From Bacteroidaceae bacterium (GTDB taxonomy: Bacteria > Bacteroidota > Bacteroidia > Bacteroidales > Bacteroidaceae): a DNA stretch of 44,829 nt. Under the pieces are notes generated by a model. The model was given only the letters and a program-made list of their open reading frames with translations, did no database searches and was not told the origin of the DNA. This document shows positions 1 through 44,829 of the stretch, piece by piece. Made by a program: the position numbers and the translations under genes. The DNA is taken from contig JAFXVZ010000039.1 of the NCBI GenBank assembly GCA_017534535.1, positions 1 through 44,829 on the forward strand, written 5' to 3'. How positions within the stretch are numbered: the stretch's first letter is position 1; each line of letters starts with the position of its first letter.

Positions 1-529
1 GTTCTTGTTGCTGTTGCTGTTGTTGCTCTTGCTGTTGTTTTTCTTGTTGCTGTTGCTGCTGGTTGTTGTCACCACCCTGCTGTTCCTGGTCTTTTAACAA
101 TTTCTGGCAGAGTGCCAAGTTATAACGTGTCTCGTGGTCACGAGGATTGTTCCGAAGAGACTCCTTATAAGCCTCGATGGCTTGCTGGTAATGCTTAGCA
201 GCCTGGTGAATGACACCTGTGTTGTGATACACCGCTGCCAATTTGTTCTTATCATGTTCCATCTTCGAGGCAGCCTCATATTCCTTCAATGCTTCCTGCG
301 GCTTGTTCTGGAAAAGCAGGGAGTTACCCAAGTTATACCTAGCCATGCCTGACGTAGGATTGACCTCTTGTGCCTTTCGGTAATTCACCTCTGCATCCAC
401 AAACACGCTGTCGTGGTACTGCCTGTTTCCCTTGCGGATATAGTCACGCTCAGCCTTTTGAGCCCAACCATTTGCCACGCCCAGCGTCAATGTTGCAAAG
501 AGCAGATATTTTAGTCGTTGTGTTTTCAT
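1..529 (-). CDS. batC: BatC-like TPR protein (partial, C-terminus off window)
   Basis: Reading from the ATG at 529 gives a signal-peptide-like N-terminus (MKTQRLKYLLFATLTLG...) followed by tetratricopeptide repeats (motifs such as ARYNLGNSLLFQNKPQEAL and a second unit around HYQQAIEAYKESL), then a long glutamine/glutamate tract that runs into the window edge. TPR proteins of this kind sit after batB in the Bacteroides aerotolerance operon and are thought to act in the periplasm with the VWA proteins. The start codon overlaps the batB stop as ATGA (526-529), a sign of translational coupling. The poly-Gln part is coded by mixed CAA/CAG repeats. The 3' end is missing, so total length and any further domain are unknown. 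Confidence 0.85.
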   Translation of the reverse strand, partial: MKTQRLKYLLFATLTLGVANGWAQKAERDYIRKGNRQYHDSVFVDAEVNYRKAQEVNPTSGMARYNLGNSLLFQNKPQEALKEYEAASKMEHDKNKLAAVYHNTGVIHQAAKHYQQAIEAYKESLRNNPRDHETRYNLALCQKLLKDQEQQGGDNNQQQQQQEKQQQEQQQQQQQE

Positions 530-1548
530 TTTTCAAATAAATGTATTTTGTTGAACAAAGGGTTCTGTCGTTCCATGATCAACAGTTCGATAATGAGCAA
601 TAGCAACAATATCCATGCTACTGCCTGGAACTGCTCGTTATAATCAGAATAAACCTGCGTCTCTATGTCAGCTTTCGCCAATTTATCGATGGCTTGCTGA
701 ATAGCACGTTGTGCAGTATTGGTATTATCCACCCTCACATACACGCCGTTACCTGCTTTTGCCAAGTCTTGGCACATCTGCTCATTGAGCTTGGTGACCA
801 CAATATTACCATCCTTATCCCTTCGGAAATCCCTGGAATCCTCCATCGGTATGGGTGAGCCTTCAGGAGAACCAATACCCAGTACATTGATTTGGATATC
901 CTTGTCCGTCAATGATTTGATAGCTTGGTCAACGCCTCCTTCGTGGTTCTCACCGTCCGTGATGAGAATGATGGTACGCCCCACCCCATCTTGTGGCGTG
1001 AAACTACGGTTTGCCAAAGTCAACGCTGCTCCTAAGTCGGTACCCTGCTTGGTTATCAAGGCAGGAGTGATGGACTCCAAGAACATTTTAGCGGAGATAT
1101 AGTCGCTGGTGATAGGCAACTGTGTGAAGGCATCGCCGGCAAAGACGATGAGCCCCACCTTGTCTTGCTCCATCTTATCCACTAACTGAGAAATCAGTCG
1201 TTTGGCCTTCTCTAAACGACTGGGTTGTATGTCTTGTGCCAGCATAGAGTTGGATATATCAAGAGCAATGATTACTTCCACACCTTGACGCTTTACCGTT
1301 TCCAGCTTGGATCCGAATTGCGGTCGAGCCAACAAAACAGCAAATAAGGCAATACAACCCAAAATGAGGGCAAACTTGATATCCGGACGACGTTTCGAAA
1401 CATCTGGCATAAGTGATGCCATCAATTCTGGATCGCCAAACTCACGGATGGCCTTGCGGCGTCGGAAGTTTGAATATAGGTAAAAAGCTACCAATACCGG
1501 AAGCAAAAGCAGCAGGTACAAGTAAGCCGGGTCTTCAAATCTGAACAT
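526..1548 (-). CDS. batB: BatB, VWA-domain membrane protein
   Basis: 340 residues. Two N-terminal hydrophobic segments (about 8-26 and 58-76) precede a von Willebrand factor A domain whose MIDAS motif DISNS lies at about 97-101; further metal-site elements follow (FAGDAFTQLP, ITDGENHEGG). A third transmembrane segment lies near 310-330, so the VWA domain is predicted on the periplasmic side, anchored at both ends. Bat proteins were described in Bacteroides fragilis as needed for aerotolerance; the molecular role is still unclear, probably complex assembly with the MoxR ATPase. It lies 25 bp after batA and overlaps batC by 4 bp, so it is part of one transcription unit. Confidence 0.92.
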   Translation of the reverse strand: MFRFEDPAYLYLLLLLPVLVAFYLYSNFRRRKAIREFGDPELMASLMPDVSKRRPDIKFALILGCIALFAVLLARPQFGSKLETVKRQGVEVIIALDISNSMLAQDIQPSRLEKAKRLISQLVDKMEQDKVGLIVFAGDAFTQLPITSDYISAKMFLESITPALITKQGTDLGAALTLANRSFTPQDGVGRTIILITDGENHEGGVDQAIKSLTDKDIQINVLGIGSPEGSPIPMEDSRDFRRDKDGNIVVTKLNEQMCQDLAKAGNGVYVRVDNTNTAQRAIQQAIDKLAKADIETQVYSDYNEQFQAVAWILLLLLIIELLIMERQNPLFNKIHLFEK

Positions 1549-1573
1549 ATATTACTATCCTCCTAAATAATTA

Positions 1574-2557
1574 TTAAGGAATCTTTTTCAATAACGTGTT
1601 GCGCAGCAGCACCTCCAGCAGGATGCACAGGAAAGCCGCCAGGGCAAACCACTCATATTTCTCATCACGCTTGCTGAACTGACGAACGTTGAGCTTGGTC
1701 TTCTCCAGTTTGTCAATCTCCTGATATACCTCCTCGAGTTTCGAGTTACTGGTGGCACGGAAATAGTTGCCTTGTGTGGTGCTGGCAATTTCGCTAAGCG
1801 TCTTCTCATCAATCTCCACTGGTAGGTTCACATATTGTACGGTGCCTGCCACCTGATAAGGATAGGGAGCCATGCCGTTTGTACCCACGCCAATAGTATA
1901 AACCCTAATACCGAAGCTTTTAGCTATCTCAGCAGCTGTCAATGGGGAGATTTCGCCACGGTTGTTGGTTCCATCCGTCAGCATAATCACCACCTTCGAC
2001 TTTGCCTTGCTGTCTTTCAGTCGGCTTACGGCATTAGCGATACCCATGCCTACAGCCGTACCATCTTCTATCAAACCGCAATTCACGTCCTTGATAAGAT
2101 TCAAAAGCACGGAATGATCTACCGTCAGCGGGCATTGCGTAAAGCTTTCGCCAGCAAAAAGCGTGATGCCAATGTTATCGTTAGGACGACCGTTTATGAA
2201 CTCAGCAGCCACTTGCTTGGCAGCCTCCAAGCGATTGGGTTTTAAATCTTCTGCCAACATACTGGTAGATACGTCTATAGCTAGCATAATGTCAATTCCT
2301 TCTATTTCACTGTTCTGCCAACTATTGGTAGTTTGTGGCCTTGCCAATACCATAATTAGCAGCGCCAGTGCCAGTATCCTAAGGATGAAAGGTGCATGGA
2401 TGAGGTAGTTCTTGTAACTTTTGGGTGCATAGGTATAAACGGTGGTATCAGACACTTGCAATGAAGCATCTGACTTCTTTCTGCTGAGTACATAACCTAC
2501 AATCAAGGGTATAAGCAGCAGCAATAAAAACAGATATCCACTATCAGCAAAAACCAT
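1574..2557 (-). CDS. batA: BatA, VWA-domain membrane protein
   Basis: 327 residues with the same architecture as its neighbour BatB: N-terminal membrane segments at about 8-25 and 55-73, a VWA domain with intact MIDAS DVSTS at 95-99 and the downstream LFAGESFTQCP and LTDGTNNRGE elements, and a C-terminal membrane segment near 302-320. BatA and BatB are paralogs, presumably an old tandem duplication. Position between the DUF58/membrane genes and batB matches the Bacteroides aerotolerance operon. Nine bp separate it from the upstream gene, so co-transcription is very likely. The exact substrate of the VWA domain is not known. Confidence 0.92.
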   Translation of the reverse strand: MVFADSGYLFLLLLLIPLIVGYVLSRKKSDASLQVSDTTVYTYAPKSYKNYLIHAPFILRILALALLIMVLARPQTTNSWQNSEIEGIDIMLAIDVSTSMLAEDLKPNRLEAAKQVAAEFINGRPNDNIGITLFAGESFTQCPLTVDHSVLLNLIKDVNCGLIEDGTAVGMGIANAVSRLKDSKAKSKVVIMLTDGTNNRGEISPLTAAEIAKSFGIRVYTIGVGTNGMAPYPYQVAGTVQYVNLPVEIDEKTLSEIASTTQGNYFRATSNSKLEEVYQEIDKLEKTKLNVRQFSKRDEKYEWFALAAFLCILLEVLLRNTLLKKIP

Positions 2558-2566
2558 ATCCTATCC

Positions 2567-3637
2567 TCATGCTAAGTTGTTATACAACTCCATTCCTATA
2601 TATACCAATGCGCCAATCAGGTATATCGAGATGGCAGCGATGCCTATGCCCAAGAGCACCTTAGTGCGTAAAGGGCGCTTCTCAATGATAGTGATTTCTG
2701 TAGGTGAAGGCTTGGCATTGGGGTCTTCCTCTTCCTTGGTATCGTTGATGAACTTCACTGCATTCAACAAGTTAGCATCGTTTTCGTTCATCATTGGGAT
2801 AAACTTTGCAAACTTCACCAAATCGGCTGTCTTAAGCAAGTCCTTCAACTCTCGTAAAGCATCTGCATCGTCCACACGCTCCAACTTGTCGATAATCTCA
2901 TCAGTTGTCATTTCCAACGCCTTGAAGCCAAAGCGCTTTTCTATGTAGGAACGCAGGGTATCGGTAAGTTGTGTGTAATACTCTTTCGAGAGTCCATGTT
3001 GCCAAACCTTCTCATTTTTGATTCGCTCAATCTCCTGCATAGCCAACTGATGAGGTGGCAACTGAGGTTCAACCTTTACTTTCCGGATGATTGGCTGGTT
3101 GTCACGTATGCGTTTGATCAGGTACAATAACAAGAAAAGTGCTGGTATCCAGAGGATGGCACAGGCGATGACACCATACCAGTCAGCCCATACAAAAGGT
3201 GGCTTCATCACGTCTTTCGGGCCAAAGAACTGATCTGGATGAAGAGTATCTACTGGCATAGAGAAAACCTTTAGTGCCAAAGGATTGGATTTATATACTT
3301 CATCCTCTACTTTAACCTCCATAGGAGGCAAGTAATACAATGCCGAGTCGAAGGAAGTGATGGTATAAACCTCCTTGACAAGCATGCGCTTGTTGTCGTT
3401 GAGGTATTGAGTGTCTGGTTTGGCCACATCTAACACCTCAACGCCCCTAACCAAGGTGTCGGGATATGCTGGAAGTATCAATCGTTTGTCAGCATCAAGA
3501 GATACTTGTAAGCTAATGTGCGCCTGTTCGCCTATCATCAGCTCCAAGGAGTCGATAGATGCCTCTACTGATACCTGAGCTATGGTTGGCAACAGACAGC
3601 CCATCATGTATGTTAATAAAACTAACAGTCTTTTCAT
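2567..3637 (-). CDS. Bat-operon membrane protein, conserved in Bacteroidetes
   Basis: 356 residues. A signal peptide (about 1-20, ending near TIAQ) is followed by a periplasmic beta-rich segment, a transmembrane helix near 155-175 (VIACAILWIPALFLLLYL), a cytoplasmic helical region and a last membrane helix near 330-350. The second half carries a helical motif (Y.QLTDTLRSYIEKRFG...EMTTDEII) typical of the conserved protein encoded between DUF58 and batA. Two membrane spans around a soluble domain suggest a scaffold joining the periplasmic VWA proteins to the cytoplasmic MoxR/DUF58 pair; this is inference from order and topology. Gaps to its neighbours are 11 and 9 bp. Confidence 0.82.
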   Translation of the reverse strand: MKRLLVLLTYMMGCLLPTIAQVSVEASIDSLELMIGEQAHISLQVSLDADKRLILPAYPDTLVRGVEVLDVAKPDTQYLNDNKRMLVKEVYTITSFDSALYYLPPMEVKVEDEVYKSNPLALKVFSMPVDTLHPDQFFGPKDVMKPPFVWADWYGVIACAILWIPALFLLLYLIKRIRDNQPIIRKVKVEPQLPPHQLAMQEIERIKNEKVWQHGLSKEYYTQLTDTLRSYIEKRFGFKALEMTTDEIIDKLERVDDADALRELKDLLKTADLVKFAKFIPMMNENDANLLNAVKFINDTKEEEDPNAKPSPTEITIIEKRPLRTKVLLGIGIAAISIYLIGALVYIGMELYNNLA

Positions 3638-3648
3638 TATTCTTATAC

Positions 3649-4518
3649 TTAATTCCTTTGAGCGAACAAACTCATCAGGGATTTCACATAGTCTTGGTCA
3701 GTGCGTATGGATACGCTATCCACGTTGCTCTTCTGGAACACATCTGCCAAAGCAGTTTTCTGGGCTATCCACCAGTCGTGATGTGCCTTACGCACAGCCT
3801 TCGATGAGGTGTCAATCCATTGTCCCACACCTGTTTCCGCATCTTTTACACGCATCAATCCCACTGCTGGTAACTCCTCCAGTCGTCTATCATATACCTG
3901 CACAGCCACCACGTCGTGCTTTTGGTTGGCAATGGTCATGGCACCTTTGAAGTCCTTGCGGTCGATGAAGTCAGATAGGATAAATGCAGTACATCTACGT
4001 TTCATCACATTGGTAAGGTATTGCAAACCCACACCAATGTCAGTCATACGGCTCTCAGGATGGAAGTCTATTAACTCCCTGATAATATACAGGATATGTT
4101 TTCTGCCTTTCTTAGGAGGGATGAACTTCTCTATCTTATCAGAGAAAAAGATGACGCCAATCTTATCGTTGTTCTGCATGGCAGAGAAAGCCAATGTGGC
4201 TGCAATCTCAGTTACCATGTCTTTCTTCATCTGCTTGACGGTACCAAAATCCAGACTTCCGGAAACATCAACCAGCAACATCACTGTAAGTTCGCGTTCT
4301 TCTTCATACACCTTTACGTAGGGCTTGTGGAATCGTGCAGTCACATTCCAGTCGATGTCACGGATATCATCACCGTACTGATACTCGCGAACCTCAGAGA
4401 ATGCCATACCCCTACCCTTGAAAGCTGAGTGATACTCACCTGCAAAGATATTGTTAGACAAGCCCTTGGTCTTGATCTCAATACGTCTGACGCGCTTTAA
4501 TAATTCTGTCGTTTCCAT
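3649..4518 (-). CDS. DUF58 domain protein (MoxR partner)
   Basis: 289 residues, no signal peptide or membrane span, so cytoplasmic. It carries the DUF58 signature around residues 46-62 (EYQYGDDIRDIDWNVTAR) and a VWA-like fold with DVSGS at 84-88. DUF58 proteins are almost always coded next to a MoxR ATPase and are thought to be its adaptor or client. Here the gene follows moxR by 18 bp and precedes the Bat membrane genes, which fits a MoxR-DUF58-VWA chaperone-like module. Many DUF58 proteins have N-terminal membrane helices; this one does not, the usual short Bacteroidetes form. Confidence 0.9.
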   Translation of the reverse strand: METTELLKRVRRIEIKTKGLSNNIFAGEYHSAFKGRGMAFSEVREYQYGDDIRDIDWNVTARFHKPYVKVYEEERELTVMLLVDVSGSLDFGTVKQMKKDMVTEIAATLAFSAMQNNDKIGVIFFSDKIEKFIPPKKGRKHILYIIRELIDFHPESRMTDIGVGLQYLTNVMKRRCTAFILSDFIDRKDFKGAMTIANQKHDVVAVQVYDRRLEELPAVGLMRVKDAETGVGQWIDTSSKAVRKAHHDWWIAQKTALADVFQKSNVDSVSIRTDQDYVKSLMSLFAQRN

Positions 4519-4536
4519 GAGCTGAACAACTAATTA

Positions 4537-5532
4537 TCAAGGCACTTTCACTTCATCCAGTATCATACTTACAATCTCGTCAGCAGTAAGGTTACTTGCC
4601 TCTGCCTCATAAGAAAGGCCGATGCGGTGACGCATCACGTCGTGTGCCACAGCACGTACGTCTTCTGGAATGAGATAGCCACGATGCTTGATGTAAGCAT
4701 AGCTACGCGCAGCTAAAGCAAGGTTAATGGAAGCTCGAGGCGAGCCTCCAAAGCTCAACATACCTTTCAGCTTATCGAGACCATACTGCTCTGGATAGCG
4801 GGAAGCGAAAACAATGTCAAGGATGTATTGCTCAATTTTCTCATCGATATAAACCTCACGCACCAGCTTACGAGCTTCGATGATTTCATCAGCGGTCAGC
4901 ACTGGCAGTACCTTTACCTTGTCTCCATTAATATTCTGACGGATAATCAGTTTCTCTTCATCCAGCTTTGGATAATCAATCACCACCTTCAGCATAAAAC
5001 GATCAACCTGTGCCTCAGGCAACTGGTAAGTTCCCTCCTGCTCAATGGGGTTTTGTGTAGCCAGCACTAGGAATGGCTCTGGCAACTTGAACGTCTGACT
5101 ACCAATGGTTACCTGACGCTCCTGCATAGCTTCGAGCAGGGCACTTTGCACTTTAGCAGGGGCACGGTTTATTTCATCTGCCAAAACGAAGTTGGCAAAC
5201 ACAGGACCTTGCTTTACTTGGAACACCTCGTCTTTTTGGCTATAAACCATCGTGCCAATTACATCGGCAGGCAATAAGTCGGGAGTAAATTGAATACGAC
5301 TGTATTTTGCGTCAATCAACGATGCTAGTGTTTTGATGGCCAATGTCTTTGCCAAACCAGGTACACCTTCGAGGAGTACATGGCCGTCAGACAATAAACC
5401 AATCAACAACGATTCGATGAGGTGCTTCTGCCCCACAATCGTTTGGTTCATACCAGTAGTAAGATGAGTAATAAAAGTACTTTTGCTCTCAATCCGCTCA
5501 TTCAGTTCGCGGATATTAATTGAATCTGCCAT
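4537..5532 (-). CDS. moxR: MoxR-family AAA+ ATPase
   Basis: 331 residues, the normal family length. The Walker A motif GVPGLAKT is at 56-63, Walker B VLADEINR near 116-123, and the sensor/arginine region with ATQNPIEQEGTYQLPEAQ and DRFM follows. MoxR ATPases use ATP hydrolysis to mature or assemble protein complexes, typically with VWA partners. It is the first gene of the six-gene Bat cluster seen here. Only 33 bp separate it from the HU-LysM gene upstream on the same strand, and no TAnnTTTG box is obvious in that gap, so it may be transcribed from further upstream. Confidence 0.95.
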   Translation of the reverse strand: MADSINIRELNERIESKSTFITHLTTGMNQTIVGQKHLIESLLIGLLSDGHVLLEGVPGLAKTLAIKTLASLIDAKYSRIQFTPDLLPADVIGTMVYSQKDEVFQVKQGPVFANFVLADEINRAPAKVQSALLEAMQERQVTIGSQTFKLPEPFLVLATQNPIEQEGTYQLPEAQVDRFMLKVVIDYPKLDEEKLIIRQNINGDKVKVLPVLTADEIIEARKLVREVYIDEKIEQYILDIVFASRYPEQYGLDKLKGMLSFGGSPRASINLALAARSYAYIKHRGYLIPEDVRAVAHDVMRHRIGLSYEAEASNLTADEIVSMILDEVKVP

Positions 5533-5565
5533 AGTTTTTCTATCAATTATTATGTTGTTTGTTTT

Positions 5566-6996
5566 TTATTTCTTCACAAGTTTGGGTATTCTGATAATGG
5601 TGCCTACAGGCACATTGTCTTGGTCTTTGATTACATCTTTGTTATAGCTTACAATGTAAGTATAAAGCCTGCTAACGCCATAGTATTTTCTGGCAATAGC
5701 GTTAAGTGTTTCACCTTTCTGCAAGGTATGAGTGGCTAATTCTCCATCTGTTACATAAGCAACACCTTCTTCCAACCTGGGATACCCCTCATTAGTTGTT
5801 GTTTGAGTAGCAGCAGGAGTTGTTTGAGGTGTTGGAGCAGCTTGCTCTTTAGCTGTAACGGGTGTGTCAACAGGTGTATCAGGTGTGTTTTCAGGCTGAT
5901 TGACAACTGCTTGCTCAGTTACTTGTCCTGCTTGAGACATATTCTCTACAGGTTGTGTTCCTTCAGAAGATGTTTCCGTTGGTTGTACAGGATTGAGGGG
6001 CTCATGCACACGTACTGGCTTGGTTCCCTCCTGTTTGGCTATGTCTGGGTAATATAGATAGGCAACTGCACCCAAGCAGAGCATGATGACCAATACGGCA
6101 ATGAACATCAAGTATGGAGTCGAGGAGCCTTCTGCCTTTTTGGAGATTTCCCGGCGTTTTTCATCTGAAATACGCAAAGCTTTGACCTCCTCCTGATGGC
6201 TCACTGGTTGGTCTCTTTTCTTGATTTCATCATCATCGAATATTGGCAATATCTTGACGGATTGTTCTTCGGCAACAGGCTCTTCTACAGCAGCTTGTTC
6301 TTTAATGATAGAGCCCTCTGCAACAGGTTCTTCAATTGAAGAAGGTTTCTCTTCTACTACAGGAGTAATATCTTCAACGATAGATTCCTCAACAACAGAT
6401 TCTGGTTCTTCTGTAACAGACTCCTCCTTTACAATAGATTCCTCTGAAACAGGAACTTCCCCTTCAACAATAGGTGTCGGCTCCTCTGCAACAGGTTCTC
6501 CAGCATTTGGTTCTTCTTTTGTAGCTGGTACTTCTTCTATTTCAGAAGCAGGCTTTTCAACAACAGGTCCTGCTACCATAGGTTCCACCATCACAGAATC
6601 CTCAGTCACCACTTCTTCTGTTTCAATATCGGCATCAGTATCGCCAATCACCTCAGGAGTATCAATCTCCACGCCATCAGCCAAAACCACAGTTTCAAAA
6701 GCAGAAAACGGCTTGTTCACTACCTCTTTCAGCGAATTATCTGGAGTAAAGGAAATTTTTGAATGGCCTTGAATTTCAATTCGTTCGCCTGTGTTGACAT
6801 TGATGCTTTCGCGACTATCCACATCAATAAGCTTGAAAGTACCAAGACCCTTCACTTTTACGTATTTGTCTTTTTCAAGGGCTTCTTCAATAAGCGAGAA
6901 GAAATCTTTGACAAATGATTCTGCATTTTTCTTGCTTAACCCGTGGGTTTCAGCCAGTTCTTCAGTCAGATTCTGTATGTTCAGTTTTTCGTTCAT
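5566..6996 (-). CDS. HU-like DNA-binding domain fused through a membrane helix to LysM
   Basis: 476 residues in four parts. Residues 1-100 are an HU/IHF-like DNA-binding domain (VKVKGLGTFKLIDVDSRES, then INVNTGERI and ISFTPDNSLKE). Residues 105-250 are an acidic low-complexity region of repeated V-x-E-E-P units. Residues 295-317 are a hydrophobic helix (YLMFIAVLVIMLCLGAVAYL) preceded by basic residues RREISKK, which favours the N-terminus inside the cell. A Pro/Thr/Gln-rich linker leads to a LysM domain at about 422-473 (HTLQKGETLNAIARKYYG). As seen, this would place a nucleoid-binding domain in the cytoplasm and a peptidoglycan-binding domain in the periplasm. It starts 12 bp after the HU paralog. 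Function is inferred from domains only. Confidence 0.88.
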   Translation of the reverse strand: MNEKLNIQNLTEELAETHGLSKKNAESFVKDFFSLIEEALEKDKYVKVKGLGTFKLIDVDSRESINVNTGERIEIQGHSKISFTPDNSLKEVVNKPFSAFETVVLADGVEIDTPEVIGDTDADIETEEVVTEDSVMVEPMVAGPVVEKPASEIEEVPATKEEPNAGEPVAEEPTPIVEGEVPVSEESIVKEESVTEEPESVVEESIVEDITPVVEEKPSSIEEPVAEGSIIKEQAAVEEPVAEEQSVKILPIFDDDEIKKRDQPVSHQEEVKALRISDEKRREISKKAEGSSTPYLMFIAVLVIMLCLGAVAYLYYPDIAKQEGTKPVRVHEPLNPVQPTETSSEGTQPVENMSQAGQVTEQAVVNQPENTPDTPVDTPVTAKEQAAPTPQTTPAATQTTTNEGYPRLEEGVAYVTDGELATHTLQKGETLNAIARKYYGVSRLYTYIVSYNKDVIKDQDNVPVGTIIRIPKLVKK

Positions 6997-7008
6997 CGTT
7001 GTTTATCT

Positions 7009-7281
7009 CTATTTGAATTTATCTTTCAATACATTGCTTGGTCTAAACGTCAGCACCAACTTAGGAGGTACCAGCAGACGTTGCTTGGTAACGGGATTGA
7101 CAGATATGCGTTCCAGCTTTTTCTTGATTTCAAAAGAACCAAAATTTTGGATTACGATACTGTCATTGTTCTGCCACTGTTCCGTCATAACCTCAACCAA
7201 ACTGAGTATCATGTCAGTGGCATCTCGGGTTGTATAACCTCCCCTGCGAGACAATTCTGCTATAAATTCCTTGTTGTTCAC
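7009..7281 (-). CDS. HU-family DNA-binding protein
   Basis: 90 residues, the standard HU/IHF length. The helical dimerisation half (FIAELSRRGGYTTRDATDM) is followed by the beta-arm part (IVIQNFGSFEIKKKLERIS, NPVTKQRLLVPPK, LTFRPSNVLKDKF). The start codon is GTG at 7281; no in-frame ATG lies close upstream and the protein begins where family members normally do. It is followed after 12 bp by the HU-TM-LysM gene, whose N-terminal domain is paralogous, so the pair may have arisen by duplication and could form heterodimers (inference). It sits 83 bp after rimO on the same strand and may belong to the ftsY-rimO transcription unit. Confidence 0.9.
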   Translation of the reverse strand: MNNKEFIAELSRRGGYTTRDATDMILSLVEVMTEQWQNNDSIVIQNFGSFEIKKKLERISVNPVTKQRLLVPPKLVLTFRPSNVLKDKFK

Positions 7282-7364
7282 TGGTACAATTTTCAGGTAT
7301 TTCCGATTTTCCGTGTGAAATTACAGAATTCTGCTTATATATGAATAACTTTTGTCGTTAAAAA

Positions 7365-8663
7365 TCATAAAACGCGCCCAAAAAGGTCGTAATCTTCGGC
7401 TGAAGTAATCTCAATCGTGCAAAAATCACCAATTTGAAGGGACTTTTCAGGTTTAGTAATGAGCACTTCTGGATCCACCTCAGGGGAGTCAAATTCAGTG
7501 CGTCCCACATAGTAATCAACCTCCTCTCTGTCGATCATCACCTTCAAAACCTGCTCCACTTTTGCTTGATGCAAGGTGGCGGAAATCTCTTGCTGAATAG
7601 CCATCAACTCATCCAATCTGCGTTGTTTCACCTCAGGTGAAATGTCGTCTTTGTAATGCTGAGCAGAATAGGTGCCTTCCTCCTCTGAGTAAGCAAAAGC
7701 TCCCATTCTATCGAATTTCATATCGCGTACAAACTGTTTGAGCTCCTCAAAATCAGCCTCTGTTTCGCCTGGATGTCCCACCATAAGGGTGGTACGGATG
7801 TGTATCCCTGGCACCTCACGACGCATGGTTTCAATCAGTTGGTAAGTATCTGCTTTGGTAACATGTCGATGCATCAGCTCCAACATATGATCGCTGATGT
7901 GTTGCAAAGCTATATCCATATACTTACAAATGTTGGGATGTTTACGCATCACTTCCAACAGCTCCAATGGGAAATGCGATGGGTAAGCATAATGGAGCCT
8001 GATCCACTCTACGCCAGGAACTTGGGCAATCTTGTCGATTAGCTCGGCTATCATCTGCTTCTGATAGAGATCGATGCCATAATATGTGAGTTCCTGGGCT
8101 ATGACCTGAAACTCTTTTACACCTTGCTCAACCAAATTCTTCACCTCTGCCAGGATGTCTTCCATAGGGCGAGAGTGATGCGGTCCCGTGATGATGGGAA
8201 TAGCACAATATGAGCAATGCCTGTCGCATCCCTCGGAAATCTTCAGGTAAGCATAATGCTTGGGTGTAGTAAGCATGCGTTCTCCACAATGCTCTAAGTT
8301 AGTGGCATAGCCCAAATCTTGTATTAGGGAAGGCCAATCGAACTTGCCATAAAACTTATCTACCTCTGGTATCTCTTGTTGTAGTTCTTCTCTATATCTT
8401 TGTGACAGACAACCCATCACATAGAGCTTAGAAAGTCTGCCCTCTTGCTTGGCCTGTACAAAGTCAAGTATCATATTGATAGACTCCTCTTTGGCATCAC
8501 CAATGAAACCACAGGTATTGATGACTGCAATCTTAGCATTAGGTTTTTCTGGTTCGTGCTTGGGATTAAAGCCAGCAGCACGGAGCATACCCATCAGTCG
8601 TTCAGAATCCACCAGGTTCTTCGAGCAACCTAAGGTAATGATGTCGATGTCTTTCCTTCTCAT
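7365..8663 (-). CDS. rimO: RimO, ribosomal protein S12 methylthiotransferase
   Basis: 432 residues. The N-terminal methylthiotransferase domain has its three cluster cysteines at C13 (TLGCSKN), C51 (NTCGF) and C85 (VMGCLSQR). The radical-SAM motif CxxxCxxC is C146-C150-C153 (EGCDRHCSYCAIP). A TRAM-like domain forms the C-terminus and ends in the typical DLFGRVL. The CSKNLVDSE start distinguishes RimO from the tRNA enzyme MiaB. The enzyme adds a methylthio group to an aspartate of S12. Its ATG overlaps the ftsY stop as ATGA (8660-8663), so the two are translationally coupled; this ftsY-rimO order is common in Bacteroidetes. Confidence 0.96.
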   Translation of the reverse strand: MRRKDIDIITLGCSKNLVDSERLMGMLRAAGFNPKHEPEKPNAKIAVINTCGFIGDAKEESINMILDFVQAKQEGRLSKLYVMGCLSQRYREELQQEIPEVDKFYGKFDWPSLIQDLGYATNLEHCGERMLTTPKHYAYLKISEGCDRHCSYCAIPIITGPHHSRPMEDILAEVKNLVEQGVKEFQVIAQELTYYGIDLYQKQMIAELIDKIAQVPGVEWIRLHYAYPSHFPLELLEVMRKHPNICKYMDIALQHISDHMLELMHRHVTKADTYQLIETMRREVPGIHIRTTLMVGHPGETEADFEELKQFVRDMKFDRMGAFAYSEEEGTYSAQHYKDDISPEVKQRRLDELMAIQQEISATLHQAKVEQVLKVMIDREEVDYYVGRTEFDSPEVDPEVLITKPEKSLQIGDFCTIEITSAEDYDLFGRVL

Positions 8664-9619
8664 TTTGCTCCACCAAACAGAGAATCAACGAATTCGTCCC
8701 TGCGGAACACCTGCAAGTCTTCCATGCCTTCACCTAAACCAATGTATTTCACTGGAATCTTAAACTGGTCGGAAATGCCTATCACCACACCTCCCTTGGC
8801 TGTGCCGTCGAGCTTTGTTACCGCCATAGTATTCACCTCGGTAGCCTTGGTAAACTGTTTGGCTTGCTCAAAGGCATTCTGTCCTGTAGAACCATCAAGC
8901 ACCAGCAGAACCTCCTGTGGCGCATCTGGCACCACCTTCTTCATCACATTCTTGATTTTGGTGAGCTCATTCATCAAGCCAATTTTATTGTGCAAACGGC
9001 CTGCTGTATCAATAATCACCACATCGGCATCATTTGAAACGGCTGAGCTCAAGGTGTCGTAAGCCACTGATGCTGGATCAGATCCCATTTGCTGTTTGAT
9101 AACAGGTACCCCTACCCGTTCGCCCCAAATCTGCAACTGCTCAATGGCTGCAGCTCTAAAGGTATCAGCGGCACCCAGATAGACTTTCTTGCCTGCTTTC
9201 TTGAATTGGTAGGCAATCTTGCCGATAGTGGTAGTCTTACCTACTCCATTCACACCCACCACCATAATGACGTAGGGCTTAGATTTCAAAGGTGCCTCGA
9301 AATCATCCACATCATCAGTGTTGTTTTCAATCAGCAGGGCTGAAATTTCCGATCTCAGGATGCCGTTGAGCTCTGAGGTATTCATATATTTGTCTTGCGC
9401 CACCCGTTGTTCAATGCGCTCAATGATTTTCAGGGTAGTCTCTACACCCACATCGGAAGTTATGAGTACCTCCTCTAAGTTATCGAGCACCTCGTCATCT
9501 ACTTTCGACTTGCCAGCCACAGCACGTGCAATCTTGCCAAACACGCTTTCCTTAGTCTTTTGCAAGCCTTTGTCTAACGTCTCTTTCTTTTCCTTTGAGA
9601 ATAATCCGAAAAATCCCAT
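8660..9619 (-). CDS. ftsY: FtsY, signal recognition particle receptor
   Basis: 319 residues from the ATG at 9619 (MGFFGLFSKEKK). A longer reading frame extends to 9700 but would run through the promoter, so the shorter start is preferred. The SRP GTPase NG domain has G1 at about 122-130 (GVNGVGKTT), DTAGR for G3 and TKLDGTAKGG for G4. The acidic A domain of enterobacterial FtsY is nearly absent, the usual short form. It docks ribosome-SRP complexes at the inner membrane. A full promoter (9642-9673) lies directly upstream. First gene of a probable ftsY-rimO-HU-HU/LysM unit. Confidence 0.97.
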   Translation of the reverse strand: MGFFGLFSKEKKETLDKGLQKTKESVFGKIARAVAGKSKVDDEVLDNLEEVLITSDVGVETTLKIIERIEQRVAQDKYMNTSELNGILRSEISALLIENNTDDVDDFEAPLKSKPYVIMVVGVNGVGKTTTIGKIAYQFKKAGKKVYLGAADTFRAAAIEQLQIWGERVGVPVIKQQMGSDPASVAYDTLSSAVSNDADVVIIDTAGRLHNKIGLMNELTKIKNVMKKVVPDAPQEVLLVLDGSTGQNAFEQAKQFTKATEVNTMAVTKLDGTAKGGVVIGISDQFKIPVKYIGLGEGMEDLQVFRRDEFVDSLFGGAK

Positions 9620-9641
9620 AGCTATAATCTTTATTGCTCTG

Positions 9642-9673
9642 CAAAGATAACACTTTTTGTGTACATAAACAAA
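9642..9673 (-). promoter_or_regulatory. ftsY promoter, Bacteroidetes type
   Basis: On the minus strand TTTG (9673-9670) and TATCTTTG (9649-9642) are separated by 20 nt, matching the -33/-7 consensus TTTG-N19..21-TAnnTTTG. The -33 element is cut out of the T-tract of the terminator that ends the ribosomal-protein operon, so the two signals share bases. Confidence 0.85.
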
Positions 9674-9706
9674 AAAAAACTCCCAAGCTGTAATCAGCAA
9701 GGGAGT
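9671..9706 (-). terminator. Rho-independent terminator after the L28-L33-DUF4295 operon
   Basis: ACTCCC..GCTG (stem, read on minus) pairs with CAGC..GGGAGT (9679-9706) with a two-base internal mismatch and a four-base loop, followed on the minus strand by nine T (9678-9670). It lies 39 bp after the DUF4295 stop codon. Confidence 0.85.
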
Positions 9707-9744
9707 CTTTTTATTCTTATTCTGTTGTGAAGAAGATTCTTATC

Positions 9745-9903
9745 TTATTTCTTGAAGAAATCCTGAACCTTCTCATTCAGTACCATCTGCTCATCAAAGA
9801 TGTAAGCACCAGTCTTAGGAGACTTCACCATCTTGATCACCTTGGAATATGCGCGACCCTCTTTAGAGCCTGTCTGCAATGTAGCGACTGTTTTCTTTGC
9901 CAT
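9745..9903 (-). CDS. DUF4295 small protein
   Basis: 52 codons from ATG at 9903 to TAA at 9745: begins MAKKTVATLQTGSKEGRAYS and ends EKVQDFFKK. This small basic protein is a Bacteroidetes family (DUF4295) found next to rpmG and rpmB. Its location 11 bp after rpmG, together with size and basic charge, suggests a ribosome-associated protein, but its function is unknown. It belongs to the rpmB-rpmG operon and is followed by the operon's terminator. Confidence 0.88.
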   Translation of the reverse strand: MAKKTVATLQTGSKEGRAYSKVIKMVKSPKTGAYIFDEQMVLNEKVQDFFKK

Positions 9904-9914
9904 GGTATAATAGT

Positions 9915-10103
9915 TTATTTAATTTCTTTATGAACTGTCATTCTCTTGAGGATAGGATTGTACTTCTTCAGCTCCAGTCTCTCAGGAGTATTCTTCTTAT
10001 TCTTGGTAGTGATGTAACGAGAAGTGCCGGGCAGACCGCTGTCCTTCATCTCAGTGCATTCAAGAATAACCTGCACTCTATCGCCTTTTGATTTCTTTGC
10101 CAT
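9915..10103 (-). CDS. rpmG: 50S ribosomal protein L33
   Basis: 62 residues, the Bacteroidetes L33 form: [20 protein letters not shown], then a conserved [20 protein letters not shown] and the C-terminal [14 protein letters not shown]. Only one cysteine is present (C16), so this is a zinc-independent (C-) L33 rather than the four-cysteine zinc form. It is a small protein of the large subunit near the exit site. It sits 22 bp after rpmB and 11 bp before the DUF4295 gene. Confidence 0.96.
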
Positions 10104-10125
10104 AACTTCTTTTCTCCTTTAATAA

Positions 10126-10386
10126 TTAACCAATCACTTTAATTGACTTCCAATCGCAATAGCCCTTCTCAACAGCCTGCTTCAAAGCAGCGTCCAGACC
10201 CAACTTATTGATTGTTCTCAAACCGTTAGCACTCAGCTTCAGGCTAATCCAGCAGTCCTGCTCTACATAGTAGAACTTCTTCGTAAACAAGTTCACATCA
10301 AATGATCTCTTAGTTCTTCTCTTTGAGTGTGATACGTTGTTGCCAATCATGGCTTTCTTTCCTGTAATTTGACAAATCTTTGACAT
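10126..10386 (-). CDS. rpmB: 50S ribosomal protein L28
   Basis: 86 residues: [22 protein letters not shown] opening, then the conserved basic [11 protein letters not shown] and a C-terminal [15 protein letters not shown]. Family-typical length for Bacteroidetes. It is a structural protein of the large subunit and the first gene of the L28-L33-DUF4295 unit. A TTACTTTG box (10447-10440, one base off TAnnTTTG) with CTTG 20 nt upstream gives a leader of about 50 nt. Confidence 0.97.
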
Positions 10387-10439
10387 GTTTATCTTATCTT
10401 TTTAATTATCAATTTTTGATGGTTTCACCAAACAGGCTG

Positions 10440-10471
10440 CAAAGTAACTACTTTTTTTCTTATCCACCAAG
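10440..10471 (-). promoter_or_regulatory. Probable rpmB operon promoter
   Basis: Minus strand TTACTTTG (10447-10440) is 7/8 to TAnnTTTG and CTTG (10471-10468) is 3/4 to TTTG with a 20-nt spacer. Position upstream of rpmB supports it. Confidence 0.6.
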
Positions 10472-10507
10472 TTTTTAGGCAAATAATTCTCTTTTTTCTA
10501 TCATTTT

Positions 10508-10981
10508 TTATTTTTTCAAGATTTCAGAGAGCATTTTCAAGGCATTTTGGATAGCTCTTTCTATATTCTTGCGCCTTCCTTCATCACCTTCTTGTTTCAT
10601 AGTGACAATCCTATCGCCCCAAGCAGCAGCAATCCAGATGGTGCCAACAGGTTTGCCGGGTTCTTCGCCACCAGGTCCTGCAATGCCTGTAGTTGCCATC
10701 GAACAATCCGTTTTCAGCGATTTCATCGCACCTTTTGCCATCTCCACCACCGTCTCCTCACTCACCACACCATATTTATATATAGTGCCAGCATCCACAC
10801 CCAGCAAATCCTCTTTCACATCATTCTGATAGGCCACAACGCCCCCTCTCACGTATGCCGAGCTTCCTGCTACCGAGGTCAATCTGGCAGCAATGCCCCC
10901 ACCCGTGCAACTCTCAGCCGTTGAAACAGTCAGTCCTTTCTCAATCAACTGCTTTCCAATTATCCTTTGAATACTTTCCAT
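10508..10981 (-). CDS. CinA C-terminal-domain amidase (nicotinamide-nucleotide amidase type)
   Basis: 157 residues forming only the CinA C-terminal domain: [22 protein letters not shown] near 19-40, [15 protein letters not shown]-like segment, [15 protein letters not shown] and TTGIAGPGG near 95-105. Proteins of this size (PncC) deamidate nicotinamide mononucleotide in NAD recycling; that activity is inferred from the family. The N-terminal MoCF domain of full CinA is absent, which is normal for this short form. It lies 14 bp after the YgjP-like gene on the same strand. Confidence 0.88.
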
Positions 10982-10995
10982 ACTCTTATTGTTTT

Positions 10996-11556
10996 CTAAT
11001 CATCATCTTCCATTCTGCTAATACGCTTAGTTTCTTTTCGAGCCTCTCTCCAACGAGGGAAATACTGATCCATCAGTTGGTGGAAGTGTTCATTATGACT
11101 TGGCTCTATCAGGTGGCAAAGTTCATGCACCACCACATGCTCCACACACCACTCTGGTAAAAGCAAGAGATAAGCAGAGAAGCAGATAACCTTCTCTTTT
11201 ACTTTACACATACCCCATCTGGATATCATCGGCTTGTAATACACTATGGATGGTTTCACTCCCATCACTTTGGAATGTTTTTCCACCAAAGGTTCAATCA
11301 GTGCCTTCAACCTGTTGTAGGCATCATCTACCTGAGCATCAGTCTCCAACGGCAATTTACTGAAAAACTCAGCCCGCTGCTTTTGCCTATCAAGAGTCTT
11401 TTTCCTGGCCTCTGTAATCCAATTTTTATGCTCCTCAATAAACTTCAACACTTCTTCTTTCGGCATCCTTATAGGTGCCGAAACATGCACATCTCCGTTC
11501 TTTACAATGCGCATTGAAAGCCTGCTCGTTCTTCTGTATGTTATCTGTATAGCCAT
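10996..11556 (-). CDS. YgjP-like zinc metallopeptidase (DUF45)
   Basis: 186 residues. The zinc site is [17 protein letters not shown] (HExxH-like HELCH plus the third ligand in HNEHF), near residues 140-158, preceded by the family motif [16 protein letters not shown]. This is the YgjP/DUF45 family of predicted metal-dependent hydrolases related to SprT; cellular substrates are not established. A TATCTTTG box (11579-11572) gives a leader of about ten bases. It is probably co-transcribed with the CinA-type gene 14 bp downstream. Confidence 0.88.
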
Positions 11557-11571
11557 ATCTTTTCCTGCCTA

Positions 11572-11579
11572 CAAAGATA
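11572..11579 (-). promoter_or_regulatory. -7 box for the YgjP-like gene
   Basis: TATCTTTG on the minus strand, 16 nt from the ATG at 11556, an exact TAnnTTTG match. No TTTG at the ideal -33 position was seen. Confidence 0.6.
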
Positions 11580-11760
11580 TTCAATTTTCGCTTTCTATGA
11601 GCAGATAATTGAAAAAGGTTTTTATTCATATCCATACAAACCAAACTCTAATGCCACATACCTCAACCATAATAATATAGAACGTCATCATACTTTCAAA
11701 AAACACTAAACCTACAGTTTCTTCTTATGTCTTGAGTTGTAAGCTATTAAATATCATTAT

Positions 11761-11836
11761 AATTCTCTAGAAAATATTGGGGTTTACTTAACTAAATGAC
11801 TCGCTTGTGGCTAGTTCTTAAATTATCTAGAGAATT
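11761..11836. repeat. 76-bp inverted-repeat unit in the tsaD/YgjP spacer
   Basis: AATTCTCTAGA (11761-11771) is a perfect inverted copy of TCTAGAGAATT (11826-11836), 11 bp each, around a 54-bp centre that holds a second short pair (AACTA/TAGTT). The rest of the 309-bp spacer (11557-11865) is A+T-rich with the YgjP promoter at one end; no ORF is credible there. No target-site duplication is evident. Confidence 0.55.
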
Positions 11837-11865
11837 TGAATATGGATGAGAAGCTGAGATTTTCA

Positions 11866-12885
11866 TTACAGACTTACCCTTGAATAAGCAGGGGCATCAA
11901 TGGGACAAAAGTCTTTGTCTTGATATTTGTAATAGCCTGTGATGGCAATCATGGCCGCATTATCGGTGGTATAACTGAATTTAGGGATGAAGATTTTCCA
12001 ACCGAAACGCTTGGCATAATCGTGAAAAGCATTGCGCAAACCTGTGTTTGCCGATACCCCACCCGCTAAAGCTACTTCCTTGATCTTGTATTGCTTAGCA
12101 GCTTTGCGAAGCTTATCCATCAGGATATCCACGATGGTGGCCTCCAAAGATGCGGCTAAATCCTCCTTATGATGTTCAATGAAATCAGGATCATCCTTCA
12201 ACCATTCTTTCAGAGAATATAGGAAAGATGTCTTCAAACCACTGAAGCTATAATCCAAATCTGGGATGTGTGGCTTGCTGAAAGTGAATGCCTTAGGATT
12301 GCCTTGACGAGCCAGACGGTCGATGATGGGACCACCAGGATAGCCCAAACCCATCACCTTGGAACATTTATCGATGGCCTCGCCAGCAGCATCATCGATG
12401 GTCTGACCCAAAATCTCCATATCATTGTAGGCTTTTACCAATACAATCTGTGAGTTTCCTCCAGAAACCAACAAGCAGAGGAAAGGGAATTGGGGTTGCT
12501 CATTATCCTCTCCTTCCACTTTAATAAAATTAGCCAATACATGACCTGTCAGGTGGTTAACATCAATCAATGGGATGCGAAGAGAACATGCCAATCCTTT
12601 GGCGAATGACACACCTACCAATAGAGAGCCCATCAAGCCAGGACCACGGGTAAAGGCAACAGCACTCAACTCCTCCTTGCTCACCCCTGCCCTTTTCAAT
12701 GCCTCATGTACCACTGGAACTATATTTTGCTGATGCGCCCTGGATGCCAACTCAGGCACCACCCCTCCGTAAGCCTCGTGAACAGCCTGACTTGCCACCA
12801 CGTTGGAAAGCAGGTATCCATCTTTGATAATAGCTGCAGATGTGTCGTCGCACGATGATTCTATGCCTAAAATAATTGTACTCAT
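11866..12885 (-). CDS. tsaD: TsaD, tRNA N6-threonylcarbamoyladenosine transferase subunit
   Basis: 339 residues from the ATG at 12885 (MSTIILGIESSCDDTSAA). An upstream in-frame extension to 13077 would overlap tamB and lacks family similarity, so it was rejected. Metal-binding histidines H111 and H115 lie in NHLTGH, followed by LLVSGGNSQIV, the ASKH-fold motif DDAAGEAIDKCSKVMGLGYP and a C-terminal LAGGVSANTGLR. TsaD transfers threonylcarbamoyl to A37 of ANN-decoding tRNAs with TsaB/TsaE. It is transcribed divergently from tamB with a 60-bp gap; a TAATTTTG box lies at 12917-12910. Confidence 0.96.
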   Translation of the reverse strand: MSTIILGIESSCDDTSAAIIKDGYLLSNVVASQAVHEAYGGVVPELASRAHQQNIVPVVHEALKRAGVSKEELSAVAFTRGPGLMGSLLVGVSFAKGLACSLRIPLIDVNHLTGHVLANFIKVEGEDNEQPQFPFLCLLVSGGNSQIVLVKAYNDMEILGQTIDDAAGEAIDKCSKVMGLGYPGGPIIDRLARQGNPKAFTFSKPHIPDLDYSFSGLKTSFLYSLKEWLKDDPDFIEHHKEDLAASLEATIVDILMDKLRKAAKQYKIKEVALAGGVSANTGLRNAFHDYAKRFGWKIFIPKFSYTTDNAAMIAITGYYKYQDKDFCPIDAPAYSRVSL

Positions 12886-12909
12886 AGCTAAAATTACGTT
12901 TTTGCGCCA

Positions 12910-12917
12910 CAAAATTA
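12910..12917 (-). promoter_or_regulatory. tsaD -7 box
   Basis: TAATTTTG on the minus strand, 25 bp upstream of the tsaD ATG, exact to TAnnTTTG. The -33 position has no clear TTTG. Confidence 0.6.
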
Positions 12918-12945
12918 GTGATAAAGTAGCAATCATTTCATTAAA

Positions 12946-15900
12946 ATGAGTAATTTTGTTCGGAAAAACAGTAAAAAGCATCTGAAAGTACTGAAAAGAG
13001 TCATACAGATAGTTGTCATTAGCATCTTGGCATGCTACATAGGCATCATTCTCGCGTTGAACATTCCCGCTGTACAACGTGCAGTTTCTGGTTTGGCATC
13101 AGATGAACTCTCTAAACTGTTAGGCTCACGCGTAAGCATTGGCAATATCAACCTGGGCTTCTTGAATCGTATTATATTGGAAGATGTCAGATTAGACGAC
13201 GAACAAGGCAATGAAATGCTTTCAGTGGCCAGGGTATCAGCTGCATACGACATAGCCCCCATATTTGATGGCAAGATAGATATCAGCAGTGCCCAATTGT
13301 TTGGCTTCAATGCCCGATTGAGTCAAGACTCCATAGGGGCTAAGCCTAATTTTCAGTTCATCATCGACGCTCTATCTTCCGATAGCGAAGAGCCCTCACG
13401 TATAGACTTACGTATCAACTCCTTGCTGGTAAGAAGAGGTAATGTAAAGTACGACATACTTTCAGAGGAAGAGAAGCCTGGCGTCTTCAATGTCAACCAC
13501 TTACAATTGAAAAACATTCGAGCCAATATGTCGCTCAAGGCATTGCGCAATGACACCTTGAACGCATCTATTAGGCAGATGAGCATGGAGGAAGAAAACT
13601 CCGGGTTTGCTCTTACCAACCTGGATTTCAGGATTATCAGTAACAACCAGCATACCACCATTGACAACTTTGACATCCAGTTCCCCCACACTACTTTGTT
13701 GATGGACACCATCCATGTAGATTACGACAGCTATGATGCTCTAAACAATTTTGCCGATAATGCCCGCTTCTCTTTCCATCTCAAACCTTCAGACATAACC
13801 CTGCAAGATGTGGCAGCTTTTGTGCCTAACCTCAAGTCGTTCAGGGACAAAATCATGGTAGAACTGAAGGCAGAAGGCACCATGAACGACCTGCATCTTC
13901 CCATCCTAAATATCAACGGAAATCATATACGCATCAATGGAAATGCTGATATACAAGGCATTGCCAATCCAATGCAAGCCTCAGTGAGAGGCCAGTTGAG
14001 TGACGTTTATGCCGACCCGGACGGTGTGGCTTTCCTGATGCGCAATCTTTCTAATAATTTCGAAGAGGTACCATCTGTCGTCAATAATTTAGGTAGCATC
14101 CATTTCAATGGCAACATCTCTGGTCCTGTCAGCCGATTGGTAACACATGGCAGATTGATTACTGACTTGGGCTCTTTCCAAGGTAATATGCTGTTGAGGT
14201 CGGACAATGAAAAAGGTACATTCGGTTATGAAGGAGATCTGGAAACAGAAGGGTTCTCGTTGGGTAGCTTGTTGGATAACAAGGATTTGGGAGATATATC
14301 CTTCAGCTTGGAGTTGGATGGAAACCATCCCAAAGAAGGCTATCCGCAAATAGTCATCAAGGGTGTGGTAGATTCACTCTCCTATAGCAATTATACCTAT
14401 CACAACATCACCTTGGATGGTGAATATCAGCAAGGTGGATATAACGGAACTATCCTCTTGGATGATGCCAATGCCTATATCAAGATGGTGGGCACGATGA
14501 ATATGCTTTCTCGCATACCTGTCTTTAATTTTAATGCCAACATAGAGCATTTCCGCCCTACTCCTTTACATCTTACAGATAATTACAAAGACACTGAGTT
14601 CTCGCTGAATATTCAAGCCGATTTTACAGGTAGCTCTATAGATGACATGATTGGTGAGCTGAATATCAACGATATGCGTTATAACACTCCAGAACGAAAC
14701 CATCGTTTGGACAACTTCAAGGTGGCAGCAGTGAAGCAAGATAATGGGGGTAAACGACTCACATTTACATCGAACTTCTTGCAAGGCAATATTGAGGGAG
14801 ATTATTCTTATCGTACCTTGCCTAATAGTGTGATGAGCGTCATCGACCGCTATGTGCCCTCTTTATTCAAAACATCAAAAAGCAGGAAAGAAGCTGAAAA
14901 CAACTTCTCATTCGACCTGAGACTGAACAATACGGAGTTTATCTCGGCGTTGTTGCAGATTCCACTTACCGTTTATACTCCTTCTACACTTAAGGGGTTC
15001 TTCAATGACAAAGAGCGAAAGATGCGCATTGAGGGCTATTTCCCAAGGTTTATGTATGATGATAAGTTCCTGGAATCTGGTATGTTATTAGCGGAAACAC
15101 CATCAGATCAATTCCACATAACAGCCCGAGTAAGCGATCGTGATGTGGAGGATGATATGAATTATGTGGCTGACATCTCTGCTCGTAATGACAGTGTGTT
15201 TGCCTTGATGAATTGGGGTAACAAGGGAGAGCATACCTATAGCGGAAAGCTCTCTACATTAGTAAGTTTCCTGCAACCAGAAGCCCAAGACGAAGCTCTT
15301 TCAAAGGATTTGTCGCCTCTGAAGGCCAAGATTGACATCAATCCTTCTGATGTCATCATCAATGACACCCTTTGGAACATTCATCGTTCTCAGGTGCTGG
15401 TGGAAGGCAAGCGTTTCCATGTGAATGATTTTCTGGTTACCCAAGCCGACAATAGGTACTTGAAGGTTAATGGGGACATCTCTGAATCTCCTGAAGATAC
15501 GGTGTTTATTGATATGAACGACATGCAGCTTACTTATGTGTTCGAGATAGCCGACTTAGGTGTATCGTTTGATGGCGATGCTACAGGAAAGTCGTATGCT
15601 GTTGGCGTACTGAAAGAACCGTTCCTTTATTCCGATCTTGACATACAAGATTTTGGTACTGAAGGCTATCGCATTGGAGACATGAAATTCCATGGCGAAT
15701 GGCACCACGAGAAAGAAGGCTTGTGGGTAAAGGCAGACATTCACGAAGACACCATTGCCCATACACATGTGGATGGTTACATCTACCCCATCAAGCCTAC
15801 TTCTTCGCTTGATTTGCAAGTGGATGCGCAAGGAACAAACCTTAGATTCCTCCAATATTTCCTCGATGGCGTGACACCTGATTTTAATGGACGTGTATGG

Positions 15901-17526
15901 GGAGACATCCATTTCTTTGGCAAGTTCAAGGCTTTGAATGTAGAGGCAGAAAACAAAGTAGCAGCACAGGCGAGCATCAAGATAGGTATGCTGAACACCG
16001 ATTTTGTGTTGCGTGACAGCATTCGTGTGCGTCAGGATGGTATCACCTTCACCAATAGCCACATGACCGATCATAGTGGCGAGCATGAAGGCCGACTGAA
16101 TGGTCAAATCTTGTGGAGAAACTTCTCGGATGTGCGATATGACCTCAGGTTCGATATCAATAACATGCTGGTGCTCAACACGCAACAATCCGTGGAATAC
16201 CCATTCTATGGTGTGGTTTATGGCACAGGCAATGCACATATTTATGGAGATGATGACAATGGCATGAGGATAGATGCTGCCATCAGCACCAATCGAAACA
16301 CCACCTTCAACTTTATCAAGGATGGTGTTACAACGGCCTCTGGCAATCAGTTTGTTACATTCAACGACAAGACCCCACGACGTGCCATTCTTGACTCTAT
16401 TCCACTTACTGATTTTGAGATGGTGAAGCGCAGAGAGTTAGAGGAAGAGGACTCTCATATCATGGACACTTACCTGAATATCTTGGCAGATGTGACACCT
16501 GATGCCACCTTCCGCATCATTATGGATCCGATTGTAGGTGACAACATCACCTTTACGGGTTCGGGAAGCTTGCGAGCCAACTATTATAATAAAGGTGCAT
16601 TCAACATGTTTGGCACTTATACCATGGACAAGGGAGTGTATAAGCTTAGCATGCAGGAGATTATCCGCAAGGATTTGCAATTACAGGAAGGTAGTACACT
16701 GACATTCAATGGCGACCCTCTTGATGCCCAACTGGATTGGCATGCCAAATATACGGTTAATTCTGCATCTTTAAACGACTTGATACCTAATGCCAGCTCA
16801 TTTGTCAACCAAACCTCCGTGAAGGTAAACTGTCTGCTGGATATTACGGGTAATATGACGCAACCAGAACTGTCTTTGGGTCTGGAATTGCCTCAGGAAA
16901 GCGATGAGGTGCAATCGTTGGTGCAGAACTATATCCCTACAGAAGAACAAATGAACATGCAGATACTCTATCTGTTGAGCATCGGTAAGTTCTATACGCC
17001 TGATTATGTAAGGGTATCGCAGAACTCCAATGTGATGAGTAGTGTGGTATCCTCTACCCTTTCTGGTCAATTGAACAATGCCCTTTCTAACGTAATCAAT
17101 AGCAATAACTGGAACTTTGGAACCAACCTTAGTACGGGTCAGAATGGATGGAACGATTGGGAGGTTGAAGGCATCCTTTCAGGTCAGTTGTTGAATAATC
17201 GCTTGTTGTTAAACGGCAACTTTGGTTATCGTGAGAATCGCATGTCGAACACCAACTTCGTGGGCGATTTCGATGCTCAGCTGTTGCTTAACCAATCGGG
17301 TAATATCCGTTTGAAGGCCTATAACCAAACAAACGACCGTTATTTTGTACGTACTAATCCTACTACACAAGGCTTTGGCATCATCTTCAAGAAAGATTTC
17401 AATAACTGGAATGAGTTGTTCTTCTGGCGAAGCAAGAAGAAAAAAACAGCAGCAGAAACTCCTGCAGAAGAGCAAACCACGAATCAAGATACAGGCTTTG
17501 TGAGATTTAGAGAGAAAAATGAATAA
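12946..17526 (+). CDS. tamB: TamB-like translocation/assembly module protein
   Basis: 1526 residues. An N-terminal signal anchor at about 22-42 (IQIVVISILACYIGIILAL) is followed by an AsmA/TamB-like repeat body rich in beta strands, and a C-terminal TamB (DUF490) domain beginning near 1150, with TPDATFRIIMDP, FTGSGSLRANYY and a predicted beta-taco end. TamB proteins span the periplasm and help outer-membrane protein insertion or phospholipid transport; which applies here cannot be told. In Bacteroidetes tamB often lies beside tsaD, as here. The next gene starts about 19 bp after the stop. Length is typical of Bacteroidetes TamB. Confidence 0.9.
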   Translation: MSNFVRKNSKKHLKVLKRVIQIVVISILACYIGIILALNIPAVQRAVSGLASDELSKLLGSRVSIGNINLGFLNRIILEDVRLDDEQGNEMLSVARVSAAYDIAPIFDGKIDISSAQLFGFNARLSQDSIGAKPNFQFIIDALSSDSEEPSRIDLRINSLLVRRGNVKYDILSEEEKPGVFNVNHLQLKNIRANMSLKALRNDTLNASIRQMSMEEENSGFALTNLDFRIISNNQHTTIDNFDIQFPHTTLLMDTIHVDYDSYDALNNFADNARFSFHLKPSDITLQDVAAFVPNLKSFRDKIMVELKAEGTMNDLHLPILNINGNHIRINGNADIQGIANPMQASVRGQLSDVYADPDGVAFLMRNLSNNFEEVPSVVNNLGSIHFNGNISGPVSRLVTHGRLITDLGSFQGNMLLRSDNEKGTFGYEGDLETEGFSLGSLLDNKDLGDISFSLELDGNHPKEGYPQIVIKGVVDSLSYSNYTYHNITLDGEYQQGGYNGTILLDDANAYIKMVGTMNMLSRIPVFNFNANIEHFRPTPLHLTDNYKDTEFSLNIQADFTGSSIDDMIGELNINDMRYNTPERNHRLDNFKVAAVKQDNGGKRLTFTSNFLQGNIEGDYSYRTLPNSVMSVIDRYVPSLFKTSKSRKEAENNFSFDLRLNNTEFISALLQIPLTVYTPSTLKGFFNDKERKMRIEGYFPRFMYDDKFLESGMLLAETPSDQFHITARVSDRDVEDDMNYVADISARNDSVFALMNWGNKGEHTYSGKLSTLVSFLQPEAQDEALSKDLSPLKAKIDINPSDVIINDTLWNIHRSQVLVEGKRFHVNDFLVTQADNRYLKVNGDISESPEDTVFIDMNDMQLTYVFEIADLGVSFDGDATGKSYAVGVLKEPFLYSDLDIQDFGTEGYRIGDMKFHGEWHHEKEGLWVKADIHEDTIAHTHVDGYIYPIKPTSSLDLQVDAQGTNLRFLQYFLDGVTPDFNGRVWGDIHFFGKFKALNVEAENKVAAQASIKIGMLNTDFVLRDSIRVRQDGITFTNSHMTDHSGEHEGRLNGQILWRNFSDVRYDLRFDINNMLVLNTQQSVEYPFYGVVYGTGNAHIYGDDDNGMRIDAAISTNRNTTFNFIKDGVTTASGNQFVTFNDKTPRRAILDSIPLTDFEMVKRRELEEEDSHIMDTYLNILADVTPDATFRIIMDPIVGDNITFTGSGSLRANYYNKGAFNMFGTYTMDKGVYKLSMQEIIRKDLQLQEGSTLTFNGDPLDAQLDWHAKYTVNSASLNDLIPNASSFVNQTSVKVNCLLDITGNMTQPELSLGLELPQESDEVQSLVQNYIPTEEQMNMQILYLLSIGKFYTPDYVRVSQNSNVMSSVVSSTLSGQLNNALSNVINSNNWNFGTNLSTGQNGWNDWEVEGILSGQLLNNRLLLNGNFGYRENRMSNTNFVGDFDAQLLLNQSGNIRLKAYNQTNDRYFVRTNPTTQGFGIIFKKDFNNWNELFFWRSKKKKTAAETPAEEQTTNQDTGFVRFREKNE

Positions 17527-17545
17527 CAATTTAAATAAAGTGATT

Positions 17546-18772
17546 ATGAAAAAGATGTTTTTTGCAGCAGCAATGCTGACAGCCTTGTTTACCTCATGTG
17601 ATGGTGGCAAGGAGGTTCTGTTCAACGGACAGAATCTGGATGGTTGGGTGCTCTTTGTGGATCCCACAACCGATGTAAAGGCTGAGGACGTATTCTCAGT
17701 GAAGGATGGTGTCATCAGTGTAACTGGTATGCCTTATGGTTATATGCGTACTGCTAAGAAGTATGCTGACTATGTGGCACATGCTGAGTTCCGATGGACA
17801 GACGGTAAGGGCTCTAATAGTGGTTTCTTCCAGCGTGTTCAGGAAGGTGACAAGATTTTCCCAACTGATGTAGAGGTACAGCTCAAAGTCGGCTATATTG
17901 GCGATCTGATGGGTAGCGTTGCCAACAAAGTAGAAGCTCCAGGAGGACCTCAACGCGTACTTCGTTTACAAGAGGAAGGTTTGGAGAGTCCTGTTGGCGA
18001 ATGGAATATTATGGAAGTAAAAGCAGAAGGCACACACCTCACCGTTACCCTGAACGGTAAGGTAGTAAACGAAGCCGAAACCGACCTCACCGAAGGTTTT
18101 ATCGGTCTGCAAAGCGAAGGTGGCCCATTGGAGTTCAAGAACGTATGGGTAAAGGAAATCAAACCAGCTGCTGGCGCCCCTGCTCCTGAGGTAATTCCTT
18201 CACAGTTTGCATTGTTCAATGGCAGAAACTTGAATGGTTGGACTCTCTTCACTGACCCATCAAGCGATGTAAAGCCTGAAGAAGTATTCACCGTAAAAGA
18301 TGGTTTTATCAATGTTTCAGGCAATCCTTTCGGCTATATGCGTACTAACCGTCAATTTGACAACTATCGTCTTCATGTGGAATGGCGTTGGGTGGACGAC
18401 AAGGCCACCAAGAATAGTGGATGCTTCCAACGTGTACAACCTGGCGATAAGGTTTGGCCTGCAGGTGCAGAGTGCCAATTGGCTGATGGCAATGCCGGAA
18501 TGGTAGTAGGATTAGGAGGTTACAAGATTGAAGGGGCTTTCCAGAATGGAGAATTTGGAATCAAACCTCGCATAGCCGAGAAGCCATCAGAGAAGCCATT
18601 TGGCGAGTGGAACGAAGCTGACATCGAGTGTGTTGGTAAGCACATGGTCTTCAAGATCAACGGTGTTGTACAAAATGAAGCTGATGGAGAGTTCGAACGT
18701 GGTTACATTGCACTCCAGAGCGAAGGTGGGCCTTTGCAGTTCAGGAATGTCACCATTTTGGAATTAAAGTAA
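17546..18772 (+). CDS. Lipoprotein with two tandem DUF1080 (3-keto-disaccharide hydrolase) domains
   Basis: 408 residues from the ATG at 17546, chosen because it directly precedes a lipoprotein signal peptide (MKKMFFAAAMLTALFTSC, lipobox LFTSC); an in-frame ATG at 17519 overlaps tamB and would add nine residues. Two homologous halves follow, about 22-210 and 222-408, each with LFNGxNLxGW, DGxIxVxGxPxGYMRT, a GCFQRV/GFFQRV segment and LQSEGGPLxFxNV. DUF1080 is a jelly-roll fold; members act on 3-keto-glycosides. A duplicated family domain in one chain is the notable point. It is downstream of tamB, possibly in one operon. Confidence 0.85.
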   Translation: MKKMFFAAAMLTALFTSCDGGKEVLFNGQNLDGWVLFVDPTTDVKAEDVFSVKDGVISVTGMPYGYMRTAKKYADYVAHAEFRWTDGKGSNSGFFQRVQEGDKIFPTDVEVQLKVGYIGDLMGSVANKVEAPGGPQRVLRLQEEGLESPVGEWNIMEVKAEGTHLTVTLNGKVVNEAETDLTEGFIGLQSEGGPLEFKNVWVKEIKPAAGAPAPEVIPSQFALFNGRNLNGWTLFTDPSSDVKPEEVFTVKDGFINVSGNPFGYMRTNRQFDNYRLHVEWRWVDDKATKNSGCFQRVQPGDKVWPAGAECQLADGNAGMVVGLGGYKIEGAFQNGEFGIKPRIAEKPSEKPFGEWNEADIECVGKHMVFKINGVVQNEADGEFERGYIALQSEGGPLQFRNVTILELK

Positions 18773-18813
18773 AAAAAACTTGGCTAAAATTTTTATGTTT
18801 CAAAAAAAACGTT

Positions 18814-18821
18814 TAAATTTG
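18814..18821 (+). promoter_or_regulatory. -7 box for the DUF4332 gene
   Basis: TAAATTTG, exact to TAnnTTTG, 50 bp before the ATG at 18872, in a 99-bp A+T-rich spacer. No clear -33 TTTG. Confidence 0.5.
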
Positions 18822-18871
18822 AAGCGTTTAAAACAATCCTATTATTAACCTTTTTAAAAATAGTTCCTACT

Positions 18872-19279
18872 ATGGCTTACAAGATTATTGACATCGAGGG
18901 TATTGGAGAAGTTTACGCTCCTAAGCTGATTGAAGCTGGTATCATTACCCCTAAAGAGTTGTTAGACAAGTGTGCTACTCCAGCAGGTCGTAAGGCTTTG
19001 GCTGAAGAAACTGGCATTAGTGAGAAACTGATCCTGACATGGACTAACCATGCAGACTTGATGCGTATCAAGGGCATTGGTCCTCAGTTCTCAGATTTGT
19101 TGGAAGCTGCTGGTGTTGATACTGTGAAGGAACTCAGAAACCGTAATGCTGAGAACCTGGCTGCAAAGATTTTGGAGGTCAACGAAGAGAAGCACCTCGT
19201 ACGTCGAGTTCCCGTGCTGAAGGAAGTTGTAAAGATGATCAACCAGGCAAAGGAACTGCCTCCTGTGATGACTTACTAA
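18872..19279 (+). CDS. DUF4332 helix-hairpin-helix protein
   Basis: 135 residues made of two helix-hairpin-helix-like units: IEGIGEVYAPKLIEAGI near 8-24 and LMRIKGIGPQFSDLLEAAGV near 63-82, the latter carrying the hairpin GIGP. This matches DUF4332, a family related to the DNA-binding HhH of polymerases and topoisomerases; no catalytic domain is attached. Function is unknown; non-specific DNA binding is the family-based guess. It has its own promoter-like box and a strong terminator, so it is likely monocistronic. Confidence 0.85.
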   Translation: MAYKIIDIEGIGEVYAPKLIEAGIITPKELLDKCATPAGRKALAEETGISEKLILTWTNHADLMRIKGIGPQFSDLLEAAGVDTVKELRNRNAENLAAKILEVNEEKHLVRRVPVLKEVVKMINQAKELPPVMTY

Positions 19280-19304
19280 TCAGTTATTCACATGAGAGAA
19301 AAAT

Positions 19305-19335
19305 GAGAGGTCGGATTTTCCGACCTCTCTCTTTA
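19305..19335 (+). terminator. Rho-independent terminator after the DUF4332 gene
   Basis: GAGAGGTCGGA (19305-19315) and TCCGACCTCTC (19319-19329) form a perfect 11-bp stem with a TTT loop, followed by a T-rich run. It stands between convergent genes and could also stop transcripts from dapA on the other strand. Confidence 0.9.
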
Positions 19336-19377
19336 TCTGTCAAAAAGCAGAAGATATGAGTCCCTACTTTTTCTCTT

Positions 19378-20271
19378 TCAGCACCTGATATTCAGTTCAT
19401 TCAGAATCTTACGCATCGCCTCAAACGTGGTAATTCTGGTAGGCACCAAAGGCAAGCGAAGCTTATTCTCAATCATACCCATAGCATGCAGCATCGCCTT
19501 CACACCTGCGGGGTTGCCATCCACGAACAAGAGCTTGAACAATTCTGTAAACTTATGGTGAATGGTCAATGCATTGGCATAGTCGCCTTGCAAACCCAAA
19601 CGAACCATCCTGCCAAATTCACGAGGAAAGGCATTGCCAATCACAGAGATAACACCCACAGCTCCCATCGTAATCAACGGATAAGTGATACCATCGTCAC
19701 CAGAAATCACATTGAAACCTTCAGGACGGTTCTTGATGATATCATCAATCTGCGTCATATTGCCAGATGCCTCCTTCACGGCAATCACATTCTTGAAATC
19801 ACGGGCTATACGGAGTGTAGTCTCCGCCGTCATATTCGTACCCGTTCTACCAGGCACATTATACAATACCAAAGGCAAATCGGTAGATTCAGAGATAGCC
19901 CTATAATGTTGATACAAACCCTCTTGCGAAGGTTTGTTGTAATAGGGCACCACTGAGAGGATAGCATCTACACCATTATAATTGCCATTCTTCAAAGCAT
20001 CTGTTACACCTCGGGTATTGTTACCACCCACACCTAAAAGAATAGGCACTTTGCCATTTACTCGCTCTATGACGGTATCTTTTACCTTTTCTTTCTCATA
20101 TTCTGTTAATGTAGGAGTTTCTGCCGTGGTGCCAAGCACACAGAGGAAGTCAACATTGTTCAGAACCAAGTAGTCAACCATACGCAACAAAGCAGTATAG
20201 TCAACGCTGTCATCCTGCTTGAAAGGCGTTATCAAAGCCACGCCCAATCCTCTTAATGTAGTTTGTATCAT
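19378..20271 (-). CDS. dapA: DapA, 4-hydroxy-tetrahydrodipicolinate synthase
   Basis: 297 residues from the ATG at 20271 (MIQTTLRGLGVALITPF), the family length; the open frame extends upstream to 20349 but that part overlaps the ligA end and the promoter. TIM-barrel with GTTAETPTL near 48-56, catalytic Tyr137 in LYNVPGRTG and the Schiff-base Lys166 in AVKEASG. It condenses pyruvate with aspartate semialdehyde, the first step to lysine and diaminopimelate. It lies 46 bp after the ligA stop codon with its own TACCTTTG box at 20302-20295. Confidence 0.96.
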   Translation of the reverse strand: MIQTTLRGLGVALITPFKQDDSVDYTALLRMVDYLVLNNVDFLCVLGTTAETPTLTEYEKEKVKDTVIERVNGKVPILLGVGGNNTRGVTDALKNGNYNGVDAILSVVPYYNKPSQEGLYQHYRAISESTDLPLVLYNVPGRTGTNMTAETTLRIARDFKNVIAVKEASGNMTQIDDIIKNRPEGFNVISGDDGITYPLITMGAVGVISVIGNAFPREFGRMVRLGLQGDYANALTIHHKFTELFKLLFVDGNPAGVKAMLHAMGMIENKLRLPLVPTRITTFEAMRKILNELNIRC

Positions 20272-20294
20272 ACAAAAATCTTTTAATTCGTTTG

Positions 20295-20302
20295 CAAAGG
20301 TA
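20295..20302 (-). promoter_or_regulatory. dapA -7 box
   Basis: TACCTTTG on the minus strand, 23 bp upstream of the dapA ATG, exact to TAnnTTTG, located between the ligA stop and dapA. Confidence 0.65.
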
Positions 20303-20317
20303 GTAAATTCTTGCAAA

Positions 20318-22330
<2,013 letters not shown>

Positions 22331-22339
22331 TTAATAATG

Positions 22340-22347
22340 CAAATATA
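22340..22347 (-). promoter_or_regulatory. ligA -7 box
   Basis: TATATTTG on the minus strand, 21 bp upstream of the ligA ATG, exact to TAnnTTTG. Confidence 0.65.
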
Positions 22348-22375
22348 CACTTTTCGTACGAATTATCAGAAAACA

Positions 22376-22407
22376 TTTGCACATAAAAATACACTTTGTT
22401 AATTTTG
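22376..22407 (+). promoter_or_regulatory. Promoter of the M3 peptidase gene
   Basis: TTTG (22376-22379), 20-nt spacer, TAATTTTG (22400-22407): a complete match to the Bacteroidetes consensus, giving a leader of about 28 nt to the ATG at 22442. Confidence 0.85.
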
Positions 22408-22441
22408 GGGCGAATTTACAATTAATAATGTACATTTGAAA

Positions 22442-24547
22442 ATGAAAAAGCAAATTTTAATGGCATCTGTTGCAGCCTTGATGTTGGCAGGATGCACAAG
22501 TGAAAAGACCTCTACCAATCCGTTCTTTGCGGATAAATATGGTACAGAGTATGAAATTCCGCCTTTCAGTGAGATTACGACCGCACAGATACGTGAGGCC
22601 ATGCTCAAAGGCTTTGAGGAAGAGAAGAAAGAGATTGCGGCAATTGCAAACAATGCAGAGGCTCCTACTTTCGAGAACACTATTTTGGCTATGGACAATG
22701 CAGGTGAATTGCTTTCAAGGGTAAGAAACGTGTTTGGTCCGTTGTCAAGCAGCAACTCCACGCAGGAGTATCGCGACTTGGAGAGGGAGATTTCTCCTCT
22801 CAGCTCAGAGTTGAGCAGCATGATCTATATGAACGACAAGTTGTTCCAACGTGTGAAGCAGGTTTACGATAACCAGGGTTCTCAGAACTATACCAAGGAG
22901 CAGCTGAAACTCATTGAGAACAACTACAAGCGTTTTGTCCGCAATGGTGCTTTGCTCAGCGAGGCCGACAAAAAGAAACTGGCTGATTTGAACAAGGAAA
23001 TTTCCATGGCTCAGTTGGAGTTCGAGCAGAATCTGTTGCATGAAACCAACAACACTTTCGTAACCGTTGACAAGTTGGAAGACCTCGATGGCCTACCACA
23101 GGAGAACATTGACCGGGCAGCTGAAATGGCGAAGAAGAATGGCCAAGAGGGCAAGTGGATGTTCAACATGCAACGTGCCAGCTGCAACCCAGTAATATAC
23201 TTCGCTAAAAACCGTGACCTCCGCAAGAAGGTATATGACGCTTACTACAACCGTGGAAATCAGGGCAATGAGTGGGACAATAACGAAGTATCTAAGAAAA
23301 TTATCCAGCTGCGCCTCGAGAAAGCCAAGCTCATGGGCTATGAAGATTATGCTTCTTATGCACTTGATGACCGTATGGCTAAGACCAGCGAGAATGTATA
23401 TAACTTGCTCGACCAGATTTGGGAACCAGCTGTTAAGAAAGCTCAGGAAGAGCTGAAAGACATCCGCGCAGAGATCAAGAAGGAAGGTAAGAACTTTGAA
23501 CCAGAAGGCTGGGACTATATGTATTACCTTGAGAAAGCTAAGAAAGCTAAGTTCGATATTGACGACGATGCCGTTCGTCCATATCTGGAGGTTTACAATG
23601 TTCAGCAAGGTATTTTCTATGTAGCTAACAAACTCTATGGTTTGACCTTCACAGAGCGCACCGATCTGCCTAAGTATCAGGATGACACCAAGGTGTTTGA
23701 GGTACGTGATAAGGATGGCTCTCTGTTGGCTTTGTTCTATAGCGACTACTTCCCTCGTGATGGAAAGGGCGCAGGAGCATGGTGTACCAGTTTCCGTGGT
23801 TCTTACTACAAGGATGGAGAGCGTGTAATTCCTATCGTAGTGAATTGCGCAAGTCTCACCCCTCCAAGTGCTAACACCCCTGCTTTGCAGAATATAACCA
23901 ACATCACTACCGAGTTCCATGAGTTTGGTCATGCCTTGCATTCATTTATGCGTAACACCCAATATCGTGGTGCAGGTGGTGTGGAACGTGATTTCGTTGA
24001 GGTTCCTTCACAGATCAACGAACACTGGGCACTTGAGCCTGAGATTCTGAATGTGTATGCTAAGCATTACCAGACAGGTGAGGTGATTCCTATGGACTTG
24101 GTGAAGAAGATTCAGGACAGCGAGAAGTATGGCCAAGGCTTCGCTACAGTAGAGCTCGTAGCTGCTTCATTGGTAGATATGGATCTGCATGTACTCAAGG
24201 AGATTCCTGCTAACTTCAACGTGATGGAGTTTGAGCAGCAGAAGCTCAATGAGCGTGGCATCCCACGTCAAATCTTCCCTCGCTACCGTGTAACCAACTT
24301 CTCTCACACCATGGGTGGTGGCTATACCGCTGGCTATTATAGCTATCTGTGGGCAGAGGTTTATGAGTGCGATGCTTTCCAGGCATACAAGGAGGCTGGC
24401 AATGTGCTCGATAGCAGCATCGCTCAGCGTTTCCGTGACTACATTTTAGCTCCTGGTGGCATAGACGATGGTATGACCATGTATCGCAATTTCCGTGGTC
24501 GTGATCCAAAGATTGACGGTCTGCTGGAGAACCGTGGCTTGAAATAA
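22442..24547 (+). CDS. M3-family metallopeptidase lipoprotein (peptidyl-dipeptidase Dcp type)
   Basis: 701 residues from the ATG at 22442; an in-frame TTG lies two codons upstream but ATG is favoured. A lipoprotein signal peptide ends in LMLAGC. The M3 zinc motif HEFGH is at His493-Glu494-His497, with a glutamate ligand in the following GVERDFVEVPSQ. Full-length M3A architecture and ending GLLENRGLK match Dcp-like peptidyl-dipeptidases, which release dipeptides from the C-terminus of oligopeptides; a periplasmic or surface location follows from the lipobox. Monocistronic, with complete promoter and terminator. Confidence 0.9.
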   Translation: MKKQILMASVAALMLAGCTSEKTSTNPFFADKYGTEYEIPPFSEITTAQIREAMLKGFEEEKKEIAAIANNAEAPTFENTILAMDNAGELLSRVRNVFGPLSSSNSTQEYRDLEREISPLSSELSSMIYMNDKLFQRVKQVYDNQGSQNYTKEQLKLIENNYKRFVRNGALLSEADKKKLADLNKEISMAQLEFEQNLLHETNNTFVTVDKLEDLDGLPQENIDRAAEMAKKNGQEGKWMFNMQRASCNPVIYFAKNRDLRKKVYDAYYNRGNQGNEWDNNEVSKKIIQLRLEKAKLMGYEDYASYALDDRMAKTSENVYNLLDQIWEPAVKKAQEELKDIRAEIKKEGKNFEPEGWDYMYYLEKAKKAKFDIDDDAVRPYLEVYNVQQGIFYVANKLYGLTFTERTDLPKYQDDTKVFEVRDKDGSLLALFYSDYFPRDGKGAGAWCTSFRGSYYKDGERVIPIVVNCASLTPPSANTPALQNITNITTEFHEFGHALHSFMRNTQYRGAGGVERDFVEVPSQINEHWALEPEILNVYAKHYQTGEVIPMDLVKKIQDSEKYGQGFATVELVAASLVDMDLHVLKEIPANFNVMEFEQQKLNERGIPRQIFPRYRVTNFSHTMGGGYTAGYYSYLWAEVYECDAFQAYKEAGNVLDSSIAQRFRDYILAPGGIDDGMTMYRNFRGRDPKIDGLLENRGLK

Positions 24548-24569
24548 AGCTATCCTACCCTATAACAAT

Positions 24570-24601
24570 AACGGGGCTTACTGAGATCAGTAAGCCCCGT
24601 T
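24570..24601. terminator. Bidirectional terminator hairpin
   Basis: ACGGGGCTTACTGA (24571-24584) pairs perfectly with TCAGTAAGCCCCGT (24587-24600), extended one A-T pair each side, with A-rich upstream and T-rich downstream flanks. It separates the convergent M3 peptidase and surface-protein genes. Confidence 0.9.
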
Positions 24602-24628
24602 ATTTGCTAAATACTTCTATATCGCTTA

Positions 24629-26959
24629 TTATTCCACATAATATGCCCTATTCGCTGGAATTTCCGTTCCTGAGAACACGAAGAAGCCTAAGTTGCCATC
24701 GGTATCTGCGCTCAATACATAGACAGACTTACCACTCTCTACTGAGAGAGAAGAGACTGGAGTGGATGAAGCTTTACCTTGCAGAAAGTTACCTGTCACT
24801 GTAATATCGATATTCGTTGCACTCAGCGTCAAAGTGATGCTACTTTCAGTCAGATCCCCGTCGCTCATCACCACCACAGCTTCACCAGCCGGAATGACAG
24901 TTCCGTCAGTTCCTACCATATACAGCGACTTGTCACTCTTCATGTAGAACGCTTGTGCTCCTTCTGGCAACTGATAAGCAGTCGTGGCATAGAACGTACC
25001 CCAATACTTAGTTACTCCGTTCAAGGAGGCTCGGTTAAGAGTGAGCTGCATATCAGATAATTTAAAGGTTGCACTAATTGTTACATCAGCAGCAGGCATG
25101 GTGAAAGAATAAACGTTTTCTACTGCTTCAATTTCAACCACATGGTCTTCGCCATCATTATAGCTATAGCTGACAGAAGCAATCTGATAATCTGATACTG
25201 GCGTAACGGTCAGCGTAATCTTATCTCCCAACACAGCCGTCGTAGCGCTTTTGTCGTTCACCTTAAATTCTAAGGTTCCATTTATAATAGTAGCATCTGT
25301 TTTCACATTGTAAGGCTGCAACAGTGCGGCTTCGCCATCTACCGTACCCAAGCGTAAGGATGTGTTGTCGGTAACAAAGTTCGACACATTGCCGTTGCCC
25401 TGCAGGCCACTGGTGAACACGCCGTTTCCGTACTTTGTCACGCCAATCGTCTTCGAGCCGGTGAGCTTGCCAATCAATTTAATAAATGTACCTTCACTAA
25501 GATACAGGTTCTTCTCCGCTCTCGTAGTATTATGGGTCACCGTCGCGTTATTCGTGATTTTCACGGTTCCGCTCACATAAAGCATACCGTCGGTTTCCAC
25601 ATAAACACCGCCGCCCACTTTGTCGGAACTGATACTGTTCTCCGTCACGGTAACGTCAGTCAGAGTCAGCTTGCCACCTGCCTCAACATAGATACCGCCG
25701 CCGTCTCCACTGTTATGTCCACCTTTGATGGTGCCGTTGCTGGTACCGCCATTGATGGTCAGTTTGCCACCATCTTTAACCAGGATGACAAAGCCATTTT
25801 CCTTTGCCGTTTCGGTAAACAAGCCTCGGTCGAGGGTGTAACCATTCATATTCAGCATCAGTTCTATTCCACTAGGAACCGTCAGGAAATCGTCTTCCGA
25901 ACCAGCGGTGATGTCTGCATCCAGATCGACAGTTCCACTAGCAGCAAACTTATTTGCCAGATTATTCCATGCGGGATTGCTGGTGATATGGTAGTAGGTT
26001 TTACCGTCTGGGGCGGTCACTTCTGTATATGTGTAACCTGTACCTGGTTTCTCAGCAACTACATGGATACCCTGCGCGTTCTCCGGTGCGCCGAACAGCG
26101 TGACCGAATAGCAGTTTTCCAAGGTATGACTGCCATTTTTGTTGGTATTATCATGGACAAACTCACATGCACCCAAAACAGACATCCCCTGCTGGATCGA
26201 AGTAGGGTTGAAAAGACAGTTCGTCAACGTTGCATTCGAGTTGTTCAGACCGATGAAACCTCCTGAATACTTGTAGTCATTTCCGGAGAAGCTGCCGTCG
26301 AACCAGGAGTCCTTGATGGTGGTTTCGCCCTCGGGAATGCCAATGAAGCCGCCGTGATTAGCATAACTACTGCCGCTTGTGGTGTAGTTGTTGATGATTT
26401 CGACGCTCACTTGAACTTTTTCGATGGTACATTTGCCATCGTTTGAATTGTTGCCAGTGGATCCTATCAAGCCGCTGGCCCATGTACCAGATGTTGTGAT
26501 GGTACCCACCACGTGCAGATTTTTAATAGTTGTATTCTTCACGTAGGCAAAAGGCGCAGCATAGCCCTTATTGTATGTGAACCATTCGTCGGTCGTGTTC
26601 AAGGTGACGGTCAGCGTCTTTCCGTTTCCATCGAAGGTACCGGCGAAGCGCTTTCTGTCTGACCTATTGCTTGTGGTCTGCTGGCCGATTGGTCGGGTGA
26701 TAGAGATATCCGTCGTCAAGACGAAGTTTTTGCCCGTACATTCATTGCCTGCGGCCACAGCTGCTGCCAAGTTATTCCAATCATCAACGGAAGTGATCAG
26801 AAGTGAACCTTGCTCATTCTTATAAAAGGTGTAATCGTCGCCAATTACTTCAGTGTTTTCAGTATCTTGTGCTCCCGCAGTTGCCGTTGTGAGCAGCATC
26901 ACGAGCAACATCATTACTGTTCTACTGAACTTCAGTTCTCTTAGTTTGATACTTTTCAT
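24629..26959 (-). CDS. Secreted beta-helix/repeat surface protein
   Basis: 776 residues. A signal peptide ends near residue 31 (TTATAGAQ). The N-terminal half looks like a right-handed beta-helix with GLUG-type units (GGFIGIPEGETTIKDSWFDG, GGFIGLNNSNATLTNC) and a parallel-helix segment GGGIYVEAGGKLTLTDVTV. The centre has a VTISATF strand pair like the Bacteroidetes InlB_B_2 repeats. The last 130 residues (about 640-776, ending NRAYYVE) resemble a conserved C-terminal module of Prevotella surface proteins. No catalytic motif was seen; adhesion or glycan binding is a guess. Own -7 box TATATTTG at 27001-26994. Confidence 0.7.
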   Translation of the reverse strand: MKSIKLRELKFSRTVMMLLVMLLTTATAGAQDTENTEVIGDDYTFYKNEQGSLLITSVDDWNNLAAAVAAGNECTGKNFVLTTDISITRPIGQQTTSNRSDRKRFAGTFDGNGKTLTVTLNTTDEWFTYNKGYAAPFAYVKNTTIKNLHVVGTITTSGTWASGLIGSTGNNSNDGKCTIEKVQVSVEIINNYTTSGSSYANHGGFIGIPEGETTIKDSWFDGSFSGNDYKYSGGFIGLNNSNATLTNCLFNPTSIQQGMSVLGACEFVHDNTNKNGSHTLENCYSVTLFGAPENAQGIHVVAEKPGTGYTYTEVTAPDGKTYYHITSNPAWNNLANKFAASGTVDLDADITAGSEDDFLTVPSGIELMLNMNGYTLDRGLFTETAKENGFVILVKDGGKLTINGGTSNGTIKGGHNSGDGGGIYVEAGGKLTLTDVTVTENSISSDKVGGGVYVETDGMLYVSGTVKITNNATVTHNTTRAEKNLYLSEGTFIKLIGKLTGSKTIGVTKYGNGVFTSGLQGNGNVSNFVTDNTSLRLGTVDGEAALLQPYNVKTDATIINGTLEFKVNDKSATTAVLGDKITLTVTPVSDYQIASVSYSYNDGEDHVVEIEAVENVYSFTMPAADVTISATFKLSDMQLTLNRASLNGVTKYWGTFYATTAYQLPEGAQAFYMKSDKSLYMVGTDGTVIPAGEAVVVMSDGDLTESSITLTLSATNIDITVTGNFLQGKASSTPVSSLSVESGKSVYVLSADTDGNLGFFVFSGTEIPANRAYYVE

Positions 26960-26993
26960 TTCTTTTTATTTAATTGTCAGTATTATTAATATT

Positions 26994-27001
26994 CAAATAT
27001 A
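26994..27001 (-). promoter_or_regulatory. -7 box for the surface-protein gene
   Basis: TATATTTG on the minus strand, 34 bp upstream of the ATG. A TTTG lies 25 nt further upstream, slightly long for the consensus spacing. Confidence 0.5.
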
Positions 27002-27077
27002 AACCAGGTCTTCCATTTTTCTACTGCAAAAATACAAAAATATTTATAATGTAATGCGCTAATGTAATGTTTTTTGC

Positions 27078-27085
27078 TACTTTTG
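27078..27085 (+). promoter_or_regulatory. -7 box for the micropeptide-GNAT pair
   Basis: TACTTTTG, exact to TAnnTTTG, 21 nt before the micropeptide ATG at 27107. The -33 position has no clear TTTG. Confidence 0.6.
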
Positions 27086-27106
27086 CATCATAAAAGAAGA
27101 AAGACG

Positions 27107-27187
27107 ATGAGATACATCACACTGGTTGTATTGATTATTGTACTGATTGTCATGACAACCGACACATTTATATCCATGAACGTATGA
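27107..27187 (+). CDS. 26-residue hydrophobic membrane peptide
   Basis: ATG at 27107 to TGA at 27187: 26 codons beginning MRYITLVVLIIVLIVMTT and ending in TFISMNV. Residues 3-16 are almost entirely hydrophobic, enough for one short membrane span with basic Arg2 on the inner side. It is the first ATG after a TAnnTTTG box, and its stop overlaps the GNAT start as ATGA (27184-27187). Too short for family assignment; it may be a small protein or a leader whose translation controls the GNAT gene. No conservation could be checked. Confidence 0.55.
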   Translation: MRYITLVVLIIVLIVMTTDTFISMNV

Positions 27188-27750
27188 AGATAACCATTAG
27201 ACAAGCAACGCCTTCAGATGCCCCTGTCATCGCTAGCATCATTGCCTTTGGGTTTGGTGAGGATATGATGAAGCAATATTGTGGGGATAATGGACTTGCC
27301 ATCTTTGAAGCCCTGGCTGGCATGGAAGTGTCGCAATACAGTTATCACCATGCTTTGATTTCAGAGGTGAAAGGCCTTCCTGCTGGTGCCATCGTAGGTT
27401 ATGATGGAGCTCAATTGTTGCAACTCCGCAAGCCTACACTTGCCTATATCCGAGAGCAAGCTGGCTTCATGCCACAGATTCAGGAAGAAACTGAGCCAGG
27501 TGAATACTATCTCGACTCTTTAGCTGTATTCCCTGCCTATCAGCACCAAGGCATTGGCAAAGCACTGATACTTGCTTTGTGTGACAAGGCTTTTAGTGAG
27601 GGCCATGAGCATGTGGGGTTGTTGGTAGATGTGGAAAACCCCAAGGCTGAGCACCTTTACTCCTCCTTGGGATTCCAACGTATCAATCAAAAAACTTTGT
27701 TCAACCACCAGTTGTGGCACATGCAGAAGGTCAATCCTCTTTCACGATAG
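27184..27750 (+). CDS. GNAT-family N-acetyltransferase
   Basis: 188 residues. Standard GNAT fold: MKITIRQATPSDAPVIASII opening, core YYLDSLAVFPAYQHQGIGKA with the acetyl-CoA loop QHQGIG, and GLLVDVENPKAEHLYSSLGF. The substrate is not predictable. The start overlaps the micropeptide stop (ATGA); the last 20 bp overlap the convergent SDR gene at 27731-27750, so the two mRNAs are complementary at their 3' ends. Confidence 0.85.
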   Translation: MKITIRQATPSDAPVIASIIAFGFGEDMMKQYCGDNGLAIFEALAGMEVSQYSYHHALISEVKGLPAGAIVGYDGAQLLQLRKPTLAYIREQAGFMPQIQEETEPGEYYLDSLAVFPAYQHQGIGKALILALCDKAFSEGHEHVGLLVDVENPKAEHLYSSLGFQRINQKTLFNHQLWHMQKVNPLSR

Positions 27751-28441
27751 GATACAGCTCGATGAACTCACCTTGATGGTTCTGACCATCATTGATTAGC
27801 TCAGTCATCTTCTGACCCACCGTCTCAATATCGTGGAAACCAGGCAACTTCATATTGCCATTCAAGTCGGTTGTGGTGGGTCCGGGATGTACGGAGAAAA
27901 TCTCCAATGACTTACCAGCCTGTTGAAATTCCATTGCCAATACACCCATCATGGCATTTTGAGCAGCTTTGCTGGCCACGTAAGCCAATGGATGCCAATA
28001 GGAACTCACCTCTGATGGTACCGTCACATTCACAATCCTACCATCATTCTTCTCTAATATTGGAATCAACATCTTCGTCAAAGCAAAAGTACCGATATAA
28101 TTCACGTTGACGGTTTCCTTGACAACATCCATCTCTGTGTGCTCTCCATCCACACTCATGTCACCAGGAATACCCGCATTATTCACCAAGAGGGACAATC
28201 TTGGATACTTTTCCTTGATTACCTCAACAGCTTGCTCTAGATTCTTTAAGTCTGCCAACTCAATGTTCACCCATCCTTGTACGTCAATGCCTAACGATGT
28301 CAACTCACTGATAGCCTGATCGGCACGCTCTTCATTACGAGCACCGATAACCACTTTCCAACCACTAAGTCCCAAGTGCTTTGCTACTCCGAAACCAATG
28401 CCTTTGTTAGCACCAGTTACCAATACTAATCGCTCTTTCAT
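27731..28441 (-). CDS. Short-chain dehydrogenase/reductase
   Basis: 236 residues with a Rossmann fold: TGANKGIG (9-16) for cofactor binding, GARNEERADQ suggesting NADP preference, NNAGIP, and the catalytic Ser/Tyr/Lys in VSSYWHPLAYVASKAAQ. Substrate unknown; the family contains carbonyl reductases of plant-type short carbonyl-reductase style. It has a TATCTTTG box (28496-28489) and is divergent from trmD. Confidence 0.88.
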   Translation of the reverse strand: MKERLVLVTGANKGIGFGVAKHLGLSGWKVVIGARNEERADQAISELTSLGIDVQGWVNIELADLKNLEQAVEVIKEKYPRLSLLVNNAGIPGDMSVDGEHTEMDVVKETVNVNYIGTFALTKMLIPILEKNDGRIVNVTVPSEVSSYWHPLAYVASKAAQNAMMGVLAMEFQQAGKSLEIFSVHPGPTTTDLNGNMKLPGFHDIETVGQKMTELINDGQNHQGEFIELYPIVKED

Positions 28442-28488
28442 GTCAAAATCTGTTTAATTGTTCAGTAAATGTGTTATAATTATGCTTG

Positions 28489-28496
28489 CAAAGATA
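28489..28496 (-). promoter_or_regulatory. -7 box for the SDR gene
   Basis: TATCTTTG on the minus strand, exact to TAnnTTTG, 47 bp upstream of the SDR ATG. Confidence 0.65.
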
Positions 28497-28517
28497 AATA
28501 TTTCTCATAGTTTTTTG

Positions 28518-28525
28518 TACCTTTG
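28518..28525 (+). promoter_or_regulatory. trmD -7 box
   Basis: TACCTTTG, exact to TAnnTTTG, 22 nt upstream of the trmD ATG at 28548. Confidence 0.65.
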
Positions 28526-28547
28526 CCATTGAAAATTACAACAATTT

Positions 28548-29225
28548 ATGAGAATAGACATCATTACTGTATATCCGGATATGATTGAGGGTTTCTTCAA
28601 TTGCTCCATTTTGAAGCGGGCACAGAACAAGGGACTGGCTGAAATCCACATCCATAACCTGCGTGACTACACCCTCGACAAGTATCGTAGAGTGGATGAT
28701 TACCCCTTTGGAGGCTTTGCCGGTATGGTGATGAAGATTGAACCAGTGGAACGATGCATCAATGCCCTGAAAGCAGAACGGGATTACGATGAGGTAATCT
28801 TTGTAACCCCTGATGGCGAGCAATTCTGCCAACCCATGGCTAACTCTTTGTCACTCATGCAGAACATCATCATCCTCTGTGGTCATTTCAAGGGCATTGA
28901 CTATCGCATTCGTGAACATTTCATCACGAAGGAAGTAAGCATTGGCGACTATGTCTTGACTGGTGGTGAGTTAGCAGCTGCTGTAATTTCAGATGCCATT
29001 GTACGCATCATTCCAGGTGTTATCAGCGATGAGCAATCAGCCCTCTCCGACTCATTTCAAGACAACCTCTTAGCAGCACCTGTTTACACCCGTCCGTCTG
29101 ATTATAATGGATGGAAAGTGCCTGATGTTCTGCTATCTGGCAATGAAGCCAAAATCAAGGAATGGGAAATGGAGCAATCGCTGGAACGCACCAAACGACT
29201 TCGCCCAGACTTACTAAAGAAATAA
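28548..29225 (+). CDS. trmD: TrmD, tRNA (guanine-N1)-methyltransferase
   Basis: 225 residues. SPOUT-fold with trefoil knot: [28 protein letters not shown], and [19 protein letters not shown] near 130-150. TrmD methylates G37 of tRNAs with a purine at 36. Its genomic neighbours here are not the usual rpsP-rimM-rplS, but a stand-alone trmD is common in Bacteroidetes. An exported GH13 gene follows 26 bp later, on the same strand. Confidence 0.97.
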
Positions 29226-29251
29226 CCATTTACGATAAATAATTGGCGATT

Positions 29252-31006
29252 ATGAAAACAAAAACCGTTTTATTAGCATTCGTGGCATCCATGCTACTTC
29301 CCGCTTCCCTCAAGGCGGAAGCAGGACCTGAATGGCTCAAGAAAGCCGTGTTTTATCAAATCTATCCATCCAGCTACATGGATAGCGATGGTAATGGCAT
29401 TGGCGACCTGCCTGGCATCACCTCCAAACTCGACTACCTGCAATCCTTGGGCATCACAGCCCTATGGCTCAACCCTATTTATGTGTCTGGTTGGCAAGAC
29501 GGTGGTTACGATGTGATTGATTTCTACCAGGTTGACCCTCGCTTTGGCACCAACACCGATTTGGTGAACCTTGCCAATGAACTCCACAAGCGTGGCATGA
29601 AGCTTTGCCTCGACCTCGTAGCTGGTCATACCAGTGACAAGAATGAGTGGTTCTTGCAATCAAAAAGTGGTAAAGACCTGCGTTACAGCGATTATTATAT
29701 CTGGACAGACGAAATCACCGATGCTGAGAAAGAGCAAATCAAACGTCGATATGAGGCTCCTGACCCATCAGCAAGTACCATCGGAAGGTTCGTGGAAGCC
29801 AATGCACCTCGTGCCAAATATTACGAGAAGAACTTCTACGAGAGTCAACCAGCCTTGAACTACGGCTATGCCAACCCTGACCCTAATCATCCTTGGGAAC
29901 AACCTGTTACGGCACCTGGCCCTCAGGCAACCCGTCAAGAGCTCAAAAGCATCATGACCTTCTGGTTCAGCAAGGGTGTCGATGGTTTCCGTGTGGACTT
30001 GGCATCATCGTTGGTGAAGAATGATCCTGATAAGAAAGAAGTCAGCAAACTCTGGCAAGAGATGCGCCAATGGCGAGACAAGCATTTCCCTGACAGGGCC
30101 CTGATTGCAGAGTGGTTTAATCCCGAACAATCCCTGCCTGCAGGCTTCGACATCGATTTCTACCGCATAGGTGGACGAGGCGCTTCTGCTGTCAACTTGT
30201 TCAGACTCAACACTAACAACGCCTTTGGTGGTGGCAACTCTCCCAAGGCTTACTTCGACAGGGCTGGACAAGGTGAGGTCAAGGGTTTCGTTGATGCTTT
30301 CGACAAGACGTACTCTAATACTCGTGAATATGGCTATTTGTCATTGCCTACAGGTAACCATGATTCCGAACGTATGAGCCAAGATCCTCGTACCATACAA
30401 GACCTCAAGGTGGCGATGACCTTCCTGCTTACCCTGCCTGGTACACCTTTTATATATTATGGCGATGAGATTGGCATGAAGCAACAATTTGGTTTACCCA
30501 GCAAGGAAGGAAGCAATGCCCGTTCTGGTTGCAGAACACCTATGCAATGGTCTGATAATGAAACAGCTGGATTCTCTACGGCAAGCGTGGATAAACTTTA
30601 TCTTCCCGTAGCAACGGAAAATGGCTACATCACCGTTGAAGCCGAGGAGAAAGACCCCAACTCACTGCTCAACTATGTGAAAGGTTTGTTGAAAATACGT
30701 CGAGACTCTGAGGCTTTGAATAACGATGGCTCTTGGTCTTATGTGGGAAAGACAGAACAACCCTACCCCATGGTTTATCGTCGTAGCTCCGATTACGAAG
30801 ATTATATCATTGCCTTGAATCCCAGTGGCAAGAAGGTGAAGACCACCATCAACGCCCAAGGAGCTGCCAGATCTGCCGTTGTCTATTCCACAGGTAAAGG
30901 CACTTATAAGATTCAACCCAAGGGAAAAGGAGACATCATTACCCTTGACCCTTGCAGCGCCATAATAGTGAAATTAGAGGGATGTCAGCAATGTGAAGAG
31001 AAATAA
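29252..31006 (+). CDS. Exported GH13 alpha-glucosidase/alpha-amylase family enzyme
   Basis: 584 residues from ATG 29252 (an in-frame TTG lies three codons earlier). A signal peptide covers about 1-23. The GH13 barrel is intact: region II GFRVDLA with nucleophile Asp249, region III ALIAEWF with acid/base Glu287, region IV TGNHDSER with Asp371. Region I reads DLVAGHT, where most GH13 enzymes have an Asn before the His. A C-terminal beta-domain closes the protein. The substrate is presumably an alpha-1,4 or alpha-1,6 oligosaccharide, in the periplasm. Its placement between trmD and an SDR is unusual, without susC/susD neighbours. Confidence 0.88.
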   Translation: MKTKTVLLAFVASMLLPASLKAEAGPEWLKKAVFYQIYPSSYMDSDGNGIGDLPGITSKLDYLQSLGITALWLNPIYVSGWQDGGYDVIDFYQVDPRFGTNTDLVNLANELHKRGMKLCLDLVAGHTSDKNEWFLQSKSGKDLRYSDYYIWTDEITDAEKEQIKRRYEAPDPSASTIGRFVEANAPRAKYYEKNFYESQPALNYGYANPDPNHPWEQPVTAPGPQATRQELKSIMTFWFSKGVDGFRVDLASSLVKNDPDKKEVSKLWQEMRQWRDKHFPDRALIAEWFNPEQSLPAGFDIDFYRIGGRGASAVNLFRLNTNNAFGGGNSPKAYFDRAGQGEVKGFVDAFDKTYSNTREYGYLSLPTGNHDSERMSQDPRTIQDLKVAMTFLLTLPGTPFIYYGDEIGMKQQFGLPSKEGSNARSGCRTPMQWSDNETAGFSTASVDKLYLPVATENGYITVEAEEKDPNSLLNYVKGLLKIRRDSEALNNDGSWSYVGKTEQPYPMVYRRSSDYEDYIIALNPSGKKVKTTINAQGAARSAVVYSTGKGTYKIQPKGKGDIITLDPCSAIIVKLEGCQQCEEK

Positions 31007-31036
31007 ATAACAAATCAACCATAAAGCAACAATAAG

Positions 31037-31792
31037 ATGAACAAGATTGTACTGATTACAGGTGCCACAAGCGGTATAGGCCTTGCATGTGCCAGAAAAT
31101 TTGCAGCTAATGGCGACAAGCTAATCCTCACTGGGAGAAATGAAGTACGCCTTTCCGAGATTCAAGAAGAACTCACTGCGCAAGGTGCTGAGGTCATAAC
31201 CCTCACTTTCGATGTGAGAGACCGTGAGAAAGCCACCAGTTGTTTAAACACCTTGCCTCAGGATTGGCAAAATATTGACGTGCTGGTGAATAATGCTGGT
31301 TTGGCATTGGGTTTGGAACCAGAATATGAGGGTAGTTTCGACGATTGGGAAACTATGATTGACACCAATATCAAGGGTTTGCTCACAATGACCCGCCTCG
31401 TGGTTCCAGGTATGGTGGCTCGCGAAAGTGGACACATCATCAACATCGGCTCTGTGGCAGGCGATGCGGCTTACGCTGGTGGCAATGTATATTGCGCCAC
31501 GAAAGCAGCTGTTAAGGCTCTCAGCGATGGCTTGCGCATCGATGTGGCGAACACCCCTATCCGTGTGACCAACCTGAAGCCAGGCCTTGTGGAAACCAAC
31601 TTCAGCAACACCCGTTTTCATGGTGACACCAATCGCGCTTCCAATGTTTATAAAGGCATCAAGCCCCTTACTGGCGACGACATTGCCGATGTGGCCGTCT
31701 ATGCCTCCAATGCACCTGCCCATGTGCAGATTGCAGAAGTGCTGATCTTGGCAACCCACCAAGCCAATGGTAGTGTGATAGTTAGAAAATAA
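31037..31792 (+). CDS. SDR-family NADP-dependent oxidoreductase (YdfG-like)
   Basis: 251 residues: TGATSGIG (7-14), NNAGLALG, and the active-site INIGSVAGDAAYAGGNVYCATKAAV with Ser, Tyr and Lys in normal spacing. The pattern resembles the YdfG/serine-dehydrogenase subgroup that reduces 3-hydroxy acids or malonic semialdehyde. Same strand as the GH13 gene (30 bp gap) and followed after 3 bp by the small exported protein, so an operon is likely. Confidence 0.85.
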   Translation: MNKIVLITGATSGIGLACARKFAANGDKLILTGRNEVRLSEIQEELTAQGAEVITLTFDVRDREKATSCLNTLPQDWQNIDVLVNNAGLALGLEPEYEGSFDDWETMIDTNIKGLLTMTRLVVPGMVARESGHIINIGSVAGDAAYAGGNVYCATKAAVKALSDGLRIDVANTPIRVTNLKPGLVETNFSNTRFHGDTNRASNVYKGIKPLTGDDIADVAVYASNAPAHVQIAEVLILATHQANGSVIVRK

Positions 31793-31795
31793 CAC

Positions 31796-32125
31796 ATGAA
31801 AAAGCTCATCCTTTTGCTGATATGGATGACAGCCTCTATCTTGCCCATCATGGCAGATGATACGGTTCGAGAAGGACAATCTGTGGTACTTACTGAGGAT
31901 TGTTATGGAACTGTGGTGCCTGAAACGCTTGACAAATTGGTGGAGTACAGTCGAAATGACAACTTCGACATGTTCTCCACCTTCTTCAAGTTCGGCTATG
32001 CCATCTTCCTCGACAAAGATACGCCAGCCACCGTCATCAAGACCCAGCAAAACAAAGTCCTGCTGAAATTCCCCAACCACATGCAGTTTTGGGTGTTTGA
32101 TAATATGGTTAAAGCTCAGAAATAG
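31796..32125 (+). CDS. Small exported protein, unknown
   Basis: 109 residues. A signal peptide ends near IMADD (about 21). The mature part is acidic with motifs GQSVVLTEDCYGTVV and DTPATVIKTQQNKVLLKFP, a beta-rich sequence of SH3-like appearance. One cysteine after the signal is not lipobox-placed. I do not recognise a family. It starts 3 bp after the SDR stop and probably ends the trmD-GH13-SDR operon. It ends 12 bp before a convergent GNAT gene. Confidence 0.7.
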   Translation: MKKLILLLIWMTASILPIMADDTVREGQSVVLTEDCYGTVVPETLDKLVEYSRNDNFDMFSTFFKFGYAIFLDKDTPATVIKTQQNKVLLKFPNHMQFWVFDNMVKAQK

Positions 32126-32137
32126 AGATTCTAACCA

Positions 32138-32623
32138 TTATATTGTCCTCAAGCTATATTCCAATTCTATTTCGTGTTTCAGGGGGATACCATCATTGCC
32201 AATCAAAGGGATGGAAGGCTTGAGTTTTCTGGCCACATCAACAGCATTACGATGAATCTTCACCAACTCAAATCCATGCTTCTGGTAAAACCTGAGGGCA
32301 TTAAGATTATCATTTGTAGTAATCACCTTGATTCTTTTGCACCTGCAATCCTTAGCCTTGTCAATGGTCTCATTCAGCAAAACCGTCCCCACTCCCCTCT
32401 TTTTATGGACACTATCTAAAGAAAGAATCTCCATTTCATCATTGACGATACGATAGGTAATCAATCCGATGATTTCATTCCCATCTGTAGCATACCATCC
32501 ATCGGCAGTACCCATGTCTATGAGCTCTCCGTGTACTGCCATCTGCATGGAAAACCATTGACGCACAATAAATGCATCAACTTTCCCCCTATCCTCTTGC
32601 CTTATCTTTTCAACTTTCATCAT
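32138..32623 (-). CDS. GNAT-family N-acetyltransferase
   Basis: 161 residues, start at either of two adjacent ATGs (32623, 32620). GNAT motif A is SLDSVHKKRGVGTVLLNET (acetyl-CoA loop KKRGVG), and the motif-B region ALRFYQKHGFELV follows. Substrate unknown. A TAATTTTG box at 32650-32643 lies upstream. Convergent with the small exported protein. Confidence 0.85.
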   Translation of the reverse strand: MMKVEKIRQEDRGKVDAFIVRQWFSMQMAVHGELIDMGTADGWYATDGNEIIGLITYRIVNDEMEILSLDSVHKKRGVGTVLLNETIDKAKDCRCKRIKVITTNDNLNALRFYQKHGFELVKIHRNAVDVARKLKPSIPLIGNDGIPLKHEIELEYSLRTI

Positions 32624-32642
32624 AATTCCTCATTATCTTTTG

Positions 32643-32650
32643 CAAAATTA
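32643..32650 (-). promoter_or_regulatory. -7 box for the GNAT gene at 32138
   Basis: TAATTTTG on the minus strand, exact to TAnnTTTG, 19 bp from the start. The rest of the 311-bp spacer (32624-32934) holds an imperfect AAGCCA/TGGCTT pair, a TACACT-ggcat-AGTGTA palindrome (32738-32754), and a TATCTTCG box before the next gene; no ORF is credible. Confidence 0.6.
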
Positions 32651-32934
32651 CAATTTAGTGAATAAATGCCAAGCCATTTGATTATATATATGAATTCGCA
32701 TAGGTATGAATGGGTGGCTTTTTGCTGGAATTGTATGTACACTGGCATAGTGTAGGCAAACCTTTCCTTCGCTCTTGCCTTACTAAGCATACTCAACCAT
32801 ATATCAATGCAGCTTTATTATAAAAATAAAAGAAAATGAAGAAAAACTGGGAAAACATAGATAAGTTCATAATCTTTTCGTATCTTCGCCAAGGAAAAAC
32901 AACCATTTATTAAGTATCTTAAATCAAATTTGAC

Positions 32935-34818
32935 ATGAAAATGAAAAGACTATTCATGCTGGTGCCTACACTTCTTCTTTCATTGGGGGTGCTGGCTGGA
33001 CAATACCGCAACTTCAGGGCAACGGCATACATCATGGCGGGTGACGTGAATCGCATCGGCACGGTGGAGAACTGGGAAAAGTCGTGGAACGAATTCTCCA
33101 AGAACCTGAAACTGGACAAAGTATATATCGAGACGTTCCGTGATATGACGTACTCGGATGACAAGGCGCTGGATGCTGCCATCAAGTTCTTCCGCTCAAA
33201 GGGTGTGGAGATTTCGGGGGGAATCACCTACAATTGGCGAGGTGGCGTTCGACAGCGCTGGGAGAGCTTCTGCTACAGCAATCCTGAACATCTGGCCATC
33301 ATCAAAGATGTGATTGAGCGAACTGCTGCGCGCTTTGACGAGATTGTGCTTGACGATTATTACTTTACCAATTGTAAGGATGACCTCTGCATCGAGGCGA
33401 AAGGCGACAGGTCGTGGGGAGATTTTCGTTCTGACCTGCTTGACAAGGTGGCACGTGATTACATTGTAGGACCTGCACACCAGGTGAACCCTAACTGCAA
33501 GGTGATTGTAAAATATCCTAACTGGTATGACCATTTCTATGGATTAGGTTTCGACCTGGCTCGTGGACCTTATACCTTCGATGGCGTATATACGGGCACC
33601 GAGACGCGTGACCACACCAGCGAGCAGCATCTGCAGGCGTATGAGAGCTATGGTATTATCCGCTATTTCGAGAATATACGTCCACAGCACAACTTCGGCG
33701 GATGGGTGGATACGGGCGGCGCCTCCTACCCTGACCTCTTCGCTGAGCAACTGTGGCTGACACTCTTTGCCAAGACGCATGAAATAACACTATTCAACTA
33801 TTCGGGCATGACGCGTCCGTTCCGCTCGGTGGAGCGTCCGTGGGCGCAATATGGGCCAACGCTTGACTTGGACGACCTGCGGGCTGAGTCGACTAAGCGT
33901 GGGGTGAGCGAACCTACCTGGGGTCGTGTGGCGGAATATGCTTACCAGAAGATTGACGCTGTGCTGGGGGCATTGGGACAGCCTAAGAGCATTCCTGCCT
34001 ACAAGCCTTACAATGCCGAGGGCGAGGAGTTCCTGCACAACTACATGGGTATGGCGGGTGTGCCTGTAGAGATTGTGCCTGAGTTCCCTACCAAGGGCAA
34101 TATGGTGTTGCTGACCGAGGCTGCTGCTGCCGACAAGGACATTCTGGCGAAGATGAAGGCGCACCTGAAAAAAGGGGGTGACATCGTGGTGACTTCGGGC
34201 TTCTACTCAGCAATGCAGGACAAGGGCATCAAGGGTATCTTCGAGATGCAGGCAACTGGACGCAAAGCTACCATTGACACAGTGGTTACTGCAGGTCCGT
34301 TTGGTAACCGAGGCCCTGCCCTCAAAACGGAGGTGCCGATGACCATTCCTGTCTTTACTTACTTCACCAACGATTCGTGGGAGATGATATCTACCTTGGA
34401 ATATGGCAACGGATGGCCGTTGCTGCACCACAGTGTCTTCTCTGAGGGCAATATCTATGTGTGGATCATTCCTGACAACCACAGTCACCTGTATGCGCTT
34501 CCTGACCAGGCGCTGAACCTGATTCGCAAGACGGCCTCTCGTGACCTGGGTGTGTATATGGAGGGGCCTTCGCAAGTGGCTTTCTTCAACTATGACAACG
34601 GTACCTTTGCCGTTCATTCTTTCCACGATACGCCTGTAGAGGTGTCATTTGTGCTTGACAAAGGCAATGGGCTCTCTGACATCGCCTCTGGGGAGAAGAT
34701 CAACGGCGAGAAGCGCAACTTCACACCTGTGAACGGACATCCGAGGGAGAACCGTCAGGAGACTGTTGTAAAGGTGACGGTTCCTCCTCATTCGTTCAGG
34801 GCTTTCCGCATGCTTTAA
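32935..34818 (+). CDS. Secreted protein, possible glycoside-hydrolase-like barrel, function unknown
   Basis: 627 residues. Signal peptide near 1-22 (LLLSLGVLAGQ). The N-terminal 300 residues alternate beta-strand and helix patterns with acidic motifs at strand ends (DEIVLDDYYFTN, FDGVYTGTETRD), which resembles a TIM-barrel glycosidase; no catalytic pair is assigned. Residues about 370-480 look like a Rossmann/GATase-like segment (GNMVLLTEAAAADKDILAK), as in beta-galactosidase trimerisation domains, and the C-terminus is beta-rich (VKVTVPPHSFRAFRML). Codon and base use are clearly more G+C-rich than neighbours. A weak TATCTTCG box is about 50 bp upstream. Family not recognised. Confidence 0.65.
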   Translation: MKMKRLFMLVPTLLLSLGVLAGQYRNFRATAYIMAGDVNRIGTVENWEKSWNEFSKNLKLDKVYIETFRDMTYSDDKALDAAIKFFRSKGVEISGGITYNWRGGVRQRWESFCYSNPEHLAIIKDVIERTAARFDEIVLDDYYFTNCKDDLCIEAKGDRSWGDFRSDLLDKVARDYIVGPAHQVNPNCKVIVKYPNWYDHFYGLGFDLARGPYTFDGVYTGTETRDHTSEQHLQAYESYGIIRYFENIRPQHNFGGWVDTGGASYPDLFAEQLWLTLFAKTHEITLFNYSGMTRPFRSVERPWAQYGPTLDLDDLRAESTKRGVSEPTWGRVAEYAYQKIDAVLGALGQPKSIPAYKPYNAEGEEFLHNYMGMAGVPVEIVPEFPTKGNMVLLTEAAAADKDILAKMKAHLKKGGDIVVTSGFYSAMQDKGIKGIFEMQATGRKATIDTVVTAGPFGNRGPALKTEVPMTIPVFTYFTNDSWEMISTLEYGNGWPLLHHSVFSEGNIYVWIIPDNHSHLYALPDQALNLIRKTASRDLGVYMEGPSQVAFFNYDNGTFAVHSFHDTPVEVSFVLDKGNGLSDIASGEKINGEKRNFTPVNGHPRENRQETVVKVTVPPHSFRAFRML

Positions 34819-34836
34819 CTGGCTGTATAAAGAGAG

Positions 34837-34873
34837 AGAGTTCGGTAAGCTAACAACTTATCGGACTCTTTTT
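34837..34873 (+). terminator. Terminator after the G+C-rich secreted protein gene
   Basis: AGAGTTCGGTAAG (34837-34849) pairs with CTTATCGGACTCT (34857-34869), with two G-T wobbles, and is followed by TTTTT. Located between this gene and convergent pyrD. Confidence 0.75.
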
Positions 34874-34889
34874 ATTTTCCCAATGATTG

Positions 34890-35801
34890 CTATACCTCCA
34901 ATGCACCGATGATTTCCTTCACGGACTTGAAACCATGACGGTCGAGATATTCATTGATGCCATCAACTACCTTGACGGTTACGGCAGGGTCGATGAAGTT
35001 GGCAGTGCCCAACTCAACAGCTGTGGCACCAGCCAAGAGGAATTCAATGGCATCGGTGGCATTCATGATGCCGCCCAAACCCACCACAGGTACCTTGACA
35101 GCCTTGGCCACCTGCCATACCATACGCAGGGCTACTGGTTTAACACAGGGTCCTGACAACCCGCCTGTTACGGTGGAAAGTAAAGGCTTACGACGTTCTG
35201 CATCTATCGCCATGCCAAGCATTGTATTGATGAGAGACACGCTATCAGCGCCAGCACCTTCTACGGCCTTGGCAATCTCAGTGATGTCTGTCACATTAGG
35301 CGTCAGCTTCACGATGAGTGTCTTGTGATAGGCCTTGCGAACGGCAGAAACCACCTCGGCAGCTGCCTCTGGGTGCACACCAAAGGTCATGCCACCATGC
35401 TTCACATTCGGGCAAGAAATGTTGAGCTCAATAGCAGGAATCTTGGGCAGCTCGTCGATGATGGCAGCAGTTTCGCTATAATCTTCCACAGATGACCCTG
35501 ATACATTTACAATGACGTTGGTATCCAAGTGCTTCAAACGGGGATAGATATGCTCTACAAAATGATGAACGCCCTTATTTTGAAGCCCCACTGCATTCAG
35601 CATGCCCATGGGCGTTTCAGCCATACGGGGATAAGGATTACCCTCACGAGGATGCAAGGTGGTACCTTTCACAATGAAGCCCCCCAAACGCGTAAGGTCG
35701 ATGAAATCAGCGAATTCCTCGCCATAACCAAATGTTCCTGAAGCTGTGAGCACGGGATTCTTGAGCTCCAGCTTGCCAATGTTTACACTTAAATCTGCCA
35801 T
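34890..35801 (-). CDS. pyrD: PyrD, dihydroorotate dehydrogenase class 1B catalytic subunit
   Basis: 303 residues from ATG 35801 ([18 protein letters not shown]), chosen over an upstream frame extension that has no family similarity. Flavoprotein TIM-barrel with TASGTFGYG, catalytic Cys in [21 protein letters not shown], and the FMN-phosphate region [19 protein letters not shown]. The presence of pyrK right before it marks the class 1B NAD-linked heterotetramer. It oxidises dihydroorotate to orotate in pyrimidine synthesis. Its start overlaps the pyrK stop by 13 bp, so the subunits are translationally coupled. Confidence 0.96.
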
Positions 35802-36565
35802 AACAAGTCGTTTATATTGAAAACAGGACCTTCTGTACATACACACACATTACCGTCTTTGGTATTTTCTACGCAACACAGACATGCGCCTAAGCCACAA
35901 GCCATCTTGTTTTCCAAGGACACCTCGCAGGTGATGTTGTGTGCCTTGGCAAACTTTGCCACCGCCACCATCATAGGCTTAGGGCCACAGCAACAGATGC
36001 GGTCGAAGGTTTGATTCTGCAACACAGAGTGCTGAGTGACAAATCCTTGTTCACCATAACTCCCATCTTCTGTGGTACAATACACATCTCCAAATTGACC
36101 GAATTCATCGAGTTGCAGAAGCATATTGGCGGTACGTGCACCCAACAAGAAAGCAGGGCGAATGCCCATCTTTGTGAGTTGCTCACCGAAGTAGAGCATA
36201 GGAGCAGTGCCAGCACCACCACCCACGAGCAGGAGCTTCTCAGTGGTTTGTTTGGGCATGGTAAAGCCGTTGCCCAAAGGTAGGAGCACATTCACCATCT
36301 CGCCTATAGCAAGGGATGCCAGGCGATGGGTACCTTCGCCCACCAGCTGAATCAAGAACCAAACATCGTTATTGATCCTGTCCACGAAATTGATGGAGAT
36401 GGGACGACGCAGGAAAGTGTTTGGGGCACCATCCACACGGATTTCAGCAAACTGTCCGGGTAGCATATCAGGCAAGGATTCATTGCCTCGCAGTTTCAAA
36501 AGGGTGAACTGAGGTGCTAAACGGGTATTTTCTACCACTTTTAGGTCTAATAGGTATTTCTTCAT
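35789..36565 (-). CDS. pyrK: PyrK, dihydroorotate dehydrogenase electron-transfer subunit
   Basis: 258 residues. Ferredoxin-reductase-like FAD domain (FLRRPISIN at 51-59), NAD-binding [13 protein letters not shown] at about 111-123, and a C-terminal [2Fe-2S] site with Cys223, Cys228, Cys231 and Cys243 (CGLGACLCC ... CVCTEGP). It passes electrons from PyrD to NAD. A TATCTTTG box is at 36595-36588, so pyrKD has its own promoter 53 bp after the XRE regulator gene. Confidence 0.94.
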
Positions 36566-36587
36566 AACATGATCTGTTTATGAAGAG

Positions 36588-36595
36588 CAAAGATA
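36588..36595 (-). promoter_or_regulatory. pyrKD -7 box
   Basis: TATCTTTG on the minus strand, exact to TAnnTTTG, 22 bp upstream of the pyrK ATG. Confidence 0.65.
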
Positions 36596-36618
36596 CGGTT
36601 TTCTATCCAATAAACCAA

Positions 36619-37074
36619 CTATTTGTTGGGTGTAAATGTCTCGTAAGTGCCATCATCGAAGAAAATGCGTATTTCTTCAATTTTGCGTGCAGGCTTATCT
36701 TTATAGATAATCTCCTGTTTTACAATAGTGTTATCTGTGTTTTTAGGACTTTCTGACGGAATTTCCTTGCGATTTTCTCCATCAGTCATACTCTTGGTGG
36801 ATTTTATGAGATTGTCATCGAAGAGAGTGCCGGTAAACAACGAGTCGGGGTTGTCTTTCACCATCATGCCTTCACCAGTAAGCAACCAATTAAGGTCGAT
36901 GTCTGGATAGGTGTCATGCAGACGCAACAAGACCTCCGCACTGGGGTATTTGTTCCTGCCATTGAGGATGTGGGAGATGGTAGCAGGGGCTACTCCAATT
37001 TGTTCAGCAAAGTTGCCAGGTGTGAGCTTTACTCGCTCCAAAATCATCTTCAGTCGTTCTATAATGGTCATCAT
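36619..37074 (-). CDS. XRE-family helix-turn-helix regulator
   Basis: 151 residues. HTH_3 domain at about 4-58: LKMILERVKLTPGNFAEQIG, recognition helix VAPATISHILNGRNKYPS. A TGEG region and a lysine/acidic tail (about 90-151) without a clear ligand domain follow. Likely DNA-binding transcription factor. Two identical palindromes TACAATTGTA flank its promoter, one in its 5' leader (37085-37094), suggesting autoregulation. It lies upstream of pyrKD on the same strand and could affect those genes too (inference). Confidence 0.85.
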   Translation of the reverse strand: MMTIIERLKMILERVKLTPGNFAEQIGVAPATISHILNGRNKYPSAEVLLRLHDTYPDIDLNWLLTGEGMMVKDNPDSLFTGTLFDDNLIKSTKSMTDGENRKEIPSESPKNTDNTIVKQEIIYKDKPARKIEEIRIFFDDGTYETFTPNK

Positions 37075-37084
37075 TTTGGAAAAC

Positions 37085-37178
37085 TACAATTGTAAAAGGT
37101 TTTAATCTTGTTACAAAGATAGTGTTTTTCTTCTACAAGTGCAAATATTTCGATATAAATATAGCTTGTACAATTGTA
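37085..37178 (-). promoter_or_regulatory. XRE gene promoter flanked by TACAATTGTA palindromes
   Basis: Minus strand TTTG (37145-37142), 20 nt, TATCTTTG (37121-37114) is a full promoter. The 10-bp palindrome TACAATTGTA occurs at 37085-37094 (leader) and 37169-37178 (upstream). This arrangement is typical of an autorepressor operator pair. Confidence 0.7.
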
Positions 37179-37470
37179 ATAAATATAAGATACAAATATA
37201 GGAGTTATCAATGTAAATGGCATCAGAAATGTCAAAATACACATGGAAATTGATTTAATAAAATTAATTATTAAGCTGAAATATAAGTGAATAACAATAT
37301 AAATTGATGGTGTTTTTGCTATTGAATACAAAAATACTATAAAGAATGCCCAAAATACGATTGTTTAGTTTAATAAAATTATACAAAGTATTGGGTTTAA
37401 GGCATATAAACAACGAAATGCAATTGCTTAACAACCATACATGGGTAGCTATTCATGTCAATTTTATATG

Positions 37471-37757
37471 TTCGTACAATTATATGTATTGTTGTAAAAC
37501 ATCGACTTCTGTATGAAGATATGCTAAAAAGCACATTATGATAGTACTGATACTTCTATATTGGCTATGTTTGTAAATGCTAACGGATGTTAAACGGGAA
37601 ACTTTGGAGTTAGAAGTGTACTCAAAGGGTACACCTAAAGTTGCGTATGGTGTACCTTTTTGGTAACCTGAAAATGCCGATGAAATGGGCAAAAATTTTT
37701 CAGAAGCTCAAATTAAAATCCTTGCGTTTTTTTGAACGAGACGGACAATTGTACGAA
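37471..37757. repeat. Inverted repeats in the 774-bp XRE-holA spacer
   Basis: TTCGTACAATT (37471-37481) is a perfect inverted copy of AATTGTACGAA (37747-37757). Inside lies a further hairpin GGTACACC (37628-37635)/GGTGTACC (37649-37656) followed by TTTT. The half-site ACAATTGT also relates to the XRE palindrome. A near-palindrome TGCGGG-TCAAG-CCCACA at 37823-37839 resembles a dispersed intergenic hairpin. No convincing ORF is in 37075-37848. Confidence 0.5.
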
Positions 37758-37848
37758 AATACGCGATTCTCGTGAAACAGCAGATGCCCCTGCCCTCAAG
37801 CAAGAAAATGATGAAAAGGAACTGCGGGTCAAGCCCACAATGAGGTTT

Positions 37849-38868
37849 CTAATGCAAGATCATATAGATTAATTCTCTTAATAAGTCGGCATTGGTAACA
37901 GAATTATTTCCTACTCCCTTAGATTTAGCATCGGTATATCGAATCTCATGGATGATCTGCATAACCTTTACACCAGAGAATTTACGCATGGCATTGACAT
38001 AATCCTTGGCTGCCCAAGGTGATTTCAAGCCCAAGAAAGCTGCTACACCTGCCTCACTCTTTTCAGGAGCATAATATGCCATAAACAAATTGGAGAAGAA
38101 GCTGAAGAGCCAAGCTAAAGTCATCTGGATAGGATTTGTCTTGGGATTATCGGCAAAATACTTGATAATGCGATTGGCCTTCAGTACATCCTTCTCTATG
38201 AGCGCATTACGCAACTCAAAGTTATTATAATCCTTACTGATACCGATGTTTTGCTCTATTTGCTCAGGGGTGACACTTTTCTGTCCTTTGGGTTGGGTTA
38301 TAATAAGCTTTTCCAATTCACCCGTCATGCGGTTCAAATCTGCACCCACAAAATCAGCCATCATTTGAGTAGCCTTCGGGTCCATTTCCAAGCCTTTCTG
38401 CTTCATATAACTATTGATGAATGAAGGCAACTGGTTGTCTTTTAGTTTCCTTGATTCGAACAAGACACCTACCTTAGCTATTTCTGACACCCATTTCTTC
38501 CTCCGATCAACGGTCCCATTCTTGTAACAGAGCACTAAAATGGTTGATTTCATCGGCTTTTGCAGGTAAAATGCCAGTTCTTCCATATTCTTGATATTCT
38601 GTGCTTCCTTAATTACCACCACTTGGTATTCAGACATCATGGGATAGCGCTTGGCAGTATTGATGACCATAGAGATATCCAAGTCAGATCCGTATGCCAC
38701 CGTCAGGTTAAACTCTTTCTCCTCATTGGTAAGTACATAATCGATGATGTAATTGGATATCAAGTCGATATAATAGCTTTCCTCACCCATCAAGAAATAA
38801 ACGGGTGCATACTGTTTTGCCTGGAGGCTTGACATAATATCTTCAAAAGTGAGTTCTTGTTTTGCCAT
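37849..38868 (-). CDS. holA: DNA polymerase III delta subunit
   Basis: 339 residues. HolA-type clamp-loader delta: VYFLMGEESYYIDLISNYI at the N-terminus (modified P-loop region without a functional Walker A), central LADFVGADLNRMTGELEKL near 168-187, and C-terminal domain. It opens the beta sliding clamp. The gene begins 3 bp after the AMP nucleosidase stop, so they are co-transcribed. Confidence 0.93.
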   Translation of the reverse strand: MAKQELTFEDIMSSLQAKQYAPVYFLMGEESYYIDLISNYIIDYVLTNEEKEFNLTVAYGSDLDISMVINTAKRYPMMSEYQVVVIKEAQNIKNMEELAFYLQKPMKSTILVLCYKNGTVDRRKKWVSEIAKVGVLFESRKLKDNQLPSFINSYMKQKGLEMDPKATQMMADFVGADLNRMTGELEKLIITQPKGQKSVTPEQIEQNIGISKDYNNFELRNALIEKDVLKANRIIKYFADNPKTNPIQMTLAWLFSFFSNLFMAYYAPEKSEAGVAAFLGLKSPWAAKDYVNAMRKFSGVKVMQIIHEIRYTDAKSKGVGNNSVTNADLLRELIYMILH

Positions 38869-38871
38869 AGC

Positions 38872-39648
38872 TTACCAATCAAATTTCAGATGCTTAACTG
38901 TCTTCTTCTCCTCGATGATCATGCGCAAAGCCTCGATGCCTATCTCCACATGCTCATGTACAAAGTTGGAAGTCACCTTTTTATCGCTTTGCTCAGTCTT
39001 AACCCCCTCTGGTGTCATAGGTTGGTCAGAAACCAACAACAAGGCTCCTGTAGGAATATGGTTGGCAAAACCACAGATAAAGAGAGTGGCAGTTTCCATA
39101 TCTATACCCATGGCACGCGTAGTCTTCAAATATTCTTTGAATTTGTCGTCGTGCTCCCATATACGACGGTTGGTGGTATAGATGGTACCCGTCCAATAGT
39201 CGTGTGCGAAGTTTCGAATAGCAGTAGAGACAGCACGTTGCAACATAAATGCCGGCAAAGCAGGGACTTCCGGAGGGAAATAGTCATTGCTGGTACCCTC
39301 ACCACGAATAGCTGCTATGGGCAGGATGAAGTCACCCAACTTATTTTTCTTGTCGATTCCACCGCATTTCCCCAAGAACAGGCACGCCTTTGGATGAATT
39401 GCACTGAGCAAATCCATAATAATGGCAGCATTAGGACTTCCCATGCCGAAATTAATAATAGTCATACCATTGGCAGAGGCTGAACACATATTGGCGTCTT
39501 TGCCAATGATGGGCACATTGAATTTCTCAGCAAAAATTTCGACATAGTTGGTGAAGTTGGTGAGCAAAATGTATCTGCCAAACTCATCCAACGGACGCTT
39601 CGTGTATCTCGGAAGCCAGTTTGCTACTATTTCTTCTTTGGTTTTCAT
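38872..39648 (-). CDS. AMP nucleosidase (short Bacteroidetes form)
   Basis: 258 residues from ATG 39648 (MKTKEEIVANWLPRY); a longer frame reaches 39684 without similarity. PNP/UDP-phosphorylase fold: GKCGGIDKKNKLGDFILP near 102-119, GIDMETATLFICG, LLVSDQPMTPEG. The fold and length fit AMP nucleosidases of Bacteroidetes that split AMP to adenine and ribose-5-phosphate; the long N-terminal domain of E. coli Amn is absent. It shares a divergent promoter region with the HsdR_N gene. Confidence 0.9.
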   Translation of the reverse strand: MKTKEEIVANWLPRYTKRPLDEFGRYILLTNFTNYVEIFAEKFNVPIIGKDANMCSASANGMTIINFGMGSPNAAIIMDLLSAIHPKACLFLGKCGGIDKKNKLGDFILPIAAIRGEGTSNDYFPPEVPALPAFMLQRAVSTAIRNFAHDYWTGTIYTTNRRIWEHDDKFKEYLKTTRAMGIDMETATLFICGFANHIPTGALLLVSDQPMTPEGVKTEQSDKKVTSNFVHEHVEIGIEALRMIIEEKKTVKHLKFDW

Positions 39649-39709
39649 AAAAAAAATCCTTATCTTTGTAGAATAAAACACCAAGGATGTTTATTAATTT
39701 ACAAAGATA
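39637..39709. promoter_or_regulatory. Crossing divergent promoters (AMP nucleosidase / HsdR_N)
   Basis: Plus strand: TTTG (39637-39640), 20 nt, TATCTTTG (39661-39668) for the HsdR_N gene. Minus strand: TATCTTTG (39709-39702) for the nucleosidase. The -7 boxes form a 10-bp inverted repeat TATCTTTGTA/TACAAAGATA (39661-39670, 39700-39709). Each start site lies inside the other's leader, and the plus -33 element is inside the nucleosidase coding start. Confidence 0.75.
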
Positions 39710-39713
39710 GCAA

Positions 39714-40163
39714 ATGTTAGCGTTAAATCTGCCTACTTTTGAGGTGAAAATAAAGGAAGAAGGTACAAAAAAAACAATTTTCGATGTAATTCGTCGAAAA
39801 TATGTGGCTCTAACACCCGAAGAATGGGTGCGACAGCACTTTGTGCACTACTTGATTGAAGGTTTAGGTTACCCACAGGAGTTGCTTGCCAACGAGGTGG
39901 AGGTGACCCTGAACGGTATGAGCAGACGATGCGACACAGTACTATATGACACTAACCTGAAGGCTCGGATGATTGTGGAGTATAAGGCAGCAGATGTTGC
40001 CATTTCACAGAAAGTGTTCAACCAAATCATGCGCTATAACATGGTGTTGCGTGTAGATTATTTGGTGGTAAGCAATGGGTTGGAACATTATTGTTGCAAA
40101 TTGGATTATGGGAATAACAGTTATGAATTTCTGACGGAAATACCTAAATATGAAGCATTATAA
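39714..40163 (+). CDS. Stand-alone HsdR N-terminal (PD-(D/E)xK-like) domain protein
   Basis: 149 residues. Resembles the N-terminal nuclease domain of type I restriction HsdR: VRQHFVHYLIEGLGYPQ, LANEVEVTLNGMSRRCDTVLYD (Glu, Asp), then MIVEYKAADV (ExK), consistent with a PD-(D/E)xK core. No helicase part is present and no HsdM/HsdS are near, so it is not a restriction system. Free-standing forms next to holA are common in Bacteroidetes. Function unknown; DNA repair or replication is a guess from position. Confidence 0.8.
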   Translation: MLALNLPTFEVKIKEEGTKKTIFDVIRRKYVALTPEEWVRQHFVHYLIEGLGYPQELLANEVEVTLNGMSRRCDTVLYDTNLKARMIVEYKAADVAISQKVFNQIMRYNMVLRVDYLVVSNGLEHYCCKLDYGNNSYEFLTEIPKYEAL

Positions 40164-40166
40164 ACA

Positions 40167-40197
40167 AAAGAGGATGTGTTTAATACACATCCTCTTT
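40167..40197. terminator. Bidirectional terminator hairpin
   Basis: AAAGAGGATGTGT (40167-40179) and ACACATCCTCTTT (40185-40197) form a perfect 13-bp stem with a five-base loop. It lies between the convergent HsdR_N and zinc-ribbon genes. Confidence 0.9.
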
Positions 40198-40205
40198 CTA
40201 TATGC

Positions 40206-41030
40206 TTACTCTTGCGTTGTTGTTTTCTTAGAACGAGATTTTCTCTTGGTCTTAGGTTCATCCTTTGGAGTCAAGGTTACACCTGCCAATTCAGGATCTA
40301 CCATGATGCGTCCACAATATTCACAAACGATAATCTTCTTGTGAGACTTGATATCAAGCTGTCGCTGTGGAGGGATGTGGTTGAAGCAACCGCCACAAGC
40401 ATCACGCTGCACATACACGATACCCAAGCCATTGCGAGTGTTCTTGCGAATGCGCTTGAAAGACTGCAACAAGCGAGGTTCAATCTTGGTTTCCAGTTCC
40501 TTAGACTTTTCACGCAGCTTCTCTTCTTCTGCCTTTGTTTCTGCAATGATGTCCTCTAACTCTGACTTCTTCTCTACCAAGTCGTTCTCTCTCTCAGTCA
40601 AAGCATTGTTAGCTTTCTCCAAATCCTCGTTTCTGGTCACCAGGGCTTCATTTGCCTCACGACTCTTCTTCTCGCCCAACTCCACCTCAAGTGTTTGGTA
40701 CTCAATCTCCTTGCTAAGCAAGTCATACTGACGGTTGTTGCTTACGTTATCGAGTTGCTCCTTGTATCTGGCGATTGTAGCATTAGCCCTTTCGATGTCA
40801 GCTTTGCGACCTACTATCTCGCGACGCAAGTCGTCAATGTCCATCTTGATTTTGTCAATACGGGTCTTTAAGCCCTCAATCTCGTCTTCCAGATCTTCCA
40901 CTTCCAAAGGTAGTTCACCACGTAACGTCTTGATTTCATCAATCTTAGACAAAGTTGTCTGCAACTGATACAAAGTCTTCAGTTTTTCCTCCACAGTCAG
41001 GTCCTGTGGGTCTTTCTTTTCTCTTGCCAT
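40206..41030 (-). CDS. Coiled-coil zinc-ribbon protein (zf-RING_7/CT398-like)
   Basis: 274 residues. Long coiled coil at about 12-185, rich in Glu/Lys/Leu with RxEIVGRKADIE heptads, followed by a C4 zinc ribbon: CGGC near 208-211 and CEYCG near 233-237. A basic tail (KTKRKSRSKK) ends the protein. Members of the C4-type zinc-ribbon family (CT398-like) may associate with flagella or transcription factors in other phyla; the role here is unknown. It starts 5 bp after the nif3 stop, in one operon. Confidence 0.88.
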   Translation of the reverse strand: MAREKKDPQDLTVEEKLKTLYQLQTTLSKIDEIKTLRGELPLEVEDLEDEIEGLKTRIDKIKMDIDDLRREIVGRKADIERANATIARYKEQLDNVSNNRQYDLLSKEIEYQTLEVELGEKKSREANEALVTRNEDLEKANNALTERENDLVEKKSELEDIIAETKAEEEKLREKSKELETKIEPRLLQSFKRIRKNTRNGLGIVYVQRDACGGCFNHIPPQRQLDIKSHKKIIVCEYCGRIMVDPELAGVTLTPKDEPKTKRKSRSKKTTTQE

Positions 41031-41035
41031 AGTCT

Positions 41036-41824
41036 TTACAAGTAATTAATTGGGTTTGTATCCACCTCCGTCATCCTCGTCGGCACTTCGGGGAACCTCT
41101 CCCTTATGAATTGTTCAAATATTTCTTTCGTATATTGTTCACTCTCATAATGTCCTATTTCAGCCAGCACAATGTCTTCACCGTGACCGAAATAGTCGTG
41201 GTACTTAATTTCGCCCGTAATGAAGATGTCAGCACCCTGTCGGATGGCTTCATCCATCAGGAAAGCCCCTGCTCCACCACAAAGAGCCACTTTGCGTATC
41301 AACCTGCCATTCAATGCCGTATGCTTCACACATCCCACTTTGAACACTTTCTTGATATGATGCAGGAAATCAACATCCAACTCAGGCTTTGGCAATTCAC
41401 CTATGACGCCAGCACCTGCCTCAAGGGGTTCGCAATCAGTCTTGGGCTCCAAAAAACCAATGTTTTGTAAACCAACCTTCTCTGCCATCTTAAAGTTCAC
41501 GCCATGCAAGGCATTATCCAGGTTCGTATGAGCCGAATACACCACGATATCGTGCTTCACAGCTTGCATAATGCAGCGCTCGATGTAATTCGCACCCGTA
41601 AGCGACTTTACTCCACGGAATATTAGTGGATGGTGCGAAATAATCAAGTTAAACCCCAGTGCTACAGCCTCATTGACAACCGCTTCTGTGACGTCAAGGC
41701 ACAATAAAGCCCCTGTAACTTCCGCTTCTGTTAATCCAACTTGCAAGCCTGCATTGTCGTAGCTGTCTTGCAAAGGCAGAGGCGCGAATTGTCCAAGGGC
41801 GCACACAATATCCTTTATTTTCAT
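41036..41824 (-). CDS. Nif3-like dinuclear metal-centre hexamer protein
   Basis: 262 residues from ATG 41824 (MKIKDIVCALGQ); a TTG lies four codons upstream. Family motifs DNAGLQVG, ISHHPLIFRGVKSL (metal His pair), VVYSAHTNLD, ALCGGAGAFL, GEIKYHDYF, GHYESEQYT. The Nif3/YbgI family is a conserved metal-binding hexamer; GTP cyclohydrolase I type 2 activity is annotated by family but not proven. Full promoter: TAATTTTG (41841-41834) with TTTG 19 nt upstream (41864-41861). Confidence 0.9.
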   Translation of the reverse strand: MKIKDIVCALGQFAPLPLQDSYDNAGLQVGLTEAEVTGALLCLDVTEAVVNEAVALGFNLIISHHPLIFRGVKSLTGANYIERCIMQAVKHDIVVYSAHTNLDNALHGVNFKMAEKVGLQNIGFLEPKTDCEPLEAGAGVIGELPKPELDVDFLHHIKKVFKVGCVKHTALNGRLIRKVALCGGAGAFLMDEAIRQGADIFITGEIKYHDYFGHGEDIVLAEIGHYESEQYTKEIFEQFIRERFPEVPTRMTEVDTNPINYL

Positions 41825-41833
41825 ATTCGTTTG

Positions 41834-41864
41834 CAAAATTACACCTTTTTCTTCACATTACAAA
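41834..41864 (-). promoter_or_regulatory. nif3-zinc-ribbon operon promoter
   Basis: TTTG (41864-41861), 19 nt, TAATTTTG (41841-41834) on the minus strand, matching the Bacteroidetes consensus, 9 bp upstream of the ATG. Confidence 0.8.
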
Positions 41865-41977
41865 ACATCAGCCCAATATTTTTGTGTATTAGGTCATTAA
41901 ACCATGTGTTACTCACTAACTTTGGTGATTAAAGGTCACTTTCCTCATTTCTCACAACAGGGAAAAGAAAGCAAACA

Positions 41978-42130
41978 TGGTCAAAGTGGTCAAGATCAAA
42001 ATGGTCATTTTCATTTTCGGATTCGGTCATTTGTTCACTATAAATATAGATATTATATCTATATTTATAGTGGCGATTTTGACAACCCAGAAACGATTTT
42101 GACCAAATGACCAAATGACCAAAATGACCA
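41978..42130. repeat. TGGTCA-repeat element with a 37-bp AT-rich palindrome
   Basis: On the plus strand TGGTCA units occur at 41978, 41987, 42002 and a CGGTCA at 42024. A perfect palindrome with 17-bp arms, CACTATAAATATAGATA (42036-42052) / TATCTATATTTATAGTG (42056-42072), and loop TTA sits in the middle. The right side carries three tandem TGACCAAA units (42100-42123) and TGACCA (42125-42130), the inverted form of TGGTCA. The whole is a symmetric, inverted repeat of about 150 bp. No ORF in it is convincing. Confidence 0.6.
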
Positions 42131-42254
42131 CCTCCATTAAGTTCCTATGTCTTTTCCTAGAAAAGGTTGACTCCTTCTGCGACAGTATCAGTATAAGACA
42201 TTCGCTCCTGCGAAAAAAAAATAAAAATTTTTAGAAAAAAAAAATGCCCAAACA

Positions 42255-42287
42255 TTCGAAACCCGCAATGGCGGTGTTGTATCTTTG
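42255..42287 (+). promoter_or_regulatory. Promoter-like sequence before the 37-codon ORF
   Basis: TATCTTTG (42280-42287) is exact to TAnnTTTG; TTCG (42255-42258) lies 21 nt upstream, one base from TTTG. A very A-rich tract (about 42212-42244) precedes it, like an UP element. Confidence 0.6.
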
Positions 42288-42301
42288 CAGCAGAATTGAA
42301 G

Positions 42302-42415
42302 ATGAATCCTCTCCGATATGCCAAGCGGCTTACTTCGGAAAGAAAAAGAGACGCTGAGCTTCGGCACCACCAAAGGCCACGGGAAATGGCGAGGCAAGGC
42401 ATCAAGATTGGATGA
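42302..42415 (+). CDS. Possible 37-residue basic peptide or structured RNA
   Basis: ATG at 42302 (15 nt after the promoter box) to TGA at 42415 gives 37 residues beginning MNPLRYAKRLTSERKRDAE and ending QGIKIG, with many Arg/Lys/His. The next 60 bp before the proS terminator hold no ORF. Either a small basic protein (DNA/RNA binding by charge) or a non-coding RNA locus is possible; I do not recognise either. Low confidence that translation occurs. Confidence 0.35.
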   Translation: MNPLRYAKRLTSERKRDAELRHHQRPREMARQGIKIG

Positions 42416-42470
42416 ATCTCGATTCAAGCATCGATCTTTGACGTAGTGAACAATTAGGGCAGCAGGATTC

Positions 42471-42512
42471 AAAGAAAAACAGCACTCAAGCTGGAGATTT
42501 GCCTAAGTGCTG
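42471..42512 (-). terminator. proS terminator
   Basis: On minus CAGCACTTAGGC and GCTTGAGTGCTG (plus 42480-42491 and 42501-42512) form a 12-bp stem with two G-T wobbles and a nine-base loop, followed by TTTTTCTTT (42479-42471). It lies 25 bp after the proS stop. Confidence 0.9.
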
Positions 42513-42536
42513 CTGAATCTTTAAGAGAAGGACTTG

Positions 42537-44027
42537 TTAGTAAGAGCGTGCGAAGAGCACACGGCATTTTGATGGTTTGCCGGTAACCATGCACTTGCCT
42601 GGCTCCTTGTCGCCTTCAACATAAGTATCGAAAGGAACGCAACGTATGGTGGCTTTGGTTTCCTCTTTAATCTTGGCTTCTGTTTCAGGAGTTCCATCCC
42701 AGTGAGCCATAATGAAACCACCCTCTTCTATCTTCTGCTTGAATTCATCGTAAGTATCTACACTGGTAATGCGTGAATTACGATAATTCAATGCCTTCTG
42801 ATATACATTCTGTTGGATCTCATCGAGCAGGTTCTTAACATATTCCTCGATGCCATCACAACTACGGGTTTCCTTCTCCAAAGTATCACGGCGCATCACC
42901 TCGATGGTATTATTCTCAAGGTCACGACCACCCATCACCAAGCGAACAGGTACACCCTTCACCTCGTAGTCGGCAAACTTGAAGCCAGGACGCTTGTTGT
43001 CAGCATTGTCGTACTTCACACTGATACCCATGCCACGCAGCTTGTTCACAATGCCTTCAACCTTAGCATCAATCTGCTTCAATTGGTCATCACCCTTATA
43101 AATAGGCACAATCACCACCTGTATAGGAGCCAGTTTTGGAGGCAACACCAAACCATTGTCGTCACTGTGCGTCATAATGAGTGCACCCATCAAGCGAGTT
43201 GATACACCCCATGAGGTTGCCCACACATATTGCAGCTGGTTATTCTGGTCGATGAACTGCACATCGAATGACTTGGCGAAGTTCTGACCCAAGAAATGAG
43301 AAGTACCACTCTGCAAAGCCTTGCCATCCTGCATCATCGCCTCGATAGTATAAGTATCCTTGGCACCAGCGAAACGCTCTGTCTCGCTCTTTACACCCTT
43401 GATAACAGGTACAGCCATATAGTTCTCGGCAAAGTCGGCATACACGTTCAACATGCGCTGAGCCTCGGCAACAGCCTCTTCCTCAGTAGCATGAGCCGTA
43501 TGACCTTCCTGCCACAAGAACTCAGCAGTACGCAGGAACAGGCGTGTACGCATCTCCCAACGCATCACGTTTGCCCACTGATTGCAGAGGATAGGCAGGT
43601 CGCGATAGCTCTTGATCCAGTTCTTATAAGTGTTCCAGATGATGGTTTCTGAGGTAGGACGAACAATCAGCTCCTCTTCCAACTTAGCCTCAGGATCCAC
43701 TTCGATGCCACCACCTTCCGCTTCACGCAAGCGATAGTGAGTCACCACAGCACACTCTTTGGCAAAGCCTTTCACGTGCTCGGCTTCACGACCAAAGAAA
43801 GATTTGGGGATGAGCAATGGGAAATAAGCGTTCTGATGACCTGTTTCTTTGAACATACGATCAAGTTCATGTTGCATCTTTTCCCAGATTGCATAGCCGT
43901 AAGGTTTGATAACCATACAACCACGTACTGCCGACTGCTCAGCTAAATCGGCCTTGACTACCAGCTCATTATACCACTGCGAATAGTTTTCGCTGCGCTT
44001 GGTGAGGTTCTTTAATTCTACTGCCAT
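42537..44027 (-). CDS. proS: Prolyl-tRNA synthetase, archaeal/eukaryote type
   Basis: 496 residues, the short class II form (ProRS type 3): motif 2 region [14 protein letters not shown], motif 3 [20 protein letters not shown] and anticodon-binding domain, and ends CRVLFARSY with the typical C-terminal tyrosine. It charges tRNA-Pro. The bacterial editing insertion is absent, as normal for this type in Bacteroidetes. A TAATTTTG box at 44067-44060 lies 33 bp before the start, with CTTG 20 nt upstream of it. Confidence 0.97.
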
Positions 44028-44059
44028 ATTCTTTTTATTAGTTTTTCAATTTGAGGGTG

Positions 44060-44067
44060 CAAAATTA
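44060..44067 (-). promoter_or_regulatory. proS -7 box
   Basis: TAATTTTG on the minus strand, exact to TAnnTTTG; a CTTG (44091-44088) lies 20 nt upstream, one base from TTTG. Confidence 0.65.
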
Positions 44068-44139
44068 GGCATTTAGAAGCAAATAAGCAAGAAAACACAA
44101 TTAAAGTTTCATGACGGTAAATCTGCCGATGTCCACTAC

Positions 44140-44640
44140 TTATATTTCTATTGCCATAATATAGTCATTCATGTAGAAACCGTTGCCAATAGGGAAATCG
44201 CCTTGACGATCTTTATGCATGCCCATGTGCTCGTAGAAAGTCACAGCCTTATTGTTGCGATTAACATTCAACTCTACTACACAAGGCTCAGGATGCACCT
44301 CTTTTATATATTTAAGGGCTTTCTGAAACATAAACTTTCCTGCTTGTAAGCCTTGATACTGAGGCAGAACATAGATTTTCTGTAGGTGATAGAGGTTTTC
44401 ACCCTGTGGTTGTACACTGACATATCCGATATAGTGGTCCTCATCGTCAGAAGCCAGGAAATAAACATGCCCCTCTTCTATCATTTGCTTCTGTAGGTTA
44501 GGGATGCTATACATCCAATCCATCATAAAATCGCACTGTTCAGGTGTAATGATATCTTTGTATGTAATAGGGAAAACCTGCTCTGCCAGCTCGTGAATTA
44601 GCTGACAATCATCTATATTTGCTTTGCGGATTTTCAACAT
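44140..44640 (-). CDS. GNAT-family N-acetyltransferase
   Basis: 166 residues: MLKIRKANIDDCQLIHELAE opening, acetyl-CoA loop region KIYVLPQYQGLQAGKFMF (QGLQAG), and the C-terminal VVELNVNRNNKAVTFYEHMG. Substrate unknown. It follows a terminator after an upstream membrane-protein gene; no clear own -7 box was found in the short gap. Confidence 0.85.
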   Translation of the reverse strand: MLKIRKANIDDCQLIHELAEQVFPITYKDIITPEQCDFMMDWMYSIPNLQKQMIEEGHVYFLASDDEDHYIGYVSVQPQGENLYHLQKIYVLPQYQGLQAGKFMFQKALKYIKEVHPEPCVVELNVNRNNKAVTFYEHMGMHKDRQGDFPIGNGFYMNDYIMAIEI

Positions 44641-44644
44641 AAGG

Positions 44645-44681
44645 ATATAAAATAAAGAGACGGGGCATGATACCCCGTCTC
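44645..44681 (-). terminator. Terminator after the membrane-protein gene at the window end
   Basis: GAGACGGGG (44657-44665) pairs with CCCCGTCTC (44673-44681), a perfect 9-bp stem with a seven-base loop, followed on the minus strand by TTTATTTTAT. Confidence 0.85.
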
Positions 44682-44695
44682 AACTTGTAGGTTTA

Positions 44696-44829
44696 TTATC
44701 TTGCGACTTTCTCGAGTCGTTTCATTATAGCAAACATAAACAATGCTGCCAAGAGGCAAAGGACGATGAATACGCTCCAAACAGCCCACAATGGAAGTGG
44801 ACCCCACAACAGGCCACCTACCATTACCA
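44696..44829 (-). CDS. Membrane protein, C-terminal fragment (start outside window)
   Basis: About 44 codons read to TAA at 44696. Sequence is strongly hydrophobic with one membrane span (SVFIVLCLLAALFMFAI) and a basic C-terminus (MKRLEKVAR). The preceding residues contain Gly/Trp/Leu-rich VGGLLWGPLPLW. Family not identifiable from this piece. Confidence 0.6.
   Translation of the reverse strand, partial: VMVGGLLWGPLPLWAVWSVFIVLCLLAALFMFAIMKRLEKVAR

What the first reader, a model, noticed from the sequence alone, without database searches (positions are those of the whole stretch)
5566..7281. HU domain joined through a membrane helix to LysM: possible nucleoid-to-cell-wall tether
One 476-residue chain has an HU/IHF-like DNA-binding domain, a 150-residue acidic spacer, a membrane helix with basic residues on the N-terminal side and a C-terminal LysM domain. 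Topology predicts DNA binding inside and peptidoglycan binding outside. A normal HU paralog is coded 12 bp upstream and may dimerise with it. The domains are read directly; tethering is inference.
Basis: partly seen in the sequence, partly recalled or inferred. Interest (0 to 1): 0.75.

Follow-up and report, generated by a model that had tools for sequence, protein, structure and literature searches.

The report
Wall-anchored subunit of DNA-bending pair
Many gut and related bacteria carry two neighbouring genes for a pair of DNA-bending-type proteins, one of which is built to run through the inner membrane and grip the cell wall, so the pair may fasten the chromosome to the wall; the pairing is well supported by genome comparison, but the fastening has not been tested.

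Summary
Window 5566-6996 (-) encodes a 476-aa chain (HUL): HU/IHF domain, acidic disordered linker, one membrane helix, second linker, LysM. Of 138 distinct relatives collected, 131 have a detectable LysM and 136 a membrane helix. (1) The 90-aa HU gene upstream (HU2) is adjacent in 136 of 138 and fused into the same chain in 2; all 38 of 295 order-level genomes with a strong HU2 match also match the HUL profile. (2) The two HU domains differ: in 103 non-redundant HUL the DNA-intercalating proline position is never proline, while HU2 has it in 100 of 101 and is basic. This is not universal: 11 distant HUL keep it, and 6 of 138 HU2 lack it. (3) A read-through model of both domains matches single-chain IHF over both halves. 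Best reading: an IHF-like heterodimer in which HU2 mainly supplies DNA binding and HUL the membrane and wall anchor. Tethering is inference. A related architecture (CCDC81-type HU, SPOR) is in the same genome. New variant of a known kind.

The parts
5566..6996 (-). HU-TM-LysM protein (called HUL here), 476 aa
   Evidence: 138 distinct relatives
6706..6996 (-). HU/IHF-like domain, residues 1-97; closest solved chains by sequence are single-chain IHF and IHF alpha
   Evidence: PF00216 80.2 bits; 2iie_A E 2.4e-15, 1ihf_A E 1.8e-11
6769..6825 (-). beta-arm of the HUL domain (residues 58-76): Val where IHF alpha has the intercalating Pro; under 15 residues or unalignable in 5 of 138 relatives
6682..6717 (-). 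conserved tail motif after helix 3, residues 94-105; N94 and P96 unchanged in 103 of 103
6127..6681 (-). acidic, predicted disordered cytoplasmic linker, about residues 106-290 (low-confidence helix 267-287)
   Evidence: 29% D/E, pLDDT mostly below 60
6052..6120 (-). membrane helix, residues 293-315
5758..6051 (-). periplasmic-side linker, residues 316-413
5584..5730 (-). LysM domain, residues 423-471
   Evidence: PF01476 21.2 bits, cut-off 20.9; pLDDT 95-97
7009..7281 (-). HU2: 90-aa HU/IHF-family protein, proposed DNA-binding partner
   Evidence: PF00216 78.7 bits; adjacent in 136 of 138 relatives, fused in 2
7365..8663 (-). upstream gene that I call rimO from its sequence (name recalled, no profile run); a homologue is upstream in 80 of 80 named loci
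9642..9673 (-). Bacteroidales-type promoter-like site (TTTG-N-TAnnTTTG; consensus recalled). It lies inside the TTG-started ftsY-like ORF as listed, some 20 bases before an in-frame ATG; the only match on this strand between 9673 and HUL

Best explanation
The two genes encode one complex: an IHF-like heterodimer whose HU2 subunit carries the working DNA-clamping arm and whose HUL subunit carries a divergent arm, an acidic flexible cytoplasmic leash, one membrane helix and a periplasmic LysM that grips peptidoglycan. HU2 recruits DNA to HUL, so the complex holds nucleoid DNA near the inner membrane and ties it to the wall. Shown by sequence and comparison: domains, constant pairing, two natural fusions, arm asymmetry in the main group. 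Predicted only: topology and the heterodimer fold. Inferred: DNA binding by the complex, peptidoglycan binding, and tethering as the physiological role.
Confidence: 0.57

Rival explanations
1. Membrane-bound regulator: the pair binds specific promoters at the membrane, and LysM senses the state of the wall, so the output is gene expression and not mechanical attachment.
For: IHF-like heterodimers are classical architectural regulators (recalled). MoxR, DUF58 and BatA-like genes, which look envelope-related (recalled), lie downstream in 67, 65 and 63 of 80 named loci.
Against: No sensor or effector domain beyond LysM was found; the linker is long and predicted disordered, better suited to a leash; the upstream genes look like housekeeping (rimO and ftsY homologues in 80 of 80).
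Confidence: 0.18
2. RodZ-like role: the HU fold inside is used for protein contacts, coupling cytoplasmic machinery to the wall, with no DNA binding in vivo.
For: The own genome (89% complete) has no match to the RodZ-type HTH_25 domain; of 14 control genomes 13 have one, the missing one being, by comparison with the list, the Bacteroides. Doublet-microtubule chains appear among the best structural rows (8snb, 8v3l, 8g2z, 9e2g; that some are CCDC81-type HU proteins is recalled), so HU-type folds can serve as protein adaptors. HUL has a near-neutral domain, and three pairs have no intercalating proline in either chain.
Against: HU2 keeps a strongly basic arm with the intercalating proline in 100 of 101 of the main group, which is hard to explain without DNA.
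Confidence: 0.15
3. Ordinary nucleoid protein with a membrane-targeted paralogue of little importance.
For: The genome has other HU-family genes (8 PF00216 places in all, including these two).
Against: Pairing in 138 of 138 relatives and a profile match in 135 of 151 family genomes.
Confidence: 0.07

Closest known systems
IHF / HU (DNABII family) heterodimers
   Same: PF00216 in both chains; two different subunits; HUL is closest to IHF alpha and single-chain IHF by sequence; the read-through model matches single-chain IHF across both halves.
   Different: One subunit carries a linker, membrane helix and LysM; its arm lacks the intercalating proline in the main group.
CCDC81-type HU - helix - SPOR proteins of Bacteroidota (Pfam PF18175; a chromosome-partition role was proposed by Burroughs et al. 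2017: recalled, paper not held)
   Same: HU-type domain, one hydrophobic stretch, peptidoglycan-binding domain; one is encoded in this same genome at G000:C4.
   Different: HUL is under the PF18175 cut-off (19.2 and 21.7 of 35 bits), has LysM in place of SPOR and a constant HU2 partner. PF18175 is over its cut-off in 229 of 295 order genomes; the HUL profile matches in 47 of 295.
HubP of Vibrio cholerae (PMC8789113, passages read)
   Same: Periplasmic LysM, single membrane helix, highly acidic cytosolic region; acts on the position of the chromosome 1 origin through ParA1.
   Different: No HU domain is named in the passages; LysM stands before, not after, the cytosolic part (order recalled); it has a C-terminal TPR region.
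Noc (PMC8429893, start of abstract seen)
   Same: Binds DNA sites and membrane.
   Different: A CTPase with CTP-regulated membrane binding; no wall-binding domain is mentioned in what I saw.

Membership tests
HU/IHF (PF00216) | Profile match over the curated cut-off in both chains | tested here: met
   80.2 and 78.7 bits, cut-off 22.4
HU/IHF (PF00216) | DNA-contacting arm with intercalating proline (role recalled) | tested here: inconclusive
   HU2: P in 100 of 101; HUL: P in 0 of 103. In the wider set of 138: HUL tip P in 11, HU2 P in 132
HU/IHF (PF00216) | DNA binding and bending | not testable with these tools
   needs biochemistry
IHF-type heterodimer | Two co-occurring, non-identical subunits | tested here: met
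   136 of 138 adjacent, 2 of 138 fused; 38 of 38 genomes
IHF-type heterodimer | Intertwined dimer fold | tested here: inconclusive
   [not shown]
IHF subunit alpha (NCBIfam equivalog) | Score over the equivalog cut-off | tested here: not met
   59.8 (HUL) and 55.1 (HU2) of 111 bits
LysM | Profile match over the curated cut-off | tested here: met
   21.2 of 20.9 bits, narrowly; domain fold supported
LysM | Peptidoglycan binding | not testable with these tools
   needs pull-down
CCDC81-type HU (PF18175) | Score over the curated cut-off | tested here: not met
   19.2 of 35 bits
RodZ | HTH_25 cytoplasmic domain | tested here: not met
   no match in the own genome
HubP/FimV | Periplasmic LysM, one helix, acidic cytosolic region (as in PMC8789113) | tested here: met
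   predicted only; works-like, not membership
HubP/FimV | Sequence relatedness and C-terminal TPR region | not tested
   no HubP profile search was run

The most novel reading that the evidence does not exclude
A dedicated two-subunit DNA clamp physically fixes the chromosome of Bacteroidales and some other members of their phylum to the peptidoglycan: HU2 bends and holds DNA, HUL is its wall-anchored partner, and together with the SPOR-type HU protein it forms a second, independent nucleoid-to-wall link.
Probability: 0.38. Interest if true: 0.82.

Novelty: new variant of a known kind. Interest (0 to 1): 0.62.

Why it matters
A direct protein link from DNA across the membrane to the cell wall would give a simple, testable answer to how the nucleoid is positioned in Bacteroidales. 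The finding names two genes, a predicted complex and separable parts to mutate (HU2 arm, helix, LysM) in common gut commensals. It also shows an unusual path of HU/IHF evolution: one subunit of a pair with a changed, and in a few lineages lost, DNA arm and an envelope anchor, and occasional fusion of both subunits in one chain.

Tried and rejected
Partial mirror-tree of HU2 against HUL, controlled for rimO and ftsY, gave 0.28 (0 of 2000 permutations as high), but HU2-LysM gave 0.35 (0 of 2000) and HUL-LysM 0.07 (361 of 2000); 68 loci were used after dropping near-identical ones from 77. I take it as uninformative. RodZ membership rejected: HTH_25 absent from an 89%-complete genome. Membership in CCDC81-type HU rejected on score. 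Ten paper searches ran; I saw no paper on an HU-LysM protein in their listings (searches found nothing; one search listed 15 of 56 and 12 of 13). The library holds open-licence papers only, and Burroughs et al. 2017 is not held. The P. vulgatus fitness paper PMC13114119 (passages) mentions LysM once, for another protein. A co-variation analysis of the dimer interface was not attempted: too few sequences and no model coordinates in the script box. Domain thresholds in the scripts were mine. The set of 103/101 came from loci L001-L132, before the distant L139-L162 were fetched. One search lists 12 HUL arms with an xP; in L121 the Pro is not at the tip, so I count 11. On checking I lowered the main confidence from 0.60 to 0.57, and the bold one from 0.40 to 0.38, because three of the five arm-less HUL have HU2 without the proline.

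Full report

Topology. Among 114 non-redundant HUL chains, 113 have a 19-residue window of mean hydropathy over 1.6 beyond the HU domain (the other has 1.53); one (L122) has a second such window. K/R in the 25 residues before the helix average 4.1 and after it 2.6; the count is larger before in 78, equal in 15 and smaller in 21. This supports HU inside and LysM outside, though not in every member taken alone.

Distribution. In the same family 135 of 151 genomes and 27 of 30 genera match the HUL profile at E 1e-12. In the order 47 of 295 do, three of them only in the helix-LysM part. In the phylum 67 of 395 match at E 1e-10; by my reading of the table 38 of these are in one unnamed family outside the class (f142), where full-length matches occur, and others are HU-only or LysM-only hits.

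Pairing. Of 138 distinct HUL proteins collected, 136 have HU2 directly upstream on the same strand, with gaps of -29 to +59 nt, and the remaining 2 carry HU2 in the same chain. The two fusions, L149 (361 aa) and L155 (403 aa), come from different families; each was seen in one genome, and 7 of 7 fetched genomes of L149's genus have separate genes. In the order sample 38 of 295 genomes have an HU2 match over 80 bits and all 38 match the HUL profile; the three other genomes that passed the E-value limit (G244, G397, G449) score 69-70 bits, like second HU paralogues elsewhere. Of the nine HUL-profile genomes without such an HU2 match, three match only in the helix-LysM part and were not fetched; six were fetched: five have a divergent adjacent HU2 (G220, G312, G318, G329, G405) and one is the fusion L155 (G402). 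In the 80 named loci, rimO and ftsY homologues lie upstream in 80 and MoxR downstream in 67, some loci being cut by contig ends (gene names are mine, from sequence). The only Bacteroidales-type promoter match on this strand between 9673 and the pair lies at the start of the ftsY-like gene, so one transcript is plausible but not shown.

Division of labour. Against IHF alpha numbering, 103 non-redundant HUL domains have Val (87), Ile (15) or Glu (1) where IHF has the intercalating Pro65; R55 is replaced by I, V, L or M in at least 95 and K57 by V, M or I in 102; R60 is kept in 102. HU2 keeps Pro in 100 of 101, K/R at the R55, D56 and K57 positions in 100, 101 and 101 of 101, and R60 in 100. Mean net charge is -0.7 for HUL(1-95) and +5.8 for HU2(1-90). 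The role of these IHF residues in DNA contact is recalled. In the wider set of 138, five HUL have an arm under 15 residues or unalignable (L149, L154, L155, L156, L158) and no HU2 does; relatives of L149 in the same genus show stages of HUL arm decay.

Against a simple story. The HUL arm is about as conserved as the neighbouring strands in most members. Eleven HUL (L142-L148 from f142, L150-L153 from the order) keep an Asn-Pro arm tip, with an xP in 9 of their 11 HU2. Six of 138 HU2 lack the proline, and in three of the five arm-less HUL (L154, L155, L158) the partner HU2 lacks it too, so those pairs have none. I read this as a pair that began with two DNA arms, in which HUL's arm changed role in the main group and was lost in a few lineages; that history is inference, no tree was built.

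Comparison with known systems. The same genome encodes a CCDC81-type HU and SPOR protein, the architecture for which, as I recall, Burroughs et al. (2017) proposed a chromosome-partition role; that paper is not held. HubP of Vibrio cholerae has a periplasmic LysM, one helix and an acidic cytosolic region, and acts on the chromosome 1 origin through ParA1 (PMC8789113, passages). HUL resembles these in plan; it fails the PF18175 score test, and HubP membership was not tested. What is new here, as far as the searches made show, is the constant second subunit, the arm asymmetry and the fusions.

Conclusion. A conserved two-subunit, IHF-like pair with one envelope-anchored member is well supported as a genetic unit (about 0.85 that they form a complex, my estimate), and moderately as a DNA-to-wall tether (0.57).

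Noticed in passing
L138 (G000:C4:11000-14500), frame from 856, 437 aa: A second HU and peptidoglycan-binding chain in the same genome: CCDC81-type HU with a hydrophobic stretch and a SPOR domain. PF18175 is over cut-off in 229 of 295 order genomes.
   Followed up: partly
window 6682-6717, residues 94-105 of HUL: A tail motif just after the HU fold (NKPFxxFExVxL) is among the most conserved parts of HUL and is recognisable by eye in distant relatives; its function is unknown.
   Followed up: partly
L156-L159, L161 (same genus as L149): Stages of decay of the HUL arm within one genus, including an acidic version (L161) and near-complete loss (L156, L158); HU2 arms keep their length, though L158 lacks the proline.
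   Followed up: partly
window 526-5532: A run of envelope-type genes (MoxR ATPase, DUF58, BatA-like membrane proteins; names recalled) lies downstream on the same strand, 33 bp after HUL.
   Followed up: no
L151 (G405:C141): The HU part of HUL and its LysM part lie in two overlapping frames, probably a frameshift or assembly error.
   Followed up: no
L055 (DBWZ01000033.1): A contig titled Pseudobutyrivibrio, a Firmicute by name, carries the Bacteroidales-type locus with near-identical neighbours; probably a mis-binned metagenome contig.
   Followed up: no
[not shown]
   Followed up: no
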